From positions 79,575-143,574 of IMG/VR virus record IMGVR_UViG_3300049729_000211: a stretch of 64,000 nt of DNA; one strand, 5' to 3'. Positions 1 through 64,000 of the stretch are shown here, piece by piece (the first letter of the stretch is position 1; every line of letters begins with the position of its first letter). Both the position numbers and the translations under genes were made by a program. The notes under the pieces were generated by a model. That model saw nothing but the letters and a program-made list of their open reading frames with translations. It was not told the origin of the DNA and ran no database searches. Source of the stretch: a virus.

Positions 1-60
1 TCCTATCGAAGAGATCAGGTTGACCACGTTCCCAAGGAACTCTGTGCTAACCTGTGACAT
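1..60 (-). CDS. N-terminus of a partial hypothetical protein
   Basis: An ATG at 60 opens a frame that runs off the left edge of the window. The visible product starts MSQVSTEFLGNVVNLISSIG. The start overlaps the last codons of the SWIM-protein gene by 14 bases, and a purine-rich AAAGAGGAG lies about 6 bases upstream, which fits a translationally coupled downstream gene. Only 20 residues are visible, so no function can be proposed. Confidence rests on the overlap and the ribosome-binding-like sequence alone. Confidence 0.5.
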   Translation of the reverse strand, partial: MSQVSTEFLGNVVNLISSIG

Positions 61-2302
61 CTTCGGTCTCCTCTTTCTCTTCGTCTAATGAAGACACCCT
101 GAAATTCTGGTTCCTGTTGCGATTCTTCTTCCAGTTGTTGAACTTGTCATCCCGCATCTTCTTCAACCTCTTGCGATCGCCTTCTGCTTGTTCTTCGAGC
201 TTGCGCTTTTCCTCCACAAGCATTTGGTCGATGAGGTCGTGATTCTGTGAATGGCTTTCCTCTTCGTCTTTAACATGCACTTCCTCTTTTCGAGGTTGTT
301 GCAACTTTTCTTTCTGTTCCGCCGGGGTGGGCTGTGCTTCAACTGCAGCAGGAGCAGTGCGCTCAATTTCACGCTCGGTCTGTTCGTCAAGCTCAGCTTC
401 TTCCTGCAGAAGACGATCACGCTCCTTGCGCTGCATCTCCTCAAGATCTTCTTTCTCCTTGGGAGTTCTGCGCTTCTTCTTGAGCAGCTGACGCTGGCGC
501 ATAGCCTCCTGCTCACGATCAAGACGAGTAGGAGCTTTGGTAGGAGTCTGCTTGTATTCCTCAACCACCTTCTCACGAACCAGGTTCTGAATATTGTGCT
601 GAACAGCCGGAAGGATGCGTTCACACACGGCCTTAATGTGTTTACAAATCAGAGCATTCGTTCTTAAATCGAGCCTTTCTTTGGGAGCTTGAAGTTTTGG
701 TCTGGGTTCTCCTTCTAAAGCATCACGTTCATGAAGGTTCCACTGATTTCCCCAGTACAGGAACGCCGGGCAATTATGTACCACCACTCCGTTAGCAATG
801 AACGATTCGTCTTCTTCTACTGTCAAATCAAAAAATGATGGAGGACAGGATACCTGCTTCGCATAATTAAGGCAACGAAGAAATCCTTCTCTCCATTCCA
901 AATCTCTAGATTCAGAAAACACTTTTCCCAGAGATTTTTCAACTCGTTCTTTATCTCTTTCACGTAGCCATTTGAACATTCGAAGAACTAGAGCAGGGTA
1001 CTGTCTGTAGCTAATTCGCAGTCTAGTGTTAGTAAAACTTTGCCAAACTCCTTGGCTAAAGAGGAAAAAAGAGATTTGTTGAAGAAGATTTCTAGAGTAA
1101 GAAACAATATCTTGAGTGTCGTACTCGATGTTTCCATCCCCTAGAGCATGACTAGAGATCAAATTCCACATTGCTTCCACATCCCAAGCGAGTATTTCCT
1201 CTGATAGTCTCTTGGTTAGACTACCTTGCCCACACAATTCATACATCTGCTTAGCGAACTGGGAATCTTTCACTCTGACATTTATCCAACTATACTCAGA
1301 GTTGTCCTCAATCTCGATTCGAGCATTAGGACCAAGGTAGCGACGTGCTCGTTCTGCTGTATCCTTGACTACAGTGTCTTTTTCGTTACGATTGTAGGTA
1401 AATGTTACTTCGTAGGCAGAGTACTGCTCTCCGTCAACCACCACCTGAGCTGCTTTAACTTTCTTGGTAGACCTTCTTTTATGTAAATGCAAGCAACCTT
1501 CAGCGAGGTAGTATCCTGTCAAAGCAGCAAGATCTGGATCAACTACCTTAGTTCCTGTCCACGCGAACTTAGGGAAGTACAGTGTCTCTCGGTCAACTAT
1601 TTCCAAGGGAGTTTTCCAAAAAGAAGAAATCTCTGGTTTAACCAACAGTCTAGTATTTCCTAGAGTGTTATGTCCGGATAAGAAATTTCTACCAAGTCTC
1701 TTTTTAACAACAGAAGAATACTTTCCTGAAGTGGGCCATAGGGGTGCTCCACATCCACAAGCACAATTTTCTCTTCCTCTGACTACAGCAATAGGATGAT
1801 CTTCAGACAAAATAAGCGGAGTCTGGTACCCTTTGGCTTTAACCTCCCAAGCCTGTTCTCCTTCTCTAGGTTTTCTTTCCGACACCGCTGTGACTTTCTT
1901 AGCTCTTCCCTTGTGAGTGATGACATGATCACCTACAGATACTTCATCTATTCTCTTCTCTGTTCCATCAGCCATCCTAATCATGCTGTCTAGAGCTACA
2001 CAGCTGCAGTTCACTTTGATATCCAGATCATTGGCTCTCATTTCCGGAGTAACCTTAGACACGTCAAAGTGAACTTTCACATCATGACCGTTAGGATCGC
2101 TAGTTTCAAGATTACATTTGACATTATAACGAAGGAAAAGGTCTTTGGGATCAGAAGCCTCAAGATGGGGAACGCAACCTGGTCTATTTTTCACAGAAAA
2201 ACTGTTTGTTTGGGACACTAATTCCGGCAAAGATATAGCCAGCTTCACCTTCTTGGTAAGGTAATCCGACAATTTGAAAGAAGACCAGATTTCGCTCATC
2301 AT
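47..2302 (-). CDS. SWIM zinc-finger protein carrying an intein
   Basis: The 751-residue precursor has an N-extein (residues 1-100), an intein (101-510) and a C-extein (511-751), so the spliced protein is about 341 residues. Joining the exteins creates a CxC (Cys99, Cys511) followed by C-x-H at Cys553/His555, the SWIM zinc-binding pattern; neither extein alone has the complete site. SWIM domains bind DNA or proteins; the role here is unknown. The C-terminal third is very rich in Lys, Arg, Glu and Asp (KERDRL, EEKRKLEEQ) and is probably coiled-coil or disordered. Two ATGs stand together at the start, with no good Shine-Dalgarno sequence. A divergent gene starts only 38 bases away across a palindrome. 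The downstream partial gene overlaps its end. Confidence 0.85.
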   Translation of the reverse strand: MMSEIWSSFKLSDYLTKKVKLAISLPELVSQTNSFSVKNRPGCVPHLEASDPKDLFLRYNVKCNLETSDPNGHDVKVHFDVSKVTPEMRANDLDIKVNCSCVALDSMIRMADGTEKRIDEVSVGDHVITHKGRAKKVTAVSERKPREGEQAWEVKAKGYQTPLILSEDHPIAVVRGRENCACGCGAPLWPTSGKYSSVVKKRLGRNFLSGHNTLGNTRLLVKPEISSFWKTPLEIVDRETLYFPKFAWTGTKVVDPDLAALTGYYLAEGCLHLHKRRSTKKVKAAQVVVDGEQYSAYEVTFTYNRNEKDTVVKDTAERARRYLGPNARIEIEDNSEYSWINVRVKDSQFAKQMYELCGQGSLTKRLSEEILAWDVEAMWNLISSHALGDGNIEYDTQDIVSYSRNLLQQISFFLFSQGVWQSFTNTRLRISYRQYPALVLRMFKWLRERDKERVEKSLGKVFSESRDLEWREGFLRCLNYAKQVSCPPSFFDLTVEEDESFIANGVVVHNCPAFLYWGNQWNLHERDALEGEPRPKLQAPKERLDLRTNALICKHIKAVCERILPAVQHNIQNLVREKVVEEYKQTPTKAPTRLDREQEAMRQRQLLKKKRRTPKEKEDLEEMQRKERDRLLQEEAELDEQTEREIERTAPAAVEAQPTPAEQKEKLQQPRKEEVHVKDEEESHSQNHDLIDQMLVEEKRKLEEQAEGDRKRLKKMRDDKFNNWKKNRNRNQNFRVSSLDEEKEETEDVTG
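773..2002 (-). mobile_element. Intein with LAGLIDADG (DOD) homing endonuclease
   Basis: This 410-residue intein runs from Cys101 to Asn510 of the host protein. The N-terminal block begins CVALDSMIRMADG. A block-B-like LSEDHPI lies at about 165-171, and the C-terminus is VVVHN followed by Cys511 as the +1 nucleophile. Two dodecapeptide motifs, LTGYYLAEG (261-269) and HALGDG (385-390), mark a LAGLIDADG endonuclease. Between the splicing block and the endonuclease there is a cysteine cluster CACGCG (180-185) followed by F..GH, a small presumed zinc site also seen in other mobile endonucleases. All residues expected for splicing are present, so it is probably active. The DNA is visibly more AT-rich than the extein part. 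Confidence 0.92.
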
Positions 2303-2335
2303 TTAGAATCTCAAAGTCTGACTTTCTCATTCTAA
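2303..2335. promoter_or_regulatory. Imperfect palindrome between divergent starts
   Basis: The 38-base gap between two divergent start codons is almost filled by an inverted repeat centred on 2319. The outer arms are TTAGAAT/ATTCTAA, the inner arms AAAGTC/GACTTT, separated by non-matching CTC triplets. It could be an operator controlling both genes; the TTAGAAT arms could also double as symmetrical -10 elements. Confidence 0.5.
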
Positions 2336-2340
2336 GTCAG

Positions 2341-3009
2341 ATGGACATCACAATGAAAACCGGGTATGTTTCTCCGCCAAAAGGACAGTTGAGTCTCACT
2401 GTCATCCGCGATGCTCATCCCACTGTGGTCATGACTCTTGATCTCGGAATTCCGAACTTCACAGTCTTCAGTTTGAAGTACCCATTGGTGGACGACGAGA
2501 AGCGAGCCATGAGTGAACTGACAGCCGAAGCTCTCAATGCCCTGAATGACGATGTCATCACGTTCATGCTGAGCATGGGATACGCTGAAGAGGTCTGTGT
2601 ACAGATCTGTGCAACAGTCCTCACTTGCTTCAAGAATTTCAGTCCAAAGAACGACACCCAGGCAAATTTGCCCATGGTCGGACATGACGACAGTATTGTG
2701 ACCTATGAGGGCGAATTTGTAATGCCACAGATCTTTGTGGACGAGACATACGACAAGGTGGTCACAGCTGCTACAATCATCAAGAGGTTGCCAATTGTTC
2801 GTCACTTGGAATTGACTCATGTGCCTCCCACAAAGAACACGATGTCAGACGCAGCGAGGGCTGTGAAGCTATTCCGTGGTGTGAGTCTCACAAGCCAACC
2901 TCAACCTCTCTATGTCATGGTGTACGATCAAAAAGGTAGATCTCGAGGCGTTTTGCCGATGTCACCAGGTTTCAAAAATCAAGTCTTGCAAAATCTGAGG
3001 AAACGATGA
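2341..3009 (+). CDS. Hypothetical protein, first gene of a two-gene unit
   Basis: This 222-residue soluble protein has no family I recognise and no signal peptide or membrane segment. It ends in a basic tail (NLRKR). The stop overlaps the next start as ATGA (3006-3009), so the two genes are probably translationally coupled. The opposite strand is also open over part of this region, but the coupling with a convincing downstream gene on the plus strand supports this strand. A second in-frame ATG lies at codon 5; the sequence does not decide between the two starts. It may be a virion assembly protein, judging only from its partner. Confidence 0.75.
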   Translation: MDITMKTGYVSPPKGQLSLTVIRDAHPTVVMTLDLGIPNFTVFSLKYPLVDDEKRAMSELTAEALNALNDDVITFMLSMGYAEEVCVQICATVLTCFKNFSPKNDTQANLPMVGHDDSIVTYEGEFVMPQIFVDETYDKVVTAATIIKRLPIVRHLELTHVPPTKNTMSDAARAVKLFRGVSLTSQPQPLYVMVYDQKGRSRGVLPMSPGFKNQVLQNLRKR

Positions 3010-3659
3010 ACAATCCAATCCAGCAGTATATCGATCCTATTCCCTATCGCCTGAATGGTCACATCCGGATCTTCCCGAAGCCAACCGTGAAGAAGCCAAT
3101 TGTGGAACCGATCTTTGATGAAAAGAACGTCATCGTGATCACGGTGAAGTCCCTCTTCGCTCGACTAATGAAGAACTCTGTCGAGCCTCAGTTCGGCATC
3201 TGGGGTCTGGCTGTTGGACTGGGTGACGGATTATGGCAGACTGCTCCACTCGAGAATGCAAGCACTTCTGCCTTGATCGGACCCTTGGCAAATCGTCCTC
3301 TGTCATCGGCCAACTTCGTGGACATCAGCTATAATCCGCTGCCGGCAGGACAATTCTACGATCCAACTGATCTATCCACGGTGCGTGTCGATTTCCAAAC
3401 GGAGATCACTTCACCTGATGACATTCCGGCTAATTCTCAGATCCGGGAGATGGGGCTGATTGGAGGAGGATCTACTGCCAGTGCCACAAACATGGCCTCA
3501 GTTGCAACTCCGTATTGGATTCCAGGTGCCACAGGAAACGTATTATTTCCCACGGCTCCAAGTTTGAATAGCGTGGTGCTTGTGAACTATAAATCACTAC
3601 CTCCGCTAAATCTTCCTCCGGAAGTACCATTTATATTTTCTTGGATTATCGCCTTTTGA
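3006..3659 (+). CDS. Probable virion (tail or baseplate) protein
   Basis: This 217-residue protein starts at an ATG overlapping the previous stop, with AGGAAA just upstream. The middle part, NSQIREMGLIGGG (about residues 143-155), resembles the IREVGL segment found in phage tail-collar and baseplate-associated fibre proteins. Low charge and high Pro/Gly/Ser/Thr content also suit a virion protein. It is followed by a strong hairpin shared with the convergent gene. Exact function unknown. Confidence 0.75.
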   Translation: MNNPIQQYIDPIPYRLNGHIRIFPKPTVKKPIVEPIFDEKNVIVITVKSLFARLMKNSVEPQFGIWGLAVGLGDGLWQTAPLENASTSALIGPLANRPLSSANFVDISYNPLPAGQFYDPTDLSTVRVDFQTEITSPDDIPANSQIREMGLIGGGSTASATNMASVATPYWIPGATGNVLFPTAPSLNSVVLVNYKSLPPLNLPPEVPFIFSWIIAF

Positions 3660-3693
3660 TCCAGTCACTTTCATCCCACCCATAGCCAGGTTG

Positions 3694-3726
3694 GATCTAG
3701 GGGAGTGAAACACACTCCCCTAGATC
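3694..3726. terminator. Bidirectional hairpin between convergent genes
   Basis: A 14-bp perfect stem (GATCTAGGGGAGTG and its complement) with a 5-base loop lies between two convergent genes ending at 3659 and 3738. No clear T-run follows on either strand, so termination may depend on the stem alone or on pausing. Confidence 0.7.
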
Positions 3727-3737
3727 ATCGTTCAGGA

Positions 3738-4421
3738 CTAGATGGGGACTTCTTCCCACGTGATGCGACCATAGACGCTGAAGGTGGTGGTGGAGATAGT
3801 GTTCAGCAGAGCCAATACACCACCTGGAGGAACGATAAGTCCACCATCAAAATTCTGCACTCCACCTATGAGTGGCGCTATGGAAGTGTTGGCGATGGTG
3901 CCGTAAGCCAGAGATCCGGGAGTCGGAATATCAGATGCCGCGAAAATAACGAGGTTGTTGGTGAGACCAGTGAGGGCCGTCGCTGGTGTAAAATACTTGG
4001 CCTGAGAACCAGAACCAGTGAGCGTCTTTACGTTTGTTGGTGTAGTACCAGTAGAAATACCACCATTGCTGGCTGATGCAGCCCAAACCAGAGCACCAGG
4101 AGGTGCTGGAGTAGTGGCAGTGTTATACATCATCTGCAACGATGCCTGCAGAAGTACCAAGTTTACGGTGTTGGACAAATTGTTCCACAACCCAAGAATC
4201 GGAGTTGCAGTGGCCGTCAACCCGATGGTGTTGGCAGACAAAGCTGTGACTGCGTTGATGCCACCTGTGAACACGTTGCCACGATAGGCCTGTTCATAGA
4301 ATCTGCCGTGCAACTCCGACATAATGACGTCGCCAAGGTTGCCTGAACGCATGGCCGCGACTGTGCCGGGAGCAATTGAAGCTGTGGTTGCAATTGGACC
4401 AACCTGAGTTTGAACCTGCAT
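3738..4421 (-). CDS. Probable surface-exposed virion protein
   Basis: This 227-residue protein is low in charge and rich in Thr, Ala and Gly, with the segment SELHGRFYEQAYRGNVFTGG near residues 34-53. I recall this type of segment from phage structural proteins of unknown role. AAGGAG stands 9 bases before the ATG. It is the last gene of the leftward virion operon and ends near the bidirectional hairpin. Possibly a decoration or fibre-associated protein; no domain is certain. Confidence 0.78.
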   Translation of the reverse strand: MQVQTQVGPIATTASIAPGTVAAMRSGNLGDVIMSELHGRFYEQAYRGNVFTGGINAVTALSANTIGLTATATPILGLWNNLSNTVNLVLLQASLQMMYNTATTPAPPGALVWAASASNGGISTGTTPTNVKTLTGSGSQAKYFTPATALTGLTNNLVIFAASDIPTPGSLAYGTIANTSIAPLIGGVQNFDGGLIVPPGGVLALLNTISTTTFSVYGRITWEEVPI

Positions 4422-4433
4422 ATGACTTTCTCC

Positions 4434-7400
4434 TTAACCGAATACAGTCGCGATCGGATCGTTGCGGAGTGATGATGGTTCATCACCAACACTATTAGTG
4501 GTTCCAGTAGTCAACAAAGCAGGAAGACTGTACTGGTAAAAGTTTGAAATCTTGAGTTCAATGAGGATCTGGAATAAAAGTTCTGGAACAGTTTGACCTT
4601 CAAATTGAGACAGATCTTCGATGGCCAGGGCCGCCGTATTTTGCATATTGTGGTTTGGAGACACTGATCCCAGGCTACGAGCGACGTTTGCCTGATCTAT
4701 TGAAGCAGTGATAAGACGACCTGAAGTATCTGTTTGAAGACGACGAGTCAAACCAGCTGGAGTGCCAGTTGCTGATAGGGTTGTATCGATGCCGGCCATC
4801 AACACAGGGTTAGCTGTGGGAAGCACACCAGCAGCAATGTTGCCACCTACAGCTACAACACCGGCCACACCAGCAGAAGGTCCAGCAGTACCAGCCCATG
4901 TCGCTACATTGGTGGTCAGAGAAGATGTTGGTCCTGTGGTGGTGTAATTACCCGCCCAAGGAGTACTGCGCAGGAACACGGTTGCTGTTCCCGCTGTAGT
5001 TACAACAAAACGAATGTAACGAGCAATACAAGGGAAGCTGAATCCAGCACCAGCAGATGTAGAGGAAGTAAGAGCACCTAAGATCAGTGGAGTTCCAGAC
5101 AAAGCACTCCAAGTCACCTTGTCATTAGAACAGGTGACAGTAGCCACCATGGTTTGAGTCGTGACGTTCAGAGACTGGTACCCTTGTGTGTCTAAGATAG
5201 AAGTTTGACCAGCACTACCACCGATATAGATGGGATTCGGGGCATCACTGATAATCAGAGAATTGTTTATGTCCTTGTTCAGATTGATGACATTGGTGTT
5301 CATTTGAACACCAGTCGTAGCATCAAATGACTGAGCCAGCAGTGGCGTATCATCCGGAGCAGCAAACTTACCTACAACTACAACAGAAAGACTTCCTAAA
5401 AGTTCCAGCACGTTATAGCGCATGTATCTAGAACATACAGGAACAGCATAGATACCTTGCCCATAGAAAACATCTAGATTGATGCCATCAGAAGCATTCT
5501 GTCCAAATAGTGGAAACCAGCTTATGTTATCGTTGCTTCCTTCAACCCTGATATTTCCTGCCCATAGACCTGAAAACTGAAAACTGAAGGTCTGGTATCC
5601 AAAGGTAGAATACGATATTCCCGGTCCCACCAAAGTGACAGTTTCCGTGTCCAGAAGAGAATTGTCATAGGGCAAGAAATATAGATTTCCGTTGGGATCA
5701 GTTTGTACTGCCAAAACCGTGGAACCATTTTGACCCATCATAACCGTGCCAGTGGGGGTAGGTCCTGGTGTAGTTCCATCGGTGTACTGAACACCACCAA
5801 ACGAACCAGTCACGGGAATGGAAGCATTTGTGACATTGACTTGCAACTGAGCACCAGTCACCGCACCAGCTAGTGTACTCAAGGATGTTTCAGCAGCAGA
5901 ATCAGCCACAGCAATGGCTGTCGAATTGTCAACCTGCACTGACCACAAAGCTCCAGAGGAGGATGTTCCCTGATTGACTGTTCCTGAAATAGTAGGTGTT
6001 CCAGTAATCGACACTGATCCGGAAATGGGCTGAATCACGCCTGATCCATCAACCCGCAATGCCGTCATTCCAGTGATGCCCTGGATTGAAATCACATCGG
6101 CAGAAGCAGACCCAGCAGTTCCAAGGGCTGGCTGGTTGGCGGCGGTCGCCGCACCTGTTGGAAGAGGAAGTGAAGCTGCGCTCACTGGCTGGGTTACAGG
6201 GAAATTGTCGACGCTAACACTGGGAGTTCCTGTAATCGAAACTGATCCGGAAATGGGTTGTGTGGTTTGATAGAAGGAACCGCTCACTGCAACTGTGCCC
6301 AGTGTTGCTGAATCCACTATCACATGCTGAGGAGAAGCAAATGTGATAGCATCAGCAGTGACAGCAATCTTTGTCTTGCCACCCGTAGCAGAGTTGACAA
6401 TAGCAACATCACCTGTCACACCGAATGCAGTATTAGAGACAGAGCCGGAAATGTTGGCTGTTACAGTACCACTGACAGGTTGAGTGGCCTGGTAAAAAGC
6501 TCCAGTGACCGCGATTGACGAATTCTCAATGGCAACTTTGAGGTTTCCAGAACCATCTAAGGTCGTCGGAAGTTGAGTGCTAGAAACTGGTTGAGTGGCT
6601 TGCCAAAAGGTTCCTGTGACAGCAACTGAGTTTTCTACAGCAACTTTGAGATACCCACTTCCATCAACTGCCAGAGCCGATACATTTGTTCCATTGTAAC
6701 CCAGAGCAACAGTACCTGTCGAAGTTACAACAGCCGTTCCCGTAGCATATTGTACACCTCCACCACCTCCACCGCCACCAGTGATATTGACATTCAAAGA
6801 CCCAGATGTCGATGACAGAGTGTTTCCTAATCCGTCCTGCAATCTGGAAGTTACTGTGCCACTGATTGGTTGAGTGGTCTGCCAAAATACACCTGTGACC
6901 GCTTGCGATGATGGGAAGTTAGAAACGGAAATAGATCCGGAAATAGGAACAGTACCTGAAATAGAGACAGGTTGCGTCGCTTGCCAGAAAGTACCAGTTA
7001 CAGCCTGACTTGAAGGGAAGTTACTGACGCTGACAGAGGGAGTTCCAGAAATAGAAACTGATCCAGACACTGGCTGAGTAGTTGGCCAGAAGGTTCCTGT
7101 TACTGCAAGGCTGGAGTTCTCAATAGCAACCTTCAAATTGCCTGAACTATCAAGGGCTGCTGGGAGTTGAGTACTTGATACTGGCTGGGTGGTCTGCCAA
7201 AAGACTCCTGTCACTATCTGAGAAGATGGAAAGTTGCTGACACTAACTGATCCTGCTACAGTCTGAGTTAAAGGAAGATTGCTGACACTCACTGATCCTG
7301 AAATAGATTGTATCGATGGCAAGTTTGAGATATTGACTGATCCACTAACTGCTTGCGTGGAAGGAAAATTATCCACACTGACAGTTTCGTATATTGGAAC

Positions 7401-7658
7401 CTCCATGATGATCTGAAGAGGATCCAGGTTACTCATGGCCGTTGTATTATATGCCAACGTGATAGTACTGTGGATTTCAGACACCACAGCAGTCAGAGTA
7501 GGATCTGCAAGGTTGAAGATGATGATGTTGGTCGCCGCATTGATGATCAATTTCACCTGTCCGGCAGCAAGAGGAGCTGGAAGACCAGATAGAGTGATCA
7601 CACCTGTGGAGGCATCAAAGGTGTATGATCCGTAGTTTTGACCAACCATTACTTGCAT
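4434..7658 (-). CDS. Large repetitive tail-fibre protein
   Basis: This 1074-residue protein is built largely of degenerate short repeats of the type SVSVSNFPSSQAVTGTFWQ / TQPVSG between about residues 90 and 600. Such repeats form extended beta-structured stalks in phage fibres. A run of eight glycines lies near residue 290. The C-terminal 450 residues are less repetitive (TWSALSGTPLILGAL, ARYIRFVVTTAGT) and look like beta-sandwich or jelly-roll domains, possibly for receptor or glycan binding. AGGAGT stands before the ATG. It sits in the fibre cluster next to other fibre-like genes. The role in host attachment is inferred from composition. Confidence 0.82.
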   Translation of the reverse strand: MQVMVGQNYGSYTFDASTGVITLSGLPAPLAAGQVKLIINAATNIIIFNLADPTLTAVVSEIHSTITLAYNTTAMSNLDPLQIIMEVPIYETVSVDNFPSTQAVSGSVNISNLPSIQSISGSVSVSNLPLTQTVAGSVSVSNFPSSQIVTGVFWQTTQPVSSTQLPAALDSSGNLKVAIENSSLAVTGTFWPTTQPVSGSVSISGTPSVSVSNFPSSQAVTGTFWQATQPVSISGTVPISGSISVSNFPSSQAVTGVFWQTTQPISGTVTSRLQDGLGNTLSSTSGSLNVNITGGGGGGGGVQYATGTAVVTSTGTVALGYNGTNVSALAVDGSGYLKVAVENSVAVTGTFWQATQPVSSTQLPTTLDGSGNLKVAIENSSIAVTGAFYQATQPVSGTVTANISGSVSNTAFGVTGDVAIVNSATGGKTKIAVTADAITFASPQHVIVDSATLGTVAVSGSFYQTTQPISGSVSITGTPSVSVDNFPVTQPVSAASLPLPTGAATAANQPALGTAGSASADVISIQGITGMTALRVDGSGVIQPISGSVSITGTPTISGTVNQGTSSSGALWSVQVDNSTAIAVADSAAETSLSTLAGAVTGAQLQVNVTNASIPVTGSFGGVQYTDGTTPGPTPTGTVMMGQNGSTVLAVQTDPNGNLYFLPYDNSLLDTETVTLVGPGISYSTFGYQTFSFQFSGLWAGNIRVEGSNDNISWFPLFGQNASDGINLDVFYGQGIYAVPVCSRYMRYNVLELLGSLSVVVVGKFAAPDDTPLLAQSFDATTGVQMNTNVINLNKDINNSLIISDAPNPIYIGGSAGQTSILDTQGYQSLNVTTQTMVATVTCSNDKVTWSALSGTPLILGALTSSTSAGAGFSFPCIARYIRFVVTTAGTATVFLRSTPWAGNYTTTGPTSSLTTNVATWAGTAGPSAGVAGVVAVGGNIAAGVLPTANPVLMAGIDTTLSATGTPAGLTRRLQTDTSGRLITASIDQANVARSLGSVSPNHNMQNTAALAIEDLSQFEGQTVPELLFQILIELKISNFYQYSLPALLTTGTTNSVGDEPSSLRNDPIATVFG
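6000..7390 (-). repeat. Coding repeats in the tail-fibre gene
   Basis: Degenerate tandem units encode variations of VSNFPSSQ-VTGTFWQ-TQPVSG, sometimes alternating with a longer unit containing LDGSGNLKVAIENSS (two near-identical copies, at about 6490-6590 and 7090-7190). Such DNA is prone to recombination and length change. Confidence 0.8.
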
Positions 7659-7689
7659 GAAGTACTCCTATTATTCACATCAGAAAGTC

Positions 7690-8388
7690 TTACAAAGCGA
7701 TTGCATAAGCGATGGCAAGAGACCTGCTTGCTGCATTGACAATGCGAGAATCATCACCAGCAGCCACCGTACCCGCTGTGGTTCCAACATTCAGAGCAGC
7801 CGCGCCTCCCAACGTGGGTTTATTCAGAATCTCGGTCACTCCACTGACAGCATTCCAATCAGAATTCATCTGAGCAGTCGGAATCACGGGAGTGTGATTG
7901 AGATCCAGGTATGAACCTGAGGTTGCTACGGCTGCCAACCCATAGATGTCAGACGCCGCCAAAGTCACAGCACCAGTTCTACCTGCCACCGATTGAACCG
8001 GAGCACCTGCTGCTGTGATATATCCAGCATCATTGGTAAAAGTGCTGATAAGTGTTGGCTTATTAGAGAGATCCGTATAGCTACCGGAGGTTGCCACCGT
8101 GGCTAGAGTTGGCTTATGGAGAATCGATGCAAGACCGGAAGTTGCATTCCAATCAACCTGAACCTGCGGAGTTGGTAGAGCCCAGGTTCTATCACCTCTG
8201 AGGAAATGAATTGCATCGCCAATAGCTGGAGCAGGAACATTGCCCGCCAGACCTCCAGTTCCTGTATCTCCCACAAAAATTGGATCTGAAGCAGAAACCA
8301 GGTTGCTAAAGGCATTGAACGTGATGTTCTGCTGACCCGTTGGAGGAGCCGGGGTTATCGAGTTGTACCTGATAAAGACGGTAGTCAT
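7690..8388 (-). CDS. Tail-fibre protein
   Basis: This 232-residue protein contains modules common in phage fibres: two WNATSG/WNAVSG...ILHKPTL/ILNKPTL segments (about residues 80-95 and 181-196), SVAGRTGAVTL near 134-144, and GTTAGTVAAGDDSRI near the C-terminus, a typical fibre end. GAGGATTCTG precedes the ATG. It lies between the giant fibre gene and a probable baseplate or neck gene. Clearly a fibre family member; receptor unknown. Confidence 0.85.
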   Translation of the reverse strand: MTTVFIRYNSITPAPPTGQQNITFNAFSNLVSASDPIFVGDTGTGGLAGNVPAPAIGDAIHFLRGDRTWALPTPQVQVDWNATSGLASILHKPTLATVATSGSYTDLSNKPTLISTFTNDAGYITAAGAPVQSVAGRTGAVTLAASDIYGLAAVATSGSYLDLNHTPVIPTAQMNSDWNAVSGVTEILNKPTLGGAAALNVGTTAGTVAAGDDSRIVNAASRSLAIAYAIAL

Positions 8389-8396
8389 CAGAATCC

Positions 8397-10106
8397 TCAG
8401 AGATACTGGTTGACGAATACACCGTTGACTTCGATGATTGTCTGCGGTGTTACAAATTGAGGAGTGTTGTTCTGCGTTTGCGTGATCGGAATTCCGTTGA
8501 TCTCAATTACGATCTCCGGAGGAATGATTGAAGGCGAAATGAACTGGGTCATACCCAGTTCGTTGTATCTCGGAACGATCGAAATCTGACTTGAATATCC
8601 GGCATAGTAGGGAGTTTCTGTGACATCGATCGCAACTACACGAGTCACTAGAGGAAGATAGACTTTCCAGTCACACATGGCAGATACATTCAAAGTTGAG
8701 ATGTACCGGGTGGCCGTGCCACTCTCATCACGAGCCTCACCCTGTATATCTCTGGCAGCCTCGAAGATCGTGATTCCATCGCGCTCCATGGATACTCTTT
8801 GAGTTATCAGCAAGGCTTGCTTAATGAGCTCAGCAATCTCTGAGGCGGTCGAGTAGTCGTTGGCCTTACAGTCCAGCGTGAAGTTCACGTTGTCCTTGGA
8901 GCCGTAGACGTTATACGTCTCACACATCTGTGGGGCAATGATGATAGCAACCTGATCTCCAGCAGTAACCGAATCCCCGATGGCAACTCGATATCCAGGA
9001 ATCAGATTTATGTTGATGCCCCTCTTTTTGGCAATTACTGTGGTCTCTGCCCCTGTATCAATGCGAATTTCGAATCTCATCCATTCCCCAGGATTGAGAG
9101 GATACGGAAGATTGACAGTACCATCACTGTTTGCGATGAGAATCAGATTGCTTCGAGTTGAAGTGTTTACGAACACCTGACCAGCCGCCAAAGTTTCCCC
9201 TGGGTCAAGAGTGACATTGAGAATGTTCTCAGGATTCAACGCGCTTGCAGTTGTGGGATTGATTTTCTGAATTCCCACGACATACAATTGCGTGCCAGGA
9301 GTGTTCCAAGCTGCCACACGAATGAGAGTCGGAGAGACAAAGACGTAGTCAATTCCTTGGCGAAGAATGTATCCGTTGTTGTCTGTGATCTGAATAGAGA
9401 TCCAATCTCCAGGAATCAGAAATGTTTGGATTCCACCCAAGCTCGTACCGATGTCCACAGTACTCGTTCTTTGATACCAGAAATCTCTGTAGGGTACAAG
9501 AACCAGTCCTCCCAGTCCGATCGAGCAATTGATGTTATTTACGATGGATTGTAGCAAGACTCGACCAGGGACCGCCGCGAAAGTCACTGGACTCAAGGGT
9601 GTATCAGCATTTTCAATGTACACCGTCGAAGTGTCAATGCCAGAAGCAAAGTACACCCAGCTTCCCTCTGCGTTCGACAAGTTGCCTTCACGCCATTTGA
9701 ACTTCTTGACATTCAGTGAAACTGTGGCATTCTGCTCATTGGGATTGGGTACAGTGACGACACCGTCAACTACGGTAGGAGGATTCACTGCGAGATAGTA
9801 CACACCAGGGTCAATGAGACTCTCACTAAATGGAATCATCCACTCCACGAACGTCCCAGCATAGTCACGAACCTTGGCCACGAGGCCGCGTCCACGCTGT
9901 GTGAACATGAAATAGTCTGGTGACAGGCGAGTTCCCTGGGCTGTCACATTCTTGACAATGATCTGGGCATCACCAAAACTTACTCGATTGCTAGTGAATG
10001 CTGAGACATCCCCCAGCGTCTGTCTAAACCGGGGGTTGCTGCTCACCACATTCCTGCAGATCCGCAGTATGTATGCCGCCAAGTTTGCGCCTGTTAGATC
10101 CAGCAT
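8397..10106 (-). CDS. Probable virion structural protein
   Basis: This 569-residue protein has alternating beta-rich segments and no membrane segment. AGGGATGAAC precedes the ATG. It lies 8 bases upstream of the fibre gene and 9 bases after a small gene, within one transcription unit. I recognise no named domain; position suggests a baseplate or fibre-attachment component. Confidence 0.78.
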   Translation of the reverse strand: MLDLTGANLAAYILRICRNVVSSNPRFRQTLGDVSAFTSNRVSFGDAQIIVKNVTAQGTRLSPDYFMFTQRGRGLVAKVRDYAGTFVEWMIPFSESLIDPGVYYLAVNPPTVVDGVVTVPNPNEQNATVSLNVKKFKWREGNLSNAEGSWVYFASGIDTSTVYIENADTPLSPVTFAAVPGRVLLQSIVNNINCSIGLGGLVLVPYRDFWYQRTSTVDIGTSLGGIQTFLIPGDWISIQITDNNGYILRQGIDYVFVSPTLIRVAAWNTPGTQLYVVGIQKINPTTASALNPENILNVTLDPGETLAAGQVFVNTSTRSNLILIANSDGTVNLPYPLNPGEWMRFEIRIDTGAETTVIAKKRGININLIPGYRVAIGDSVTAGDQVAIIIAPQMCETYNVYGSKDNVNFTLDCKANDYSTASEIAELIKQALLITQRVSMERDGITIFEAARDIQGEARDESGTATRYISTLNVSAMCDWKVYLPLVTRVVAIDVTETPYYAGYSSQISIVPRYNELGMTQFISPSIIPPEIVIEINGIPITQTQNNTPQFVTPQTIIEVNGVFVNQYL

Positions 10107-10115
10107 TGTTCATCC

Positions 10116-10604
10116 CTACTTCACAACTTTGACAAGCTGAGCACCGTAGTCTACTCCCGGTGGAGGTGGCGGGACGGTTTGTTGGATAGGCTCGATCCAG
10201 GCAGCTATAGATCTCCGGACGTCGTTGACGGACACCTGCGCATTCATCCGAGGATACCAGCGATTGGTCAGTTCCACACGGCCATCCCAGTCGTATTCCT
10301 CGATGATCCACTGCTGTCCATCATGAGACTGGAACACGGCTCCAGGATCCATGTACATGAAGAAGATTTCGTCTCCTTGGATCGGAGATAGAGGATTTGG
10401 AATCTGTTCATCATGTGGATTCGGCCTGAACTGAGCGAAGGTCGAGATCGCCACATCATCCGGATCTCCCACGATCACTTGTAGTTCCATGTTCGTGGAA
10501 GGATGGTCATCAGTCGTGAGAATAGCAGCGGTCTTGGTGGTTCCTTCCTCTGCAACTCCAGCGAACGATGCAAGCATGTTTGCGAGTTTTGATTCTTTGG
10601 CCAT
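10116..10604 (-). CDS. Hypothetical protein of the virion operon
   Basis: A 162-residue protein. The chosen ATG at 10604 has CGGAG five bases upstream, whereas a longer in-frame start at 10646 would run into the preceding endonuclease gene and has no such site. It is acidic in the middle (VIVGDPDD, PNPHDEQ) with a Pro-rich C-terminal stretch (TVPPPPPGVD). Function unknown; its place between virion genes suggests a tail or neck accessory protein. Confidence 0.75.
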   Translation of the reverse strand: MAKESKLANMLASFAGVAEEGTTKTAAILTTDDHPSTNMELQVIVGDPDDVAISTFAQFRPNPHDEQIPNPLSPIQGDEIFFMYMDPGAVFQSHDGQQWIIEEYDWDGRVELTNRWYPRMNAQVSVNDVRRSIAAWIEPIQQTVPPPPPGVDYGAQLVKVVK

Positions 10605-10621
10605 GGAAACTCCGTGTGTTC

Positions 10622-11230
10622 TTAGATGGATTGTGAAGTCAAACAAGGAGGAATGAACACTTCTTTTCCTTCTCGCATCTGCTCTTCAGTTGTCAGGCGA
10701 GATTGATTCAGAGATTTATCTCTGCTCCAGTTATTCTGCTGCCGGCGCAGTCGCACAGTCTCTGCTATTCGTTGCTTTGTAGCCTCTGAATGCTTAGTAA
10801 CTCCTCCGTGTTGAGTGGAACCCTTTGGTCTAGACAATCTCATTTTCTGTCGTGTTTCTTCCGGTAGACACTTGTTCCAAAAAGGATGATTTTCACCTCT
10901 CACTGCCTTGCTGATTCGTTTCCTAACATCTTTGTTAGGTTCTCCACCATCAGCTCCCTTTGTCATATTGTACCCATCGACAAAAGTTCCAAGTTTCTCT
11001 ATCCAGAAGACTTCAGCCTCATTCAGTTCTTCAGGACTATCACAATGTTGAATTGTACTGATGTCAAATGCTGCCTCTCCGTGCTTTCTAAGGGATCTAT
11101 GCAAGTAATAACGCGATCCTCTAGATGATTCCAGCCGGTGTCTATACCAGCGATCATCAGGAGTATCCTTGATGCTCTGGCCTACATACATCTTACCATT
11201 TATCCTGTTTCGTACCAAGTAGACTATCAT
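10622..11230 (-). CDS. GIY-YIG homing endonuclease
   Basis: The 202-residue product begins MIVYLVRNRINGKMYVGQS, with the GIY (VYL) and YIG (YVG) half-motifs about 10 residues apart. A long charged C-terminal part with NUMOD-like DNA-binding segments (NKDVRKRISKAVRGENHPFWNK) follows. The start at 11230 overlaps the previous stop as ATGA. It is a free-standing mobile gene inserted between virion genes and probably cuts a site in related phage genomes. Confidence 0.9.
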   Translation of the reverse strand: MIVYLVRNRINGKMYVGQSIKDTPDDRWYRHRLESSRGSRYYLHRSLRKHGEAAFDISTIQHCDSPEELNEAEVFWIEKLGTFVDGYNMTKGADGGEPNKDVRKRISKAVRGENHPFWNKCLPEETRQKMRLSRPKGSTQHGGVTKHSEATKQRIAETVRLRRQQNNWSRDKSLNQSRLTTEEQMREGKEVFIPPCLTSQSI

Positions 11231-12747
11231 GACATTATTGCCCCCCAAACCGTTGTCCTTCCAACTTCTGGATTGGGATTTTCCCACTGAGCATCTGGCT
11301 GATTGGTCTTTTCGAAGATAGGTTCCGGATCGACGCCAGGTACTCCATCGTTGACATTCGCCTGCAATGGATTGTACAAAGTGGGAGGATATGGATTCCC
11401 AGCAATGACCGGAATGAGGTAACGAGTGTCTTTGGGATTCAGCAACTTGACATTGAACTCTTGCTGAGCGATAGCACCCTGAGGCTGCGTATAGTTCATG
11501 TCGAACACGATCAGCCGTTCACCGTTCCGTCGAATGATGAGGTCACCATTTTGAATGATGGGAGTCGGTCCAAGGTAGGATTTCGAGATGCGCTCTACTT
11601 TCCGGCCTCCCTCCTCAATGGTGGTATTGGTTGCCGTGTCTGGCGGAATGTAGACAATGTCGAATGGTCCGTAGTATCCGCCAACCCATCCTGTTTCGTA
11701 ACACACTGGGCAGCCGTGACGAGGCTCTCCAACTCCGTCTCCCACGCAGCCACACGCTGTACCTCGCGACATCCGGAACATGATAAATGCTGGCTCTCCT
11801 ACTCTCTCAAAGAGCCAGGCATTTCTCCGTATCTGCTCCTTGAGCATGTAATTCAGACGTTCAATCGTCTGAGTGTTGACGATTTCCGATCCTGCAGCAC
11901 CGGGTGCGTGGAGATCTCCACTTGCTCCTACTGGGACCACGGTGTAGTATGTCCGCACCATGTTGGTATAGATGTCGACGAAGTTCGTCAACTGGTTGTA
12001 AGTCACCTTGAAGGTAGTGACACTGGCTAGAGCCGAAATTGGGAAGTTGGAAACTGCACCACCGATTGGCAGAGTCTTGTCAACATTGATCCAGATGGCC
12101 TTGTCAATTCCACTCACCATCGCAGGGCGAACAGTCGAGGTTGCAACGAGGCTCGATATCACCGTGAGAGTATCTGTAGGAACGGTTGGTGCCAGCGAAA
12201 GGGTATATGGTCCACCATAAGCGACAAGGGTGGCAGTCACTCCGATGGACGCAGCTGTGATGGCCGCCGCAAGCAGTACGATGCTATTGTTGGAGGTGGT
12301 TGTGAAAACCACAGGAGTTGATACTCCCACTTGTAGAGAAATGGTTCCGGAGAGAACATCGGTACCAGAAACTGTGGTGAGGGAACCATTCAGGAAATTC
12401 AGATCCGTTGCAAGTATGACACTGACATCCTCAGGAGAAGTGGCCACCTGAGGTCTGGTCTCCACAATCCCTGAATATGGAACGTCTGGAATCTGAAATG
12501 ACCAGCGACCAAAAGTTCCCTTTTCAATCCAGTCGGAATCTTGCACTGTGTAAGTGGTTGAGGCTAGAGTTGAAATGTCACGATAGAACTGACCAGGAAT
12601 TGGAGCAAGATTGAGCAGTTGCCAGTTGGCTGGATAGTCGATAGCTCGGTAGACATTGTATCCCACTGTGGCCTTGGGATCATTTGGCCACCACAGGTCA
12701 CGGCTCCCGACATAGCTCGAATTGAGGACTACCAACCCACAAATCAT
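11227..12747 (-). CDS. Virion structural protein with a four-cysteine zinc-site-like motif
   Basis: This 506-residue protein has a cysteine cluster CGCVGDG...RHGCPVCYETGW at about residues 335-358, possibly a zinc ribbon. A repetitive central part is rich in Thr, Val and Ala. GAGGAAGAG precedes the ATG. It is followed directly by a GIY-YIG gene. Similar cysteine-containing proteins occur in the structural clusters of large phages; a neck, baseplate or tail role is inferred from position only. Confidence 0.75.
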   Translation of the reverse strand: MICGLVVLNSSYVGSRDLWWPNDPKATVGYNVYRAIDYPANWQLLNLAPIPGQFYRDISTLASTTYTVQDSDWIEKGTFGRWSFQIPDVPYSGIVETRPQVATSPEDVSVILATDLNFLNGSLTTVSGTDVLSGTISLQVGVSTPVVFTTTSNNSIVLLAAAITAASIGVTATLVAYGGPYTLSLAPTVPTDTLTVISSLVATSTVRPAMVSGIDKAIWINVDKTLPIGGAVSNFPISALASVTTFKVTYNQLTNFVDIYTNMVRTYYTVVPVGASGDLHAPGAAGSEIVNTQTIERLNYMLKEQIRRNAWLFERVGEPAFIMFRMSRGTACGCVGDGVGEPRHGCPVCYETGWVGGYYGPFDIVYIPPDTATNTTIEEGGRKVERISKSYLGPTPIIQNGDLIIRRNGERLIVFDMNYTQPQGAIAQQEFNVKLLNPKDTRYLIPVIAGNPYPPTLYNPLQANVNDGVPGVDPEPIFEKTNQPDAQWENPNPEVGRTTVWGAIMS

Positions 12748-12775
12748 ATCTCTTCCTCAATCGAGAAAGAGAAAG

Positions 12776-13270
12776 TTAGGATTTTGCCTTGAACCATTCG
12801 GGGTGTTTCTTCTTGGCTGGATTAAGGAACTCTGTTTCGTGCTCTTCAGGATGGTAGAATTCCTTCTTCTTGTCCTCAAATTGAGAGGGCATCCACTTCG
12901 TCACCTGTTCCTTGCACTCCAACTCAGCCCTCTTCTCGTTAGGGAGCGCGTCATAGTCTTCTTGTGAAATTCCCCAGTGTTCTTCAGGGAAATCCATCCA
13001 CTTCCCAGATGGGACCGGGTAAGGATCTCCTGCTTTCATCCAGATCTGGGAGTGCTCCCAGTCACTGAGTACATAACAAGTGTACGTGCCATCGCTGTAA
13101 GAAGCCATAGGCTGGATTGTCTTCTTCAGGAATCCAATCACAGTCCGAACACAGCGGTTGCGGAACTCTTGGACCATCGGGGAGAAGAATGGATCCACCT
13201 TGTGATCCAGCTTGATCTCCTGAATGATCTCTTCCGCCGATTTTGCTTTCTTGAGAAGTTTTGAGTTCAT
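12776..13270 (-). CDS. Hypothetical protein of the virion operon
   Basis: A 164-residue charged protein rich in Lys and Glu, with aromatic residues near the C-terminus (KKHPEWFKAKS). The start codon has no Shine-Dalgarno sequence; only CTATAGTC lies before it, directly after the stop of the endonuclease upstream, so translation may depend on re-initiation. No family recognised. Confidence 0.7.
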   Translation of the reverse strand: MNSKLLKKAKSAEEIIQEIKLDHKVDPFFSPMVQEFRNRCVRTVIGFLKKTIQPMASYSDGTYTCYVLSDWEHSQIWMKAGDPYPVPSGKWMDFPEEHWGISQEDYDALPNEKRAELECKEQVTKWMPSQFEDKKKEFYHPEEHETEFLNPAKKKHPEWFKAKS

Positions 13271-13272
13271 GA

Positions 13273-13977
13273 CTATAGAGAAAGAGAAAGTTCACAAAAG
13301 GAACATCCTGGTTTTTTAATTCCTCGATTGAGATGCCAACGTGTGTGATGAGCCTTTGGAAGACTTCGAGCAGCTATCCGACCGGCTCTTTGTAGGGTTT
13401 CTCTGGAATGAGACTTGCCTCCAAGGGAGTGAACTTCACGAGACATGCGGGTTGACATTTCTTCCGGATGTTCTTCCGCATATTTCCGGCAACCAGCTAC
13501 TCGAGGAGTTTCGTCTTGGACTGCACGGGCTGCCTTGATTTTGTCAATGGTTTCCTCCGAAGTGAGATGTCCCATCATCTTGGCAGAGAACCTTTCTTTA
13601 TGACCAGGACGTTGCCACATGAGACGAGTGTTTTCAATTATCTTGAGACGAGATTCTTCAGAGTGAGGTGCAGTATGCCCTTCTCCACCTTTGCAAATAT
13701 TGTATCCGATTTCAGGATCACGAGCTAAGAAAATCTTAATCAGTGCTTGTTCCCAAACACAGAGAGCCTCATTATTTGCACAATCAGTAACGAGAGGATA
13801 GATAGTGAAATTATCCCAACCATACTTTCGAACAGCATTATAGAGATGAGGCTTTCCAGCATCGCCTTTCAGAATTGAATCTTTCTGCCTAGACCAATAA
13901 TGTTGAAGATTGTTCTCTTTCGTTTTACCGACATAGATCTTGCAGTTTACCACATTGACGATCACGTAGACAAACAT
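13273..13977 (-). CDS. GIY-YIG homing endonuclease
   Basis: This 234-residue protein starts MFVYVIVNVVNCKIYVGKT, containing both half-motifs, followed by a YNICKGGEG segment typical of phage GIY-YIG enzymes (about residues 94-102) and helical DNA-binding repeats. GGAGGT precedes the ATG. Inserted between two virion genes. It resembles the enzyme at 41062-41745 (same YNICKGGEG...PHSE pattern), so the two are probably paralogues. Confidence 0.92.
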   Translation of the reverse strand: MFVYVIVNVVNCKIYVGKTKENNLQHYWSRQKDSILKGDAGKPHLYNAVRKYGWDNFTIYPLVTDCANNEALCVWEQALIKIFLARDPEIGYNICKGGEGHTAPHSEESRLKIIENTRLMWQRPGHKERFSAKMMGHLTSEETIDKIKAARAVQDETPRVAGCRKYAEEHPEEMSTRMSREVHSLGGKSHSRETLQRAGRIAARSLPKAHHTRWHLNRGIKKPGCSFCELSLSL

Positions 13978-14030
13978 GCCATACCTCCACTCACTGATAC
14001 TGGTGGAGATTGGAAAGTACGTTTTCTTGT

Positions 14031-15092
14031 CTAGCCCAATAGCCAGCGTTGCTGTCTGAGACCCACACTCGCTGGTCTGTTCGCGGTGATTAGAGGTGCC
14101 CAGGTTTCGAACATAGCAGTGTAGGTCTGTCCTAGACCTTGGTACAGAGAGGATTTATTGATGTCCAAACTCACACCATTCAAGCTGTATCCGAACTCTT
14201 CTTCCGCCCAGCGAGCTGATTCTCCCAGCAAGCACTTGGCCGCCGCGCCGACCGCCGCCGCTTCAGCCCAGTCTTCAGGAATCGAGCGAATGTTGTAGTT
14301 GGTGAGAGCCATAGGGTTCCAGGTATTGAGTTGGGCAATCGTGATCTTCAGCATGAGTGTGATTGTCATGTCGACCCAGATATACCCCACTCTCGAAGTG
14401 TATCCTGCTACGATCTTGCTCGGAGTTGGAGGACGGAAATGGTAGTTTCTATCCGGATTGGTGTCTGAAAGAAGCTCTCTGACACTCATGATCATCTGTG
14501 CTGTCTTTTGGTCCATCCCAGGCTTCCGAGCTACGATCATCGACGGTGCTTCGAAACTGTTGGAAGCGTAGTCGACCACCTGCACGAAGAAGTCTTCAGT
14601 CACCACATCAGAAACTAGGACAGGAGTTGAAGTTGGAGTGAACTGAGCATTGCTCGATTGACCGACCCAGATATCAGTTGAATTTGTGGTCAGGATTTGA
14701 GCAGGGGTCAATCCGTTGATCTGCATGCTACCAGTGGAAGCCAGCACCATTGTCGCAGAAGCGAGTGTGACATTCTGGATGACAATCTCCCCGGGAATGA
14801 ACACACCAGAGGTGATTGCTCCTGCTACGTTGCTGACAGGATACTGAACCAGATTCCATCGCAGTTGATACTCACCTTCCCAGCTGGTCGGGATAGTGAT
14901 TGGAACATAGTAAGCTCCGATGTTCGTGTTTCCAGGAGTCTGACTTAACACGACCGGCGAGAACACTCCACTGACATTACTGTAGATGTCATAATTGATG
15001 GCGGTCGGATTCATCAGCATTCCATTGGCATCATGGATGAGAATGCCCAGATCGCCTGGTCCTAGAGTTTTTCCTTGGGTCAAAGTCTGCAC
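14031..15092 (-). CDS. Virion structural protein
   Basis: This 353-residue protein starts at a GTG at 15092, after AGGTGGTGAG, inside the 3' end of the upstream endonuclease gene (13-base overlap). The N-terminal half is beta-rich and Thr/Val/Ser-rich. The C-terminal half is helical, with TWNPMALTNYNIRSIPEDWAE near residues 264-284, and resembles helical proteins I associate with jumbo-phage structural clusters. Exact role unknown. Confidence 0.75.
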   Translation of the reverse strand: MQTLTQGKTLGPGDLGILIHDANGMLMNPTAINYDIYSNVSGVFSPVVLSQTPGNTNIGAYYVPITIPTSWEGEYQLRWNLVQYPVSNVAGAITSGVFIPGEIVIQNVTLASATMVLASTGSMQINGLTPAQILTTNSTDIWVGQSSNAQFTPTSTPVLVSDVVTEDFFVQVVDYASNSFEAPSMIVARKPGMDQKTAQMIMSVRELLSDTNPDRNYHFRPPTPSKIVAGYTSRVGYIWVDMTITLMLKITIAQLNTWNPMALTNYNIRSIPEDWAEAAAVGAAAKCLLGESARWAEEEFGYSLNGVSLDINKSSLYQGLGQTYTAMFETWAPLITANRPASVGLRQQRWLLG

Positions 15093-15970
15093 GAGCTCAC
15101 CACCTCACTTAGAACTTGAAAGCCATTCCTTGGCTTCATTCCTCGTTTCCATCCGTTGGCTTCATATTTCTGCCATTCTTCTTGTTTTATGGCTTTGCTT
15201 CCAAGGATTTCATGATGGATTCTTATCCTCCCCTTGTTTCCTTTTCCCATTGACTGCACCTGATTCAAGTGATCATCTGTTCCAAAGTACGTTTTCCGAA
15301 GAATCTCAAGAGTTTTCCTCCGATGTTTCGCAGCCTCTTCCGTAGCATTCCATATACGAACACTCTGTTTAGATTTCTCAATTCTAAAAGGATGTGAAGC
15401 CAGTCTTTCACGATGAGATTTTCCTTCTTCACTGTCATTCCAATTCTTCAAATGAGCGATGGCCTCTGCGGATCCCAACCAGTTATCTCGCACATAATCC
15501 CATCCTTTAGACATAGCTTTTCTTGTAAACTGCTTTCCTCTTTCAGTATTGTGCCAAGCAGCAAGCCTTGCCAATTTCTTGGGACTGCGCCTCGAGGCTT
15601 GAGCCTTAAGACTATTTCTAACAGAGCCACCAATCAAAATTCTAGTTTCTTCAGAGTGCTTCCATCCGCTAACTCCTTCTCCTCCATCTGTATGATTAAT
15701 CAGTATTCCAGTTCCATTATCTTTCCTACCATACAAATAAATCAGGTTCATCTCCAGTTGAAGAGCATCCTTCTCATAAAGATTTCCAGCCAAGATCACT
15801 ATGTTCAAAGGATCAGCTGGAATAGGAGTCTTCCTGTGATCTTCATACGGACGAAGATTCCTCCCCTTACCTATGTAGTAAGGAGCTCCCTTTGGTGCCG
15901 TTTGAGAATCCTTAGAACGAAGGTATGCGTACACGAAAAACTCTTGTTCACCTTGTGTTAGAGCAACCAT
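15080..15970 (-). CDS. GIY-YIG-family endonuclease with expanded N-terminal motif
   Basis: This 296-residue protein has FVYAYLRSKD (12-21) and APYYIGKGRN (29-38), a widely spaced GIY-YIG pair of the 'PYYIGKG' subtype. A long Lys/Arg-rich helical C-terminal half follows, with NUMOD-like repeats (WKHSEETRILIGGSVRN, SGSAEAIAHLK-like). It is the most upstream gene of the leftward virion operon, and the next gene starts inside its end. No strong Shine-Dalgarno sequence is seen. Confidence 0.85.
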   Translation of the reverse strand: MVALTQGEQEFFVYAYLRSKDSQTAPKGAPYYIGKGRNLRPYEDHRKTPIPADPLNIVILAGNLYEKDALQLEMNLIYLYGRKDNGTGILINHTDGGEGVSGWKHSEETRILIGGSVRNSLKAQASRRSPKKLARLAAWHNTERGKQFTRKAMSKGWDYVRDNWLGSAEAIAHLKNWNDSEEGKSHRERLASHPFRIEKSKQSVRIWNATEEAAKHRRKTLEILRKTYFGTDDHLNQVQSMGKGNKGRIRIHHEILGSKAIKQEEWQKYEANGWKRGMKPRNGFQVLSEVVSSCRL

Positions 15971-16003
15971 ACTAAGGATCAGGAAGTCAAGTAAGTTTCC
16001 ACA

Positions 16004-16033
16004 TTACCCGAAACTCGTGTCCCTTCGGTAGAA
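16004..16033 (+). promoter_or_regulatory. Phage promoter, TTACCCG-N18-TAGA family
   Basis: ATTACCCG at 16004-16011, 18 bases, then TAGA at 16030-16033. The start codon of the following gene is 20 bases after the T of TAGA and has its own GGAGGG site, so this copy makes a short-leader mRNA. Confidence 0.8.
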
Positions 16034-16049
16034 AGAACTGGAGGGAATC

Positions 16050-16268
16050 ATGAACAAAGCACTATTAAAATCGCTCAAACAGGCAGTTCGATACATTGAA
16101 GTCACGAATGCATACCGTGGAGCAATGACTGCTGCTGAAGTAGAAGCAGCGATCAAGCGTAACATCAATGACTCTCGCGTGGAAATCGGAGCCAACAGTT
16201 GCACCACGCTGGACTCATTTGATATTCATGCTGCCAAGGCGGCTATTAAACTGGCCGAAGAGGTATAA
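16050..16268 (+). CDS. Small hypothetical protein (72 aa)
   Basis: The ATG at 16050 follows a perfect copy of the phage promoter and a good GGAGGG ribosome site. The 72-residue product is helical and Ala-rich (MTAAEVEAAIKRN), with no recognised family. Together with the promoter, this suggests an early gene product. Confidence 0.82.
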   Translation: MNKALLKSLKQAVRYIEVTNAYRGAMTAAEVEAAIKRNINDSRVEIGANSCTTLDSFDIHAAKAAIKLAEEV

Positions 16269-16273
16269 TCAAG

Positions 16274-16298
16274 AAAAACGGTCGCCCGAAGACGACCG
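16274..16298 (-). terminator. Terminator between convergent small genes
   Basis: On the minus strand a CGGTCG/CGACCG stem with an 8-base loop is followed by TTTTT. It lies just after the end of the 16320-16577 gene and probably also stops the rightward gene. Confidence 0.75.
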
Positions 16299-16319
16299 CT
16301 TGACTTGTAAAGGATCTCG

Positions 16320-16577
16320 TTACACGGCGGACAAGGTCATTCTATTTCTAGACTCGATCTTTGTGGGCTTGGGATCTGGGTTCAGCATGGTCATTCTAGA
16401 GGGACTTTTGGAACCTTGATTTTCAGGGGTGAATCTCAAGTATCCCTTCGAAATGCTCTGTTTCAGAAAAACTTCAAGCTCTTTTGCCAATTTGGGGTTT
16501 GATGTTTGAACTACCAGATCTCCACTTCCAGTGAGAAAATCAGTAATCATGATTTCAGTAGTAACTTCCGCTTCCAT
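16320..16577 (-). CDS. Small hypothetical protein (85 aa)
   Basis: This 85-residue protein begins MEAEVTTEIMITDFLTG after AGGAGATAGG. It is followed by a hairpin with a T-run. No family recognised. Upstream there is a TTACCC and a TATA-like element, but with a spacing that does not fit the promoter family found elsewhere. Confidence 0.7.
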   Translation of the reverse strand: MEAEVTTEIMITDFLTGSGDLVVQTSNPKLAKELEVFLKQSISKGYLRFTPENQGSKSPSRMTMLNPDPKPTKIESRNRMTLSAV

Positions 16578-16653
16578 TTCGTTTTCCTATCTCCTGAATT
16601 CAATGATATACCTAGATTTCCCACGAGGGTAACTGTTTTACACCTGATTTCAC

Positions 16654-16681
16654 TACCCGAAACTCACATGAACTCCGTAGA
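16654..16681 (+). promoter_or_regulatory. Phage promoter, TACCCG-N18-TAGA family (leaderless type)
   Basis: TACCCG at 16654-16659, 18 bases, then TAGAGAG starting at 16678. The ATG at 16689 is exactly 11 bases after the first T of TAGA. The 18-base spacer is nearly identical to that of the promoter at 62459-62488 (about 15 of 18 bases). Confidence 0.82.
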
Positions 16682-16688
16682 GAGAAGT

Positions 16689-16928
16689 ATGGAAAATAGA
16701 GCAAAGGTCATCAAGCAGAAGTACACCACAGCCAAAGCCAAGCTCCCTTCTTGGGCGCGCAACCTTCAGGTCGATGACGATCCTCGCCTCCCGGTGAAGA
16801 CTCTCGAGAACTTGAAGCAAGCTGTTCGTGACGAGATCACGATGTACCTTCGCGGCCTGAACCCTCTCACCGACAAGCAGTATGCTCAACTCCGCGAATG
16901 GCAGGATTGGGCCGGGAGATCACTGTGA
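16689..16928 (+). CDS. Small helical hypothetical protein (79 aa)
   Basis: Starts MENRAKVIKQKY at the ATG placed 11 bases after the promoter TAGA; a longer in-frame start upstream would lie inside the promoter. The product is basic and helical. Its 3' end overlaps the frame at 16882-17154 by 47 bases, which may be a normal overlap or the trace of a frameshift in a once longer gene. Confidence 0.68.
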   Translation: MENRAKVIKQKYTTAKAKLPSWARNLQVDDDPRLPVKTLENLKQAVRDEITMYLRGLNPLTDKQYAQLREWQDWAGRSL

Positions 16929-17154
16929 AGAGACTGACTTCGGTGGCTCTTACCTCTACACCTTCGCTGACCCGACTGGCAATGTCATCAAGTGGTTCGC
17001 TTCCAACGAACTGCAGCTGGGCGACGGAAGCTACAATGTGAATTCCATGATTGACGCCATCGGAAAGATTGTTAGTTTGAAAGGAACCATCACCAAACAC
17101 GAAGAGTACAACGGTGTCAAGGCAACCTACATCAACCGGGCTGTGATAGTGTAA
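16882..17154 (+). CDS. OB-fold-like C-terminal domain protein (90 aa)
   Basis: The segment from residue 19 to the end (TDFGGSYLYTFADPTGN, IVSLKGTITKHEEYNGVKA) matches a pattern I associate with the C-terminal part of larger phage and bacterial nucleic-acid-related proteins, where a longer N-terminal region precedes it. Here the only ATG in frame (16882) lies inside the preceding gene, has no clear ribosome site, and the family's earlier part appears shortened (GDHCEETDFGG). It is either a small stand-alone gene or the 3' part of a frameshifted one. Confidence 0.55.
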   Translation: MLNSANGRIGPGDHCEETDFGGSYLYTFADPTGNVIKWFASNELQLGDGSYNVNSMIDAIGKIVSLKGTITKHEEYNGVKATYINRAVIV

Positions 17155-17218
17155 CCATAATTCAACTACATTTTCACCTACAGGATTCTCTATAGCATCA
17201 CAGTAAAGGAGAATCCAC

Positions 17219-18358
17219 ATGCTCAAACTGGACTATTATGGCCAGAACGATGGAACCACGGTTCCTAACGTGGTTTTGACTGGCACCCCAGGGGTTGACC
17301 AGACTACCCTCACCAACGCTGGTTACCTTGGCGGAAAAGTTATGGCCATGGTGGGAACGTACTCAGCAGATGGATTCCCACTCATCGCGCCTTGCGATGC
17401 GTACACCATGAACCCCTATGGACTGCTCGCAAACGGTCCTGGAGAGTTCGCTGGGGCAATCGGACCTTCCGGCTCCAAGAAAGCTCCAATCTTCCGCGCA
17501 ATGCTCAAGGGCGGAGTGGACAGTCAAGCATATGCCGGCAGTGGATTCGTCGCCGGACATCCCATCTACTGCGGTGCCGGAGTCAACTCTGGACTCATGG
17601 TTGCGACCGCTCCGATCATTCCTCTGGCGCTGACCAATCCCTCGGTAGTTCTGGCACAAGTTGCTGCAGTTTCCACCGCGACGTTTACCTTCAACGCTGC
17701 CGCAGACACCCTCTTTGGCAACTTCGTTGTTGGACTTGGCGCAAGAACTCTGATTACAAACCCCACTCCAACCGTACCCACTGCCCTGGTTCCTGCGACC
17801 GCGACCTACACCTTTGCCGCTGCCGGCGACACTGTGATTGGCAGCTTTGTGATCAACATCGCTGCGGTTGGCGCAGTTACCACTGTCATCCCTGCAAGAA
17901 CAACTCTTGGCGGTGCTGTCACTCTGCTGAATACCGCTGGCAATCTTCCTGCTGGAGTGACCGCCTCTGTCTCTGGTGCCTCGATCGTCTTTACAGGTAT
18001 CGTTGGAACAGGCAACACTCTGACGGTCTCTGCGACTGCGGTCTATGACGTGGTGACAACCACCACCACTATCGTTATTCCGGATGACACGACCCTTCCA
18101 GCCGCCGTTCTTCTGCTGAATGCTCTGCCGGCTGCTGGTGGTCTTCCCACCGGAGTGGTTGCCACTAACCCTGGCGCTGGTGCAACGATCGTTCTTACCG
18201 GCAGTCCAGTTGGAATCGGCAACGATCTGGTCATCACCGGAACTTCACTCTTCGACGTCAAGGCAACGGGAGGAGTTGCTGTTCCTCCCATTGGCATCTG
18301 CATGGCGCCACCTTCGGCAACCAACAGTTTCTTCCTGAAATTCGCGTCCTTGCTGTAA
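17219..18358 (+). CDS. Probable abundant virion protein with internal repeats
   Basis: This 379-residue protein is very low in charge and rich in Ala, Thr, Val and Gly. Two similar blocks occur: TATFTFNAAADTLFGNFV versus TATYTFAAAGDTVIGSFV (about residues 156 and 198), and GGAVTLLNTAGNLPAGVTA versus AAVLLLNALPAAGGLPTGV. AAAGGAG precedes the ATG and a strong terminator follows, so it is a single-gene unit, as often seen for capsid decoration or other abundant head proteins. The identity is an inference; an immunoglobulin-like decoration protein is one possibility. Confidence 0.72.
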   Translation: MLKLDYYGQNDGTTVPNVVLTGTPGVDQTTLTNAGYLGGKVMAMVGTYSADGFPLIAPCDAYTMNPYGLLANGPGEFAGAIGPSGSKKAPIFRAMLKGGVDSQAYAGSGFVAGHPIYCGAGVNSGLMVATAPIIPLALTNPSVVLAQVAAVSTATFTFNAAADTLFGNFVVGLGARTLITNPTPTVPTALVPATATYTFAAAGDTVIGSFVINIAAVGAVTTVIPARTTLGGAVTLLNTAGNLPAGVTASVSGASIVFTGIVGTGNTLTVSATAVYDVVTTTTTIVIPDDTTLPAAVLLLNALPAAGGLPTGVVATNPGAGATIVLTGSPVGIGNDLVITGTSLFDVKATGGVAVPPIGICMAPPSATNSFFLKFASLL

Positions 18359-18380
18359 TCAGTATTTGCCGCTAAGACCA

Positions 18381-18419
18381 GAACCTCTCCGAGATTAAGC
18401 GGAGAGGTTCTTCTTTTTG
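18381..18419 (+). terminator. Rho-independent terminator
   Basis: An 11-bp perfect stem GAACCTCTCCG/CGGAGAGGTTC with an 8-base loop, followed by TTCTTTTT. It ends the 17219-18358 gene and overlaps the last codons of the convergent gene. Confidence 0.88.
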
Positions 18420-19189
18420 AATTCAGATCTCTTGAAGTGATAGAGATCGTCTGCACGACCGCACACTCCACAAGTGGGATCCTTGGGATCAGGTTCACCC
18501 TCCGAGAAATCTGGTTCCCACTGATGATGAAAGGCCTCTGCTTCATCCCTGATCCAACCCAACACAGTTGAGACCGCTTGCTTGTGAGGAATGGTCCGCA
18601 CGTCCTTGGTCTTGGACTGGCAGGGCTTGATCTTGCAACACTCACACTTGTCAGTTCCCGCCAGTTCGAACTTCTTCCTGGATGAGATGATAGCCTCGAA
18701 CTTCGGCGCCAGAGTCTTGTAAGGATCGAAGGGCTTGATATTCCCCTTGGCCGCCCTGCGGGACAGCGTCTGATCGATGCAACGCTGGAGAGGGGTGTCG
18801 AGAAAGCCAAAGATGAAGTGATGCTCATTGAGTTCATCAGCCAAACTGTTGTAGCGACTGAACAGACCGGAGATCAGCAAACCTTCATACAGGACGTTGC
18901 CCAGAGGAGCCCACTCACGAATGAGATCACAGATCTTATCCTGAGTGTTGATCCCGTCACATCCACCACACTCATTGACATAGGAGCCTAGAACATACAA
19001 ATCTTTGGGTTGCATCTGTTTGTTATTTGGATTCTTAGGAGGGATAACCACGTTCTTACACACGTATCCACGGATCTTGCCTTTTTCATCCAGAATGGGC
19101 TGACCATCGTATACACTCAGAATCGCTCTGACAATGGTACTTTTCCCTCCGCCATTCGTGGAGCGGATGTTCACAACTAGGTTCCCCAT
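18395..19189 (-). CDS. P-loop NTPase, nucleotide-kinase-like
   Basis: This 264-residue protein has a Walker A-like STNGGGKST at residues 10-18 (the first Gly replaced by Ser) right after an initial beta strand. A conserved-looking FIFGFLDTP lies near residues 125-133. Three cysteine pairs, CGGC (74-77), CECC (183-186) and CGVC (239-242), suggest zinc binding. The fold suggests a nucleotide or nucleoside kinase or another small ATPase; the substrate is unknown. GGGG stands 8 bases before the ATG. It is convergent with the virion gene at 17219, sharing the terminator region, and divergent from an endonuclease gene. Confidence 0.72.
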   Translation of the reverse strand: MGNLVVNIRSTNGGGKSTIVRAILSVYDGQPILDEKGKIRGYVCKNVVIPPKNPNNKQMQPKDLYVLGSYVNECGGCDGINTQDKICDLIREWAPLGNVLYEGLLISGLFSRYNSLADELNEHHFIFGFLDTPLQRCIDQTLSRRAAKGNIKPFDPYKTLAPKFEAIISSRKKFELAGTDKCECCKIKPCQSKTKDVRTIPHKQAVSTVLGWIRDEAEAFHHQWEPDFSEGEPDPKDPTCGVCGRADDLYHFKRSEFKKKNLSA

Positions 19190-19230
19190 TCGTTAATTCC
19201 CCTAACATTGAGACTTCCTGTTTCCAGGTT

Positions 19231-20106
19231 ATGAGAACTAATACTGAGAAAATCTGTTCATGTGGTAAGTCATTCAGAATGACATATAGGCTGGAGGGAA
19301 TTCCCACCAATAAATGTCTTGCTTGTTCCTTCCCAGAAGAAATTGCTCGAAGAAAGGAGCGTTTCAAGGGATCCAGTAATCCTAGATTTGGAAAACCAGG
19401 CACTATGAAAGGAAGAAATCCGTATGATCTGTGGGTTGAGAAGTACGGAACGGAAGAAGCCGATCGTCGTAAATCTGAACTCAACTCTAAACAGGGACGT
19501 CCTCATACAAAGGATTGGAAAGAAGATCACAGTAGGAAAATGACTGAATCTAATTCCATGGCTGGCCGTTCTATATACTCAGTCTGGCTGGAGAACTATG
19601 GGAAGGAAGAAGCCGACTGTAGGATGATAGCATCCAGAGCTAAATGGAGTCTAGCTTCTTCCGGATCCAACAACCCCATGTTTGGAAAACCCTCTCCTAT
19701 CGGTTCCGGTTGTGGATGGAGCGGCTGGTATCGGGTTCACTACTTTCGAAGTCTCCTTGAACTCTCTTACATGCTCAAATTTGATGAGGAAGGTACTGTT
19801 TGGGAATCCGCTGAGAAGAAATACCACAAAATTCCCTACCAGACTTCAACCGGATCTAAGAATTTCTTTCCTGATTTCTATCTTCCTCTCACAGAGGAAT
19901 TTGTTGAAATCAAACCTCGAGCATTGACGTACACAGAGGGTAATAAGGCCAAATTTGCTGCCGCCAAAAATCTCCTAGGAGATAAGTTCAAAGTGCTCAC
20001 AGAAGACAACATTCACAAGATACAAGGAGATCAACTGAGTCACTTAGTTTCTTCTGGAACGGTCAAGCTACTTCCAAAATGGCAAAACCGACTTTCAATC
20101 TCGTAA
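19231..20106 (+). CDS. NUMOD3 / PD-(D/E)XK homing endonuclease
   Basis: The 291-residue protein has an N-terminal zinc-finger-like CSCG...CLAC (9-32), two NUMOD3-type repeats (SNPRFGKPG at 49-57 and NNPMFGKPS at 147-155), and a C-terminal PD-(D/E)XK nuclease core: Glu177 in a helix, PDF with Asp215, and VEIK with Glu226 and Lys228. NUMOD3 modules bind DNA in homing endonucleases. It lies between the P-loop gene and the endolysin and is AT-rich. The ribosome site is weak. The nuclease class is inferred from motif order. Confidence 0.82.
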   Translation: MRTNTEKICSCGKSFRMTYRLEGIPTNKCLACSFPEEIARRKERFKGSSNPRFGKPGTMKGRNPYDLWVEKYGTEEADRRKSELNSKQGRPHTKDWKEDHSRKMTESNSMAGRSIYSVWLENYGKEEADCRMIASRAKWSLASSGSNNPMFGKPSPIGSGCGWSGWYRVHYFRSLLELSYMLKFDEEGTVWESAEKKYHKIPYQTSTGSKNFFPDFYLPLTEEFVEIKPRALTYTEGNKAKFAAAKNLLGDKFKVLTEDNIHKIQGDQLSHLVSSGTVKLLPKWQNRLSIS

Positions 20107-20123
20107 CACAAGGAGAAAATTTC

Positions 20124-20678
20124 ATGGCGTCGTTTAGCATCGCATTCGCCTGGACAATGGTCTTTGAAGACCCCAAACTCCAATACGCACAAGTTGATGA
20201 CGTGCCTAATCAGTATGACGGCAATGGAAAACGGATTGGTGCATTTGCCATTTCCGGAATCAACAGTGCTGCTTTCCCCACTCAGTTTGCCAAGATCGCC
20301 CTGGTTCCTCAGTCGCAGAGAGGTCCGGATGTTCAGGCTTTCTATCAAGGTAACTTCTGGGGCATCCACTATGGTCAGCTGGCTGATGACATTGCCAAGA
20401 GATTGTTCGATGCAGGAGTCAATGCTGGAGAAGTGACCGCTGTCGAAATCTTCCAGAAGGCCATCAACTCTCTCGGTGGAACACTCAAGGTGGACGGAGG
20501 CATGGGTCCCATGACCGTGGCCGCCGCCAATGCTCTTGACATCAGTCATCTGGTTTCAGCCTTTCAGAACTTCCGTCTGGCTCACTACCAAGACATCGTG
20601 GCCAAGAATCCCAACGATGCTAAATTCCTCGGCACTGCTGCCAAACCTGGTCCTTGGTGGAAGAGAGCGATGGCCTAA
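20124..20678 (+). CDS. Endolysin, GH108-type N-acetylmuramidase
   Basis: The 184-residue protein starts at 20124, which has AAGGAG 8 bases upstream (a longer frame start has none). The order matches GH108 muramidases with a C-terminal PG_binding_3-like part: an early Glu in VFEDP (Glu15, presumed catalytic, replacing the usual EGG context), FWGIHYGQLADD near 76-87, FDAGVNAGE (about 93-101), VDGGMGPMT (about 124-132), and a final NPNDAKFLG...WWKRA. It would cleave host peptidoglycan at lysis. No signal peptide, so export would need a holin. The changed catalytic-loop sequence is unusual. Confidence 0.82.
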   Translation: MASFSIAFAWTMVFEDPKLQYAQVDDVPNQYDGNGKRIGAFAISGINSAAFPTQFAKIALVPQSQRGPDVQAFYQGNFWGIHYGQLADDIAKRLFDAGVNAGEVTAVEIFQKAINSLGGTLKVDGGMGPMTVAAANALDISHLVSAFQNFRLAHYQDIVAKNPNDAKFLGTAAKPGPWWKRAMA

Positions 20679-20713
20679 TCATCCAGGGTGAACATAGGTT
20701 CGTCCTGTTCCAG

Positions 20714-21232
20714 TCAGGTATCAAGCAAGTCTCCCATGTCCTTCACTTTGGCCATTTCTATGTCGCGCCGCCGCTCGTTGGGAGACTTGCGGGTCTTGTT
20801 CAGAGGAAGTGATTGCAGGCGGGAGACGGCCTCATTGAAATTCAAGCCATCTTCCAACTGCTCATCAGAGATGTCTCCCTTGCGATGAAGGAACTCGGCA
20901 ACTGTGCCCAGCAGGATCCTAAGTTGATCCACAGCAATCACTGCTGTAGGATTAGGACGAGCAGCCGCTTCGGCAATCTGGTGCTGGGCATACTCCTCGG
21001 GATAGTAGAAGAGCATCGCTTTGGTCAGGTAGGACTGAGACTTGAGCAGATCCTGGAAGCCGTTCTTGTCCTGATGACGATCAATGTACTTGCTGATCTG
21101 AGCATCCAGGTACGGAAGTCCGGCTGCGTAGTCCCAGTGCTGAATGATCCCTGAGCAATGAGGGCATTTGGACTTCTTGTTGTAATGACTTCCACCAACC
21201 TGCTTCACTGGATGGTCTTCGATATTTGGCAT
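20714..21232 (-). CDS. DUF3310 family protein
   Basis: The 172-residue protein starts at 21232, where GGAGG lies 5 bases upstream (the ATG 12 bases earlier lacks such a site). Residues 11-80 (QVGGSHY, DAQISKYIDRHQDKNG, DLLKSQSYLTKAM) match DUF3310, a small helical phage family of unknown role, with an inserted CPHC zinc-like pair. Convergent with the endolysin. Confidence 0.85.
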   Translation of the reverse strand: MPNIEDHPVKQVGGSHYNKKSKCPHCSGIIQHWDYAAGLPYLDAQISKYIDRHQDKNGFQDLLKSQSYLTKAMLFYYPEEYAQHQIAEAAARPNPTAVIAVDQLRILLGTVAEFLHRKGDISDEQLEDGLNFNEAVSRLQSLPLNKTRKSPNERRRDIEMAKVKDMGDLLDT

Positions 21233-21265
21233 GAGATCCTCCATTTGACTATTACTGTGGAAATC

Positions 21266-21391
21266 TCAGTTCTGCCAAATCCAAACCCGGTTCAATTCAG
21301 GAGAAGTGGCACGACTGCGGATGAAGGAAAGATTGTACTCTTCGTGAGGCAGAGCCATAATCTTCTTCTGTCCATGAATCTTCACGTTTCA
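21266..21391 (-). pseudogene. Detached 3' end of the methyltransferase gene
   Basis: After the TGA the same frame reads on with KIHGQKKIMALPHEEYNL and ends VWIWQN before a second stop. In the family I recall, a segment like VHGKKRIM...PELNRIWIW closes the domain, so this looks like the original C-terminus separated by a stop and missing roughly 15-20 codons. It could be expressed only by readthrough. Confidence 0.55.
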
Positions 21392-21862
21392 TACATTTCC
21401 ACCTGACTCTGGAGGAGGAAGGTTCTGGTCGATCCACTCAGTGACCCATGAGGCAATCACAACTTCTGGTTGATAGAAGTCAACTGCTTCCACTGCGTCT
21501 AGGGTGTGAACCTCGCTGGGATACTTTATGACAGGCTGTCTCATGATTGCATAGTGCTGGCGGATCTCTGGCCATTCCTGCATCCTGTTGTCTGTTGCAG
21601 CTATACCCAAATAGTGAGCCAGGTCTCCAGAACCAGCACCAATCTCAATTGCTTTTCTTCCGTTGATACGCTCACGAAGCCATGCCACGAGTTCAGTAGT
21701 CGGCAGCCCATACCTGGCATTCTGATTGCACCAGACTCGCAAGGCGTCATGTGAAATCTGATCGTAGGATTCAGCGGGAAGCAACTTGAGTCTGCCATTC
21801 GCTTCCAGAAGATCCGGAAGAGACAATGAGTTCGAAAGGATGCTGATTTCCACTGAATTCAT
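21389..21862 (-). CDS. SAM-dependent methyltransferase-like protein, probably truncated
   Basis: This 157-residue protein has a methyltransferase motif I AIEIGAGSGD (71-80), then AATDNRMQEW and a VVIASWVTEW strand (135-144). It stops at a TGA after ESGGNV, and the same frame continues for 40 more codons with sequence that looks like the usual C-terminal end of this family. It thus seems to have lost its C-terminal strands, perhaps through an internal deletion ending in a stop. Its start overlaps the stop of the upstream gene (ATGA). Activity is doubtful. Confidence 0.7.
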   Translation of the reverse strand: MNSVEISILSNSLSLPDLLEANGRLKLLPAESYDQISHDALRVWCNQNARYGLPTTELVAWLRERINGRKAIEIGAGSGDLAHYLGIAATDNRMQEWPEIRQHYAIMRQPVIKYPSEVHTLDAVEAVDFYQPEVVIASWVTEWIDQNLPPPESGGNV

Positions 21863-22119
21863 CTCTCTTCCATAAGTTTGTCGACCTCTTCGTCGTCAGC
21901 AATTTGCTTCTTCTGGATCTCGTCCTTGATCCTTGCATACTCGGTTTTCAGGGCCTCTCCCTGGCAATCCTTTGCATGGGTGATCTCAGACCCTCCCTTG
22001 CCGCCCACGTCGGAATGACCGCAGAAATGGCAGCGGGTACGACCCCAATCAATGTCGTAGTAATACTGGTACTTCTCTACAAACTGCATTGCCTGTTCGG
22101 TGACACTCTCAACGCTCAT
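21859..22119 (-). CDS. Small zinc-finger protein (86 aa)
   Basis: This 86-residue protein has CHFC (30-33) and HAKDC (48-52), a likely zinc site, and a charged helical C-terminus. The ATG lies 11 bases after the T of TAGA of a phage promoter that overlaps the end of the upstream endonuclease gene, so the mRNA probably begins at or next to the start codon. The methyltransferase-like gene overlaps its stop, making a two-gene unit. Confidence 0.82.
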   Translation of the reverse strand: MSVESVTEQAMQFVEKYQYYYDIDWGRTRCHFCGHSDVGGKGGSEITHAKDCQGEALKTEYARIKDEIQKKQIADDEEVDKLMEER

Positions 22120-22126
22120 AGTTTTC

Positions 22127-22155
22127 TCTACGGAATTTCATGCCAGAGCGGGTAC
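22127..22155 (-). promoter_or_regulatory. Phage promoter, TACCCG-N18-TAGA family (leaderless type)
   Basis: On the minus strand GTACCCG, 18 bases, TAGAGA. The -35 part lies within the last codons of the GIY-YIG gene. The start codon at 22119 is 11 bases after the T of TAGA. Confidence 0.82.
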
Positions 22156-22851
22156 AAATTCGATATCCCATCTATCACATGATTCCTTTGAGAGAAATTG
22201 ACCCATCGCTCGCCTAGTCATCATCTGATTGCGAATACTTTTGCGGATTTGTTCAGGAGAGTTTACCTGCCCTTTGTGTGATTCACTAAGTCTGTCAACT
22301 GTTTCCTGTGAGGCTTTCTGGCCTATCCTCCGACTTCGAATATCAGCAATCTGCTGTTCTGACCAAGGGTTTTCTCTTCGTATCTTGGACAACAATTGCT
22401 TCTGTTCAGCACTCATAGGCCCTTTTGTCTTGCCTCTCTGTACATCACCAATTTTCTTTCTGGAGGCTGCTGTATGACAGTAGTTCCCCCTTCTTCTTCG
22501 AGTTTCAACTCTTTTTCGTATTTCTTCTTGAGACTGAACTCTTCCAGCACCACTGTACGCCTTAGCTAGACTGTTGTATCCATTGTGGAAAGCATCTAGC
22601 TTATCAATCCAGAATTGTTCTCGTTCTTCCAATTTTGCTCTGTTTGGGTTAGTAATTTCTTCAAGCACATTCCAATCCCAAACCTCTGAACCATACTTCT
22701 TCCAGGAACGAAGCAGCTTTGGGCCGGTGTGGCTCCCGTCTTTGAATCCTTGAATATGAATTTGCCATCTTCCATAAATATCCACAGAACTTCCAACGTA
22801 GGACTTCTTGGAATTCCGATTGTATATTTGATATACACCAGCAGTCTTCAC
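22138..22851 (-). CDS. GIY-YIG homing endonuclease
   Basis: The 237-residue protein starts MKTAGVYQIYNRNSKKSYVGSS, with both half-motifs, then a Glu-containing EREQFWIDKLDA (76-87) typical of the catalytic domain, and several basic NUMOD-like repeats (EEIRKRVETRRRR, EQIRKSIRNQM). It sits between the helicase and the small zinc-finger gene, and its final codons contain the promoter of the next gene. Confidence 0.92.
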   Translation of the reverse strand: MKTAGVYQIYNRNSKKSYVGSSVDIYGRWQIHIQGFKDGSHTGPKLLRSWKKYGSEVWDWNVLEEITNPNRAKLEEREQFWIDKLDAFHNGYNSLAKAYSGAGRVQSQEEIRKRVETRRRRGNYCHTAASRKKIGDVQRGKTKGPMSAEQKQLLSKIRRENPWSEQQIADIRSRRIGQKASQETVDRLSESHKGQVNSPEQIRKSIRNQMMTRRAMGQFLSKESCDRWDIEFVPALA

Positions 22852-22883
22852 TCTTCGTCTACCTCCAGAATCGGAAGCAGAAG

Positions 22884-25007
22884 TCAGGAAATTCCTAACA
22901 TCGTCAAAAAGCGACTTGGCTCAACCGGGGTCTTAGTCCATCCTGTGCTAGTCTTCTTCAGAAGAAAAGTTGGTACACAGATAGTCACTTTGTTTCTGGC
23001 CCTAGTGAGTGCCACGTAAAATAGGCGCATTTCTTCCTCGATTTCTGTTTCATTTCCCATCGAATACATATGGGGCAATGAGCCTTCATAACAGTTCGTT
23101 AGAAAAATCGCATCCCATTCTAATCCCTTGGCCTTGTGAATGGTGGAGATGACCACACGACCATCCTTGTCTTCATCCTTGGCCTGTTCATCCATGGACA
23201 ACTGAAAGACCACGTCTGCCAAGTTCATGATGTTCGTTTCAAGGAGACCGACTACGAGGAGCGCGAGCCGCTCGAGGTTCTCGAGCTTGATGGTCAGCTT
23301 CTCAACATCCTTCCTGTACTTGTCTCTGAGATAGTTGCTGTATCCCGAGAGCTTGATTGCGAAGTCGAATGCGTTGACCGGGTCATCGTGTTTCTGCTGG
23401 ATGTGCTTGACGATATCGACGAAGGCACCGGCCTTGTCTTTGTTCACTGCCCAGCATCCCGACAGGAGATCCCCGGCGAACTGCTTGTTGGCAACGTCAC
23501 GAATTTTCTCTAGGGCGACCGTACCAAGACCTCTCTTGGGAGCCGCTATCGCTCGATTCAAAGCCATGAAATCCTTGGGATTGACCGCCAGTCGGAGATA
23601 AGCAAGGACATCACGGACCTCCTCGGTCTGAAGAAGTCCTTGGCCGCCGCGCACCACATAGGGGATGCGCAACTTGACCAGTTCGGCCTCTAGGTCGCGA
23701 ACCTGGCTCTTGCCCGATCTGACAAGGATTGCGTTCTCCTTGTAGGGAGTCGTCTGCCGATCACGATAGATCTGTGAAGCGATCCGATTGGCGATCTCCC
23801 GGGGAGTACCGTCGTCCTCTCCACCCTTCATCAAGCTGGTGGTGCCTGTGTGTCCCAGTTCTCCTCTGGCAGAGGCCATCTGTAGAGGGATAGTCATCAC
23901 CATTTTCTTCTGCACAGCGTTCGCTAGACCAACGATCTCAGGCACGCTCCGGTAGTTCTGAGCGAGCCGGTAGAGTGTTGGGGTTACACCACGCCACTTC
24001 TCACTGTAAGCCTTGAGGATCTCTGGAGCAGCGCCGTTGAAGCCGTAGATACTTTGTGACAAATCTCCTACAACGAACAAGTTGAAATTGTCCACAGGAA
24101 TGAGAGATTCCACAAACTGCCATTGAACCGGACTAAGGTCCTGAACCTCGTCCACAAGGACATAGTTGAACATCTTGGCCCAAGCAGTTGCCCAGGATTT
24201 ATCAGCCTGAACACGTCGCACCACTAGATGGAGCATGTCCGAAAAATCTAATGTAGACGTGGCTTGTTTTTCATCTTCGAACTTCTTCCACAGATAAACT
24301 ACCTCAGAATCAAGAGCATGATATCCTGAATGACTATGCAGGGATTGCTGATGAATTTCAGCAGTATAATCAGTTGAAAACCCAACTCCTCTGGCACGAT
24401 GATAGGCAATTCGTTCAAGCAAATTCCAGGGATTGAACTGATCACGATCACTTTCTTTAATTTCACGATCGATGATCTTTTTAAGCAGGATACCCTGATC
24501 ATAGTCATCTAGTAGAGACACTCTCTCCTGCAGACCAAATCCTCTAGGATTTCTTCTAATTGCTGCCAGAGCCAACGAGTGAATTGTGGATACTCGAGGC
24601 ACTCTATCTCTAGGGGTGTCAACAGTGACTCCTAGTCTATCAGCCATCTCGTTTGCAGCTTTATTGGTGAAAGTTAGAGCAGCTAATTTGCGAGGTTCTT
24701 GTCCGGCCTCTGCAATGAGCCATCTCACTCTTTCAGTAAGAACTAGAGTTTTTCCACTACCTGCTCCAGCAATCAAGCACACCGGGGATCCTACAGGATG
24801 TCTAACCACAAGTTGTTGTTCTTCGTTCATGATAATCTCCAATACTAAACTTCCTGAACCAAGGATCACAGTTCCTTTGCAGCCATTCATGAAGCAGAAT
24901 CCTCCAATCGAAGGAAATTTAGACTCTGCTCCACACTTGGGACATGTACCCGGTTTGGTGAGAAGGTTCGCAATCTGACTTTGTTGCAAAACCTTGAGGC
25001 GAGTCAT
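22884..25007 (-). CDS. UvrD/Rep-type SF1 DNA helicase with zinc finger
   Basis: The 707-residue protein begins with a CPKC...C....C zinc module (Cys22, 25, 38, 43), then an SF1A helicase: Q motif NEEQQ (61-65), Walker A GAGSGKT (81-87), motif Ia TFTNKAANEM, motif II VDEVQDLSP, motif III VVGDLSQSIYGFNG, LAQNYRS, motif V STIHKAKGLEWD and motif VI FYVALTRARN. It should unwind duplex DNA 3'-5' in phage replication or repair. Its start overlaps the preceding stop (ATGA). The N-terminal zinc module is unusual for UvrD and may target the helicase. All motor motifs look intact. Confidence 0.95.
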   Translation of the reverse strand: MTRLKVLQQSQIANLLTKPGTCPKCGAESKFPSIGGFCFMNGCKGTVILGSGSLVLEIIMNEEQQLVVRHPVGSPVCLIAGAGSGKTLVLTERVRWLIAEAGQEPRKLAALTFTNKAANEMADRLGVTVDTPRDRVPRVSTIHSLALAAIRRNPRGFGLQERVSLLDDYDQGILLKKIIDREIKESDRDQFNPWNLLERIAYHRARGVGFSTDYTAEIHQQSLHSHSGYHALDSEVVYLWKKFEDEKQATSTLDFSDMLHLVVRRVQADKSWATAWAKMFNYVLVDEVQDLSPVQWQFVESLIPVDNFNLFVVGDLSQSIYGFNGAAPEILKAYSEKWRGVTPTLYRLAQNYRSVPEIVGLANAVQKKMVMTIPLQMASARGELGHTGTTSLMKGGEDDGTPREIANRIASQIYRDRQTTPYKENAILVRSGKSQVRDLEAELVKLRIPYVVRGGQGLLQTEEVRDVLAYLRLAVNPKDFMALNRAIAAPKRGLGTVALEKIRDVANKQFAGDLLSGCWAVNKDKAGAFVDIVKHIQQKHDDPVNAFDFAIKLSGYSNYLRDKYRKDVEKLTIKLENLERLALLVVGLLETNIMNLADVVFQLSMDEQAKDEDKDGRVVISTIHKAKGLEWDAIFLTNCYEGSLPHMYSMGNETEIEEEMRLFYVALTRARNKVTICVPTFLLKKTSTGWTKTPVEPSRFLTMLGIS

Positions 25008-25285
25008 TCCTTGTAACCAGAAAGTATTTCGGCTGTGTCTCGGTCAATCAGCACATACCGACATGATCTTGAATCCCTCGGATCTGTGAAACAGGCAAAT
25101 TCACTCGCATCGTAGCAGAAACCCGCTGCCTCAAATGCTCCATTGTTCACCACAGCGATGAGTGCTTTCCCTGCTGGGATATCCTCATAGGTTTTGGGTG
25201 CAGAGGCCAGGAGCACTCCGTTGTACTTCTCGGCTATTTCCTGAGCCTTGCCATGGTTGTAGTCTGTCTGAATGTAGTAACCCAT
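25004..25285 (-). CDS. Conserved hypothetical phage protein (93 aa)
   Basis: This 93-residue protein has the pattern KALIAVVNNGAFEAAGFCYD (40-59) followed by VLIDRDTAEILSGY, which I recall from small phage proteins of unknown role. AAAGGGGG precedes the ATG. It is coupled to the helicase by a 4-base overlap. Confidence 0.8.
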   Translation of the reverse strand: MGYYIQTDYNHGKAQEIAEKYNGVLLASAPKTYEDIPAGKALIAVVNNGAFEAAGFCYDASEFACFTDPRDSRSCRYVLIDRDTAEILSGYKE

Positions 25286-25316
25286 GATTTTTGCCCCCTT
25301 TGAGGTATATACTGAT

Positions 25317-25332
25317 GTTCAGTTCACTGAAC
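25317..25332. promoter_or_regulatory. 16-base palindrome GTTCAGT-TC-ACTGAAC
   Basis: A perfect inverted repeat with 7-base arms covers the last codons of the acetyltransferase gene, about 32 bases before the next start. It could be an operator or a weak hairpin; there is no T-run. Confidence 0.35.
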
Positions 25333-25960
25333 AAGTGAAACCTTTGGGAAGATCTTGCAAGTCATACCGCAGGAGTTTGCTACCGGCGATGCATCTCACG
25401 ATTTCGTCAGGAGTCACAGGGCAGACCGGAGGATAGGGACTTTCCTTGAGAGTCTGAACCACCTGTCCCGGGATACGACCCACAGAGTACTCAGGACGCA
25501 TGATGAGCGGAGCATCCACGCAAACTTCGCGGCCTCTGATCATCTTTCCCTTCTCGTCGCGAACCTCAGGTGTGATTCCCCAGAGCAGATGACCCAGGGC
25601 ATGGTGCATCATCATGCCGGCATAGGTTCCTGCCAGACTCTTGATCCTCTTGCATCCACGCTTGATCGCTTCGGCCTCGACAACCTTGTAGAGTTCCGTG
25701 GCATATCCTTTGCGACGGATGGCGACCGGAGTGTAGGCTGTGTACCAGTTGGCATAGGGTTCCCAGATGTTCTTGCTCTTCTTGCCGAAATAGGTGACAT
25801 TCAGCGTGAGCAGGGCACCAGCCGGGTCACGGAGGATATAGAGGGGTGCCCCTCTGAAGACTCCCATATCAACTTCTGACAGGACTGAGGATTTCTCTCC
25901 GATATCCTTGACGATCCTTCTGGCTTCTTTGGGCTCAGTTACGATTTCAATCGTGTTCAC
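25319..25960 (-). CDS. GNAT-type N-acetyltransferase
   Basis: The 213-residue protein starts at a GTG overlapping the previous stop (GTGA). A longer frame start would lie inside the amidotransferase gene. The motif AIRRKGYATELYKVVEAEA (about 79-97) is the acetyl-CoA-binding loop and helix of GNAT enzymes. The C-terminal 90 residues have no recognised domain. The substrate is unknown; it may act on proteins or small molecules. An internal promoter-family match 78 bases upstream could give it separate expression. Confidence 0.75.
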   Translation of the reverse strand: MNTIEIVTEPKEARRIVKDIGEKSSVLSEVDMGVFRGAPLYILRDPAGALLTLNVTYFGKKSKNIWEPYANWYTAYTPVAIRRKGYATELYKVVEAEAIKRGCKRIKSLAGTYAGMMMHHALGHLLWGITPEVRDEKGKMIRGREVCVDAPLIMRPEYSVGRIPGQVVQTLKESPYPPVCPVTPDEIVRCIAGSKLLRYDLQDLPKGFTCSVN

Positions 25961-27834
25961 TTGGACACTCCAATCGGTGCGTTGGGTAGCAGTCCTCGAT
26001 TGATCATCGGCCACAAGCCGATCATTCGACCTTCATCTCTAAGGACGTGCTCCATGGATCGGGTAACTCTGACTCTTGGAGGATCTACCAACTCTCCAAG
26101 ATACTCATGAATGAGGTTTTCTTTCCTGAATTGCCATAGAACATTCCAGTCTATTCCGCTGGTGATATCCTGCTGATCTTGCATCTGCTGAATCTCGTCC
26201 GCCATTCGATCAAGGTAGTATGGCAGATAGCGACCTTTGGTGGTCCGGAAGTATCCCTTGTATGCACACAGACACGACTCCATGAACCAGTGATCCATGC
26301 CCAGCAGAGGGTACTCAACTTGGATCTCCTTGATCAGAATTTCGAGCTCTTTCTCGAGCCAAGCCCACTGCTCCTTGTTGAGTTTTTCGAAGGCCCAATC
26401 GGCTTTGCCCAGGACGATGCAGAGGCCAGCGCGTGGCGAGTCAGCTTCTTTAAGGAAGACTGTGTCAGCCTGGAGAGGCATTCCCATACAGCGAGCAAGG
26501 CACTCAGTGTAGATGTACACACTGTAACGACCGAAGCGCATGAATTGGTTCAGGGCCTTGGTCACGTTGTGGAAGTTCTCAATCTTGTTGGTGGAGGTGA
26601 GGTGCTTGGCGAAGAATTCCTCCTGGGCAGTCGAGGTCTGTTTGCCCATCTGCTTGACATAGTCCTCGAACATCTCCACGAAGTGACCCTTGAGATACTT
26701 CCGGTCCGTGTTGTACCTCAGCTTCTTCCAGTTCTCAGTATGCCAACGACGGAGCCGCCCGATGTCGATCTTCTCGAACTCAGGAAATTCCTGCATCACA
26801 TAGAAGACAGAGCCGGGGTGATAGAACACTCCATACAAGTAACAAATCCAGTACTCCTGACTCTTTGACATCTCCCACCGGCGGAAGACGTAGTTCAGCA
26901 GAGCATAGTTTGGATCTATCTCCCAGGAGGCCACGGAGGATACACAGTACCTTTTGAATGAGTCACGAAGAGCCTTGCGATGGTCTCCTCCGGTCCAAAT
27001 TGGGAGGTCAAGAATCACATGCTTGCTGTCAAAAGGGACCGAATGCTTGCTCATCATGACGTTCGCAATGGGAGGTCTCTCAAATCTCTTCTCAGGAGCA
27101 TAGTACGTTTTGTATCTCTGAGAACTGACGGACTTTCCTGTACCAGAGAAGGTGTATATGGTGTAAGGTTCACACTCCTGAACTGTACACTTGTGTCCCT
27201 CGAACTCGAAGGCTCTCATGATGATGTCCTGAGTGGAAGCGAATCCTTGCATGGACAATTCAGGACAGTCAAACATCCACAAAGGTCTCAAGTGGTCCCG
27301 CATCAGATAGATGGACCCCAGATAGTCTAGGAATCCACAAGCAAAGATAGGAGGAGCCACTTCATAAACTTTTCGAAAAGCCTCAGCAATGGTGCCTTTC
27401 AATGCATGACGTAAGAATATCTCGGAGTCATTGGCGGTCTCGGTGTCGATCTTGTAATCGGCTTCGAACTCTTCCTTGGTCGCCATAGACACCAGACCGT
27501 TATGGACGATCGCCAGCTGCGGAGTGCTGAGAGGCTGAGTGTTATTGTTGTCATGCCAGTCTCCACTGGTGGAGTACCGGCAATGTCCAATCATGGTCTT
27601 CGGAATCTTGCAAGACAGATCCGTCCAGCCAGCCGTTTCCAGCAGGGCCTCAGCACAAATTGGCGCCTTGAAGGTCTTGACCTCTCCCTGTTGCCAGGTT
27701 GGACCTTCCACCCAAGACACCCCAGACGCGTGCTTCCCACGAACCTGAGCCTCAATCATCAGCCGCTCAAATACCTTGAAGGCATCGTGTGCTCGGTCAG
27801 TATTGTACAGCTTGTACCCAACGATTCCGCACAT
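25957..27834 (-). CDS. Class II glutamine amidotransferase fused to a large C-terminal domain
   Basis: The 625-residue protein starts MCGIVGY: Cys2 would be the N-terminal nucleophile of a GATase-2 (Ntn hydrolase) domain. Supporting motifs are GKHASGVSW (33-41), GHCRYSTSG (83-91) and IVHNGLV (108-114). This domain frees ammonia from glutamine. The rest (about residues 290-500; RWEMSKSQEYWICYLYG, FMRFGRYSVYIYTECLARCMG) is a helical domain I do not firmly identify. It recalls alpha-helical domains described in phage thymidine hypermodification systems, but this is a guess. GNAT and Nudix genes lie close by. The start has no strong ribosome site. Confidence 0.8.
   Translation of the reverse strand: MCGIVGYKLYNTDRAHDAFKVFERLMIEAQVRGKHASGVSWVEGPTWQQGEVKTFKAPICAEALLETAGWTDLSCKIPKTMIGHCRYSTSGDWHDNNNTQPLSTPQLAIVHNGLVSMATKEEFEADYKIDTETANDSEIFLRHALKGTIAEAFRKVYEVAPPIFACGFLDYLGSIYLMRDHLRPLWMFDCPELSMQGFASTQDIIMRAFEFEGHKCTVQECEPYTIYTFSGTGKSVSSQRYKTYYAPEKRFERPPIANVMMSKHSVPFDSKHVILDLPIWTGGDHRKALRDSFKRYCVSSVASWEIDPNYALLNYVFRRWEMSKSQEYWICYLYGVFYHPGSVFYVMQEFPEFEKIDIGRLRRWHTENWKKLRYNTDRKYLKGHFVEMFEDYVKQMGKQTSTAQEEFFAKHLTSTNKIENFHNVTKALNQFMRFGRYSVYIYTECLARCMGMPLQADTVFLKEADSPRAGLCIVLGKADWAFEKLNKEQWAWLEKELEILIKEIQVEYPLLGMDHWFMESCLCAYKGYFRTTKGRYLPYYLDRMADEIQQMQDQQDITSGIDWNVLWQFRKENLIHEYLGELVDPPRVRVTRSMEHVLRDEGRMIGLWPMINRGLLPNAPIGVSK
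26038..26067 (-). promoter_or_regulatory. Internal match to the phage promoter family
   Basis: Inside the amidotransferase gene, the minus strand reads GTTACCCG, 18 bases, TAGAGA. It would give a transcript starting about 70 bases before the acetyltransferase gene. It is a full match by sequence and spacing, but lies in coding DNA. Confidence 0.5.
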
Positions 27835-27883
27835 AGATTCCTAATCGTCCCCAGTTAGTCAATACTGGAAAATCGAGGATTAT

Positions 27884-28081
27884 CTAGATTTGGGTCATCT
27901 TCTCTTGAAGAACAGCGAGCCCATCCAGCACCATTGCCACAAGCAGCGTTTGGCGATGGACGTTCAATCTCAGAGCATGCTCTTCGATCAGATTCGCTTG
28001 CGACTCAGGAATTCGCAACGTGAACGCCTTGAATGGTTCTTTCTTTCCCAGGTTATTCACCAGATTTTCAACGTAGCTCAT
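27884..28081 (-). CDS. Ribbon-helix-helix-like small protein (65 aa)
   Basis: Starts at 28081, overlapping the previous stop (ATGA). The product has FKAFTLRIPESQANLIEE followed by LNVHRQTLLVAMVLDG, the strand-helix-helix pattern of MetJ/Arc-type DNA-binding proteins. It is a candidate phage transcription regulator; target unknown. Confidence 0.7.
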   Translation of the reverse strand: MSYVENLVNNLGKKEPFKAFTLRIPESQANLIEEHALRLNVHRQTLLVAMVLDGLAVLQEKMTQI

Positions 28082-28533
28082 AACCACCCCATGTGTCGAA
28101 ACTTCTCGATGCACGGATACCAGATCTTGTCCTGCAGCTTCGGCAAATCTGTTACTGGGACCCACTGCCAGTCGCTACTCTTGGTTGGCTCTGTGTTGAC
28201 CGGCTCGCCGCCGATCCATTCTCCGACGAAGTAGATCGTGATGTAATGCTTGCCCTGTTCCCGACTGATGTCCTCGGTGAATCCGACGAGATGGACTTTT
28301 CCCAAAGTTAGACCCGTCTCTTCTTCGGTCTCACGACGAGCCGCTTCAGATGCCAACTCGTACTTCTCTACATGACCGCCTGGTAAACTGAGGAATCCAT
28401 ATCCGTATTCCTTCCTGCGAATTCCCAACAGGATGTACTCCAGCCCAATCCCTTCCGGGTCTCCACCAGGAAGGTACTTGTGGACGATCATGCCGGTGCC
28501 AACACCGGGCCTCTCAATAGAGTCTGAACTCAC
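28078..28533 (-). CDS. Nudix hydrolase
   Basis: The 151-residue protein starts at a GTG overlapping the previous stop (GTGA). A complete Nudix box is present at residues 52-74: GG-x5-E...REtEEEtGL. Nudix enzymes cleave nucleoside diphosphates linked to another group; in phages these may be modified nucleotides, ADP-ribose, NAD derivatives or capped RNA. With a PARP and other nucleotide enzymes in the same window, an ADP-ribose or NAD-related role is possible but unproven. Confidence 0.92.
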   Translation of the reverse strand: MSSDSIERPGVGTGMIVHKYLPGGDPEGIGLEYILLGIRRKEYGYGFLSLPGGHVEKYELASEAARRETEEETGLTLGKVHLVGFTEDISREQGKHYITIYFVGEWIGGEPVNTEPTKSSDWQWVPVTDLPKLQDKIWYPCIEKFRHMGWL

Positions 28534-29126
28534 TGTTTGCCTCTGGCTTTCTCTACAGTTTCCCGATCGATGGCCGGGTATTCAAAGACGATAGGCATCT
28601 TCCGCTTGGCGACTTCAACCTTGACCCAGAGCGGATGACCTTGGAAGATCACTTGGCCGGTGCGATAGGCAATGGCGAGCACTTGTTCTTGACGAGGACC
28701 GTTGCTCTCGTATGGAACGATTATGACACCATGATCAATGGCGATTTGTTCGTCAGTGATGTGGTAGGTGTGCTTGACCGCCAGCGGACCTTTGCTGGGC
28801 TTGAAGAGATTGCCAAATGCTGCCAGAGCCCAGGCGACCTGAAATCTCTGGTAGACTGTTCGCTTCTCAGGAAAGTTGATGAAGTCGACATATCCGAACC
28901 CAGGACGCAAGGTTTGTTCGTCGAGCCATGACTTCGCAGCAAGGAATTCCTCGATGGTCACATCACCATCAATCTTGGGTGTCGGATCCTCAGAAGTGGC
29001 ACTCAAACCCAGTAGCCTTGAGGCTGTGTCCTTGAGGGCTTGAAAATTGAACCACCGGCGATATGCTTTCTCGCTGTAGTCCTCATCCGGCTTCTTCAAC
29101 TGTGCTGCTGTGGCTCTCTTGAACAT
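28530..29126 (-). CDS. Hypothetical protein (198 aa)
   Basis: This 198-residue protein begins at an ATG overlapping the previous stop (TGATG) and is translationally coupled to the Nudix gene. It has mixed alpha/beta sequence, with IIVPYESNGPRQEQVLAIAYRTGQV near residues 134-158. No recognised family or motif; part of a chain of overlapping small genes. Confidence 0.75.
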   Translation of the reverse strand: MFKRATAAQLKKPDEDYSEKAYRRWFNFQALKDTASRLLGLSATSEDPTPKIDGDVTIEEFLAAKSWLDEQTLRPGFGYVDFINFPEKRTVYQRFQVAWALAAFGNLFKPSKGPLAVKHTYHITDEQIAIDHGVIIVPYESNGPRQEQVLAIAYRTGQVIFQGHPLWVKVEVAKRKMPIVFEYPAIDRETVEKARGKQ

Positions 29127-29398
29127 CAGTGTGCCACTCGTAGGACAGTGAGCGGTGTGTCGATAACGGAGTCATTGTCCCAGCCCAAAGAGGCCAGCAG
29201 TTCCAGCAGAGTTGTTTTGTGCTTGTTCGTGTTGTAACGAGTGACGATCATGGGCAGTCCCTCGTTGCCGATGTTGGGCTCGTTGCCCACGTGAAGCTCG
29301 GAGTGGACCTTGATGAACTCCTTCGCCTCCTCACGAGTGCCAGCGAAGTCGACCTTGAGTGTGCCCTGAGTGTGGATCTTACGTCTTAGTGACATCAT
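29126..29398 (-). CDS. Small hypothetical protein (90 aa)
   Basis: Two ATGs stand together at the start, overlapping the previous stop. The 90-residue product starts with a basic segment (SLRRKIHTQG) and has no recognised domain. Coupled on both sides to neighbours. Confidence 0.72.
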   Translation of the reverse strand: MMSLRRKIHTQGTLKVDFAGTREEAKEFIKVHSELHVGNEPNIGNEGLPMIVTRYNTNKHKTTLLELLASLGWDNDSVIDTPLTVLRVAH

Positions 29399-29652
29399 GC
29401 CATCCTTTCACTTCTTCCGTCTGGTGATGCTACCCAACGAATCCCAGTGGCTTGTTCGATTGCCTCTTTCGCCCAGGGGAGCAACTCTTGTTTCTCAATC
29501 AGACCAAAATCGAACTCGGTGATCTGCGTTCCATCTTCTGTATATCCTGCTGATTTCTCAGCACGACCAGCCTTGCGCTGATAACGGACATGGATGGGAC
29601 CAAAGACTTCAAGCATTATATCCCAGCCGCCATATTGTCTGCCGTTACTCAT
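29395..29652 (-). CDS. Small hypothetical protein (85 aa)
   Basis: An 85-residue protein with GAGGA 5 bases before its ATG and an ATGA overlap with the next gene. Central segment GPIHVRYQRKAGRAEKSAGY. No recognised family. Confidence 0.72.
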   Translation of the reverse strand: MSNGRQYGGWDIMLEVFGPIHVRYQRKAGRAEKSAGYTEDGTQITEFDFGLIEKQELLPWAKEAIEQATGIRWVASPDGRSERMA

Positions 29653-29660
29653 GTGAATCC

Positions 29661-29885
29661 TCAGTAGCGAGAAGACGGCCTTGTTGACTTCCCACAGATA
29701 AGACAGTTGTCACAGTCACGTCCAGATGAAGCATCTTCGCCCCAAGGGAAGGTATGATCACAGGCCGCCACCAGAGGGTTCAGGGTCTTATCTCTGAATT
29801 CCTTGAGAGCAATCTCCTGCTGATCCCTGAATGCCTGGACATCCTTCGTGGCCTGACGAATCACAGCGATCTGCTCACTGGTCAT
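29661..29885 (-). CDS. Small zinc-binding hypothetical protein (74 aa)
   Basis: A 74-residue protein with Cys and His residues CDHTF...CDNCLICG (42-64), likely a zinc site after a helical N-terminal half. Its start overlaps the end of the upstream gene by 11 bases. Confidence 0.75.
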   Translation of the reverse strand: MTSEQIAVIRQATKDVQAFRDQQEIALKEFRDKTLNPLVAACDHTFPWGEDASSGRDCDNCLICGKSTRPSSRY

Positions 29886-30066
29886 GTTCCCATCCTAGGC
29901 TCTTGCTGATCTCTGGTGAGAAGCCACCCAATTCTCTGAGCCGGGTGGCGAAATAGGTTCCTGCTTCGTCTTGGAGCAGTGGATTTCCTACTGGAGCAAA
30001 ACGCCACAACCGACACAGTTCGTATCGAGTCATGGCGTCGATTTCAGCTTTTTGTTCAGGAGTCAT
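29875..30066 (-). CDS. Small conserved hypothetical protein (63 aa)
   Basis: The start at 30066 (MTPEQKAEIDAMTRYELCRLWRF) overlaps the previous stop as TAATG; a longer start upstream would lie in the neighbour. The RLWRFAPVGNPLLQ segment recalls small conserved phage proteins of unknown role. Confidence 0.75.
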   Translation of the reverse strand: MTPEQKAEIDAMTRYELCRLWRFAPVGNPLLQDEAGTYFATRLRELGGFSPEISKSLGWEHDQ

Positions 30067-30626
30067 TACAGTTCGAATTCTCCAAGAGCGGTGTCCGCCG
30101 CGTCGCGCTGTTCCTGCAACCAGGCTTCTTTGTTCTCCACCCACTCTTCGTGCTTCTCTTCGTCATCGAGGGAAGGCTCGCTCTCTTCGTCCTCAAAGGA
30201 TGTGCCGTCAACTTCATCGGCAGCGGTGTTCAGGGAATCGAGGAAGGTGTCGAGCGCATCGACCTTCTCCTGCATGTCAGAAGAATCGCGAAGGCCATCC
30301 GGCAGAGCTTCGAGGGCCTCTTCGTACTCACCCTTCACTTCTTCGCAGGTAGTGGCGCAGTCACGCAGAGCCTGAGCGATATCGCTGATATCTTCGGCAG
30401 CCGTAACATTGGCCGACGCATCCTCAATGGCAGAGTAGACGCCACTGAGTTTGGATGTGGTCAACTGAGACTGGGTGGGATGGCCGTGCTTCGAATGCTG
30501 GCGGCGAGAAGCAGACTTGTAGGGCGTCCACTCGAAATACTGGTCACCGGCGACGATCAGGTCGGGACACTTCTCGCAGGGATATTCCCTGCCGGCTTTG
30601 CTCTTTTTGTGCTCTGTAACTCGCAT
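30066..30626 (-). CDS. Zinc-finger protein with acidic C-terminus (186 aa)
   Basis: The N-terminus has CEKC (17-20), possibly with nearby His residues, and a basic segment (SASRRQHSKHGH). From residue 60 on it is mostly acidic and helical, likely a coiled coil. The ATG is exactly 11 bases after the T of TAGA of a phage promoter and has no Shine-Dalgarno sequence. First gene of a long chain of overlapping genes, possibly running through the Nudix gene to the ribbon-helix-helix gene. Confidence 0.8.
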   Translation of the reverse strand: MRVTEHKKSKAGREYPCEKCPDLIVAGDQYFEWTPYKSASRRQHSKHGHPTQSQLTTSKLSGVYSAIEDASANVTAAEDISDIAQALRDCATTCEEVKGEYEEALEALPDGLRDSSDMQEKVDALDTFLDSLNTAADEVDGTSFEDEESEPSLDDEEKHEEWVENKEAWLQEQRDAADTALGEFEL

Positions 30627-30633
30627 ACTTCAC

Positions 30634-30663
30634 TCTACCAGTAGAATCGTAAATTCGGGTAAT
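30634..30663 (-). promoter_or_regulatory. Phage promoter, TTACCCG-N18-TAGA family (leaderless type)
   Basis: On the minus strand ATTACCCG, 18 bases, TAGAGT. The start codon at 30626 lies 11 bases after the T of TAGA. It probably drives the whole chain of small overlapping genes to about 27.9 kb. Confidence 0.85.
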
Positions 30664-30695
30664 GCCAAGAAACTGACTATCCGTCCCTATAGTAG

Positions 30696-31466
30696 ATGAC
30701 TACAAATCTATACGCAGAGAAACTGGAGCAAAACGCCATCAGCAACAAGTACACTCGATGGTATCTACGTCTTTGCCTCAGAGCAGGTAATCGAAGTGAT
30801 CTTCAAGGATACATTGAAGAACATCATGTCCTTCCTAGATGTCTCGGAGGAAATTCTGAAAAGACTAATCTTGTGATTTTAACCGCAAGAGAACATTTCA
30901 TTGCTCATCTTCTCCTCACTAAAATGTTCAGAGGGCAACGGTTGTACAAGATGCTGGCCGCTGCTTTCTTCATGGCAAACCGTACTCGGATGTATCGAGG
31001 AAGCCGCACTTATCAAACTCTACGAGAAAACTATGCCCAGGAAGTGAGTAACCATTTCAAGGGAGTTCCAATTTGTTCAGACGTGCTGGCCGCAAGGATC
31101 GGAAAGTCTCACGACCATCATGTTCTTCCACATCCTGTTCACCAATGTATACTCGTTGGAGAAACAATAGCTGAATTTGGGCACGATCCTCGTATTCTTA
31201 AATCTATGAGTAACCGCAAAGTGAAAGTCAGGTATCCCTGCTGTGGAACTATTTTAGACCGGCCATTCTATGCAGCCAATAAAGGATTGAACTACTGTAA
31301 ATCCTGTTTTATACAGAAGAATCTGGAGGCAATGAATACCTTTCAAGGGCGCAAAGAAGCTGCTGAAAGGATGCGTGATAAGTGGACAAAAGCATCCTTC
31401 CGGGAGCATACCTCTCGAGCAGTATCCAATGCGAACAAGACTAGGAGAACTCCACCAAGTACCTGA
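30696..31466 (+). CDS. HNH homing endonuclease
   Basis: This 256-residue protein has an HNH core: EEHHVLPRCLGG (41-52), Asn58, and AREHFIAHLLL (64-74). A C-terminal part has a CCG...C..C zinc-like group and basic helices. It is clearly related to the protein at 33030-33764, with the same KYT.WYL.LC and LAAAF.MANR segments. It is AT-rich, opposite in strand to its neighbours, and its 3' end overlaps the PARP gene end by 26 bases. The start lacks a good ribosome site. Confidence 0.9.
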   Translation: MTTNLYAEKLEQNAISNKYTRWYLRLCLRAGNRSDLQGYIEEHHVLPRCLGGNSEKTNLVILTAREHFIAHLLLTKMFRGQRLYKMLAAAFFMANRTRMYRGSRTYQTLRENYAQEVSNHFKGVPICSDVLAARIGKSHDHHVLPHPVHQCILVGETIAEFGHDPRILKSMSNRKVKVRYPCCGTILDRPFYAANKGLNYCKSCFIQKNLEAMNTFQGRKEAAERMRDKWTKASFREHTSRAVSNANKTRRTPPST

Positions 31467-32907
31467 TGTTGGCTTGGCTTACTCTGTAGACTATGGCCTC
31501 ATGATTCATGATTCCACTTCTTCCTGGTACTGCATTGCAAGAATCATACCCAGACTGCTTTCCGTTGCCTGGTCCAGAAGGAACGTACTCTCTCCCCATG
31601 GCCACATCCACTAAGAACATATAGCAGTTTTTGTCTTTGTTTCCACCGTCCCAGTAACCATATGAATAGTTCAAACTTTTCGTGCTATTTTCACTGAAAT
31701 ACAATCCATTTCCGAACATCGCGCCGGTGGTGGAGATGGTGCTCAGTGCATTGGGCATGACCAAGCCACGCTTGAGGATCGACAGCACGTTGAACATACG
31801 AGTTCCGTGCCACAATTCCTTGATGTTGCCGACCTTGTGACCGTCGGTGTCGAAAGCCTTGATCATGTGAGGGATGGTAACCTCATAGACCCGAACTGGC
31901 TTCAACACGGAGGACTGATGACCACGAGTGCCGGTCGTGAGATACTTGTGCTTGATGCGCTCGATGAGTTTGTTGTCCGAAACCAAAGTGAGTTTGCATT
32001 CAAAGGTCGAAGGAGCAGCCACGACTTTCTTGTCAGTGACCTTGTTGGCCGCGTTCACGGCATCCGTGATGCGCTGTTCGGCGATTTCGATCGAGGTTTC
32101 GATCTGGTCGAGCAAAGAGGTCTGCTTCGCGAGATCGATGAAATCTTTGTGCCATCCCCGCAGACGAGGAGTAGCTTGGGGAACCAAGCGGAGGTATCTG
32201 CTGAGCAGACCAGGTTCACCGGGCTTGCCACAGTAGATAGGATTTTCGGTGTCGTTCTTGCGAACGAACGGCTCCATCTGAGAGAGGATTGTACGGGCAC
32301 CTTGAACTGCTTCGAGAGTCACAACGCCCATCGCGGTGCGAACGATGCCCGTTGCCAGGTCTATGTCCATGCCGCCTTGTTCGATACCACCAGTCGCCTT
32401 GATGAGTTCGTGCCTGTTCGCTTCCGCAAGTTTCTTGACCAGTTCAGCCGTGACAGGACAGGCACCGGCGATTTCCTTGACAGCCACTCTCTTGACTTCT
32501 TCCTTGGCCATTGACGATCCGCCGTTGCCATTGGAAGGCCGATTGAAAGAGACTTTGCCCGACTCAGCTTCGCCGCCCACGATCGTGATTTCCGTGTAGC
32601 TTGGCTCAGGGAAAGGCTTGTGAGTCTTCTCGTAGACCTTGGAGAGGAAGTCCCTCTCGCTGGAAGAAACAGTCTTCTTCAGAAGTTTGAAACGGATCTC
32701 GTTATTGATGACTGTCATGTCGAGAGGGAAGGTGAGACCTGAGCGCACAAGAGGTTTGGTCTGCGTGGCCATTGGGCCACCCACTCTGCCCCACTCGTAT
32801 TTGACAGTATTGTCGTCGTAGACGGTATAGGTCCAGGCCTTATTGTGATTAGCGTCAGCATTTGCCTCAACTGCGATGAACTTCCGATGCTCGATTATAC
32901 CAGCCAT
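31441..32907 (-). CDS. WGR-domain poly(ADP-ribose) polymerase-like ADP-ribosyltransferase
   Basis: The 488-residue protein has a WGR domain (WTYTVYDD...KYEWGRVGG, about 25-44), a helical middle region resembling the PARP regulatory domain (LLSRYLRLVPQ, LLDQIETSIEIAEQ), and a C-terminal PARP catalytic domain. The expected H-Y-E triad is present: His367 in LWHGTR, Tyr403 in GNGLYF, Glu470 in NHEAIVY. It should use NAD+ to ADP-ribosylate protein or nucleic acid. The chosen start (32907) is 11 bases after the TAGA of a phage promoter; a longer frame start lies upstream of that promoter. Phages use ADP-ribosylation (e.g. T4 Alt, Mod) to alter host transcription; the target here is unknown. Confidence 0.92.
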   Translation of the reverse strand: MAGIIEHRKFIAVEANADANHNKAWTYTVYDDNTVKYEWGRVGGPMATQTKPLVRSGLTFPLDMTVINNEIRFKLLKKTVSSSERDFLSKVYEKTHKPFPEPSYTEITIVGGEAESGKVSFNRPSNGNGGSSMAKEEVKRVAVKEIAGACPVTAELVKKLAEANRHELIKATGGIEQGGMDIDLATGIVRTAMGVVTLEAVQGARTILSQMEPFVRKNDTENPIYCGKPGEPGLLSRYLRLVPQATPRLRGWHKDFIDLAKQTSLLDQIETSIEIAEQRITDAVNAANKVTDKKVVAAPSTFECKLTLVSDNKLIERIKHKYLTTGTRGHQSSVLKPVRVYEVTIPHMIKAFDTDGHKVGNIKELWHGTRMFNVLSILKRGLVMPNALSTISTTGAMFGNGLYFSENSTKSLNYSYGYWDGGNKDKNCYMFLVDVAMGREYVPSGPGNGKQSGYDSCNAVPGRSGIMNHEAIVYRVSQANIRYLVEFS

Positions 32908-32914
32908 GCACTTC

Positions 32915-32944
32915 TCTACTGTCTTTGAGTGAAAATCGGGTAAT
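32915..32944 (-). promoter_or_regulatory. Phage promoter, TTACCCG-N18-TAGA family (leaderless type)
   Basis: On the minus strand ATTACCCG, 18 bases, TAGAGA; the PARP start codon at 32907 is 11 bases after the T of TAGA. Confidence 0.85.
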
Positions 32945-33029
32945 CTATTTGACTTCCCAATCCATAGTGTACGTGCCAATCGCGACCCTGGCAGGTCCAC
33001 TGGCCCTATGACTGAGAAGGAGTCACAGC

Positions 33030-33764
33030 ATGATAAATGGAACAGAAAGTCCCATCTATTGCCAGAAATATCTCGATAAGATCTCTGAAATTTCCCTTGA
33101 CAACAAGTACACCAAGTGGTATCTGAAATTGTGTCGGAAGGCTGCTCTCAGAGACCATCCGGCCAAAGTAGATATGCACCACATTCTTCCATTCTGTTTT
33201 GATCTAGGTGGAGAAAGTGATTCAGACAACCTGGCTCACCTTTCTCTTCGAGAACACTTCGTCTGCCATCTGCTTCTCACCAGAATGATGACAGGCACTC
33301 GTCGATACCAGATGCTAGCGGCTGCTTTCCTGATGGCCAACCGGGTCAAATCCTCACGTGCATATGAGTATCTTCGCATTCAGAGAGATATAGAACAAGG
33401 GCCTCTTCACAGTATACGACTCAAGGAAACTCACAGGAATCACCCTGAAATCCAAGTGAGGCGGAAGGTTACTCTGGCTTCAAAACCCACACTGACTTGT
33501 CCCAGATGTCACAGGAATTTCCGGTATCCAGACCATCTCCTGCCAGGTAAACACATATGCAGAATCAAGAACGAGAAGGCCGCTCGGACTCACCGAGAAC
33601 TAGGATCGGGGAGTATGAACCGTCTCCGAGAAACGATGGCTGGGTACACTCAGGATCTGGAGTGCTGTCACTGCAAGAGGATTTTCAAACTTCCCTGGAG
33701 ATGGCGCAAGCATGTGGGATGCGTGGGGAATTCTAGTTCGTCAAAAGATGGTACCAAATCCTAA
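33030..33764 (+). CDS. HNH homing endonuclease
   Basis: This 244-residue protein has HNH elements MHHILPFCF (49-57), Asn67, REHFVCHLLL (74-83), and two C-terminal zinc modules CPRCHRNF...H..C and CCHCKRIF...H..C. AAGGAG precedes the ATG. It is a paralogue of the gene at 30696 and lies on the other side of the PARP gene, just beyond its promoter, and ends 6 bases before the next convergent gene. Confidence 0.9.
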   Translation: MINGTESPIYCQKYLDKISEISLDNKYTKWYLKLCRKAALRDHPAKVDMHHILPFCFDLGGESDSDNLAHLSLREHFVCHLLLTRMMTGTRRYQMLAAAFLMANRVKSSRAYEYLRIQRDIEQGPLHSIRLKETHRNHPEIQVRRKVTLASKPTLTCPRCHRNFRYPDHLLPGKHICRIKNEKAARTHRELGSGSMNRLRETMAGYTQDLECCHCKRIFKLPWRWRKHVGCVGNSSSSKDGTKS

Positions 33765-33769
33765 GTCAA

Positions 33770-34636
33770 TCAAAATGTCTTCCGGAATGAACTTGTTGCC
33801 ACCGTCAGCATCGGATGAGCCGCCAGTTCGTCCTTGCCAATCATTTGGATAGTTGGTGCCAGTGAACTTTTCATCAGTGTTGGAGAACCTCTCCGGAACA
33901 ACTGATAGCTCGACAATTCAGTCCCCAACTTGTGGCCGGACGTCGTGCGATGATGAGTGACATCCGTGAGATGCCAGTCAGGACCGATGAACTGCTTGTA
34001 CCATTCACCCACCGCTTGGAAGTACTCCGGGAGGTTGGTGATCGTCTGTCCCAGCATCTTGGAGTAGACCTCATACGACTTCTTGCCATACTGCAGGAAG
34101 TGAACTCCACAGTCGTTCAGCAGCAGGAACTTCTGGGCTGAATTAAACGATTCGACAGTAGTATCCCGGTATTCTCCCTTCCAGAACTTTGTGGGAGTGT
34201 ACTCGTTGTAGTCGAGGAAGATGAAGTCTGGCTTGACACTGAGGAGCTTCGCCCGTTCCTTCTTGTCGAAGAAGTTCAGACGCGAGATGAAAGCCTGAGG
34301 GAAGTTCGCCAGCAGTAGCTCGAGGCAGCCCATGTCGATGTCGTTCAGATAGACCTGGGTCGGATCCTGTTCGAAGAGCTTCGCGTCGATCCCTGCGCCG
34401 CCCAAAGGCTCCATGTAGGACTTGTACTGTCCATCGACCTTCTGTTGGAGAACGTACGAACACAGCTTCCGGATGGACATGCTGCCACTGGCGAAACCGA
34501 AGTCACCGGGCTGATTCTTCTTGAGAAACTCTGCGAGCCATGATGTAGAATCGCTCAGATGTTCAAACTGAGATCCAAACTGAAGAAGATGTGGAGGCAC
34601 TACTATGGATTTTCCGTTGCATAGATCAAATCTCAT
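33770..34636 (-). CDS. DNA-methyltransferase-like protein (Rossmann fold, D12-like)
   Basis: The start at 34636 overlaps the upstream gene by 11 bases and has GAGGAG upstream. The 288-residue product has YMEPLGGAGIDAKLF (about 73-87, motif I-like), VYLNDIDMGCLELL and PDFIFLDYNEYTP. In true adenine methylases the last motif is DPPY; here it is LDYNEY, so catalysis is uncertain. It may be a diverged DNA methyltransferase or a related enzyme. Confidence 0.65.
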   Translation of the reverse strand: MRFDLCNGKSIVVPPHLLQFGSQFEHLSDSTSWLAEFLKKNQPGDFGFASGSMSIRKLCSYVLQQKVDGQYKSYMEPLGGAGIDAKLFEQDPTQVYLNDIDMGCLELLLANFPQAFISRLNFFDKKERAKLLSVKPDFIFLDYNEYTPTKFWKGEYRDTTVESFNSAQKFLLLNDCGVHFLQYGKKSYEVYSKMLGQTITNLPEYFQAVGEWYKQFIGPDWHLTDVTHHRTTSGHKLGTELSSYQLFRRGSPTLMKSSLAPTIQMIGKDELAAHPMLTVATSSFRKTF

Positions 34637-35189
34637 CTTGCTCCTCGTGTAACCCATCCCACAATCTCTGATACTCTTCACGAACTTCTTCAGCCAAAAG
34701 AAAATCTCGTGGACAGTTGTTAGCTTTCATCAATTCCACTACGTCAGCTACATCTTTCTGACGAGTATTTGGATTACCCAAGTAACTGGATAGTTTGATT
34801 TCAATAATCTGTTGAAGACTTGCAATGATTGGTCTCTTGGATACTTGCGTTGGCATAGGAAGTTTCAGCGGTCCACGTCCAACCGATCCTCCTCCAGGAA
34901 GTAGATCGACTTCCACTTTAGACGCACGATCAGTAACAGTCATACTTGAACCTGGATTTGCTCGAAAGCCACTGATGGACAACTTGTCTTTTGCCTCTTG
35001 TACGCTGGGAACCACCAAGTCAACATCGATAGTAAATCGTGGATATCCATTTTCCTGAACAGCGTACCCACCAACAACCAAAGAAGGAATTCCTGCATCT
35101 GCAAGAATGGCCACAGCACTTCTCATTGTTTTTTCAATGTCGGTGGAGTTAGAAACCTTGCGCAGCAGCTTTGCTTTCAGGTTAGACAT
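34626..35189 (-). CDS. Nucleotidyltransferase-fold protein
   Basis: This 187-residue protein has LVVGGYAVQENGYPRFTIDV...D (about 37-57), a GG...D-x-D signature of minimal nucleotidyltransferases (AbiEii/MNT-like). It overlaps the previous stop (TGATG). It may transfer nucleotides to RNA, protein or small molecules; such proteins also act as toxins. No antitoxin partner is obvious, though the methyltransferase-like gene directly follows. Confidence 0.75.
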   Translation of the reverse strand: MSNLKAKLLRKVSNSTDIEKTMRSAVAILADAGIPSLVVGGYAVQENGYPRFTIDVDLVVPSVQEAKDKLSISGFRANPGSSMTVTDRASKVEVDLLPGGGSVGRGPLKLPMPTQVSKRPIIASLQQIIEIKLSSYLGNPNTRQKDVADVVELMKANNCPRDFLLAEEVREEYQRLWDGLHEEQDEI

Positions 35190-35566
35190 CAGATTTTCTC
35201 CGCTATCACAATGCAGTTTTCCTTCGGGTTAGGCCCAACGATCCAAGCACCGGATTTACTTCTGGCCTCAATACCTTCTTCCGGCTTGGAGAATCCAAAC
35301 CATCCAGCGATGATCGTAGCTGCGATCATGTTAGGGAACCGACCAGTGATTGGAATGGAGATCGAGAGATGACGATAGTTCTGTCCATGTGATACTGTAA
35401 AGCTGAACACGCAGTGATAGGTGTCTAGAAAGCAGCAGTGGCCGGGGATGTCGCCAGGAGAGACTGCGTTGGGAGCATCGAGGATATAAGGGTGAGACAT
35501 CGCATAGGCTATAACAATGTCGACTTTGTCTTTGTTCTCGTCACTGAGAGTGAGAAATCTTGCCAT
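35189..35566 (-). CDS. Hypothetical protein (125 aa)
   Basis: A 125-residue protein with GFSKPEEGIEARSKSGAWIV near residues 91-110. AGAAGG stands 6 bases before the ATG. First gene of a three-gene overlapping unit. No recognised family. Confidence 0.72.
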   Translation of the reverse strand: MARFLTLSDENKDKVDIVIAYAMSHPYILDAPNAVSPGDIPGHCCFLDTYHCVFSFTVSHGQNYRHLSISIPITGRFPNMIAATIIAGWFGFSKPEEGIEARSKSGAWIVGPNPKENCIVIAEKI

Positions 35567-35587
35567 TGGAACCTTCTAACACGAAAT

Positions 35588-35609
35588 CCGGAGACCTTTC
35601 GATCTCCGG
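35588..35609 (-). terminator. Hairpin with GAAA tetraloop
   Basis: On the minus strand CCGGAGATC-GAAA-GGTCTCCGG (one U-G pair), followed by ATTTCGTGTT. It lies after the gene at 35647-36396 and before the next start. Confidence 0.6.
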
Positions 35610-35646
35610 ACTCGGGAATTGTCGAGGGCCATAGCCCACAGACGTC

Positions 35647-36396
35647 CTAGACGAACAGCTTGGCGATGTGCGAGAACTGCGAGAACGTGACTGCCTGGAT
35701 GGGGCTGTCGATGTTCAGGCCGATGCTCTGAGTGATGGCGCGAATCTCCTGCGACTTGACACCGAGAATATCGTCGCCGGCAATGAACGGTCCGAAGGTC
35801 CACTTGATACCAACGGTCGTGCGGAAGCCGGGAAGTCCAATGCACTCACAGTTGATGCCGGCCTCGCGAACCACGGTTGCGATACCCAGCAACCCAACGC
35901 GCGAAGGGACATTGACGATGACCTGTGCGCCCACGCGAACGGCTGCCAGCTTGGAGCGCATGCGAAGAAGGCCATTGACAAGGGCGTCGTCGGTTTCGGT
36001 CGAGATCACTCCCAGATGAGCCAGCTTGAAGGAGCGAAGCTCGTTGGCCATGTCCTGGCGAGCCTGAAGATAGGAAGGTGCCGTGGGATCCGGATCGACA
36101 GTGGTGTCATCGTCGTCCTGATCGATGTAATCGGGATCGTCGCTATCAGTCTGAGATAGAAAGGAGGGAACAGGATCCACGCCATTGGAAGCGGAATGAA
36201 TCTCGGTGTCAACCACGTTGCCGCTGAAGAAGGCGAGCAGGTTCCGGCGAGCACAGGCAAGTGCCAGCTTCTTGTTGTCAGCCATACGCTGTGCAAATCT
36301 GATGGGAAGTCCGGTGGAGAGGGTCTCTTCCAGACGATAGGCGGCGAGGTTTGCCCAGTAGAAACCAGGCGTGATGTTCTGCTCATTGGCAGTCAT
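35647..36396 (-). CDS. Hypothetical protein with acidic linker (249 aa)
   Basis: The start at 36396 has AAGGAG 6 bases upstream; a longer start at 36450 has none. The 249-residue protein has a helical N-terminus, a highly acidic linker (DSDDPDYIDQDDDDTT at about 86-101) and a globular C-terminal part (VIVNVPSRVGLLGIATVVREAGINC is split by this linker from the N-terminus). No family recognised. Single-gene unit ended by a hairpin. Confidence 0.78.
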   Translation of the reverse strand: MTANEQNITPGFYWANLAAYRLEETLSTGLPIRFAQRMADNKKLALACARRNLLAFFSGNVVDTEIHSASNGVDPVPSFLSQTDSDDPDYIDQDDDDTTVDPDPTAPSYLQARQDMANELRSFKLAHLGVISTETDDALVNGLLRMRSKLAAVRVGAQVIVNVPSRVGLLGIATVVREAGINCECIGLPGFRTTVGIKWTFGPFIAGDDILGVKSQEIRAITQSIGLNIDSPIQAVTFSQFSHIAKLFV

Positions 36397-36483
36397 GGGT
36401 GCTCCTTGGTGTTGCTCTTCAGTGTTCGAATACCATGACCGAAGATTCATCCCTTCGATTCTGCATCCGAAGACCGTCGTAGT

Positions 36484-36500
36484 TTCGCTTATCCAGCGAA
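36484..36500 (-). promoter_or_regulatory. Small inverted repeat, covarying copy 1
   Basis: TTCGCT-TATCC-AGCGAA, a 6-bp stem with a 5-base centre, in the 140-base leader region of the 35647-36396 gene. A second copy with compensatory change lies at 36832-36848 in the neighbouring gene. As RNA on the minus strand, the loop would expose GGAUA. Confidence 0.5.
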
Positions 36501-36537
36501 CTCATGATACTACACTTTCCTCTGTTTCAGCGCGAAA

Positions 36538-36873
36538 TTATTTTGCCCACATCCAATTCCAGATGTATTCGACCTTGTCCTGGTGTGTGACGAACCAGTA
36601 TACGAAAACCAGGAGGAATGTGGTCTCGCACAGTACACCGAAAACGAACAAGAGGGCGCGAAGGGTGCGAAGAACATTGAGCATGTTGTCCAATCTCAGT
36701 GGCAAAGAGGCTGCTGCTTGGCACTTGGGACAGACCAGAGAAGAATCCTTGGTCCAGTTTGGACCATTCCGGTCTATCTCGCCGTGAATGGGACAGATTC
36801 CCTTCCACCAGCAGTAGATCTCACGCTTCGTTTCACTTATCCAGTGAACTGTTTGTTGCCAGAATTTATTCAT
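36538..36873 (-). CDS. Small membrane protein with zinc-like module (111 aa)
   Basis: This 111-residue protein has CPIH...CPKC (27-51), a possible zinc site, followed by a hydrophobic helix TLRALLFVFGVLCETTFLLV (about 70-89), likely a membrane anchor. A phage promoter variant lies directly upstream, with the ATG 12 bases after TAGA and GAGGGAA between. Confidence 0.75.
   Translation of the reverse strand: MNKFWQQTVHWISETKREIYCWWKGICPIHGEIDRNGPNWTKDSSLVCPKCQAAASLPLRLDNMLNVLRTLRALLFVFGVLCETTFLLVFVYWFVTHQDKVEYIWNWMWAK
36832..36848 (-). promoter_or_regulatory. Small inverted repeat, covarying copy 2
   Basis: TTCACT-TATCC-AGTGAA, within the first codons of the membrane-protein gene. Compared with the copy at 36484-36500, one base pair changes (G-C to A-T) on both arms while the central TATCC is kept. 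Confidence 0.5.
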
Positions 36874-36881
36874 CGATTCCC

Positions 36882-36910
36882 TCTACCACCGGGTGGAGAG
36901 AAACGGTTAC
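36882..36910 (-). promoter_or_regulatory. Phage promoter, variant (TAACCG-N18-TAGA)
   Basis: On the minus strand GTAACCG, 18 bases, TAGAGG; one base differs from the TTACCCG consensus. It overlaps the end of the upstream gene. The next start codon is 12 bases after the T of TAGA. Confidence 0.65.
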
Positions 36911-37566
36911 TGGGCAACCACTTCGAAGCGAACCGACTTGATCCACTTCTCGGCTTCGGCCTTCGGAACGATCCACTTGCCTTTGCGCTTCTCACCGACA
37001 AGCTGACTCGATCGGAGAGCCTTCATCACAAGAGTTTCGGTGCTACCGGCCAATTTGGCTACTGTACTAGCACTCCAAAATCCTCTTGGAGCAGGATTGG
37101 AACCTTGACGACGCTTCTTGCGAGGAGCAGGCACTGGGAGATCTTCGATGTTAGGGAGTCCAGGAGCTTCGACCCTGGGGATGACAATCTCCTCTTCGTC
37201 GTCCAGGGCGAAGTTGAAGATCTTCTTCTGCTTGAAGTATTGAGTTTGGACGATGTCGAAGTAGTTCAACAGGGAGAGTGTCACATCCTTGGACTTGTCG
37301 CGACACCACTCGATCAGATTGAGGAGATACCAGTCAGGTAGATCTCTCCTCTTGAACTCGTTCATCAAAGTCCGGATGCCCTCGGGATTGATGTCATGTG
37401 AATTGCGGCGCTCGCCGCGCTCCGTGGTCACCTTGCCTTTGGTGATTGGCCAAAACTCCTCGCACCAGGAGACCGCAGTATCGAACACCTCTTGTGGATC
37501 AACGCATGTGTTAATGGAGCGTTCGATGAATGGAACCAGTTTGGGATCATTAAAGGGTCGCATCAT
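36907..37566 (-). CDS. Helix-turn-helix DNA-binding protein
   Basis: The product is about 219 residues, starting at one of two adjacent ATGs (37566/37563); a GTG six bases earlier is also possible. The C-terminal 55 residues, WSASTVAKLAGSTETLVMKA...GKWIVPKAEAEKWI, match an excisionase/MerR-type winged helix. The middle has a basic segment APRKKRRQGSNPAP. It is a candidate regulator. The leader shares a short element with that of the amidotransferase gene. Confidence 0.72.
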   Translation of the reverse strand: MMRPFNDPKLVPFIERSINTCVDPQEVFDTAVSWCEEFWPITKGKVTTERGERRNSHDINPEGIRTLMNEFKRRDLPDWYLLNLIEWCRDKSKDVTLSLLNYFDIVQTQYFKQKKIFNFALDDEEEIVIPRVEAPGLPNIEDLPVPAPRKKRRQGSNPAPRGFWSASTVAKLAGSTETLVMKALRSSQLVGEKRKGKWIVPKAEAEKWIKSVRFEVVAQ

Positions 37567-37623
37567 ACCCACTCAATACTGGGGAATTCAGGACTACCAA
37601 AATCAGAACAAAGGATGGATGTC

Positions 37624-38049
37624 ATGAAGATCTGGATTTGTTTGTTCTTGGTTTGTGCTCCATTGTTGCTTGGTCAAACAGCTAAAAAGACGACTCAGTA
37701 TGTCAAGACCAAAAGTGTTCAAGCAAGCACTGGATGCGCCTTAGTCGATAGGACACAGTGCTCTCTCAATGCCATGTTGACGTCTGTCAGATCACTCAAT
37801 ACCGTGGAAACCATGAGAGTCTACCAGCAAGGAGGACACGATCTGCTTCTTCCTGACTGGCTGGCTGAAAACCAGACGAGACTGTCCTTTTACAACACAG
37901 GATGTCTGTACGGAGATAGACTGGTTACCGGATGGCTGATCAGACGAGGACATCCTCGCTGGGCGAAGGCGGTCACCATCATAGACATGGGAGTGGTCAT
38001 TCCATTTACAGCACGAAATATGAAGGTAGATTTTCAGTCTACGAAGTAG
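37624..38049 (+). CDS. Secreted or periplasmic hypothetical protein
   Basis: The 141-residue protein starts at 37624 after AAAGGATGG. The first 17 residues form a signal peptide (MKIWICLFLVCAPLLLG, cleavage before QTAKK). The rest has two or three cysteines and no known domain. Possibly acts in the host envelope, e.g. in lysis or superinfection exclusion; this is only suggested by the signal. Confidence 0.72.
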   Translation: MKIWICLFLVCAPLLLGQTAKKTTQYVKTKSVQASTGCALVDRTQCSLNAMLTSVRSLNTVETMRVYQQGGHDLLLPDWLAENQTRLSFYNTGCLYGDRLVTGWLIRRGHPRWAKAVTIIDMGVVIPFTARNMKVDFQSTK

Positions 38050-38050
38050 T

Positions 38051-38127
38051 TGGAGGACGGAGAGAGAATCGAACTCTCGCATTATGGGATTTGCAGTCCC
38101 ACGCCTTACCGTCTTGGCTATCCGTCC
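38051..38127 (-). tRNA. tRNA-Cys (GCA)
   Basis: Full cloverleaf of 77 bases: acceptor GGACGGA/TCCGTCC, anticodon loop with GCA, T-loop TTCGATT, U73 and encoded CCA. U73 is expected for tRNA-Cys. Confidence 0.95.
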
Positions 38128-38134
38128 TCAATTT

Positions 38135-38208
38135 TGGCACCGCCGAAGGGATTCGAACCCCTACACCTGGCTCCAAAGGCCAGAGTCCTGCCATTAAACG
38201 ACGGCGGT
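38135..38208 (-). tRNA. tRNA-Gln (TTG)
   Basis: Full cloverleaf of 74 bases: acceptor ACCGCCG/CGGCGGT, anticodon loop CTTTGGA, T-loop TTCGAAT, G73 and encoded CCA. Confidence 0.93.
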
Positions 38209-38219
38209 GTATTTCTAAC

Positions 38220-38429
38220 TCATACTGATACAAAATGACACGAGTTGTGCCACTCTCTTGACATGAACGAACCCTTGGGCCGGTCAGGATTCTCAACCAG
38301 CAGACTGACCCCTCCACTATCTTCGTTGTGAGTGTCTCGAACGACGTAAAATTCGGGTGCAGGCCGCCAGTACACAAGATCCTTCGCGGCCTCCTTCATC
38401 CGAACTTTGTCGCCCTTCTTGTATTCCAT
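38220..38429 (-). CDS. Small hypothetical protein (69 aa)
   Basis: A 69-residue protein beginning MEYKKGDKVRMKEAAK, typical of small SH3-like phage proteins (GDKVRMK). GAAGGTGTGAG precedes the ATG. It lies between tRNA genes and an endonuclease gene. Confidence 0.75.
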   Translation of the reverse strand: MEYKKGDKVRMKEAAKDLVYWRPAPEFYVVRDTHNEDSGGVSLLVENPDRPKGSFMSREWHNSCHFVSV

Positions 38430-38430
38430 C

Positions 38431-39348
38431 TCACACCTTCATAAATTTCTTGTCTCTCAATTCTTGCATGCTCAATTTCTTCCTAGAAAGTCCGAATTTC
38501 TTGGCCCATTCATGAACTGTCATAGCACTGACGCCGTAGATATTTCCAATTTGGCGATAACCAGTGTGTTCTAAGTGAGTTCTAAGTTCTTCAACCGGCG
38601 GAATTTTCTTCATTAGACCACAAGCTGAACTGCAGTGAACTACTGTTTTGTCCCTAGTCACGAATTCTTTCTCGCACTTAGGACAAACTCGGACAAATTC
38701 AGAAATTGCACCTCTCCCTGGCAACCAGCCTAGACGAATTCTCTCTTTAGCCTCACTCTCTGGCACCGAAATAACCTCTGAATTTTTGTACATCCACATA
38801 TTTCCAAAAGAGTGATTATTTTCTCCCATTGCGAGCCTAGACATCTCTTTTCTACATTCAAGAGTATGATGCTTACCTCTACGAGATTCTGCCAATCTCC
38901 TACAAGCAGCTAGAAGTTTTGGAGTAACCCGCTTGGGAAGGACTCTAATCCTGTTCCACTTCTCCATAAATTCTCTAGCAAATTCAGGATCTCGTCGCCT
39001 TCTTTCTTGAACCTTCTGAGAGCCCAGTCTTCCCCAGGATACTCTGTCAAATTTGAAGTGAGTGTTGACGTAGTCAAACCCACCAGATCCCCCTTTTCTC
39101 AGATTCATACAAAGAGGATCTTTCCGATGAAGTTCTACTACCTCATCTTCTTTCTTCCAGGCTTCCTCCTGAGTTTCAAACTCGAAGAGAATTTCTTTCT
39201 TAAAACTTGCTGGACCATACTTTGCAACGGCTCGTATGATGTAAGTACCAGAACCAAGATACTCATCATTTGGGTTATCAGTCTTATGAACACCCAAGTA
39301 GAACTTGCCGTTGACCAAATTCACTGTTTTGTATACAGTGTATATCAT
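38431..39348 (-). CDS. GIY-YIG homing endonuclease with zinc finger and HTH
   Basis: The 305-residue protein starts at 39348, after AGGAGGG; a longer frame would run through the neighbouring tRNA. It begins MIYTVYKTVNLVNGKFYLGVHKT (GIY-YIG core), has LRKGGSGGFDYVN near residue 85, a C-terminal CPKC...C...C module and a helix-turn-helix (AMTVHEWAKKFGLS). It is closely related to the gene at 63002-63760. It is inserted in the tRNA cluster, 45 bases from tRNA-Thr. Confidence 0.93.
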   Translation of the reverse strand: MIYTVYKTVNLVNGKFYLGVHKTDNPNDEYLGSGTYIIRAVAKYGPASFKKEILFEFETQEEAWKKEDEVVELHRKDPLCMNLRKGGSGGFDYVNTHFKFDRVSWGRLGSQKVQERRRRDPEFAREFMEKWNRIRVLPKRVTPKLLAACRRLAESRRGKHHTLECRKEMSRLAMGENNHSFGNMWMYKNSEVISVPESEAKERIRLGWLPGRGAISEFVRVCPKCEKEFVTRDKTVVHCSSACGLMKKIPPVEELRTHLEHTGYRQIGNIYGVSAMTVHEWAKKFGLSRKKLSMQELRDKKFMKV

Positions 39349-39392
39349 GAACCCTCCTGTACCCTCTACTTGGATACTGGAAGTCACGAAAG

Positions 39393-39465
<73 letters not shown>

Positions 39466-39480
39466 ACTACTTCTAAACTC

Positions 39481-39562
39481 TGGAGCCTTGGGAGGGACTC
39501 GAACCCCCGTTGTGTTATAGCAGATTACAGATCTGCTGCTGTCGCCGCTGAGCCACCAAGGC
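39481..39562 (-). tRNA. tRNA-Tyr (GTA)
   Basis: 82 bases with encoded CCA: acceptor GCCTTGG/CCAAGGC, anticodon stem GCAGA/TCTGC with GTA, an 11-base variable region (short for bacterial tRNA-Tyr) and T-loop TTCGAGT. The first 48 bases overlap the end of the HNH gene reading the same strand. Confidence 0.88.
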
Positions 39563-40135
39563 TAGTCTCGTGACTTGAATCCTTTGTTGCATAGGACTCT
39601 TATCAGATGTTAACTTACAGTCTCCATTTACTGCATTTCTTCCTCTTCCCCAGTTTAGTGCTTTGTACGTTGGAGTGATCGCATGACAACATGGACAGAG
39701 CAATAACACGTTATCCGGAGAGTTATCCTTCCAATCTCCATTCTCGTGTTCTAGTTCAATAGGTGCAATTCCAGTTACCAGATTGACTTCACACCATCCA
39801 CAACGCTGACATTTATTTCCAAACAAGTGAATGAGAGCTCGCTTAGTCCTTCCGTGAGTTTCTTCCTTTGGAGATAGCGTTCTTTCCAGCCAACGCTTAA
39901 TCCAAATTGAAAGTTCGTAGCTGCTCTTACATTTGTTAGAGCAGTAAGTATTAGCAGATTTGATACCAGTTCCACAACCAGGACAAAACTTTACGACCTT
40001 TTCTGGTTTCTTCTTCACCAACCCCAGTTTGGTCAGATGATATCGGACATTGGTTTGACTTGCACCTAGTTGTTCCGCTATCTTCCAACTGCTAAATCCT
40101 GCTGTCCACAACCGAGTTAGCTCAACTATATCCAT
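39515..40135 (-). CDS. HNH homing endonuclease with HTH and zinc ribbon
   Basis: The 206-residue protein begins MDIVELTRLWTAGFSSWKIA, an N-terminal helix-turn-helix, followed by a zinc module (Cys51, 54, 65, 69) and an HNH core (Cys109/112, His130, Asn142, Cys147/150, His151). The longer frame upstream would run into tRNA-Thr(CGT). Its last 15 codons lie inside the tRNA-Tyr gene. Such a placement suggests recent insertion beside the tRNA. Confidence 0.87.
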   Translation of the reverse strand: MDIVELTRLWTAGFSSWKIAEQLGASQTNVRYHLTKLGLVKKKPEKVVKFCPGCGTGIKSANTYCSNKCKSSYELSIWIKRWLERTLSPKEETHGRTKRALIHLFGNKCQRCGWCEVNLVTGIAPIELEHENGDWKDNSPDNVLLLCPCCHAITPTYKALNWGRGRNAVNGDCKLTSDKSPMQQRIQVTRLALVAQRRQQQICNLL

Positions 40136-40170
40136 ACCCAGATTCCTAAAGTCGGAAAACAGGTGAGCTA

Positions 40171-40247
40171 TGGAGCACCCCATCGGATTCGAACCGATGT
40201 CCACTGAGTACGAAACAGTGATCCTAAACCAACTAGACGAGAGGTGC
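40171..40247 (-). tRNA. tRNA-Thr (CGT)
   Basis: 77 bases with encoded CCA: acceptor GCACCTC/GGGGTGC, T arm ATCGG-TTCGAAT-CCGAT, anticodon CGT. The anticodon stem either has a T-T mismatch next to a normal 7-base loop or a fully paired stem with a 9-base loop. T73 as in the other tRNA-Thr. Confidence 0.85.
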
Positions 40248-40260
40248 ATACTACGAAACT

Positions 40261-40337
40261 TTGGTGGACGAGAATGGTCTTGAACCATCCACCTTTCCCT
40301 TATCAGGGGAATGCTCTACCACATGAGCTACTCGTCC
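40261..40337 (-). tRNA. tRNA-Ile (GAT)
   Basis: 77 bases with encoded CCA: acceptor GGACGAG/CTCGTCC, anticodon stem TTCCC/GGGAA with loop CTGATAA, T-loop TTCAAGA, A73. Confidence 0.92.
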
Positions 40338-40360
40338 ATTTTGACTCCCAAAACACGAAT

Positions 40361-40380
40361 GCCGCCCTTATTCTGGCGGC
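40361..40380 (-). terminator. GC-rich hairpin ahead of the tRNA cluster
   Basis: On the minus strand GCCGCC-AGAATAAG-GGCGGC followed by ATTCGTGTTTT. It could end transcripts of the two small upstream genes. The 180-base gap it lies in (40338-40518) holds no convincing gene. Confidence 0.5.
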
Positions 40381-40518
40381 AGATCATACGAGATTTTGTT
40401 GTTCTCTTACTCTCGCAGACTCCCACCGCCACCCGTTTGGGTGCATGTAATGGTGATGCTAGTTTGCAACGTCTGCTTCATGATTTGATGATACCTCAAC
40501 TTTTCCCATTCCGGGAAA

Positions 40519-40749
40519 TTATTTTGCTTCCCCAAACTGGAGACTCATTACTTCTCCTGCCAGAAAGGGTGGCGCCAGCACAACTGCTTCAAACAAGATT
40601 CGAGAAGTGTGTCCTTTGTGTTCAGCTACAAACGATTCCAAATCAGCATTGACAACTGTCTCTCTATGAGAAGAACATCTCTCACAAGATACACTCATAA
40701 TCTGGAACTCTACATCCATAGCATTCTTTCGAGATTGTTCTACCCTCAT
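40519..40749 (-). CDS. Small zinc-binding hypothetical protein (76 aa)
   Basis: A 76-residue protein with MSVSCERCSSHRETV (18-32), one CxxC pair and a nearby His. No good ribosome site before either possible start (codon 1 or 11). No family recognised. Confidence 0.62.
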   Translation of the reverse strand: MRVEQSRKNAMDVEFQIMSVSCERCSSHRETVVNADLESFVAEHKGHTSRILFEAVVLAPPFLAGEVMSLQFGEAK

Positions 40750-40763
40750 GATCAGAGGAACGG

Positions 40764-41012
40764 TTAGGCTTCGTTTTCCTGACCAAACCAGGTGTTGATC
40801 TTGTTTTCGACATACCCATCACTGACGAGGAACGGATGGTGAATCACAGTCACTGTGAGAGTGGGTTCGACATACTCGAATTTCACTTTGCAGCCCATCT
40901 TATCAATGTTTCCGCTGTCACCCACCAACTGAACACCTTCGTTGGTTAGATCTATGCGAATCTTTTCAAGCTGCTGACGATTCAGTGTGAAGGTTTGAAC
41001 TGTCTGTGGCAT
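40764..41012 (-). CDS. Small hypothetical protein (82 aa)
   Basis: An 82-residue protein of beta-strand character (VKFEYVEPTLTVTVIHHPFLV). AAGGAG stands 6 bases before the ATG. It follows a GIY-YIG gene and precedes a small zinc-like protein. No recognised family. Confidence 0.75.
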   Translation of the reverse strand: MPQTVQTFTLNRQQLEKIRIDLTNEGVQLVGDSGNIDKMGCKVKFEYVEPTLTVTVIHHPFLVSDGYVENKINTWFGQENEA

Positions 41013-41061
41013 GTGATCTCCTTCAGTGATGTAATACTCATCTTATTGCTTCTGCAGAAAG

Positions 41062-41745
41062 TTACATTAGGGTACTTCTCAACATTCGTTCTCGCTCCCG
41101 TCTAGAATGCTGAGCCTCAGATAGTTTAGCACGAACTTTCGTTGATCTCAAAGCAGTGCCTGCGTTTTCTAGACGCTTCGAGGACTCCTTGAAATTTGAA
41201 CTATGATAGTAACAAACCGGAGAACAGAATAACCGACTATTTCTTTTGGAGAATGGTACGGAAAAAGGTCTGCTGCATATAAGGCAAATCTTAGTTAGTG
41301 GTGGATTGCCAACTCCTTTTTTGGCATCACTTATCCTTTTACCCATCAATTTTCTAGTATCAGCGTTGGCAGGATTTGCATGCCATGATCTACGAGTAGT
41401 ACTCAGTAGTTGACGAGTTGCTTCAGAATGAGGTCCAGTGAATCCCTCACCACCCTTACAAATGTTGTAGCCGTATTCAGGATCTCGAGATCTAAGGAAC
41501 TCTATAAATTCCTTCTCTCTTTGATCCAGTTCTTCCCTGGTTTCAATATCTGAAAGAAGAGCGTGAATGCTCCACAAGGAGGGATCTGGGTACTTCCTCA
41601 TCGAATTGTAGAGATAGGATCTTCCGTTTCTTTGATGGCGAGCATCCCAAAATTTACCCTTGAGATAGGCTTTCAAATCCTTTCCCTTGTGCTGACCTAC
41701 ATAGTATTTCCCAGTGACGTGATTCACTATCAAATAGATGAACAT
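41062..41745 (-). CDS. GIY-YIG homing endonuclease with C-terminal zinc module
   Basis: This 227-residue protein starts MFIYLIVNHVTGKYYVGQH (both half-motifs), has YNICKGGEGFTGPHSE (about 92-107) and a C-terminal CLICSRPF...FCSPVC module (154-177). Similar to the enzyme at 13273-13977. Inserted at the downstream end of the second virion operon. Confidence 0.92.
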   Translation of the reverse strand: MFIYLIVNHVTGKYYVGQHKGKDLKAYLKGKFWDARHQRNGRSYLYNSMRKYPDPSLWSIHALLSDIETREELDQREKEFIEFLRSRDPEYGYNICKGGEGFTGPHSEATRQLLSTTRRSWHANPANADTRKLMGKRISDAKKGVGNPPLTKICLICSRPFSVPFSKRNSRLFCSPVCYYHSSNFKESSKRLENAGTALRSTKVRAKLSEAQHSRRERERMLRSTLM

Positions 41746-41790
41746 TTCTTCAACCTCTAATGAGAGGTAAGAAGTCAGGAAACGCGGGCA

Positions 41791-43257
41791 CTAACCTAAA
41801 TTCAGAATCGTTAGAGTGTCGGTGCCCATCTCCCAGGCAGTGTCAATACGAGGAGCCAACAGGCCCCTGGCCTTCGTGATTACTCCAGGTGGCAAATAGG
41901 CGCCAGTATCATCCACCAGAGCCACATCAGAGTAACAATCCGGATTGAGAGTGTAGGATGTCTGAGTGGAATCGGTCCAGGTGAGGACAGCGCCGGTTGC
42001 CGGCGGAACTGTGAAAGTCACTGTGGCGATTGTGGTTACTGGAGCAGGAGCAGTCGTTGGAGTAAAGTGAGCTCCACTTGCTTGGCCAACCCAGATGTGA
42101 CTGGCATCTGGAGATCCAGTGATCGCTCCAAAGATCATCACTCCGCCAACCTGACCAATGATGTTGGCATGTGCTCCCGTGGAAGCCTGAATCACCTCTT
42201 CGTTGGCAGTGAATATACCACTCGTGATCGAGCCATAGGCCATCGTCGAACTGTAGGTGGAGAACGTGTAATCAGTTCCCTCAGTGAGTTGAACACCACC
42301 AGCATAGATTACAACAGTTCCTGATACCACAGGAGCCGCGAACTGGTAGAACGTGTTGGTCCCATTTCCTGTTCCGAACGATGTGCTGTACTCCACCTTG
42401 AATGCCGCAGGCAGAGCAGCGAACTGCAATGAACTGAGAATCATGCCAAAGTCAATCGGAAATGACTGACCCACATTCTTACCCAGGGCTGTCAACTGCG
42501 TCTCCGGAAGGGTCTGATCATAAAATGGCGACTGTGTGAACGTGGTCTCCCAAGTTCCGGTGTCTGTGTTGCGGACATAGATTCTCAAGAAGTCCGTGAT
42601 CGAATTGAGAATCGACTCCATGCTAAGACTCTCGGTCTGAATGGTGGTGAAATTCAGTCCAATGTGAGCAGGCTTATTCAAGTCGATCGCAGTGTACAAA
42701 TTTGAAGTGATCTGCTGAATCTGGTTGATGTTGACGATGTTGATTTCAAGATCGGAGGGATTGCCGCTTCCGTAGTTGATGGACACAACGATCCCATTGT
42801 GATCGGTCATGTTGTATCCATCGCCAACCTTCTTGTAGAGTTCGACGACCGTGATCATCTTCCCAGTGTAGGCTTCAATGATCTCAGCAATGGCTATCGC
42901 AGTCGAACCTTGCTGGTAAGCAGGGATCAGGTTGACGATCATCTGCTTGTAGTCAAGGTCGTACTGGGTGCTTCCTGGATACCCGCTGCTGATGAACAGA
43001 GGAGTAGCAAACCTGCGCTTGATGTCTGGAGGAGTCAGGTATTCAGGATTCTTGGCCACGATGTCGTATGCAGTCATGTACTCCAGTCGCGCAAGTTCGA
43101 TGGCGACCGCTCTCTGAACATGACCCCACAGATTGTCGTCGTTCCTTGAGATGTAGAAGTTGGCAACAGCCGACATGAGGGCATTGAAACGAGCATCCTC
43201 GTATCGTAGCAGATCCTCACGGGTTCGGAGGTACGCGATATCGGCCTGGAATGCCAT
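41791..43257 (-). CDS. Probable baseplate wedge protein
   Basis: This 488-residue protein follows the baseplate J-like gene with a one-base overlap (TAATG). The N-terminal 110 residues are helical (YLRTREDLLRYEDARFNALM); the C-terminal part is beta-rich and Thr/Ala/Gly-rich. In contractile-tail phages the gene after the J-like protein often encodes a tail-fibre-connecting or wedge protein (gpI-like). Identity inferred from gene order. Confidence 0.72.
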   Translation of the reverse strand: MAFQADIAYLRTREDLLRYEDARFNALMSAVANFYISRNDDNLWGHVQRAVAIELARLEYMTAYDIVAKNPEYLTPPDIKRRFATPLFISSGYPGSTQYDLDYKQMIVNLIPAYQQGSTAIAIAEIIEAYTGKMITVVELYKKVGDGYNMTDHNGIVVSINYGSGNPSDLEINIVNINQIQQITSNLYTAIDLNKPAHIGLNFTTIQTESLSMESILNSITDFLRIYVRNTDTGTWETTFTQSPFYDQTLPETQLTALGKNVGQSFPIDFGMILSSLQFAALPAAFKVEYSTSFGTGNGTNTFYQFAAPVVSGTVVIYAGGVQLTEGTDYTFSTYSSTMAYGSITSGIFTANEEVIQASTGAHANIIGQVGGVMIFGAITGSPDASHIWVGQASGAHFTPTTAPAPVTTIATVTFTVPPATGAVLTWTDSTQTSYTLNPDCYSDVALVDDTGAYLPPGVITKARGLLAPRIDTAWEMGTDTLTILNLG

Positions 43258-46200
43258 TAGCTCCCCACAATGTAGTCAATCGTGATGTTTCCTGGTGACA
43301 GATACTCAGTGGAGGACGTGGTGATATCCTTGGCCCCTTCTTCGTTCCACACCTGATAGGTCACTCTGTACGAGTTGGAGTTGGCTGAGTTCTGATAGGT
43401 CGGAATGCGGATCCATACATCACCAGCAGCCGAGATGAAGAACGACTGATCAATTCTTCCCTGGAATTCGGTGAGGCTGAACGTCCGAGTGTAGGACTCA
43501 CTCTCGTAGAGGAAACCCACATAGGCATTGGCCGTTCCTCCAGAGTTCAGCGTGCTGTTCTGAAGGATGGCATAGGCCACGTACACTTGATTTCCCATGG
43601 ATACCCAAGGAGTGTTGCTGGGAATCAGGAAGCCAATGTCGTAGGCTCCGTCAGACTTAGCACACTTCGTGATAGGAATCTGAACACCAGTCACTCCAGG
43701 CTGGGACCTTACCTGCTGAACAAGCAGCGATTGGTCCAGGTCAGTCTGAGAGTTGTTGAGGACTATTCCAATAGCCGAACGCACCAGGTTGTCTACAGTA
43801 TCCTGGGTTGCTGTTGGACTGATGGTCACGGTCATCGTGATATCCACCGGGCTGGCGACCATCGCCTTCACGAGCACATCTGCATCAGCGTGCTTGCTTG
43901 TCGCCAAAGTGGCCGCAAGTTGATCTACCCAGGTTGGAATCTGAGTACTGACCGCGAAGACCTCTGATGCATAGTAGGAAATGAACAGAGGATAGGTCGT
44001 TCCTCCAGTGAGGAAAGGCATCGTCGAACTTCCGCCAGACTTAGCTGTAATCGAAGTCTGGCCAGAGGTGTGATCGACAGTCAGAATGAAGTCACGATTT
44101 TCCTGCAAGACTGTCCAGATTGGAACTGAAGTGGTTCCGCTATTCCACACCACCTTGATGTATCTGCTGGTGAGAGGCACCGGCGGAGTCGCATTGATCA
44201 GTGAAACATCACTGGTTAGAGTGGTGAGTCCGTAGCTGTTTGGCAACCAGGTGTTGTAGATGAAACCAGACTGAGTTAAATACGAGGGAACTGTTCCTGT
44301 CAAAGTGAGGGTGTCAGTGTAGAAGTTGACCTTCTCGGTCAGGATGAACTTGTAGTATGTCACCACAACCGATGGGCTTCCATTCAGGGGAATGCCGGAC
44401 TGATTCAGTATGTTCAGGCCAACCAACTGCAAGTTGTACTGTTCATAAGGACCAGCAGAAGTGATCGTGTAGTCCACTCCAAAAACATAGGGTGGCCCAA
44501 CAGGATCGTAAGCATTGACAACCGTGAATCCCTTGGGAGGAGAAATGGCCCCGGTGCTGGGATCGATCATCATCACCATGTTGCTGTCGATCAGTAAGCT
44601 GGTGATTGGAGAGACGTAGACAAGCGTAACCTGCTGAACTGCCGACTGAGTGCTGTCTACCTGCACCGCATCACCCGCCGCGTTGGATCCTCCAGAGAGT
44701 AGAAAGTCCTGTGTATGGATAAGTTCAATGTTCGAAGGATCGATGACTCCAGTTTGAGGTCCTGTCACTGAATTGATGCTCAGCAACGGCTGCGAAGGAG
44801 GATTGTAGAAAATGTCCTCATGGTAGCGACCTGTCAGAATATAGTTGGCATTGCCTGAGGCCATTACTCCTGTGATGAAAGCTCCATTAGTCTGAGTTCC
44901 AGGGACTTGAACTCCATTCACTAGAGTGTATGTCAGTTCTGCTGGGTTGACAAAGATGGAAGCCGTCAATCCAGCTGGATTGTTGTAAACTTGAGCAGTT
45001 TGAACTCCCAAATACACCATTCTGCCCAAACTTGTTGCTGAAAGACTCAGAACCATGTAGAGAGGACTTGTTAGACTATTCACACTGAACTTGATGGAAC
45101 TCGAATTGCTCAGCAGATTCAATGTCAGAGATCCGGTCTCAGAGTAGTTGTACACCACATTGTTGATCTGTTCAGAGAAGGAAGTTCCACGAGTGTAGAT
45201 GTCAACACAGCCAAATATGTGCTTGCCTGACCTCTTGATGATGAGTCCTGAATCGGAAATATCCGCCGGCAGCCAGTCGCGAAGCATCTCGTCATCTCCG
45301 GCAGCGACAACCATGGCTTGAACAATTCCTGGTGTTTGAATGGCAGTTCCCCAGTACCCGTATCGGGTACCAGTGTCGACTCCGACAATCTTCTTGTTCT
45401 TGATGCGCTCTGCGAAACGAGAGTTGAGTTCCGTGTCTACTGCAGGAGAAGTTCCACTTTGATTGATGCAGGACATTCCTTGAGGTACACCAGAAACTGT
45501 CTGACGGATAGCTCCAGCACCAATTGTGCCCACACTTCCTGCTGTCTGACAGACCACCGGAATATCGACTGACCACCAACCCTTTGTGGCGTTGTAGAGA
45601 CTATCAGCGTATCTCGGATCGATTGAGGCACTTCCCTGAGTGGTGAAGTTCACTGATGCCGTGGAACTATCAGCCAGGGTTGCTACAACGGCTCCCTGCT
45701 GAATGCTGATCAAGGTGGTGGGACGGACATAGGTGAAGAAGGTCACTGTTCCAGCAGAGTATGTGGGACCTCCTCTAGTTAGACCCGCGTCTTCACCGGC
45801 CACATCGAAGGCATGGTCGATGTATGACTGGATGTCTGTGCTGTTAAGACCGAAGGCCGCCGCCAGCTGCTGTTTCACAGAAGAATCTGAAACTGGGTCA
45901 CTGTATCCATTCCCATTGGCATTGTCAATCTGAGCCAAGGCTGAAATGCTCTGGCAGCACAGAGCATACCACTGCCTGACCGACATGTTGCTGATCTCAA
46001 CAGCGAACGGGTCGATGAAGAGGTCACGATTCTCTGAACGAGGAGTGAGGTCCAAGTCAGGATAGATTCTGATGATCTGAGAGATCATCCTCTGGGCAAC
46101 GTCCTCTTTCCTCTGAAGCGCAAGGAAATCAGTCGGGTTGACTGCCTTCAGGTTGACAAAGCCACAAGTGATCGGTCCGACCTGCTGAGATTCATAAATC

Positions 46201-47075
46201 TGGTTCGAAGTGGGATCCTGCAGGATCGTAGAAGCCACTGCGTAGAAGATATCAGCATTGACGTAGGACTGAGCAATCGAGACTGAGTCAAAAGTCGTAG
46301 TCGTGAAGTTCTCTGTGACTGTGTAACTGAGGGTGTAATTTCCAGTTATGAGACCAGGAGTGTTGACCATCGCGGATTCTAGACTGCTGGTCTGAACATT
46401 TGCGGATCGAGTCACGCTATTGACCAGATCTCCCACTTGAGCATATGGAACGGTGATGCCAGTAGGATCAGTGCTGATCTGAATCCGAACCCCGAGAAGA
46501 TTGTTGTAGGGAGGAGTCACCCACTCGAGTACACAGGATTGTTGCTGCTTGTAGCAACGGAAACCAGAAGGAGGAGAAATGCGAACAGCCAGGTTGATGT
46601 CGTTGTAAAAGACAAGGTAGAACTGAATTGAAGAATCGGTGGTGCCAGTACTCAGCACGAGGACTTGAGAAGGAGTCGTGATCTGTTGAACAGGTAGATT
46701 TCCGGCCCAAAGAAGAGTTGTTGCCCCGGTTGGCGTGAAGACAGCCTTGCTAGTCACTCCTGTCCAGTAATCAGTGGCTGTAGGAGCACCTGTAATGGTC
46801 TTCAGATACATTGCTGTGCTGGCGTTGAGGATAGTTCCATCAATGACAGCGGTCGCCCCGGTGCTGTCTTGAACGACAGCTTCATTCACGAGGAAGGAGG
46901 TCGTGCTGGTCACTGAGCCAGGAACTTCAAGATCCAACGGAAATACCTGACTATATGCCTGAACAACCACATTGTTCGTTCCATTCGCAGTTTGCACCAA
47001 AAATGGGAGAGAAGCGACATCAACCGACAGCGTACTGTTGGCAACAATGTTCGGTGATAGGATAGTCAAGCTCAT
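43257..47075 (-). CDS. Baseplate J-like wedge protein
   Basis: The 1272-residue protein contains the hallmark region of baseplate J / Mu gp47 / T4 gp6-type wedges around residues 500-610: AGSVGTIGAGAIRQTVSG, SPAVDTELNSRFAERI and TRYGYWGTAIQTPGIVQAMVVAAGDDE. Repeated beta domains flank it. It should form the baseplate wedge frame that opens on contraction, so the phage probably has a contractile tail. It overlaps the upstream gene as ATGA. Confidence 0.88.
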   Translation of the reverse strand: MSLTILSPNIVANSTLSVDVASLPFLVQTANGTNNVVVQAYSQVFPLDLEVPGSVTSTTSFLVNEAVVQDSTGATAVIDGTILNASTAMYLKTITGAPTATDYWTGVTSKAVFTPTGATTLLWAGNLPVQQITTPSQVLVLSTGTTDSSIQFYLVFYNDINLAVRISPPSGFRCYKQQQSCVLEWVTPPYNNLLGVRIQISTDPTGITVPYAQVGDLVNSVTRSANVQTSSLESAMVNTPGLITGNYTLSYTVTENFTTTTFDSVSIAQSYVNADIFYAVASTILQDPTSNQIYESQQVGPITCGFVNLKAVNPTDFLALQRKEDVAQRMISQIIRIYPDLDLTPRSENRDLFIDPFAVEISNMSVRQWYALCCQSISALAQIDNANGNGYSDPVSDSSVKQQLAAAFGLNSTDIQSYIDHAFDVAGEDAGLTRGGPTYSAGTVTFFTYVRPTTLISIQQGAVVATLADSSTASVNFTTQGSASIDPRYADSLYNATKGWWSVDIPVVCQTAGSVGTIGAGAIRQTVSGVPQGMSCINQSGTSPAVDTELNSRFAERIKNKKIVGVDTGTRYGYWGTAIQTPGIVQAMVVAAGDDEMLRDWLPADISDSGLIIKRSGKHIFGCVDIYTRGTSFSEQINNVVYNYSETGSLTLNLLSNSSSIKFSVNSLTSPLYMVLSLSATSLGRMVYLGVQTAQVYNNPAGLTASIFVNPAELTYTLVNGVQVPGTQTNGAFITGVMASGNANYILTGRYHEDIFYNPPSQPLLSINSVTGPQTGVIDPSNIELIHTQDFLLSGGSNAAGDAVQVDSTQSAVQQVTLVYVSPITSLLIDSNMVMMIDPSTGAISPPKGFTVVNAYDPVGPPYVFGVDYTITSAGPYEQYNLQLVGLNILNQSGIPLNGSPSVVVTYYKFILTEKVNFYTDTLTLTGTVPSYLTQSGFIYNTWLPNSYGLTTLTSDVSLINATPPVPLTSRYIKVVWNSGTTSVPIWTVLQENRDFILTVDHTSGQTSITAKSGGSSTMPFLTGGTTYPLFISYYASEVFAVSTQIPTWVDQLAATLATSKHADADVLVKAMVASPVDITMTVTISPTATQDTVDNLVRSAIGIVLNNSQTDLDQSLLVQQVRSQPGVTGVQIPITKCAKSDGAYDIGFLIPSNTPWVSMGNQVYVAYAILQNSTLNSGGTANAYVGFLYESESYTRTFSLTEFQGRIDQSFFISAAGDVWIRIPTYQNSANSNSYRVTYQVWNEEGAKDITTSSTEYLSPGNITIDYIVGS

Positions 47076-47842
47076 GGGGTGTTGTTCGCTCTCAGGGTGA
47101 AATTGATGTTTTGCAGTGACGATGCTTTCTGGTTAGAGGTGACTGCAATTGACACTCTGACCAGATTTGGATTGTTCGGATCTTGCTGAGCAGAAATGCC
47201 ATTGATCGCTACAAGAGTCTCTCCGTTATCCAAATGTTGAATGGTTGCTTGTGACCTTTGAATGTTCTGCATGTTGGTCAGAGCATTCGTGACCTCTTGA
47301 CTGATATCGGTGTCTGTGATGTTCACACCAAACTTCTTACCGATGTAGTCCTTGATGTGACACACAAGCTGAGGATAAAACCCACAAGTCGACGTGAGGA
47401 TCCACTTCAGGCTGCGCTGTATGAGTTTGTCCTGTCCCCAAATATGGAGCAGGCCGCCAGAATTTTGAATGTGCAAATCATTGACGTGCGAAGTTCCATT
47501 GCAGCGCAAACAGAAATCCACGAATGTTCGGTACGAAACTTCCAGCAGAGGCTGAGATAGCCGAACCTCCTGTTTGAACATGATCTTGAAGAAAGGTTCA
47601 TCAAGAGAAAGAGTATCCGGATCTTTGAGAACCTGCCAACCATACAAGTTATGATTCTGAGGAACTGCAACTCCGCCTATGAACACCTTGATCTGACTGG
47701 CACCATTCAAAGGAGCTCTCATGCTCATGTTTGGATCAGCCGCCAGCAGAAAGGTCCGATAATCAAACGGACTTACGGCATACCTCTCCAGGGATTGAAG
47801 ATGGTCACAACCTGCCGACTTGATGGAGAGGTCATAGCTCAT
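47072..47842 (-). CDS. Probable baseplate protein (256 aa)
   Basis: The start at 47842 overlaps the previous stop (ATGA); a longer frame has no ribosome site. The C-terminal 90 residues (DISQEVTNALTNMQNI, NPNLVRVSIAVTSNQ) resemble proteins encoded next to baseplate J genes. It may be a gp25-like or wedge-associated component; not certain. Confidence 0.72.
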   Translation of the reverse strand: MSYDLSIKSAGCDHLQSLERYAVSPFDYRTFLLAADPNMSMRAPLNGASQIKVFIGGVAVPQNHNLYGWQVLKDPDTLSLDEPFFKIMFKQEVRLSQPLLEVSYRTFVDFCLRCNGTSHVNDLHIQNSGGLLHIWGQDKLIQRSLKWILTSTCGFYPQLVCHIKDYIGKKFGVNITDTDISQEVTNALTNMQNIQRSQATIQHLDNGETLVAINGISAQQDPNNPNLVRVSIAVTSNQKASSLQNINFTLRANNTP

Positions 47843-48462
47843 GTTGTTGTCGTAGGACTCTGATAAGTGCGGTTGGAAATTGCCAGTTCCCAAGGAGTTG
47901 GAGGATCCATCTGATTGACCCGGAATCTCGCCACTCCTTGGTATAGATCTGTCGTGTCCTGAACCAACACCGCCTGGTATTGGGGTTGAGAAAACATGTT
48001 TTCCAGGTTCTGTAGCTGAGTTGTAGTTTCTGTCGCCGCGCCATTGGCGTCCTGGGCATCATCCTCATTCATCTCTATGAGAGTTCTCACATGGTTCATG
48101 GAGAACACGCCGTCATCTTGACGATTGAGAGTGTGCTGAAAGTTGTCCTTGATGGTAGACACAGTCACCATGGGAGCATGATCATTTCTGTAGGCATACG
48201 AGAAGTGACCATTGGGACCGGGCTTCCACGAATCTTTCTGGAATGTGGGAGTCAGAGGCTCCTCGTGAAACTCTGCATAGTACTGCTCTAGCAGACCGGC
48301 TGTCTTTCTAAACTGCTGAGCACGCATCTGATGATGCTGCTGGATCGGAGTGAAGTTGGCCGCCTTCTTGTTTACCCAGCTTTCAAACGCAACTTTCTGG
48401 CTGTGAGACAAATGGCCCAGGAAATTGAAAGGAGGTCCGATGTTTGCATACGAAGTCGACAA
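47839..48462 (-). CDS. Baseplate-associated hypothetical protein, TTG start
   Basis: The 207-residue protein starts at a TTG (48462), decided by GGAGG five bases upstream; no in-frame ATG or GTG is near. It is helical and Gln-rich, with an Asn/Gln/Thr-rich C-terminus ending SPTTTT. Lies in the baseplate block with overlaps on the downstream side. Confidence 0.7.
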   Translation of the reverse strand: MSTSYANIGPPFNFLGHLSHSQKVAFESWVNKKAANFTPIQQHHQMRAQQFRKTAGLLEQYYAEFHEEPLTPTFQKDSWKPGPNGHFSYAYRNDHAPMVTVSTIKDNFQHTLNRQDDGVFSMNHVRTLIEMNEDDAQDANGAATETTTQLQNLENMFSQPQYQAVLVQDTTDLYQGVARFRVNQMDPPTPWELAISNRTYQSPTTTT

Positions 48463-48473
48463 TCAAGCCTCCA

Positions 48474-50696
48474 TTATCCAACGAAATAGCTGACCGTTAC
48501 CGAGAAATAGTAGAAGAAGCTGCGGGTGGTGCCATTGTCTACAATGGTCACTTGGAATCCGACACCGAAGGAAGAATCATTGACGATTGCCGGCGTGAGT
48601 GCTGCACCCCACATGTCATTTCCTCCGCCAAATCCCACCACTGTTGGAGAACTCTGATTGTAGAGGCCAGGGTTCTTGGCGGTGCCAATTATGCTTCCCT
48701 GATAGAACAGAGCCACTCCTGTGAGAATACCATCTCCAGCATTCTGACCTTGCCAATCCACACTTGCCGATACACCGTAGATGGTCGCATTAGAGGGTAC
48801 TCCGAGCCCAAAGCCATAGGCTCTGATGTAGTCAGTAACTGTGCCTCCGCCGACACCTTCCTTTGTACGGAGCGCATTGGCTCCTTGGAAGTTGTTGTAC
48901 TCGTACTGCGAGGTGTTGTATGTGAGAGAAGCAGAATTGGGATAGGTCGTACCCGCTTTGTTCAGTACAGTTACACTTACGACGGTTATGGGCACGTTGC
49001 CTCCGTAGTAAGTGAAATTTGAGTGTGTAACAAAGCTGGTTCCATACAGATAGGTGACTGGTCCAGAGATAGTGACATTCAAGTTGGAGACAACCGTACT
49101 GCTGACATTCACCACCGGAGTGGCTACAGCCGTCCATCCAGTGATCCAAGCATTCCCAGTGCCACCCATCACTGGAGTGGCTGTCACTACAGCAGAGCCA
49201 AAATAGGAATCAAACGTGAGAACACAGGTCGTTCCATTTTGCAGCGGAGGCAATGGCTTGACCAGGGAAATAGTGAACGTCACCGGACTGCCATCAGCTG
49301 CCACTGATGTGGGACTGACGTTTGGAGATGCTCCTATTCCTGGATTTACCAGCCAGTCAACTTCAATTCCTAAACTCTGACCTCCACCCTGACTTGTAAC
49401 TTGGAACATATCGGCAAATCCGGATCTGTACCAAGCCAGGTCGTCCTGTGTAATGGTGATGTTGGTCTTTGCCACATTGGGATCAGAGGAGTTGCCATTG
49501 TAGTACAGGCCGACAGACCCTGATACGGGATACGTGAAACTCAACTTGCCTGAATAGCTTCCGTTGTCTCCGGTTACATTCAACATCCCTGGTGGTGGAT
49601 TGGTTGGAGATGCTCCGTTGAAACTGGGAAGAACGAAGTCCGTTCCGCTAGATGTGCTGTTCGTGAGGAACACATATCCAGTGGAGCCTTCCAACAAGCC
49701 CAAATAGGGACGAGTGTTGTAACTAATCCCCTGAACTTGGACATTGATTGTTGCTGAAGATCCTACCACATAGGGACCCTGGCTGGTTGGAGTCAAAACC
49801 AAATTGCCATTAATGGCGCCAGGAGGAGCAGGAACGATGGTGGAAGCAACTGGAAGGATCAGAGATCCGGCTCCAGTTCCGTAGAAGAGGTCGAACTGGC
49901 ATTGAGAAGCACCAGAAGCGAAGCAGATTTCAAACGGATAGACACCTGCAGTCGGGAAGTTGACCACAAAATTATCGGTCTGATTGTATGGATAGACCGA
50001 AGGAGGACCTGTAAGACCAGAATCTCCAAGCAATGGACTGTATCCCTTGATCGGAGTTGTGATCATGCCATTGAATCCCTGACGACCTGAGACGTACGAA
50101 GCACCCTGAATGGCGATAATGCAGGTAGAGTTCAGGACCGCCATCAGATTCATGTTGCCTGCGGACCCAACTACAAAGTTACCAGTGAGACACACCAGAG
50201 AAGGATAACTGGCGATGGTTTGATCACCACCATATCCACCGGCTGAAGTAACAATGTTGCTGACAAACGGATTGGCTTGGTTGCCAACTGCGTGAGGATC
50301 TCCTGAAAACGAGCTCTGTGGGAATGTATTGAACATCAAGCCGCTGATGCCGGACGCCACTGCGTTTCCAAAGTTACCGGCTGTCAATCCTGATGGGAAA
50401 TTTGCGTTGTAGTTGGCTGTGTTCACATACGCAGTGACCGGAGTGACAGCGATTGGACCATTGGTGGCTTGCCATACCACATTGACAGCATTGGACGTCA
50501 AACCAACACGAGAGATGGTAGCCTGAATGCTATCAACACCTGCTAATGTGCCGATGTCAACAATTGTTCCAGTTCCAGATCCTGTAGTTCCGGATCCTGA
50601 TCCAGAAGTAGTGGAAGTATCGACAGAAATGGAGCCAGTTCTAGGACTCCCTCCTCCCGATGGTGTAATGGTATAGTTGACTGTCTCTCTCGGCAT
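48474..50696 (-). CDS. Virion protein with beta-sandwich-like repeats (740 aa)
   Basis: The start at 50696 has GAGGACTG upstream; a TTG four codons earlier overlaps the previous stop but has no site. Low-charge, Gly/Ser/Thr-rich protein with GSGSGTTGSGTGT near the N-terminus. It recalls fibre or baseplate-decorating proteins. Follows the Ig-like giant gene. Confidence 0.75.
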   Translation of the reverse strand: MPRETVNYTITPSGGGSPRTGSISVDTSTTSGSGSGTTGSGTGTIVDIGTLAGVDSIQATISRVGLTSNAVNVVWQATNGPIAVTPVTAYVNTANYNANFPSGLTAGNFGNAVASGISGLMFNTFPQSSFSGDPHAVGNQANPFVSNIVTSAGGYGGDQTIASYPSLVCLTGNFVVGSAGNMNLMAVLNSTCIIAIQGASYVSGRQGFNGMITTPIKGYSPLLGDSGLTGPPSVYPYNQTDNFVVNFPTAGVYPFEICFASGASQCQFDLFYGTGAGSLILPVASTIVPAPPGAINGNLVLTPTSQGPYVVGSSATINVQVQGISYNTRPYLGLLEGSTGYVFLTNSTSSGTDFVLPSFNGASPTNPPPGMLNVTGDNGSYSGKLSFTYPVSGSVGLYYNGNSSDPNVAKTNITITQDDLAWYRSGFADMFQVTSQGGGQSLGIEVDWLVNPGIGASPNVSPTSVAADGSPVTFTISLVKPLPPLQNGTTCVLTFDSYFGSAVVTATPVMGGTGNAWITGWTAVATPVVNVSSTVVSNLNVTISGPVTYLYGTSFVTHSNFTYYGGNVPITVVSVTVLNKAGTTYPNSASLTYNTSQYEYNNFQGANALRTKEGVGGGTVTDYIRAYGFGLGVPSNATIYGVSASVDWQGQNAGDGILTGVALFYQGSIIGTAKNPGLYNQSSPTVVGFGGGNDMWGAALTPAIVNDSSFGVGFQVTIVDNGTTRSFFYYFSVTVSYFVG

Positions 50697-50704
50697 TTCA
50701 GTCC

Positions 50705-53700
50705 TCAACCCGCGTAGTAAGTTGGAATGGAGCCACTTGCAGGTACCAAGTAGATCGCTTCACTCGTGTACTGCAGCCACTGAAAAGTGACCGATTTTGA
50801 AATTCCCTTGTCAATCACTGACACGGTTATGTTGTTGCTTCCCGTTGAGCCAACTAATGACCCGGTCAGTTGAATCAGAGCCACCGCACTGCCTGAAGAT
50901 CCAGTTACAGATGTTACAGTTGCCGAAACTCCTGGTACTGAAGTGGATGCTGAAATAGTGCTAGTTGAAGTAGAAATCACTCCAGTTGCAACCACATAGA
51001 ACGACATGTTCGGACGAGGACTGACTGAACTGATGTTACCAGCATCCACTCCTCCTACGAATCCACTTGGAGATCCTCCAGCAACATAGTCCGGCCCTGA
51101 CACCAGATACAAGTTAGAAGCTACAGTCAGAGACAAGGTCCTTGTGACATAGGCTGTGGTAGAATCTGTCAGCCGGAAAGTGAAGCTGTATGTTCCAACC
51201 GCAGTCGAAGTGCCTGTGATAGCTCCAGTCGAAGCATTCAGATTCATGCCAATTGAAGACAAAGAAGCTGCTGAGGAAGGATCAATCGACCAAGAATAAG
51301 CTCCCACACCGCCAGTTCCAGTCAGAGTGGCGGCGCTGTAAGCCACTCCTGCTGTTGAGTTAGGAAGTGAAGAAGTGGTAATGACCAGAGTCGTATTCTG
51401 AACCCTGATGCTGAGAGTGGCTGAAACCCCGGTGTCTCCAGTGTATCCAGGGACTCCAGACAAAGCCGCATTCAAACTGTCAGTGGCCGTCACAGTAAAG
51501 GTCGAAGTGTCAGTTGCAGAAGGAGTTCCAGATATCACTCCTCCAGAACTCAGAGTCAGCCCAGTTGGGAGACTTCCAGAAGTGAGAGCCCAGCTAACAA
51601 TCGGAGGATTGTTGGTGGTGGCCGCCAGGGTAGTGCTGTAAGTGCCTCCAGCAATTCCATCCGGTACAGCAATGGTTGTAACCTTGACCGATGACACAGT
51701 CGTGAAAGGAACAGGACCCGTGAAATTCTGTCCTAGGCTGTCCTGCACCATGAAGGTGTAGTTGGCCGCCGTGAGAACTAGGTCACAAGTTCCCGAAAGT
51801 CCACCGTTGTAAGTGTATCCACTTCCACGAGTCATCTGTAAATAGTTGGGAAATGCAGGTACTCCCGTGTAGTTCCAGGTATAGGGTGGGGTGCCTCCTA
51901 GAGCACCTAGAGTTCCAATGTATCCCTGTCCACCATAGGGAGCACGAGTGATCGGACCAACACCAGAAATATCAATTGACATGGTGTTAACAGTAACTGA
52001 AATCGTAAACACCTCTGAGGTTGTGACACTAAGGCTATCAACAACCTGAATCGTCACAGATTGAGGTCCTGACAATGTTGCCGGCCCAAGGCCACTGATA
52101 GCACCACTCGAATTCATTGTAATTCCTGCAGGAAATCCTCCAGCAATTACTGACCAAGTGTATCCCAGACCAGATCCTCCACGAGCCGACATCTGAGCAT
52201 TGTAGTAAGCCGATTGTGTTACGCTTGGAAGAGGAGAAGTGTTGATAATGATCAGAGAGTCATTCAGAGTGATCGGCAGGGAAGTAGTTGCCTTCACCCC
52301 TCTCGAGTCTGTGAGCGTGATCCCCAGAGTGCTCGAGAAAGCCGTGAGTGCTGTTGTTCCAGAGATAATTCCATTGGGGATCGCAACCGGCAACGATGAA
52401 GTCGAAGGTGTGAATCCTGAAGGAAGACTTCCACTGGTCAGTGTCCAAGTGTACGGTCCGACTCCTCCAACTCCCTGCAGGGAGTCACTGTACGCAATAG
52501 ACGGGAAAATCTGATCAAGATAACCTGTGAGGATCGCCAGAGGAGTGACATACTTGGAAACGAATCTCTTGTAGAGGAACCCAACCGCCCCGGTTGTCGC
52601 TATGACCTTGAACCAGACATCAAAGTATCCGGATTCCGTAGTCGTTCCCGCGACCGTCACTTGTGTTGGAGTCACACTGTTGACCACTGCTGTGATTCCA
52701 ACAGGGAGCCTTCCTGCAACGATGGACACCGAAGACAAAGTTCTGTCGGCTTGAATTGACCCAGAATACGGAAGCTGAATGGTGCAATAGGGACTTCTGG
52801 GATCACCAAGGTTATCGGTCAAAATCACCACACCAGCATAGTTGTTCCAAGTGATCGTGACTGTTCCAGTAGTCACATTGGCAACTATGTAGTTCAGGAC
52901 TGTCGAATAAACATTGGTGGAAGTGAGGTATCCATAGATCAACCCAGAACTTGAATCCAATGACAAGCCGCCCGGCAGGAAAGATCCAGTTGCCAGCGAA
53001 ACTGTGCAACCTGCTCCTTTGCCGAACGATGGTGAGTTGAAGAAGGGCTTCAGTGGATTCAGGGTTACTAGATTTCCGACTAGATACGGAATAGCTGAAG
53101 AACTCAAGTTTCCACCCACAACCGCCAAAGTTGCGCTGTTGGAGTTCTCCACTGTGTACTCATGGCTGACAGTTGCCACCTGATTTCCTGCAGCGAGAAT
53201 TGGAACTGAAGTCGTTCCATTGGCACTGCCGAAGAAACTGGGAGAAACTATCTGCTGGAAGATCAGGTCTCCGCTCGTCAGAGTGATGCTGATTCCGTTT
53301 GCCGAAGTTGCTGAGTACGAACCCAGGGTCAACCCAGACAAGTTCGAAGAATCGAGGGGAAGAGAAACTGTCGTTGTTGTATCCCCTGATTCCCAAAGAT
53401 GATCAACAATCGGATTGTACAATCCAACATTGGCAACCTGAAGACCGACCGTGTAACTGACACTTAGATTTTCGGTGTGGGAAGCAGAGTCAGTGACCAA
53501 GAAAGACAGGGTCTGAATTCCGATTCTACCAACTGTTGGAGTCAGAAGAAATTCCCAACGACCGTCAATCAAGGCCCCGGAAGATGTGATGCCGGCTCCG
53601 TCAGTCATGACTACAGTGTAAGGTCCAACTCCACCAAAGATTCCCAATCCGATTCTGAACGTCTCTCCAGCAAAGACTACTGGCAACTGAGAAGGGTCCA

Positions 53701-55525
53701 AAGTCAGCGTGGCAGGAGTAAGATCGATGCCAAAGTACTGCATGGCAACGGCTCCAATGGCATCAGCCACTTGAATCGTGACAAAGAACGGTGTCGTGAA
53801 ATCAGTTGTGGAGTTGTCTGTGGTCGGATATCCGCTTACGAGACCGGCAGAATTCACGATCACATTGTTGGGCAAACTACCAACCGAACCTGGAGTAACT
53901 GACCAAGTGAACGGTGCAATGCCTCCGGTATTCAGCATCTGGTAGGAATAGCTCGCCATCACTTGTGCTGAAGGCAGGTAGACATTTCCGTTGATGATGG
54001 GAAGACCAGTTGTGTTGATCGCCAGGTTGCTACGAACAGCGACGTCTACAACAATAGTATCGATGAATTCCGGGTTGCTGCTGTCACTCACTGAGAAGGT
54101 ACACTGGTAGATTCCCAGAACCATCGGAGTTCCTGTTAGCGTTCCATCAATTGAAAACTTGAGACCATAGGGAAGATCTGCAGCGTACCAGCTGTAAGGA
54201 GCGATTCCTCCAGAAGCCGTGAAGCTGATTTCACCCATCGGCAGACCAGCAATCACATCAATTTCAGGAGTCGTTCCTACCGCATTCACCAAAGGAAGAT
54301 TGGAAGAATTGATGACTACTGGAGAACTGCTGGAAGTTGCCGCTGTGAGAGCAGGTGTGATATCCATCAGATCCTGCACCTGAGGTCTTCCAATGAGCGG
54401 AAAGACATCTGCTGCCATGGTGCCCAGAATTGAACTGGCGTTCTGGTAGCGAGACAATGCCACCAGCAGCTTCAATTCATTGGTCACCGTGTCGCGAACC
54501 AAAGATCTCATGATCACAGCATAAGGTTCGGGAACTCCTCCAGCCAGCGCGTCTGTGATCTCGAAGCCGGTGGTGCCATACATGCCCACCGTTCCCGTGA
54601 TGATTTCTGACGAGGCCTGAGTTGGAACCCAAACTGAATTGCTGACAAAGATCGATTTGGTGATGGACCGGCGAAGTTGAACTGCCGGCGAGGCAGTCGA
54701 GTAGTCATTCTGGACTTCAACTGAAAACGTGACCGCACCAGAATTGCCAAAGATATGGCTGACCGTCTGTACACTGATGGGAAGCCAGGCAGTTGCCCCT
54801 GTTGAGAATACCAGACGCCACTGAGATGCACCAGTGTAAGTGCCAGATAATGAAATGAGAACTGGCTGGTTGATCTGAGCCGTGGTTAGGTCAACTGCCA
54901 CCGAACTGTCAGTGAAGACGCTTGGAAAACTGAGGTAGTTTGTCCATCCAGGAGCATCGGCATAGTCCGGATCAGCCGACAGGGCCTGCATTTTGACACT
55001 GTATCCGTCCAAGGTTACAGTCGTCCGGAAAGAACGTGAACTGAGGGTTCCTCCAAACTCCAAACCTGTGGGAAGATTTCCTCCCACCGACTGAAGTAGA
55101 GGATCAGTGGGATTGGAAGCCGCGATCAGCCAAATGTTCCAGTCATTGTAAACGGAGTATCCACCGTTGACTGCAGCCGGATTCCAAGCCAGTGTCAGAG
55201 TGAGATCCTCTTCAATATAGCCCAAAGTGATGGCATCCTGAAGAGGAGTTGGATTAATGGCGAGGCTGATGGTTGTTGTGGCTGTCTCTGCGGTCGGAGT
55301 AGTGGAATCTACGACTGAAAATGCCACTGAGTACGGTCCAATGGCCGACAACGATGGAGTTCCAGTGATCGCTCCGGTAGCAGTATTGAGCACCAGTCCA
55401 TTCGGGAGACCTGCTGCACTGTATGTGTACGGAGTGATGCCTCCAGTAGCCACCACGGCATTGCTGTAAGCGATGCCTGCTGTACCACTTGGAAGAGAAG
55501 TCGTAGAGAAAACCAAAGTTGACAT
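50705..55525 (-). CDS. Giant Ig-like-repeat (He_PIG) virion adhesin
   Basis: The 1606-residue protein has many copies of the putative Ig/He_PIG unit: LPSGTAGIAYS...TGGITPYTYSAAGLPNGL...GAITGTPS...YSVAFSVVDS, at the N-terminus, around residues 400-560, and again in the C-terminal third (SLPTGLTLSSGGVISGTPS, SLPNSTAGVAYS). Such domains are exposed on virions and bind surface sugars or proteins. Likely a tail fibre or whisker component. It lies between the tailspike and another fibre-like gene. Confidence 0.87.
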   Translation of the reverse strand: MSTLVFSTTSLPSGTAGIAYSNAVVATGGITPYTYSAAGLPNGLVLNTATGAITGTPSLSAIGPYSVAFSVVDSTTPTAETATTTISLAINPTPLQDAITLGYIEEDLTLTLAWNPAAVNGGYSVYNDWNIWLIAASNPTDPLLQSVGGNLPTGLEFGGTLSSRSFRTTVTLDGYSVKMQALSADPDYADAPGWTNYLSFPSVFTDSSVAVDLTTAQINQPVLISLSGTYTGASQWRLVFSTGATAWLPISVQTVSHIFGNSGAVTFSVEVQNDYSTASPAVQLRRSITKSIFVSNSVWVPTQASSEIITGTVGMYGTTGFEITDALAGGVPEPYAVIMRSLVRDTVTNELKLLVALSRYQNASSILGTMAADVFPLIGRPQVQDLMDITPALTAATSSSSPVVINSSNLPLVNAVGTTPEIDVIAGLPMGEISFTASGGIAPYSWYAADLPYGLKFSIDGTLTGTPMVLGIYQCTFSVSDSSNPEFIDTIVVDVAVRSNLAINTTGLPIINGNVYLPSAQVMASYSYQMLNTGGIAPFTWSVTPGSVGSLPNNVIVNSAGLVSGYPTTDNSTTDFTTPFFVTIQVADAIGAVAMQYFGIDLTPATLTLDPSQLPVVFAGETFRIGLGIFGGVGPYTVVMTDGAGITSSGALIDGRWEFLLTPTVGRIGIQTLSFLVTDSASHTENLSVSYTVGLQVANVGLYNPIVDHLWESGDTTTTVSLPLDSSNLSGLTLGSYSATSANGISITLTSGDLIFQQIVSPSFFGSANGTTSVPILAAGNQVATVSHEYTVENSNSATLAVVGGNLSSSAIPYLVGNLVTLNPLKPFFNSPSFGKGAGCTVSLATGSFLPGGLSLDSSSGLIYGYLTSTNVYSTVLNYIVANVTTGTVTITWNNYAGVVILTDNLGDPRSPYCTIQLPYSGSIQADRTLSSVSIVAGRLPVGITAVVNSVTPTQVTVAGTTTESGYFDVWFKVIATTGAVGFLYKRFVSKYVTPLAILTGYLDQIFPSIAYSDSLQGVGGVGPYTWTLTSGSLPSGFTPSTSSLPVAIPNGIISGTTALTAFSSTLGITLTDSRGVKATTSLPITLNDSLIIINTSPLPSVTQSAYYNAQMSARGGSGLGYTWSVIAGGFPAGITMNSSGAISGLGPATLSGPQSVTIQVVDSLSVTTSEVFTISVTVNTMSIDISGVGPITRAPYGGQGYIGTLGALGGTPPYTWNYTGVPAFPNYLQMTRGSGYTYNGGLSGTCDLVLTAANYTFMVQDSLGQNFTGPVPFTTVSSVKVTTIAVPDGIAGGTYSTTLAATTNNPPIVSWALTSGSLPTGLTLSSGGVISGTPSATDTSTFTVTATDSLNAALSGVPGYTGDTGVSATLSIRVQNTTLVITTSSLPNSTAGVAYSAATLTGTGGVGAYSWSIDPSSAASLSSIGMNLNASTGAITGTSTAVGTYSFTFRLTDSTTAYVTRTLSLTVASNLYLVSGPDYVAGGSPSGFVGGVDAGNISSVSPRPNMSFYVVATGVISTSTSTISASTSVPGVSATVTSVTGSSGSAVALIQLTGSLVGSTGSNNITVSVIDKGISKSVTFQWLQYTSEAIYLVPASGSIPTYYAG

Positions 55526-55535
55526 GCCTGCTCCG

Positions 55536-58500
55536 CTAACCTAGACTTGGAACTGCCGCTGAAGAAGAATCTGTGATGATGATGCCTCCAGCAAATGAAT
55601 CAGTCCCTGATGTGGGATACTGCAGCACCGACATCGTGTTCAGGGATGCCTGACCTCCTGATGAGAAATCAGGACTGCAAACGATTGAAGAACTAATACC
55701 CGCAGTCGCCACAAGGATAGAACTCGTAATACCTGTTTCTCTCAAAGGTGAGTGAGTTTCCAAAACCAGTGAACTGCCATACTGCATCGCGTAAAATGGA
55801 CCTGCTACTCCAGTGCAAGCTAGATCTACTGCTGAAGAAGTCATCTGAGATCCAGAAAGGATGATTCCTTGCGTTCCTTCGCTCAGGTTGATCAAACCTT
55901 GATGCATCTCAACACTGCTCTGATCAAAAGAGCCAGCTGTAACATTATTCACGAAGTTGCAGTCTACGAACTCAATATCTGAATCGACACCCTGCACTGC
56001 CCCGTTGATGAATCCCTGGAATGTGAAACCACTGAACACCACACGTGAGTCATTCACATAGAAAGCAGAGACTTCTCCATCTCCATAGCTGACACCTGTA
56101 CCATCAATTACCGCACCAGGACCCAGGATAGTGAGAGATCCCTCTTCTTGTATTGAGTATCCTATGATTCCCAGAGCGTAGTATTTGTTAGCACGGATGG
56201 AAGAATCACCACCCAAATTCGCAATTTCCAATGAGGAATAGCTGGACAGAAGGTACGGAATTGGTGCTCCGGTAGTTGTCACGGGAGCCGCAACATTCAA
56301 GATCACTTTATGCAGCAAGATTGGAGGAAGAGTTGCCAGCGCGGCCTGGATGGTCATCATCGGAGTAGTGAGTGACAAACCATCGTTAGAGTCCTTGCCA
56401 ACTACTCCGTTCACATACAGATTCACTGGAGAAGATGTCGTGGTGGCATATACCGATCCCGACGTGACAGTTGGGCCATGAACCGCGAATCCAACATGAG
56501 GAAGAATCTGTGTGAATCCTCTTGTTGATGGAAGACTCAGTTGAATCGTCATGCGCTTGTCGTCGGCAAGGGACTGAATGAAGTCGTTGGTATACACCGG
56601 GACTTCGAAGACATTTTCTACGTTGTTGTACAGCTTTGATTCATAGTTCGAATCAAAGTAAGATGAAACCGGCTGATTGATCAAGTCGGTATCGTTCCAA
56701 GAACTGCCAGTGGGAAGTGAGGTAACGATGGGGAGCTCTCTGTTGTAGGGATATACATCCTTGATTCCCACCAAAGGAGCCGCGCCTGTTCCATTAGTGG
56801 TGACCAGAGCACAGTCCTGGGTGTAGATCACATCGTAATTCCGGTTGGCAACTCCCTCTCCCTGATAGGGAACAATCAGTGTTGACAACATCAACTGAGC
56901 ATCTGCTCTGAAAGCCGGAAGAATTGCTCCAGTCATGAAGAATCCCTGTACTTCGAGATTCACCGTGGCCGGAATGGTGATAGTCAGCAAGCCATTGTTG
57001 GTGAACTGCACTGAAGTAATCGGAACCGCTGTGAGAGTGCCCGAGCCGCCGTCTACCCAGACATATCTGAGGACGTCATTTCCCGAGATTCCCTTCAACA
57101 CGCAGTTCGTAGCTGCTGCCACGATTATGTTGTTGACGCCTGAGTAGAACTTCTTAGACACCACCTGAACGCGGGTGTCCATCAGATAGGTGCCAGTGGT
57201 GTCAGCATAGGTGCCAAAGAGAACGGTCTCTTCAATCGCCACAATCCCTCTGACCGCTGCATTGTACACGAGTTGGGCAGTGTTGGCACAAAGAACTGTG
57301 ATCTGTAATGGATCAATCATGTTTCCGAGGATAGTGACTGCCATCATGTTCACTGGAGCAGAGGCTGTAGTCGCGAGGGCAACTGAGAATGGAGCTATCA
57401 TGCTTCCAGCATCATTCACGCTGACGATGTGCAATCCCTCTAGATTTGTGTTAGCCTGACTGCTGGGAATGGCCAGAGTTGTGTAGCTGCCTCCCAGAGT
57501 AACTCCGAAAATTGTGGATGTAGGCACAGTCACAGTGTTATTGATGACGAAAGTGAGAAGAGTTCCGCTGGTAGAAACTGACACCACAGGGTACAACTGA
57601 CCAGAGATAGCATTCCAGGCTGTGATCTGGGAAGCCAGCCAAGTTGTTGTTGGGACCGGATTGGGAATGCTTACTGTGGTGGTTGGTCCTGAATTGGAAG
57701 CAACAACAACTCCAGGAATGAGATTGAGAGTAGCTCTGACTCCAAATACCTTGTTGCTGTACTCGTTGTTGATTACAGTCAGGTTACCATCTGCAGATGA
57801 GGAGTTTTCATACTCCGAAACTCCAAACACAGGCAAGCTCTTGCCGCTCGCTGTGTCAAGAAGGGTTCCACCATAGACCTGTGTGGGAATTTGTCCCAAG
57901 TCAAATCCAGATCCCTTTGCATAGCTGATTCCGAGAGTCACATACAGAGGATTGGCACCGGGATCAAAAGAAGTCCCTGCGACATTCTGAACAATCGTGA
58001 TTGTGACAGTTTGCGGATTTGTTAGGTTCAACCCTGCAATGCTGACCTGGCCCTGCATGAGAAAGACTGGATTCTTGATGTTGTTGATATTGTCGTTGAC
58101 CAGAGCCATGACCTGCACAAACTCAATAGTGCCAACTGAGGGAGCGACAGTGAGTGAGAATGCATCGCCCTGAACCCAAGGTCCTCCAATGATTCCAGCA
58201 ACATTCTTGCTGTTGATGGAGACCTGTTGAGTTAGATAGTACAACCGATTGTCAGCGCAGAAACCGTTCATGTAGCCATCAAAGGTGCCCAGACGCAGAG
58301 TGTTTGCAATTCCTGTCTGAGCCACTGAGATGTCATAGGTCACCTGAGATCCCAAAGAATTGACTGGCGGAATCAGAATGGTTCCTCTGCCGACTGCCTG
58401 CCGAGACTCTCCTGTGATGAGATCAACAAATCCTTTCCTGAGGACGTTGTCGTATTCATAATCCTTGAGAGAGACCGTGAGGCGAGTGTCTACCACCTCA

Positions 58501-59495
58501 TCCGAGGTGATGCCGTCTGCAAACTTGCCATCAAGACGTCCTGATACTCCAGAAGTCAGCAAGCCAGCGCCGAACGGATTTGACTGAATTGAGAAATTGC
58601 TGCTGTTCTTCTGGAAGATGACCGCCAGAGGATAGGCGTAGGAATATCCATCCAAGGCTCCGATCCCATTGGTGGTCGTGCCATCTCCGGCCCTCCACAA
58701 ACCGCTGTCTCCATTAATCGTAGACATGGGTGTGTAGGAGAAAGGGTCGGCAACAATGGGATTTCCGTTTGTGTCGGAAGCATAGACGGTGTTGGCAGGA
58801 TCCGTGGGTCCGCTGTTTCCTGACAGGAAGGTTGGCGTCAAGCCGTTCGATTGTGTGAAATTATAGGCCAGAGTCACCGGCTGAATTCGAATGGCCCACT
58901 GAATCATGGCACGAGTTGTAGTGTTGTCAGATTCAAACGGGTCAACGACATCCATGAGCAGAGAATTTGCCAGAGTCGGATCAGGCGCGGCAATGATCGA
59001 CGCCATGTTAGCAGTCCGGCAGCCGTTCGGAAAGAAGAAGTTTCTAGGATATGACAGAGTGTTGTCAACATAGTATGCTGTTAGGTCGTTCTGCAAAGAA
59101 GTGTAGCGGAACTCTACAAACGCGATGTAGACGGTGGCTGCCATATCCGCCGCCGCTGTCTGGCCAACTGGAGGAGGAAGCACCACGTTGTTTACAGTCA
59201 TGTCGCTGGAAAGGTTGCCAGCGATAGTCACGATCTCCCCTTTGAAGAGGACATTGAAGGCCGGAACCTGGAAGGTGTTGGCAACAGTCGGCGTGAGAAC
59301 AAATGGAGACCAGGATACTGCCCCCGAGACCGTCTCGTTGTCCAGTATGCGCTGGCGTTTGTAGTCCTGCAGATCCTGAATCAGATTGATGTCTGCGTCG
59401 GACAGGTGATGCTCAAACATACCAACGACAGTGGTAAGAGCCTTCTGGCTAGGATCCAGGGATCTGGAGACGACGGATTTCGGATATGTCTTCAT
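55536..59495 (-). CDS. Baseplate-attached tailspike with C-terminal beta-helix
   Basis: The 1319-residue protein starts MKTYPKSVVSRSLDPSQ after AAGGAAA, the first gene of the second virion operon. The N-terminal 1000 residues are multidomain and beta-rich. At about residue 1050, VNLYVNGVVGKDSNDGLSLT begins a right-handed beta-helix typical of tailspikes (TIQAALATLPP, LTILGPGAVIDGTG, FEFVDCNFVNN-like turns). Such domains often cut or bind capsule or LPS. No catalytic residues can be assigned. Confidence 0.85.
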   Translation of the reverse strand: MKTYPKSVVSRSLDPSQKALTTVVGMFEHHLSDADINLIQDLQDYKRQRILDNETVSGAVSWSPFVLTPTVANTFQVPAFNVLFKGEIVTIAGNLSSDMTVNNVVLPPPVGQTAAADMAATVYIAFVEFRYTSLQNDLTAYYVDNTLSYPRNFFFPNGCRTANMASIIAAPDPTLANSLLMDVVDPFESDNTTTRAMIQWAIRIQPVTLAYNFTQSNGLTPTFLSGNSGPTDPANTVYASDTNGNPIVADPFSYTPMSTINGDSGLWRAGDGTTTNGIGALDGYSYAYPLAVIFQKNSSNFSIQSNPFGAGLLTSGVSGRLDGKFADGITSDEVVDTRLTVSLKDYEYDNVLRKGFVDLITGESRQAVGRGTILIPPVNSLGSQVTYDISVAQTGIANTLRLGTFDGYMNGFCADNRLYYLTQQVSINSKNVAGIIGGPWVQGDAFSLTVAPSVGTIEFVQVMALVNDNINNIKNPVFLMQGQVSIAGLNLTNPQTVTITIVQNVAGTSFDPGANPLYVTLGISYAKGSGFDLGQIPTQVYGGTLLDTASGKSLPVFGVSEYENSSSADGNLTVINNEYSNKVFGVRATLNLIPGVVVASNSGPTTTVSIPNPVPTTTWLASQITAWNAISGQLYPVVSVSTSGTLLTFVINNTVTVPTSTIFGVTLGGSYTTLAIPSSQANTNLEGLHIVSVNDAGSMIAPFSVALATTASAPVNMMAVTILGNMIDPLQITVLCANTAQLVYNAAVRGIVAIEETVLFGTYADTTGTYLMDTRVQVVSKKFYSGVNNIIVAAATNCVLKGISGNDVLRYVWVDGGSGTLTAVPITSVQFTNNGLLTITIPATVNLEVQGFFMTGAILPAFRADAQLMLSTLIVPYQGEGVANRNYDVIYTQDCALVTTNGTGAAPLVGIKDVYPYNRELPIVTSLPTGSSWNDTDLINQPVSSYFDSNYESKLYNNVENVFEVPVYTNDFIQSLADDKRMTIQLSLPSTRGFTQILPHVGFAVHGPTVTSGSVYATTTSSPVNLYVNGVVGKDSNDGLSLTTPMMTIQAALATLPPILLHKVILNVAAPVTTTGAPIPYLLSSYSSLEIANLGGDSSIRANKYYALGIIGYSIQEEGSLTILGPGAVIDGTGVSYGDGEVSAFYVNDSRVVFSGFTFQGFINGAVQGVDSDIEFVDCNFVNNVTAGSFDQSSVEMHQGLINLSEGTQGIILSGSQMTSSAVDLACTGVAGPFYAMQYGSSLVLETHSPLRETGITSSILVATAGISSSIVCSPDFSSGGQASLNTMSVLQYPTSGTDSFAGGIIITDSSSAAVPSLG

Positions 59496-59599
59496 GTTTT
59501 CCTTGTGAACTGCTCACCCTATAAAGTGATCATGTAGTGCTTTTCCCGGATTCAAATTTTCAGAATCCAGTTAGGGTGCAATAGTCCGGAGGTAGATCC

Positions 59600-60112
59600 G
59601 TGCCAACATCGTCGATTCTGATCATCCCAAGGCCTGGAGTTTCGTCATGTCTCATCAGTCCCAGAGACAATGATTCATTCTTCAACCCAGTTTTAATGGG
59701 ACATACTGGGTTTGCTGCCAATGGAACGATGTACAATACAGGAGTTCCACAGCCTGTGGTTGCTTCCTGGTTCTCTGAAGGATTAAGTTCCACACGTGGA
59801 AATCCTGCTTTCCCCAGTACCGGGCTGGCTCTGTTGTCCAAGACGGATCTCACCATCTACGATGAATCCGATAGACATCTTCCTCTATGGATGAGGTTCG
59901 TACTTGCGGACAATCTTCTGCTTACGAACAACTTTGATGGATTACATGGGTTCACACCCAGTGAAGTGAGCTATGCACAGGGAGTTATCAGCCTCCTGTT
60001 CACACCAGATCCCGGACTTGTTCTTCAGACCAATCTAGTTATCACTATCGATTTCTCTAAGGACACTGCTGCCATTGAGTTTATTTCGGGTCCTGGTTCG
60101 GCGGAAGCGTAG
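59600..60112 (+). CDS. Hypothetical protein, GTG start (170 aa)
   Basis: Starts at a GTG with GGAGGT six bases upstream. The 170-residue product is beta-rich and Pro/Gly-rich, of a virion-protein type composition, with no recognised domain. Divergent from the tailspike gene; the 104-base gap (59496-59599) holds both promoters but no copy of the TTACCCG family. Its end overlaps a convergent small gene by 32 bases. Confidence 0.75.
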   Translation: MPTSSILIIPRPGVSSCLISPRDNDSFFNPVLMGHTGFAANGTMYNTGVPQPVVASWFSEGLSSTRGNPAFPSTGLALLSKTDLTIYDESDRHLPLWMRFVLADNLLLTNNFDGLHGFTPSEVSYAQGVISLLFTPDPGLVLQTNLVITIDFSKDTAAIEFISGPGSAEA

Positions 60113-60326
60113 GGTTGATGTCTACCGTCACTCCTTCCGGAGTCACCTTGGCATCCACTGGTCCCAACTGGGAGTAATCAATTGTCTGAGGGTTGTTTAT
60201 CCGCTGCCAGGTCGCGGCGGCGATTTCACACTCTCCAGGATCCATACCAGATCTCGTGTATGTTTGGAATACATGAAGCAGGTATGTGTGCAGGTTTTCC
60301 GGAAGGACAACGACTTTGACATCCAT
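60081..60326 (-). CDS. Small hypothetical protein (81 aa)
   Basis: The start at 60326 (MDVKVVVLPENLH) is the most likely; there is no clear ribosome site. The C-terminus is Pro-rich (NPTLPPNQDPK). It is convergent with the gene on the other strand, overlapping it by 32 bases, so this is a weaker call. Confidence 0.55.
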   Translation of the reverse strand: MDVKVVVLPENLHTYLLHVFQTYTRSGMDPGECEIAAATWQRINNPQTIDYSQLGPVDAKVTPEGVTVDINPTLPPNQDPK

Positions 60327-60418
60327 GTTAGAGAGATACCGGAGTTCTGAAATTTGAGGACAAATCACGAGAACGAGTATTAGATCCCTGAGTTCCACCA
60401 AATCAAAAGGAGATTCCG

Positions 60419-60994
60419 ATGGAAATGGCACTGAAGTATCCCACATCCCAGAAGCTGGGAGCGTGGTCTATGATTATGACTCTGATGCTGGGGATGTTCG
60501 TTTCCGTCGGCATCGTGCAGACAACCGGATGCACAACCAACCAGATCCAGAATAACGTCAATGCGGTGTTGAGTGCTGCTCAGGCAGTTCTCAAGGTTGC
60601 TGAACCCAATGCACCTTGGGTGCCCCAACTGACGGCAGCCATTACAGCCTTGCAACAGGCAGAAGCCTCCTGGAAGGGTGGCAGTTCAATCGCTATTGTG
60701 GAGTCTGCGTTGAACACCGTTGCCGCCGTGGCCTCAGTGATTCCTATCGCGTCAGCTTACGGTCCGTTGATTGACATCCTCGTAGCTGCGATTGACCTGG
60801 TACTGAATACCATTCAGGTGGACAATCCGACTGTCACTGTCAAGGCAATTGCTCCGTTCGGACCGTTCAACCATCATGGCCGCGTCCAGTTGAAGAAGCC
60901 CGGAACATTCCAGAATCAGGCCGGTGCAATCAAGGCTCAGTGGAATGCTGCTGTCAAGGCGAATCCCGCGTTGGCCGCTGCGAAGCTGCAGTAA
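60419..60994 (+). CDS. Lipoprotein-like membrane-associated protein (191 aa)
   Basis: AAAGGAG precedes the ATG. The N-terminus has a hydrophobic segment (SMIMTLMLGMFVSVGIVQ, about 17-34) followed by TTGC, a lipobox-like site with Cys at position 38. The rest is Ala/Val-rich and helical with a second hydrophobic region (VASVIPIASAYGPLIDILV, about 102-120), then a basic C-terminus. It could be a spanin, a holin-like protein or an inner-membrane effector. A terminator follows. Confidence 0.68.
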   Translation: MEMALKYPTSQKLGAWSMIMTLMLGMFVSVGIVQTTGCTTNQIQNNVNAVLSAAQAVLKVAEPNAPWVPQLTAAITALQQAEASWKGGSSIAIVESALNTVAAVASVIPIASAYGPLIDILVAAIDLVLNTIQVDNPTVTVKAIAPFGPFNHHGRVQLKKPGTFQNQAGAIKAQWNAAVKANPALAAAKLQ

Positions 60995-61014
60995 CTCATT
61001 CGTGCGCGAGAAGG

Positions 61015-61047
61015 CCCTTGGATTTTTGATAATCCAAGGGTCTTTTT
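61015..61047 (+). terminator. Rho-independent terminator
   Basis: A 10-bp perfect stem CCCTTGGATT/AATCCAAGGG with a 6-base loop, followed by TCTTTTT. It ends the lipoprotein-like gene. Confidence 0.9.
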
Positions 61048-61066
61048 GTCTTCTCATTTCCAGACC

Positions 61067-61462
61067 ATGGGTGGAAAATGGGTACATCGAATTTCCAATA
61101 TTGATGAAAGTACCAAGACAGGCCTGTGCTTAAATTGTGGACCAGTCAAACTCAAGTTTCTAAAAGGTCAGAAGAGATGGGCCTGCAGAATACAAAGTGA
61201 AAACTGGAGTTGGCGAGGCATTTACATCAGAAGCACTGGAATTACCTATGAACAGTTTATGAAAAAGATGAAGTCAGTAGAAGGCAAGTGTGAGATCTGT
61301 GGAAGTGATCTAAATCCAGTATTTGATCATGACCATAAGACCAATAGAGCTAGAGGAATTCTTTGTAGGGACTGTAATACAGGACTAGGATTGCTCAAAG
61401 AAGATCCCAGTGTTCTTTTGTCAGCTATTCGATATCTTGAAAAGGAGTACCCTCGTTTCTAG
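61067..61462 (+). CDS. Endonuclease VII-like HNH/His-Me nuclease
   Basis: The 131-residue product has CEICG (75-79), FDHDHKTNRARGILCRDC (87-104) and GLGLLKEDPSVLLSAIRYLE, the core of T4 endonuclease VII-family His-Me nucleases, with zinc cysteines 75, 78, 100 and 103. A first CLNC pair (21-24) lies upstream. It may resolve branched DNA or be a mobile endonuclease; the AT-rich DNA and weak ribosome site favour the latter. Its end overlaps the convergent gene by 38 bases. Confidence 0.85.
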   Translation: MGGKWVHRISNIDESTKTGLCLNCGPVKLKFLKGQKRWACRIQSENWSWRGIYIRSTGITYEQFMKKMKSVEGKCEICGSDLNPVFDHDHKTNRARGILCRDCNTGLGLLKEDPSVLLSAIRYLEKEYPRF

Positions 61463-62150
61463 TTCTTCTTTTGAGCATCAAACGAGAGACAATCCTGACT
61501 GAACCCTTCTTCTCAATTTTCTTAATCCACGACGGAGGTATCGTCACAGCGATAGAGATGTCAGCACCTTTCAACATCGGATGCTGGGCAAGCAGAGCGT
61601 TGTCGTCCTCATATCTCATGTCCGGAACTATGTATCTGTAATATTCCGGAGGTACGACAAACTTGACTTCCACCTTGGTGGAATCAAACACGAAACCTGA
61701 CGGCTGATCAATTGTACCGAAGGTGCTCTGGCCCTCTTCACCGCCGTTCAGACCTTGCCTCTTGATGCTGTCCATGTACTTGGCAAAGGTCTCATGATAG
61801 ACCGGAAGTCCATTGGGATACCTGGCTCTGAGATTGTACTGGAAGGGAGAATCCCCTGTGAGACGGATGCCCCAGGGATTCATGTCGCTGTCAAGGACTG
61901 ACCTTACTTCGCTAGAGAATCCCACCAGATACAGAGAGTTGAATGGGACATGCCAGAACTGCTGGGGAGCGAGATGATCTTCAGAGTCGTCATCCACCCA
62001 TGCCTTCATCCGAACAACATCGGACATGCGATAGACACGTTCCTTAAGACGCAGAAGGGTGTGTTCCATCGCCTCTGCAGGAACATGCTTAAACTGGATG
62101 GGAACCCAGGGTCCTGGTTTTAGAATTGTGTGATCTGACGGAGGCGGCAT
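61425..62150 (-). CDS. Hypothetical protein (241 aa)
   Basis: Soluble 241-residue protein starting right after the stop of the small upstream gene (TAG-ATG). It has VPPEYYRYIVPDMRYEDD (about 166-183), a basic end (KKRRTRNEG is not continuous; the tail is SRLMLKRRTRNEG) and no recognised domain. Expressed from the promoter at 62312-62341. Confidence 0.75.
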   Translation of the reverse strand: MPPPSDHTILKPGPWVPIQFKHVPAEAMEHTLLRLKERVYRMSDVVRMKAWVDDDSEDHLAPQQFWHVPFNSLYLVGFSSEVRSVLDSDMNPWGIRLTGDSPFQYNLRARYPNGLPVYHETFAKYMDSIKRQGLNGGEEGQSTFGTIDQPSGFVFDSTKVEVKFVVPPEYYRYIVPDMRYEDDNALLAQHPMLKGADISIAVTIPPSWIKKIEKKGSVRIVSRLMLKRRTRNEGTPFQDIE

Positions 62151-62291
62151 CTAGGTTAGCTGCACACCCTTTCCGAACACGAACTCAGCAAGCACCTGTG
62201 ACTGCTGGTCGGCGGGAGTCTGAGCCAGAAGCTGCTCAAGTTGGGCTGCGGTCTTCTTGATCTCGGCTTCCTTATTGATCTGCTTCTTCAT
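62151..62291 (-). CDS. Small protein (46 aa)
   Basis: Starts MKKQINKEAEIKKTAAQLEQ and ends VFGKGVQLT, a charged helix. GGGGGGAAAG precedes the ATG, and a phage promoter lies 21 bases further up. The next gene starts at the base after its stop. No family recognised. Confidence 0.78.
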   Translation of the reverse strand: MKKQINKEAEIKKTAAQLEQLLAQTPADQQSQVLAEFVFGKGVQLT

Positions 62292-62311
62292 GGCTTTCCC
62301 CCCTGTTCTAT

Positions 62312-62341
62312 TCTACGGAGATTTCCCATGAAACGGGTAAT
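62312..62341 (-). promoter_or_regulatory. Phage promoter, TTACCCG-N18-TAGA family
   Basis: On the minus strand ATTACCCG, 18 bases, TAGAAT. The next start (62291) is 24 bases after the T of TAGA, with a Shine-Dalgarno sequence between: a leadered copy. Confidence 0.85.
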
Positions 62342-62347
62342 CTCTAC

Positions 62348-62440
62348 CTAGAATAGAGAAGTTAAAATCCGGTCAATTCGACTTCGTACTCGAAGGCATC
62401 CTGCTTGATCTTCGTTTTTGTCGAACCGGATAGATTTCAT
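62348..62440 (-). CDS. Very small protein (30 aa) with its own promoter
   Basis: A 30-codon frame starts MKSIRFDKNEDQAG and ends ILTSLF. It has a strong GGTGGAGGG ribosome site 6 bases before the ATG and lies 22 bases after the TAGA of a promoter copy. It is located between the tmRNA terminator and the next promoter. The regulatory sequence supports it more than the sequence of the product does. Confidence 0.6.
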   Translation of the reverse strand: MKSIRFDKNEDQAGCLRVRSRIDRILTSLF

Positions 62441-62458
62441 TGTTTCCCTCCACCTCTC

Positions 62459-62488
62459 TCTACGGAGTTCGTGCGAGTTCCAGCTAAC
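62459..62488 (-). promoter_or_regulatory. Phage promoter, variant (TTAGCTG-N18-TAGA)
   Basis: On the minus strand GTTAGCTG, 18 bases, TAGAGAG. The -35 part differs at two bases from TTACCCG, but the 18-base spacer is about 15/18 identical to that of the promoter at 16654-16681. Confidence 0.7.
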
Positions 62489-62495
62489 AAATGTC

Positions 62496-62520
62496 AAAAG
62501 AAAAGGCCTCCGAAGAGGCC
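62496..62520 (-). terminator. Terminator of the tmRNA gene
   Basis: On the minus strand GGCCTC-TTCG-GAGGCC followed by TTTTCTTTT: a stable UUCG-tetraloop hairpin with a T-run, directly after the tmRNA. Confidence 0.92.
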
Positions 62521-62933
62521 CTCTCTTTGCCACGTGATCCCGGTTTATCCAGGACCTTCTGTTGCTAGGATCGTAACCGACCCCCGACAGCGATTAAGCT
62601 GCCATTGCCAGCGGAGCGAACGAACGGACCGGGAAGGCCAGGACGTTGCTACGACGGGCGCTGATACCATTGTCGGTAGCAGTTATTGTTTCTGTGTCCG
62701 ATTACGGAGGGCCACAGCGTACCGAGTTGTTATCTCTGGTCAGTTCCAATTGTCGAATCTGTTCGCCCCCATCATAAGCACTCTGGTTCCCAACTTCTGA
62801 ACAGTCTCTTCTCCAGCGACCGTATGAAATTCTAGGCGAAGTGGAGAGTGCTTATGGTGGAGGCGCGGGTCTATGCTAACCCGGTCCAAATGGCACATCA
62901 CTTTGACTTCAGCTCCGAAGAGCATACAACCAT
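62521..62933 (-). ncRNA. ssrA: Circularly permuted (two-piece) tmRNA
   Basis: Reading the minus strand: an acceptor piece comes first and ends CGCCTCC-A-CCA (62865-62855), preceded by a T-arm-like stem CGGGT/ACCCG with an unusual 8-base loop. A ~70-base intervening part is closed by an 11-bp perfect helix (62855-62845 with 62784-62774). Then the coding piece starts GGGGGCG (62770-62764), which pairs fully with CGCCTCC (one G-U), followed by the tmRNA signature ATTCGAC. CAATTGG and CCATTTG of the two pieces could form helix P2. The resume region AACAATAACT-GCT opens a 28-codon tag whose TAA sits in a hairpin loop, as in other tmRNAs. It should rescue stalled ribosomes with SmpB. Exact mature ends are estimated; the pseudoknots were not solved. 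Confidence 0.85.
62594..62680 (-). other. tmRNA proteolysis-tag reading frame (28 codons)
   Basis: From the resume GCT, the frame encodes ATDNGISARRSNV... ending VRSFAPLAMAA, then TAA. The hydrophobic -AMAA end fits tags recognised by ClpXP-type proteases, and the NV.AF..R style resembles cyanobacterial tags. At 28 residues it is longer than most. The stop codon lies in the loop of GGCAGC/GCTGTC. Confidence 0.8.
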
Positions 62934-62941
62934 ATAGATAG

Positions 62942-62970
62942 TCTACTGGCTATATTTGAATTCCAGGTAC
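62942..62970 (-). promoter_or_regulatory. Promoter of the tmRNA gene (TACCTG-N18-TAGA)
   Basis: On the minus strand GTACCTG, 18 bases, TAGACT, one base from the consensus, just upstream of the acceptor piece. Its presence ties the tmRNA to the phage's own promoter class. Confidence 0.75.
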
Positions 62971-63001
62971 ATCAGTAGTATCTTTAGAGAGGTGGCGAGA
63001 T

Positions 63002-63760
63002 TTGAACAAGCGTCTGGTATACACGGTCTATAAAACCGTGAACAAAGCAAACGGTAAGTTCTACCTTGGAGTTCATAAGACTTCAAATCCGATGGATGAG
63101 TACTTAGGTTCTGGTACTTACATCAAGCGAGCCGTTGCAAAGTATGGTCAATCTGGTTTCACGAAAGAAATCCTCTTTGAGTACGAAACTCAAGAAGAAG
63201 GATGGGACAAGGAGGATGAACTCATTGAGTTGAATCGGAATAATCCTCTTTGTACAAACATACGGAAAGGAGGTTCTGGAGGATTTGATTATATCAACAA
63301 AAATGGATTACTGACTATGTCAGACGAGACTAAATCTAGGTGTACTGCTAAGCTGTTAAACTGGAGGAAAGAACATCCTAATGAAATCAAAGAGAATGCT
63401 CGAATAGCTAATCTAACTAGAAGCAAGCAGTGGAAGGGAGGTAAGCATACAACTGAAGTTTGTCATAGAATCTCAGAAGTGAGTAGTGGACCACACAATA
63501 ACATGCATGACAAGAAATGGGTACATCATCCTGAATTGGGATTTAAGGCCGTTCTTCTAGATGAAGTACAATCGTATCTAGATGCTGGATGGCTACTTGG
63601 AAGAATTAGATATCGCAAGACTACTCATTCAACTTATGGTAAGATTTGGATAAATAATGGAGAAAGAAACAAATTGGTGTCTAATCTAGAAGAGTTTCCA
63701 GGATGGAAACGTGGAAGATTGATGACTATGATACAACGCAGTTTTGCTTCCATCTCTTGA
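63002..63760 (+). CDS. GIY-YIG homing endonuclease, TTG start
   Basis: The 252-residue protein starts at a TTG after AGAGGTGG. It has VYTVYKTVNKANGKFYLGVHKT (6-27), the GIY-YIG core, and IRKGGSGGFDYIN near 88-100. Closely related to the enzyme at 38431-39348, but without the C-terminal zinc and HTH modules. It lies divergently next to the tmRNA promoter, as its paralogue lies next to a tRNA. Confidence 0.92.
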   Translation: MNKRLVYTVYKTVNKANGKFYLGVHKTSNPMDEYLGSGTYIKRAVAKYGQSGFTKEILFEYETQEEGWDKEDELIELNRNNPLCTNIRKGGSGGFDYINKNGLLTMSDETKSRCTAKLLNWRKEHPNEIKENARIANLTRSKQWKGGKHTTEVCHRISEVSSGPHNNMHDKKWVHHPELGFKAVLLDEVQSYLDAGWLLGRIRYRKTTHSTYGKIWINNGERNKLVSNLEEFPGWKRGRLMTMIQRSFASIS

Positions 63761-63812
63761 AGATTGTGTCCACGCGAAACCCGAAGGTCAGAACTTGTGT
63801 CCACCACCAGCG

Positions 63813-64000
63813 ATGAACCACAACGGCGCATACTGTGTACGCCACGCATGGAACGCCCTCACGCAAGGGCCGTGCTGCACCTGCACGCCGGAAGGCAGCA
63901 CGATCACGCTAGACGACGGCGAGTACCTTGCGCTGACCAGGATCACCGATAGCGGCTGTCCGATACACGGGATGAGCAGCGCACACGTACCAGACCCGCA
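63813..64000 (+). CDS. Partial open frame in GC-rich end segment
   Basis: An ATG at 63813 opens a frame that runs off the right edge: MNHNGAYCVRHAWNALTQG, then a Cys-rich part (PCCTCTPEG). The region has about 62% GC by hand count, well above the rest, and the start has no clear ribosome site. It could be a phage gene of different origin or sequence joined from elsewhere. Confidence 0.4.
   Translation, partial: MNHNGAYCVRHAWNALTQGPCCTCTPEGSTITLDDGEYLALTRITDSGCPIHGMSSAHVPDP

Follow-up and report, generated by a model that had tools for sequence, protein, structure and literature searches.

Does the stretch at 62963-62496 on the minus strand of this viral DNA encode a tmRNA in the permuted, two-piece form, and how is such a gene to be understood in a phage family whose one isolate infects bacteria that make one-piece tmRNA? 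The DNA analysed (the window) is a stretch of 64,000 nucleotides, positions 79575-143574 of a 143,574-bp IMG/VR record (IMGVR_UViG_3300049729_000211). An initial annotation, made from the letters alone, had proposed a two-piece tmRNA on the minus strand. When the window was searched with cmscan, the Rfam model RF04321 (tmRNA_permuted) matched at 62914-62594 with 64.8 bits (gathering 47, E 3.1e-10) and RF01849 (alpha_tmRNA) matched at 62963-62547 with 61.6 bits (gathering 50, E 1.7e-14). The check proposed with that annotation, Infernal with the Rfam permuted models, was therefore positive with these two models, and the parts of the gene were in place. The standard tmRNA model RF00023 gave no match in the window, and neither did any riboswitch model. 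The parts of the gene, with the basis for each, are as follows.

62496-62963, minus strand: permuted tmRNA (ssrA) gene, precursor from the acceptor piece to the terminator (RF04321 and RF01849 matches)
62855-62963, minus strand: acceptor piece, 5' end uncertain, with CCA at 62857-62855 (model alignment and sequence)
62866-62883, minus strand: T-arm, stem CGGGT/ACCCG with an 8-nt non-canonical loop, TAGCATAG (sequence)
62859-62865, minus strand: 3' strand of the acceptor stem, CGCCTCC, pairing with 62770-62764 (sequence, model alignment and fold)
62771-62854, minus strand: intervening segment, 84 nt, presumably removed in maturation (fold z -5.1; 80/83 identical in a sister phage)
62764-62770, minus strand: 5' strand of the acceptor stem, GGGGGCG, the start of the coding piece (sequence and model alignment)
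62536-62770, minus strand: coding piece, 3' end approximate (model alignment)
62594-62680, minus strand: tag reading frame, resume codon GCT, 28 codons ATDNGISARRSNVLAFPVRSFAPLAMAA, stop TAA (sequence)
about 62496-62525, minus strand: terminator-like hairpin GGGCCTC-TTCG-GAGGCC followed by a T-rich tail (fold; 100% conserved in the sister phage)

The acceptor piece (T-arm, acceptor strand and CCA) lies upstream of the coding piece, with the intervening segment between them. Most of the anatomy first read from the letters was borne out. The acceptor piece ends in CGCCTCC (62865-62859), a discriminator A (62858) and CCA, the coding piece opens with GGGGGCG and contains ATTCGAC, and the two strands form an acceptor stem in which 7/7 positions pair, including a G3:U70 wobble (62768/62861), the alanine identity pair. 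The acceptor-to-coding hairpin that holds this stem folds at -59.3 kcal/mol (z = -5.1), with 0/200 shuffles as low. The tag frame runs open from GCT at 62680-62678 to TAA at 62596-62594 and ends in LAMAA, all small or hydrophobic residues, and the UUCG-loop terminator is present. The perfect helix reported to close the intervening loop also exists, but it is 12 bp long, CATAAGCACTCT (62856-62845) with AGAGTGCTTATG (62784-62773), and not 11 bp. The T-loop is, as had been noticed, of 8 bases; it is neither canonical nor the 7-base alphaproteobacterial loop, and relatives carry the canonical TTCGANT loop. A viral permuted-tmRNA candidate in another record (L200, near 3750-3802, minus strand), found by pattern match only, also has an 8-base non-canonical T-loop, TATCGTAT. 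The P2 helix of the window copy comprises 6 bp around one U:U mismatch in the model alignment and a possible further 4 bp. Promoter consensus matches for the tmRNA gene were not commoner in the window than in shuffles.

Shared structural and replication proteins assign the window to a family of jumbo phages resembling Tunturiibacter phage Tunturi_5 (PP885688.1, 308,711 bp), which infects Tunturiibacter psychrotolerans and comes from Finnish tundra soil. Over most of their length, the window proteins were 40.7% (baseplate wedge), 40.8% (tail fibre) and 52.0% (helicase) identical to those of Tunturi_5. A blastn search for direct DNA relatives among named phages found none, and a search by the exact intervening segment or terminator of the window returned only two contigs, both already known. 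Tunturi_5 itself carries a predicted permuted tmRNA at 157899-158195 of PP885688.1 (L010 1501-1797, minus strand; 86.4 bits), where no feature is annotated, and the paper describing the phage makes no mention of tmRNA (PMC11924767). This gene is like the window copy in phage family, gene form and long tag style (tag AKNSPVVRGTAKVLSFARKFVPAVSSTRAFAMAA); unlike the window copy, it has a canonical T-loop, a 36-nt intervening segment and another genome neighbourhood.

Permuted tmRNA matches were also found in at least four further lineages of the family, with scores of 103.1 bits in L156 and 78.8 bits in L157 and L158, the latter in a 455,708-bp contig. Apart from Tunturi_5, 3/13 records that share the baseplate protein carry a permuted tmRNA, and most of the others are short fragments. 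Two records, L246 and L208 (332,300 bp), were found by tmRNA pattern alone and then placed in the family by a baseplate match; ARAGORN calls both, and L208 scores 69.6 bits with RF04321. On these matches, which come from metagenomic assemblies in every case except Tunturi_5, the predicted permuted tmRNA is a recurring feature of the Tunturi_5-like family. Other features of these genomes were observed alongside. At 7297-7583 of L208, ARAGORN makes two calls with anticodon CUA, possible amber-reading tRNAs. The window encodes, on the minus strand, a protein of 519 aa in which a PARP catalytic domain was recognised, unusual for a phage (31441-33000; PF00644, E 6.4e-23), and a protein that joins an amino acid:DNA transferase domain (25957-27834; PF18724, E 3.5e-20) to a glutamine amidotransferase domain, which suggests that the phage DNA may be hypermodified.

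The host group presents a mismatch: the one isolate of the family infects Acidobacteriota, which make one-piece tmRNA, yet the phages carry the two-piece form. Judged by family membership alone, the phage of the window presumably also infects Acidobacteriota. Five Terriglobia genomes, including one of the host genus, Edaphobacter (Tunturiibacter) lichenicola M8UP30, matched the standard ssrA model at 164-198 bits, and in none of them did a permuted model pass its cut-off. Among 396 sampled Acidobacteriota, 13 passed the RF04321 cut-off; the ten that were inspected were all standard ssrA genes, lying beside a tRNA except in L161, where the neighbour is a second, truncated ssrA copy. A permuted ssrA was thus confirmed in 0/396 genomes, with 10 of the 13 over-cut-off matches inspected, and its presence in Acidobacteriota was rejected as 10/10 inspected matches were standard genes. 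The false matches over threshold (L159-L168) arise where a tRNA lies directly upstream of a standard ssrA, and they call for caution in automated permuted-tmRNA calling. In L161, tandem standard copies occupy 1264-1617 and 1696-2028 (minus strand), the upstream copy ends before its acceptor end, and the junction of the two resembles a permuted gene and misleads RF04321.

The same cause could in principle have produced the match in the phage, with RF04321 bridging a tRNA or second ssrA copy and a standard ssrA downstream. We consider this exceedingly improbable, and at the level of sequence it is refuted: no tRNA gene was found near 62.5-63 kb by cmscan or ARAGORN, the window lacks a match to the standard model, no second acceptor end follows the tag on its 3' side, and the halves of the acceptor stem pair across the intervening segment. 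The two covariance models, the anatomy and the homologues in related phages confirm the sequence-based assignment of 62963-62496 as a phage-borne gene for a permuted tmRNA.

Such a gene is not new in itself. The initial annotation knew of no described permuted tmRNA in a phage, but two-piece phage tmRNAs were published in 2022, in a paper on phage Melnitz that counted 53 two-piece genes across about 18,000 phage genomes; aquatic samples supplied 50 of the 53 (PMC9004378). A 2025 tmRNA database, the source of the RF04321 model, holds 79 phage sequences of all forms (PMC11915505). Our pattern scan of IMG/VR returned at least 120 stretches; of 20 loci checked, 18 contained a permuted tmRNA that passed the threshold, and most of these were of betaproteobacterial type. 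The tmRNA genes of Bxz1-group mycobacteriophages are one-piece. Those tmRNAs are phage-encoded (PMC4131195), as is that of the window. The window resembles Melnitz and the aquatic phages in having a phage-encoded permuted tmRNA and no obvious temperate lifestyle (PMC9004378), whereas phages of the Melnitz type are mostly marine or aquatic (50/53) and belong with known permuted lineages, and the window belongs to a soil-type jumbo family with a one-piece host group. What is new is the setting: a family with an Acidobacteriota-infecting isolate, a host group with one-piece tmRNA, and mature parts that differ around the same spacer. The host mismatch, the conservation across the family, the neighbouring homing endonuclease and the exchange of mature parts around a conserved intervening segment could not be seen by the reader of the letters alone.

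Most probably, the window tmRNA would serve to rescue and tag on stalled ribosomes in infected cells, with the SmpB of the host. Searches for an SmpB gene in the window's record (a 143,574-bp fragment), in Tunturi_5 and in the relatives searched found none, so that no self-contained system with its own tmRNA and its own SmpB was seen in these sequences, and host SmpB would therefore be needed for trans-translation. The gene smpB is present in 45/46 surveyed Acidobacteriota (PMC11633108). We infer transcription, processing, charging, tagging and a benefit to the phage along the following lines. One precursor would be transcribed from the gene, and host tRNA-processing enzymes would excise the intervening segment; the 7-bp acceptor stem and the short P2 helix would then join the acceptor piece to the coding piece. 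The host alanyl-tRNA synthetase would charge the molecule via G3:U70, and host SmpB and EF-Tu would load it onto ribosomes stalled in infection. There it would add Ala and ATDNGISARRSNVLAFPVRSFAPLAMAA, and the ribosome would be freed.

The tag peptide bears on whether such a molecule is functional. The core VLAFP...LAMAA is common to the window and L246 (11/2000 shuffles as high), and the two phages encode the same residues with different, synonymous codons, evidence in favour of its being translated. Met-Ala-Ala stands at or near the tag end in six family members (LAMAA, FAMAA, LAMAA, LPMAA, AMAAHA and AMAMAAAA). The Acidobacteriota tags that were read end in ALAA; the L156 tag, AEPYALPMAA, resembles AEPQFALAA of Tunturiibacter and Granulicella.

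Several features of the window copy could instead indicate a decaying or decoy tmRNA, recognisable and perhaps transcribed, which no longer rescues ribosomes and could titrate host SmpB. The T-loop has 8 bases, P2 is weak, and the branch of the acceptor piece is very long (3.86). Outside the acceptor stem, 213/300 shuffles gave a piece-to-piece duplex energy as low as that of the window, against 52/300 for L156, 65/300 for L158 and 27/300 for Tunturi_5, whose duplexes are better than the window's, but modestly so. ARAGORN, which the initial annotation had also proposed as a check, did not call the window copy. It calls the permuted tmRNAs of L156, L158, L246 and L208 and two alphaproteobacterial controls, and its silence on the window therefore reflects the window copy itself; the Tunturi_5 gene was likewise missed. 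Titration of host SmpB was proposed for the tmRNA of mycobacteriophage DS6A, which lacks a CDS, and inhibition by a form with only the tRNA domain has precedent (PMC4131195, PMC11915505). Against decay or decoy, the 28-codon frame is intact and its core is kept with L246 through synonymous changes, which would be unexpected of a decoy or a wreck. Further, the acceptor stem with its G3:U70 pair is intact, as are the CCA and the terminator, and the nearly identical contig L170 (99.9%) also has the window copy. On balance we regard loss of ribosome rescue as unlikely, and a rescuing tmRNA remains the preferred reading.

A sister phage, L169 (IMGVR_UViG_3300014168_000013), is 95-99% identical to the window around the tmRNA locus and allowed the gene to be compared part by part; this comparison and those with host ssrA and on origin were picked after viewing the data, and their scores are descriptive. 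The acceptor strand and CCA were identical (11/11), as were the terminator and flank (123/123); the intervening segment was identical at 80/83 positions, and the next gene at 98.7%. In contrast, the acceptor-piece body agreed at 57.5% (shuffled mean 52.4, maximum 61.2) and the coding piece at 47.7% (shuffled mean 45.6, maximum 48.9), both within the shuffled range. Since near-identical flanks and spacer go with mature parts no more alike than shuffled sequence, point mutation does not account for the difference, and the simplest reading of the alignment is that the mature tmRNA parts were replaced. The acceptor-stem sequence is common to Terriglobia and alphaproteobacterial tmRNAs, which would put the exchange boundary inside the stem or at its edge, close to where the RNA would be matured. 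A second contig, L170, has the arrangement of the window. Upstream of the acceptor piece the window differs from the sister phage by an insertion.

63002-63760, plus strand: homing-endonuclease-like gene of GIY-YIG type (252 aa), oriented divergently to the tmRNA gene and missing in L169 (phrog_314, E 9.4e-32)
63764-63806, minus strand: end of the leader, which abuts the acceptor piece in L169 and is here separated from it by the endonuclease gene (43/43 identical to L169 4351-4393)

The GIY-YIG assignment was made from the motif read in the translation. The leader ends at 63764, and the endonuclease gene separates it from the acceptor piece. L169 is without this gene; the leader block of L170 matches that of L169 over 989 bp at 99.1%. 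We hypothesize that the endonuclease at 63002-63760 may have caused the replacement of the mature parts. More GIY-YIG-like ORFs lie upstream of the tmRNA locus at different positions, at 2688-3260 in L169 and at 3729-4388 in L170.

The source of the mature parts was sought in bacterial tmRNAs. The window shares with alpha_tmRNA RF01849 (Caulobacter-type) the gene order, the acceptor stem, a 3' region with GCAACAGAA and a non-canonical T-loop. It is unlike that model in its 8-base rather than 7-base T-loop, its reduced P2 and its 28-codon tag ending LAMAA, and its 61.6 bits are far under the RF01849 scores of 37 bacterial alpha tmRNAs (143-313 bits). In maximum-likelihood trees the window stood beside alphaproteobacterial tmRNAs (99/91; coding piece alone 97/84), with long branches and with the other family members unresolved; AU tests (p 0.16-0.62) rejected none of the alternatives tried, and the trees rest on about 150 columns, a length at which shuffle and AU tests are weak. 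The coding pieces of the window, L156 and L158 were most similar to Terriglobia standard ssrA. The window gave z 11.5 with Terriglobia against 9.0 with the best alphaproteobacterium, and L156 gave 15.3 with Terriglobia against 6.2 and 4.1 (E. coli and the standard-model consensus). The Tunturi_5 coding piece was most similar to its relative L246 and then to Terriglobia, and the acceptor piece did not discriminate between origins.

The RF01849 match and the tree grouping would be expected if the phage infected Alphaproteobacteria and had recently taken the gene up from such a host, a reading to which we give little credence. Across 385 alphaproteobacterial genomes, a search at the DNA level turned up a single match, 25 bases long, and on this result recent acquisition was rejected. 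The sole isolate of the family infects Acidobacteriota, the coding piece is most similar to Terriglobia ssrA, and the branches behind the grouping are long, with none of the alternatives rejected. An Acidobacteriota origin for all tmRNAs of the family is not claimed either: the z scores favour Terriglobia, but the trees and AU tests do not decide the matter. The mature parts of the sister phage resemble Terriglobia ssrA, with the 5' sequence GGGGGCGTCACGGTTTCGAC and the tag AEPYALPMAA against AEPQFALAA in the host, which suggests that this phage may have exchanged its mature parts with the host's own one-piece gene.

Taken together, the explanation that we consider probable is a phage-encoded permuted tmRNA that would depend on the host for ribosome rescue, that is a standing feature of the family, and whose mature parts were replaced at a locus invaded by an endonuclease. 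Current phage annotation overlooks permuted tmRNA genes. A two-piece RNA brought into bacteria with a one-piece tmRNA lets one ask, in a natural setting, whether the form of the gene matters to SmpB and the processing enzymes, and with Tunturi_5 and its host in culture the question is directly testable. The near-identical phages with the same spacer and different mature parts record a recent, readable replacement of tmRNA sequence, and the pair bears on the origin and spread of permuted tmRNA genes. We propose, tentatively and with some doubt, that at the permuted ssrA locus of the family the leader, the intervening segment and the terminator may form a fixed frame, within which one mature tmRNA sequence is exchanged for another. 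If this is true, the phage would be a place where one-piece tmRNA sequence becomes two-piece, a conversion possibly aided by the homing endonucleases that attack the locus.
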